From contig JAJOLG010000031.1 in the NCBI GenBank assembly GCA_021129445.1, forward strand, positions 1-7,086: a stretch of 7,086 nt of DNA, read 5' to 3'. The notes beneath the pieces were generated by a model. That model made no database searches. It worked only from the letters and a program-made list of their open reading frames with translations, and was not told where the DNA came from. Of the stretch, positions 1-7,086 are shown piece by piece (positions within the stretch are counted from its first letter, which is position 1; every line of letters starts with the position of its first letter). The translations under genes and the position numbers were made by a program. Source of the stretch: Candidatus Altimarinota bacterium. GTDB taxonomy: Bacteria > Patescibacteriota > Gracilibacteria > GCA-2401425 > JAJOLG01.

Positions 1-682
1 TATCTGAACAAATTACAAATCAAAAAATTTTTAATTCAGAAAATTTATTTTTTATTTCGATTCAGCAGTTTTTCATAGTTGATCCAGTTGATAAAACATC
101 ATCAACGATGATAAAAATTCAATTTTTTAAATCAAAATTTTGTAAATGCTTTTCATTGATTTTAAAAGCATTTTGCAAATTTTGAACTCTTTCTTTTTTT
201 GAACATTGTGCTTGTGGCTTTGTATTTTTTGTTTTTTTAATGAGATTGATTTTTTTTCAAAGTCATTTTTTTTCTAAAAAATCGCAAAAAATTTCTGATT
301 GATTAAATCATTTTTTTAAAAATTTTTTCCAATGCATGGGGATTGGAATTAAATAAATTTGTGTGTTTTTTGAGCAAGTTTTTTCTAAAATTTGTTGCAA
401 AAAATTTTTAAATTCATCAAAAATTTTTTCTTCAAGTCCAGAAAATTTTGAAAATTTATTTTTGTATTTTATTTCCTTTAAAATTTTTTTTAAAATTGGA
501 TTTTTTTTATAAAAAAATGGAGAATAAATTTTTTGGAAAATTTTATTTTTTTCATCTAAATTAAAAAATTTTTTATCTCTTTCTAAAATTTTTTCCAAAC
601 AATTTTTACATAAACTTTCTCAAAAAATTCAGCATCAAGAGCATTTTTGTGGGAATAAAAAGTTTAAAATTTTTTTAAACAT
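1..682 (-). CDS. comF: ComF family amidophosphoribosyltransferase, C-terminus cut by window edge
   Basis: Read with UGA as Gly, 227 residues are visible, close to the usual ComF length, so only a few C-terminal residues should be missing. The N-terminus carries a four-cysteine zinc finger (C14, C17, C25, C28; CSGC then CKNC). A PIPMHWKK segment leads into the ComF signature GFNQSE at 125-130, whose Gly is UGA. The PRPP-binding loop VDDVLSTGSTM lies at 193-203. ComF proteins are phosphoribosyltransferase-like and needed for natural transformation in several bacteria; their exact reaction is not settled. The ATG at 680-682 was chosen because it precedes the zinc finger; a later TTG at 596-598 would delete it. 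No Shine-Dalgarno sequence precedes the start. The gene begins 13 bp after the murA stop, so the two are probably co-transcribed. Confidence 0.9.
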
Positions 683-695
683 AAAAATAAATTTT

Positions 696-1982
696 TTAAC
701 TAATTCTTTTTCTTTTTATTTCTGCTCATAAATTTTTCAATTTTTCCTCAAAATTTTCGTATCATCTATCGATATATTTGATGTTTAAAATTGTGCTTTG
801 TCAGTCAGCGATTAACCCTGCTAAAACGACGGCGGCACCAGCTCTTAAATCGCAACTTGTCACTTCTGCTCATTTTAATTTTTTTCATCAAAAAATTATT
901 GCCTGATGCGGGTTTTCAATTTTTATTCTTGCTCACATTTGTTCAAGTTCAAATAAAAAATTTAATCTTTTTTCAAAAAGTGTTTCAAAAATTTTTCCTT
1001 CTCAGTTTGCAATTGTTTGTAAAATTGCAAACGGAGCTTGTAAATCTGTTGGGAATGCCGGAAAAACTCAGGTTTGAATTTTTACTGGTTTAAATTTTTT
1101 TGGATCATTTTCAAAAATTTCAACCTCATTTTCTGAATGTTTAAATTTTACACCCGCTTCTTTCATTTTTAACCAAAAAGAATCTAAATCTCATTCTTTT
1201 GCTCATTTTATCAAAACATTTCATCAAGTTATTGCAGCCGCAACGGCAAAAGTTCAAATTTCTAAATAATCGTTTGTTATTGTGTATTCAACAATTTTTT
1301 TTCATTTTAATAAAAATGGCAATGATGTATTTCAAAAAATTTTTAATTTATGGCTTCAAATTCATTCAATTTTTACTCAAATTTTTTCCAAGAAATGGCA
1401 TAAATCCTGAACATGCGGTTCAGAAGCACAAAGTGAGATTTCTGAAAAATTTTGATAACTTGCAAAACTTAAAATATTTTCTGTTCAAGTGACAGAAATT
1501 TCCGACATTGAAAATTTGTATTTTTCTTTTTTTTCTCAAACTTCCAATCTTAAATTTTTTTCACTTTCTAAAATTTTTACTCACATTTCAGAAAATGCGT
1601 TTAAATGAGCATTTGCTGGTCTTCTTCAAATTAAACATCATCAAGGTTGGGCCATTTCTGCTTTTCAAAATCTTGCTAGAAGTGGTCAAAGTAGCAAAAT
1701 TGCTCATCTTAAAGAATGCACAAGTTCGATTGGAATAAATTTATTTTCAAGATTTTCTGAATTTATTTCCAAAATATTATTTTCAAATTTTATTTTTGCA
1801 CCCAAAAATTCCAAAATTTTTATCAAAGTTTTGATGTCTGCAATGTTTGGAATATTTTTTAAAATTACAGTTCATTTAAAAAGAATTGATGCACAGATTA
1901 TTGGTAATGCTGCGTTTTTTGATCAAGAAATTTGTACTTCTCAACTCAATTTTTTTCATCAATTTATAATAAATTTTGACAT
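696..1982 (-). CDS. murA: UDP-N-acetylglucosamine 1-carboxyvinyltransferase (MurA)
   Basis: This 428-residue enzyme transfers enolpyruvate from PEP to UDP-GlcNAc, the first committed step of cytoplasmic peptidoglycan precursor synthesis. The length is normal for MurA. Visible landmarks are ISGSKNAALPI with K22 and N23, the segment GAILLLGPLLARFGKAEMA, and the active-site motif PGGCLIGRRPA with catalytic Cys116 (so the enzyme is of the fosfomycin-targeted Cys type). Further on are SVTGTENIL, IGTFAVAAAITGG, PTDLQAPFA with D313, DLRAGAAVVLAGLIADG with R380, and IDRGYE with R406. These match E. coli K22, N23, C115, D305, R371 and R397 in order. Both glycines of P-G-G-C are UGA. The ATG start at 1980-1982 lies just before the first beta strand and has only an A/T-rich leader with no Shine-Dalgarno. 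comF follows 13 bp downstream. Retention of murA suggests the cell makes its own peptidoglycan precursors. Confidence 0.96.
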
Positions 1983-2075
1983 AAATTTTTTAAATTATTT
2001 TTTTCATCGTAGAAATTTTTTTTAGATTAAGCAAAATATTTTTTTATTAAAAAAACATATTTTTTATTTTTTTTT

Positions 2076-2104
2076 AGCTTTTTTTGATGAAAAAACTTTT
2101 TTTT
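2076..2104 (+). other. AT hairpin followed by a T-run in the murA / kinase-STAS spacer
   Basis: The 172-bp spacer 1983-2154 between the divergent genes is almost pure A/T. Inside it AG (2076-2077) plus a T-run can pair with six A and CT (2090-2097) around a GATG loop, and eight T follow at 2097-2104. On the plus strand this resembles a weak intrinsic terminator in the leader of the gene starting at 2155, so it could be an attenuator or chance in homopolymer-rich DNA. A TAAAAT word at 2120-2125 could be a -10 box downstream of it, with no convincing -35. No clear murA promoter was recognised on the minus strand. Confidence 0.25.
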
Positions 2105-2154
2105 GTGGTAAAAAAAAGATAAAATAGTAAAAATAAAAAATAAAATTCAAAAAA

Positions 2155-2934
2155 ATGAGAGTTTTTAAGCTAATTGTTCCAGCATCATTAAATTATTCTG
2201 AAAGTGTAAGAATGGTTTCAATGGAAATTTGAGAAGATGCGGGTTTTTCAAAAAGAGAGAAAAATATGATCAGGCTTGTGATTGATGAGCTTTTTATGAA
2301 TGCGGTAAAATATTGATCGGATAAAGATTCATCAATAATGATTGAGTGATGATTTGAATGAGAAACAGTATTTTTTTCAATTGAAGATGAATGAAAATGA
2401 AAGCAAAAAGTATCTGCTGAGGATTTAATTAAAATTATTCAAGATGAAAAAGATAATACAAATTTAACAAAAACTCATTGAAGAGGTCTGGCTCAAATTA
2501 CATGAGTTATGACTTCATCTTTTAAGGTTAAAGAGTGAAAATTATGATGAATTAGAATAGAATTTTCTAAAAATAAATGAGAAAATGAACATGAAAGAAT
2601 AATAAAAAGAAATAAAAAAAGTAAGATAGAAGACGAAGTTAAACCTGTTGATAAAAGAGAATTTGATTTGGAATGAGAAGTTGATTTGAATAATTTAGAT
2701 AAAATTTCAGAGCCAATCCAAGAATATATTAATGATATTGATTTTCCTGTTGAAGTAGTTTTAAATTGTAAAAAAATAAAATTCTTTAATTCAACATTTA
2801 TTTGAAAAATTGCAGAATGGCATTCTGTTATTGATGGTTATTGATGAAAAATGATTTTAAAATGAATAAATGATGAAATTTTTGAGATTTTAGATTTGGT
2901 TTGATTGACTCAAATTTTAAATATTGAAGTTTAA
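2155..2934 (+). CDS. RsbW/SpoIIAB-like anti-sigma kinase domain fused to a STAS domain
   Basis: The 259-residue protein has two recognisable domains. Residues 1-140 form a GHKL-type HATPase of the anti-sigma serine kinase kind: N-box IDELFMNAVKYG with E45 and N49, G1 box EDEGKG (D78, G80, G82), and G2 box THGRGLAQI at 107-115. A charged linker of about 45 residues, rich in K, E, N and D, follows. Residues about 195-259 match a STAS (SpoIIAA/RsbV) domain: a beta strand FPVEVVLNC, then FFNSTFIG where N-S-T at 212-214 stands where D-S-S/T usually carries the phosphorylated serine, then GGKMILKGINDEIFEILDLVGLTQIL. In known systems these are separate proteins: the kinase phosphorylates the STAS partner and so controls a sigma factor or other target. 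Of 22 glycine codons 19 are UGA. The target is unknown; pilB lies 90 bp downstream in the same direction. Domain calls are confident, the regulatory role is inferred. Confidence 0.85.
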
Positions 2935-2960
2935 AAAATATTTTACCATAAAAAATAAAT

Positions 2961-2997
2961 TTTTCTGCATTTTATCAAAGCAGGAAAATTTTTTTTT
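2961..2997 (+). terminator. Likely intrinsic terminator after the kinase-STAS gene
   Basis: The arm TTTTCTGC (2961-2968) pairs with GCAGGAAAA (2980-2988) through eight base pairs with one bulged G at 2983, leaving an 11-nt loop. Nine T follow at 2989-2997. It lies 26 bp after the stop codon of the upstream gene. The stem is weak by usual standards but is one of the few GC-containing dyads in the non-coding DNA here. Confidence 0.5.
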
Positions 2998-2999
2998 AG

Positions 3000-3005
3000 T
3001 ATAAT
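3000..3005 (+). promoter_or_regulatory. Candidate -10 box of pilB
   Basis: A perfect TATAAT begins three bases after the T-run of the preceding terminator and lies 19 bp before the pilB ATG, which would give a very short leader. No good TTGACA-like -35 is seen about 17 bp upstream, and AT-rich DNA yields such boxes by chance, so this is tentative. Confidence 0.35.
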
Positions 3006-3024
3006 TTAAAAAAAATAAAAAAAT

Positions 3025-4602
3025 ATGACTCTTGCAAAAAATCTTCAAGATATAAATCAACAGGAAAAAGAGAATGCAATTGAAAAAAGGGCAGAAGAGT
3101 TGTGATTGTGATATGTAAATTTTGTGAATACAAAAATTAATATTTCTGCATTAAGTTTGATAAAAAAGGAGGATGCGGAAAGATTGCAAATTATTTGTTT
3201 TTTTGCTGTGAGAAAAAAAATTAGAATTTGAATTGTTGATTATCAAAATCCGGAGGTTAAAAATTTTATTCAGAATTTGAAAGATGAATGATATGCAATA
3301 AATATAAATTTAATTTCAGAAGAAAGTTTTGAAATTGCTTTTGATTTTTATAATGAAATAAAAGAAAAAGAAACTTTTGATGAAAAAATTTCTGAGCAAA
3401 AAGAAGAAATTTCTGAAAAAAATCCTGAAACAGAAAATTTTTTTGAAGATAAAAAATTTTTGAAAAATATTTACACAAAAGCAATGGAGATTGGTGTTTC
3501 TGATATTCATTTTGAGGCTTTTGAAAATTCAGTTTATGTAAAATTTAGACATCATTGAGAATTACAAAAAGTTGATGAAATTGATAAAAAGTTGTATTCG
3601 AGGATTGTAATGGAAATCAAGCATAAATCGCATTTGATTTTAAATGAAACTCAAATTCCGCAAGATTGAAAATTTTTTATTGAAATGCCGGACAGGAAGG
3701 TTGACATGAGGGTTTCTGTGATTCCGACTTGATATTGAGAGGATATTGTGATTCGTGTTTTAGATCCGATTTCTACAAAAATGGATTTGAAGAAGTTGTG
3801 ATTTTTTGATTTTCAGATTGAAATAATTGAGAGAAATATTTTGAAAAATCAGTGAGCTATTTTAGTTTCTTGACCAACTTGATCATGAAAAACTTCAACT
3901 TTGTATTCATTTTTAAAAAAATTAAATACTTGAACAAAAAAAATAATTTCCCTTGAAGATCCGGTTGAATATCATTTTGATTGAATTGTTCAGTCAGAAG
4001 TTAATAAAAAAATGTCTTTTGAGGATGGTTTGAAGGCTTGTTTGAGGCATGATCCTGATGTGATTATGCTTTGAGAAATTCGTACAAAAGAGACTGCGGA
4101 AATTGCGATGCAGGCATCAATTACTTGACATTTGTTGCTTTCAACGATTCATACAAATTCTGCGGTTGATACGATTTTTAGATTAAAAAATTTTGGAATT
4201 CAGGATTATTTGATAAATTCTTCAGTAAATTTGATTTTAGCGCAAAGGCTTGCGAAAAAATTATGTGAAAATTGTAAAATTGAAAAAGAATTTTCTGAAC
4301 AAGATCTAAAATTTATTGAAAAAATTGATTCAAAAATTTGATTTGAAATTTCAGAAATGAAAACACATTTTGTTGCATGATGATGTGAAAAATGTGCTTG
4401 AACAGGTGTTTCTTGAAGAGTGATGATTTGTGAAGTTTTGGAAATTGATGATGAGGTTCGAGAATTTTTATGAAAATGAAAAAATATTTCTGAATTGAAA
4501 AAATTTTTAAAAAATGAAAAGCAGTTTTTAACTTTGCAAGAGATTTGACTTGCGAAGGTTTTGAATGGGGAGATTGGGTTTGGTGAGGTTTTGGGGGTGT
4601 AA
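3025..4602 (+). CDS. pilB: Type IV pilus assembly ATPase PilB (GspE/PulE family)
   Basis: This 525-residue cytoplasmic hexameric ATPase powers pilin polymerisation. An N-terminal MshEN-like domain (about 15-110; AEELGLGYVNF then VRKKIRIGIVDYQNPEV) and an acidic linker (about 111-142) precede the N2 domain (IGVSDIHFEAFENSVYVKFR from 157; PTGYGEDIVIRVLD from 235). The motor core has Walker A GPTGSGKT at 283-290, an Asp box around SLEDPVEY (309-316), Walker B PDVIMLGEIR at 344-353 and a His box STIHTNSA at 373-380. A tetracysteine zinc site (C414, C417, C454, C457) marks PilB/GspE rather than PilT, which lacks it. The protein is slightly short for PilB, mainly in the N-terminal region. All three Walker A glycines are UGA; overall 25 of 33 glycine codons are UGA. 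The four glycines in the last 12 residues all use GGN. No other pilus gene is adjacent. No Shine-Dalgarno precedes the ATG. Confidence 0.96.
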
Positions 4603-4610
4603 AAAAATGC

Positions 4611-4643
4611 CTTCGGGGGATTTGGATTGCCCCGGGAGTTTTT
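4611..4643. terminator. GC-rich hairpin between convergent pilB and phosphomannomutase genes, possibly bidirectional
   Basis: CTTCGGGG (4611-4618) pairs with CCCCGGGAG (4630-4638) through eight pairs (one G-T) with a single bulged G at 4634, around an 11-nt loop. It is the most GC-rich spot of the window. On the plus strand it begins 8 bp after the pilB stop and is followed by five T (4639-4643). On the minus strand, reading out of the opposing gene, the stem is followed after GCA by seven T (complement of 4601-4607), so it could stop transcription from both sides. Confidence 0.65.
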
Positions 4644-4651
4644 AAAAAATT

Positions 4652-6061
4652 TTAAAACAATTCTAAAAACTCGCCCTTAATTTCCTCAATTTTACCCTCA
4701 TTATCAGACTCCACCTCAAATTGAATTTTTGGACTCGTATTTGACGCACGAATAATTATTTTTGTAAAATCATCATACTGAATTTTTATTCAATCAAGTT
4801 TTGAGATTTCAAATTTTTTTTCCAAAATTTTTCAAATTTCTTCAATTTTCTTAAATTTTTTTTCTTCATCAATTTCAAATTTTTTTGTAAATTTAAAATA
4901 TTTTTTTAATCAATTTTTTTCCTCAAAATTTTTAAAATATTCAGAAATTTTTTGTCTTTTTTCTGTTTTGAAAAATTTTTTTAAAAATAATGCTCATGCT
5001 AAAAATGCATCATCAATCACAAAATATTTTTCTGCCAAATAAAAATGTCCGCTCGATTCTGCTCAAAATAAAATATTTTCATTTTTCATTTTTTCCTTCA
5101 AGAATGGATGTCAAACAGCGGTTTCAAAATATTTTCATCATTTTTTTTCAACAAACTCCTTAATTATTCATCAAACTTTTAAATCACAAACAACTGATTT
5201 ATTTTCTGATTTTTCCAAAAAATCTTCTAAAAGTGGCAACATAATTTGTTCAGCAGAATACGAATTTCACTCAGAATCGACAATTCAAATCCTGTCTCAA
5301 TCTCAATCAAAAGCAAGTCAAATATCGGCTTTTAGTTCAATAACTTTTTTCTTCAAATCTTCTAAATTTTCTTCCTCCTCCGGGTCTGCTGGGTGATTTG
5401 GAAAATTTCCGTCAATTTCGCAAAACAATTCTTCGACTTCATATCACAAAAATCTAAAAATATTCACCGCATAAACCCCTCAAACTCAGTTTCCACCATC
5501 AATTACAACTTTCGGACGATTATTTTTTGTAAAATTAAAATCTTCAATTCATTTCGTTTCAATTTCTCTAATTTTTCTCAAATAAGTTGGAAAAAATGCT
5601 TCAACTTCGATTTTTTTTAAATTATTTTTTTTGCAAATCTCAAAATATCATTTTTCAATTATTTCATAAATTTTTTGTAATTCGTCTCAAAAAAGCGATT
5701 TCGAATTTTTTAATTCTAATTTAAAACCATTGTATTCTCATGGGTTGTGGCTTGCTGTGATAATGCATCATCCATCAAATTTTCATTTGCAAAGTGCATA
5801 CAAAAAAACAGGCGACGCACAAAATCAAATATTTGTGATTTCAACTCATGTTAATTGAAGTCAATTTTGAAATTCTTGCTCGATTTCGTCACTTGAATTT
5901 CTTCAATCTTTTGCCAAAACTACTTTTATATTTTTATGTTTTGAATTTCTCAAAAGGTATGTTCAAAATGCTTTTCAAATTAAATTTGCACCTTTCGCAT
6001 CAAAATATTCTCAAAAAATTCACCTAATATCGTATTTTCTAAAAATTTCTTTTTTTAACAT
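4652..6061 (-). CDS. manB: Phosphomannomutase/phosphoglucomutase (ManB-type alpha-D-phosphohexomutase)
   Basis: The 469-residue cytoplasmic enzyme interconverts hexose 6-phosphate and 1-phosphate, feeding sugar nucleotides for cell-surface glycans. All four family landmarks are present. These are YDIRGIFGEYF near the N-terminus (10-20), the phosphoserine loop TASHNP with Ser104 (102-107), the metal-binding loop DGDGDR (252-257), the sugar-binding segment GAESSGH (333-339, in place of the usual GE-x-SGH), and the C-terminal phosphate-binding RASNTSP (438-444). The segment GHPFLKEKM at 317-325 also fits ManB. Mannose versus glucose preference cannot be read from the sequence; GlmM is less likely given the overall ManB-type motifs. 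UGA serves as glycine throughout, including in DGDGDR. The ATG at 6059-6061 is eight codons ahead of the conserved RKYDIRG and has no Shine-Dalgarno. The gene converges on pilB with 49 bp between the two stop codons. Confidence 0.94.
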
Positions 6062-6112
6062 ATTTTAAAATTATTTTTTTTATGCTAAAAAATTTTTTTT
6101 GAGATGTAAAAA

Positions 6113-6143
6113 TTTTTTTATGAATTTTTTAGTCATAAAAAAA
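6113..6143. repeat. Inverted repeat in the divergent spacer upstream of the lipoprotein gene
   Basis: TTTTTTTATGA (6113-6123) is matched perfectly by TCATAAAAAAA (6133-6143) across a 9-bp centre, and three further outer pairs follow two mismatches. The spacer 6062-6197 separates two divergent genes, so the dyad could be an operator or a hairpin. The ATGA/TCAT core makes it better than a simple A/T tract, but chance is not excluded. Confidence 0.4.
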
Positions 6144-6146
6144 AAT

Positions 6147-6177
6147 TTGATTTTTAAAATAAAAATTTTTTTATATT
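6147..6177 (+). promoter_or_regulatory. Candidate promoter of the lipoprotein gene
   Basis: TTGATT (6147-6152) resembles a -35 box and TATATT (6172-6177) a -10 box; the 19-bp spacing is longer than ideal. The -10 lies 20 bp before the ATG at 6198, and the -35 lies right beside the inverted repeat at 6113-6143. The call is weak because the whole spacer is A/T. Confidence 0.3.
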
Positions 6178-6197
6178 AAAAAATAAATTTTTTTACA

Positions 6198-7086
6198 ATG
6201 AAACAAATATTTTTTCTTTTATCGTTTGTATTTTTATTTAGTTTTTCTTCTTGCGAGAAGAGTGATTTGAGTTTTTTTGATAATGGGGGGTTTTTGGCTG
6301 CAATCAACGGTAGTGACACAAATTCCAGTGAACCAGTTGATCAAACCACTAAAAACAAGCAAGAACGGGGTGATTTAATTAATCAAATAGTATTAAACAT
6401 TGATTGAAAAAATTGATATAAATTTTGAAAATGATATAATTGAGTTTCTGAAGATGATATTAGAAAAGGTAAAATATGGGAGTCTCAACTTGTTTATTTT
6501 AATGATACATTGATATGATCTATTTATTCTAGATTAGATTGAATATATATTTATTCAACAGATAATACAAATTCTCTTTTAAGAAGTTTAACAAAATATA
6601 CAAAATGAGATATAAATTTTGTATATAATTTTTTTCCTTCTTTTTCTAATGAAGGCACCGATTGAGAAAATAGTAATAGTATTGAATCTTTATATGGTAT
6701 ATATAAAAACAAATGGATAAGAGATTGCACCGAACAAGATTTTAAATGTGTATGAGCAGATGATGATTGTAAATATTGATTATGACAAAATGTTTGATGA
6801 TGTAATTTTTGATGCTGAGAATGAAATAATGTTGTCGTAGAAAGAAAAGACAAAAAGTGAAATAAAGTAATTTGTAATGAGAAAAGTATAATTTGACAAC
6901 AAGCAAAAGAAAATGCAGTAAAACAGTGTTTGACAATTTTTTATACATGAGCTGTAGCAGGTAATTCAATTTGTGTAGATGAAAATCCATCTTCAACTTG
7001 TGAGGATTGACAAGAAAAAGTATGTATGTGTTGAGCTTGAAACAGATGGGAGTTAGGTGCTTGATTAAAATTAAAAGTACAATGTG
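6198..7086 (+). CDS. Secreted cysteine- and glycine-rich lipoprotein of unknown function, C-terminus beyond window
   Basis: At least 296 residues are visible and no stop is reached. The N-terminus is a lipoprotein signal peptide: MKQ, a hydrophobic phenylalanine-rich core, and a lipobox FSSC ending at Cys19, so the mature protein should be lipid-anchored at the cell surface. A polar, low-complexity Ser/Thr/Asn/Gln stretch (about 34-60) looks like a tether. Residues 70-175 are rich in Gly, Tyr, Asn and Asp. From 177 on, 12 cysteines occur in 120 residues (177, 184, 191, 202, 206, 226, 244, 259, 268, 276, 278, 296), with clusters GGCNFGCGEG and VCMCGAG, suggesting a disulfide-stabilised or metal-binding extracellular module. 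I do not recognise the family. The four glycines before residue 70 all use GGN, while 24 of 29 later ones use UGA. A CGG codon, rare here, encodes residue 57. No Shine-Dalgarno precedes the ATG. Confidence 0.8.

Follow-up and report, generated by a model that had tools for sequence, protein, structure and literature searches.

A kinase-STAS fusion gene and its putative partner-switching module in a recoded member of the Gracilibacteria

The fusion gene and its two domains

Partner switches are known from the control of stress and sporulation in Bacillus, and they are normally read from separate proteins with changing affinities. The present study concerns a 7,086-nucleotide stretch of DNA (the window) from a Candidatus Altimarinota bacterium of the class Gracilibacteria, in which an RsbW-like kinase domain and a STAS domain, its presumed substrate, appeared to share one chain. 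Is such a fusion real, which proteins might it work with, and how might it act? The original prediction, made from the letters of the window, described a GHKL kinase with intact N, G1 and G2 boxes followed by a STAS domain without UAA or UAG. This description was borne out: the open reading frame is intact, the three boxes are invariant in 18 aligned fusions, Pfam places both domains above the gathering cut-off, and the arrangement is kept in relatives (Table 1).

Table 1. Features of the fusion gene and of the sequence that follows it (positions in the window)
Feature	Position	Strand	Details
Kinase-STAS fusion gene	2155..2934	+	259 aa, table 25, ATG...TAA; conserved in 18 other genomes
RsbW/SpoIIAB-type GHKL (HATPase_c_2) kinase domain, residues 1-141	2155..2577	+	Pfam 7e-11; model matches 1th8_A
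N box, residues 41-55, with E45 and N49	2275..2319	+	Invariant in 18 fusions
G1 box, residues 77-82 (EDEGKG)	2383..2400	+	D78, G80 invariant
G2 box, residues 108-115 (HGRGLAQI)	2476..2499	+	G109, R110, G111, L112, I115 invariant
Variable charged linker, residues 143-165	2581..2649	+	pLDDT <50 at residues 146-160; length and sequence vary in relatives
STAS domain, residues 166-259	2650..2931	+	Pfam 1.2e-7 for this part alone; PDB STAS folds, Z up to 13.9
S213 codon (TCA), predicted phosphorylation site	2791..2793	+	Aligns with SpoIIAA S58; invariant in 18 fusions
Terminator-like hairpin and U tract between fusion gene and pilB	2957..2998	+	Folding of 2935-3024

The window genome is a draft assembly of 77 contigs (completeness 94.8%) and the organism reads the stop codon UGA as glycine, and the fusion might therefore be suspected to be an artefact of assembly or of the TGA-as-glycine reading. 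TGA is the main glycine codon of this genome (142 TGA versus 37 GGN in the long open reading frames of the window), and the fusion gene, which has no interrupting stop under table 25, contains 19 in-frame TGA codons read as glycine. Six of these 19 (G54, G80, G109, G131, G132 and G250) fall on invariant-glycine columns in relatives that have no need of TGA, which supports the recoded reading. Moreover, a search of the class (353 genomes) showed that 18 other genomes, which represent five further families, carry this fusion as well, although 14 of the 18 belong to one family and are not independent. The genes of these relatives are read well with the standard code; some fusions were matched over their full length and others in two parts that share a frame, and none is interrupted by an in-frame stop. 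The original prediction had pointed to other Gracilibacteria as the place to look for this architecture and had taken its absence from all relatives as the sign of an assembly artefact. A single-frame fusion in 18 other genomes that do not require UGA to be glycine rules out this explanation, to which we give practically no chance.

Elsewhere in the window, a long open reading frame (6198-7085) has a lipoprotein-like start and 24 in-frame TGA codons and is open at the contig end; no family match above the cut-off was obtained for it in Pfam or NCBIfam. In a relative of the same order (L094, G286:C9), none of 13 long open reading frames ends in TGA (TAA 10, TAG 3), which, in this small sample, could be a hint that TGA was lost as a stop before it was recoded.

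The HATPase_c_2 match of the kinase part covers residues 8-121. With a profile of the fusions, the nearest solved sequences to this part are RsbW and SpoIIAB, and the predicted folds match SpoIIAB, RsbW and the kinase domain of Rv1364c; the model aligns with SpoIIAB (1th8_A) at Z 17.5 and rmsd 2.7 over 129 residues, and with 6m37_C at Z 16.8 and rmsd 1.6 over 112 residues. The three boxes, with the catalytic Glu and the Mg-binding Asn of the N box, and the SpoIIAB-like predicted fold are those of an RsbW/SpoIIAB serine kinase. Besides the residues given in Table 1, the invariant positions include S15, R19, G131, G132 and G250, and R19 aligns with an arginine of RsbW; the matching arginine of SpoIIAB is a known partner contact. 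The fusion is the sole RsbW-type kinase found in the window genome.

The STAS part was detected by Pfam at residues 170-257 (1.1e-6 in the whole protein), and the NCBIfam matches to spore_II_AA (1.9e-10) and ant_ant_sig (3.2e-10) are both below the family cut-offs. Its nearest solved sequences are SpoIIAA proteins, and S213 aligns with S58, the established phosphosite of SpoIIAA (FFNST to FMDSS in 1th8_B). The sequence profile, the predicted fold and the serine at this position are all those of STAS anti-anti-sigma proteins. The original prediction had placed the STAS domain at residues 195-259 and the phosphosite at S213/T214; the domain is present, with its extent corrected to about 166-259, and S213 is the aligned and invariant residue, T214 being only the neighbouring position. 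The serine is kept in fused and free STAS domains alike, and the position after it is Thr or Ser in the fusions versus mostly Lys in free STAS, so that the motif reads NS[TS] in the former and mostly NSK or DSK in the latter. In AlphaFold2 models, the mean pLDDT was 86 for the window protein and 87 for its counterpart in the same-order relative, with a pTM of 0.81 and 0.82, respectively. Because domains of free orientation would be expected to give a lower pTM, the two domains of the fusion are likely to have a set placement in the predicted structures.

Distribution and origin of the fusion

The named contigs of the relatives are labelled Candidatus Peregrinibacteria, Candidatus Gracilibacteria or Patescibacteria. 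The class search is the informative survey, rather than the even draw of 286 genomes from the wider phylum, which was too sparse for fusion families and returned only weaker kinase-only matches or separate kinase and STAS matches. A profile scan of genome contigs gave matches in this lineage only; the scan rests on a single peptide pattern, and fusions might also exist elsewhere. No relative of the fusion was found among the viral contigs scanned, and a viral origin was therefore dropped; plasmid relatives were likewise not found using tblastn.

In a STAS tree of few columns and several long branches, the 18 fused domains group together as a clade (99/98) that excludes the 36 free STAS domains. 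The kinase tree places the fused kinases in a single group, in which two free kinases (G604 and G303) are nested. In both of these genomes, a shortened kinase gene that lacks the STAS part lies immediately ahead of the PP2C gene (L106 8994-9443; L105 6052-6537). Because the nested free kinases have PP2C directly after them, the simplest reading would be that the fused STAS was gained once and lost twice.

Phosphatase, neighbouring genes and possible targets

In all 17 relatives with readable downstream sequence, the fusion gene is followed by a gene for a PP2C phosphatase, directly in seven and after a free STAS gene in ten, and this partner is a membrane phosphatase encoded by a separate gene. 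Ahead of the fusion, many members of one family carry a histidine kinase gene and a gene for a single-domain response regulator. The original prediction that neither a PP2C nor a sigma factor gene is visible is true of the window but not of the genome, which has one SpoIIE-type PP2C and one ECF-like sigma factor (191 aa). The PP2C (401 aa, 1.7e-38) is located on contig C33 (L045 3945-5150), not adjacent to the fusion, and has two predicted membrane helices and a stretch that, judged by eye, is HAMP-like. It scores best against the PP2C of the fusion operon in the same-order relative (344 bits), compared with about 270-300 bits against the other complete PP2Cs of the fusion lineage and at most 243 bits against those of unfused systems, and it is likely, from sequence comparison, to be the ortholog of the phosphatase in the fusion operons of the relatives. 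Besides the fused STAS domain, the window genome has one other, a free STAS on contig C31 in which the serine is kept. Because its PP2C scores best with those of the fusion lineage, the predicted module is present in the window genome, though scattered over contigs. This putative partner-switching module is complete, its kinase and its substrate domain sharing one chain.

Each of the 17 PP2Cs examined from the fusion lineage, that of the window genome (...STKWSW) included, ends in W-x-W within the last residues, whereas their counterparts in unfused systems of the class carry no more than one W close to the C terminus. This tail might serve in docking to the kinase or to a STAS domain; a search of open-access papers turned up no such motif.

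Several other genes were observed around these modules. The free STAS gene on C31 (L044 4916-6457) adjoins a gene for a PrsW-family membrane protein, and a PrsW-like gene stands beside the free STAS in several unfused systems (L046, L048, L050, L052 and L056), the assignment being Pfam-tested only in L044 and L046. A glycosyltransferase gene, of GT4 type by eye, is found near the fusion operon in many relatives, at L095, L098-L102, L106, L107, L114, L115 and L118. In G294, the PP2C gene after the fusion (L097 9789-11777) is split over short open reading frames, with two TGA codons reported in it, for which a frameshift, decay and local recoding are alternative explanations.

In the window genome, the fusion has murA and pilB as neighbours, unlike in the relatives. 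A gap of 90 bp separates the fusion gene from pilB, the next gene, which is encoded on the same strand. From this co-directional neighbour the original prediction considered a link to pilus control possible, and regulation of type IV pili by the fusion protein would fit this position. However, no pilB was found near the fusion in the fetched flanks of any of the 18 relatives, the conserved partner is the PP2C, which here lies on another contig, and a hairpin with a U tract separates the fusion from pilB (stretch 2935-3024, -14.6 kcal/mol, z -2.93), a hairpin that is absent from the listing of a stricter pattern scan. The flanks of the relatives and the intervening hairpin led us to reject pilus control through pilB, which we consider highly improbable.

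What, then, might the kinase hold? When 16 genomes of the lineage were searched for sigma region 3, a single match exceeded the cut-off in 14 of them, two did so in G297 and none in the window genome; the lone region-3 sigma factor of most fusion-bearing genomes is presumably RpoD. RpoD was not found in the window genome, perhaps because the assembly is incomplete (94.8%); in addition to the ECF-like sigma factor, this genome encodes a protein with sigma region 4, of the HARE-HTH kind by eye. Because most fusion-bearing genomes have one region-3 sigma factor, a target of the SigB or SigF type is unlikely, and the candidates left would be the primary sigma factor, an ECF sigma factor or a non-sigma effector. 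The primary sigma factor is the target of an Rsb system in Chlamydia (PMC4552016), and non-sigma effectors are the output of other partner switches (PMC7647112).

A proposed switch and its relation to known systems

Herein, we propose that the product of the gene is the kinase in a partner-switching module, with an RsbV/SpoIIAA-type STAS domain in the same chain, and that the chain would be regulated in cis through S213. We hold this reading, including the mechanism below, with moderate confidence. By analogy with SpoIIAB/SpoIIAA, the unphosphorylated STAS domain would sit on the partner-binding face of the kinase. The kinase would phosphorylate S213, in cis or across a dimer, and the STAS domain would then be released, leaving the kinase free to hold its target. 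SpoIIAB acts as a dimer, and phosphorylation in the fusion could therefore be across chains. The HAMP-type PP2C, upon an envelope or two-component signal, would dephosphorylate both S213 and the free STAS; the fused STAS would then rebind and the target would be let go. The free STAS would serve as a second antagonist, in trans.

Several observations speak against this reading. The main substrate may be the free STAS, the fused STAS is missing from two relatives, and in the window genome the PP2C gene lies away from the fusion. The fused STAS might instead be a docking or output domain for an outside partner (the free STAS, the PP2C or an effector), with the real switch operating between the kinase and the free STAS. 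Consistent with this alternative, a free STAS gene lies between fusion and PP2C in the ten relatives mentioned above, the window genome retains one free STAS with its serine, the motif next to the serine differs between fused and free domains, and two lineages lost the fused STAS yet kept kinase and PP2C. A pure docking domain, however, would not need the invariant S213 of the fused STAS, and in the seven other relatives the operon contains fusion and PP2C but lacks a free STAS; we regard the alternative as rather unlikely. The cis mechanism through S213 is preferred. In its most reduced form, which we put forward only tentatively, it would be a minimal intramolecular switch, in which kinase and antagonist gate each other and a membrane PP2C docking by its W-x-W tail resets them, with no SigB or SigF and with the primary sigma factor or a non-sigma effector as output.

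A conserved natural fusion offers a one-chain test of whether cis binding suffices to switch, and the relatives in which the STAS part was lost offer a natural comparison. Because no open-access paper was found that treats Gracilibacteria together with partner-switching, the fusion would also be an early signalling module to test in a recoded lineage with very small genomes. For the two-domain form, with its PP2C as a membrane protein of its own, no description in this lineage was found in the mostly open-access literature consulted.

The joining of a kinase to a STAS domain is not in itself new. The original prediction took kinase and STAS to be separate proteins in known systems, but Rv1364c of Mycobacterium tuberculosis, a single chain with PAS, PP2C, kinase and anti-anti-sigma domains (PMC7693655, PMC12143880), is a precedent. 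As told in PMC7693655, Rv1364c was reported to phosphorylate and dephosphorylate its own anti-anti-sigma domain (Greenstein 2009). In both proteins a GHKL kinase is followed by an anti-anti-sigma domain, and the predicted kinase fold of the fusion matches PDB 3ke6 at Z 14.0. However, the 259-residue fusion comprises kinase and STAS only and lacks a PAS domain, its PP2C stands apart as a membrane protein with a HAMP-like region, and most genomes show no target of the SigF type. The Bacillus systems RsbW/RsbV/RsbU and SpoIIAB/SpoIIAA/SpoIIE share with the fusion the types of kinase and STAS, the phosphoserine position and the PP2C partner, but their kinase and STAS are separate proteins and they have a dedicated sigma factor (SigB, SigF). 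The Chlamydia system (RsbW, RsbV1, RsbU; PMC4552016) is also a partner switch in a reduced genome and a possible model for a primary-sigma-factor target, although its kinase and STAS are separate and the target shown there is only guessed for the fusion. SiaABC of Pseudomonas aeruginosa (PMC7647112) resembles the module in its membrane HAMP-PP2C, kinase and STAS-like target, and its own output is non-sigma; it differs in having separate proteins and threonine 68 as phosphosite, and the SiaB structure (6kko_A) is a more distant match to the fusion model (Z 12.4).
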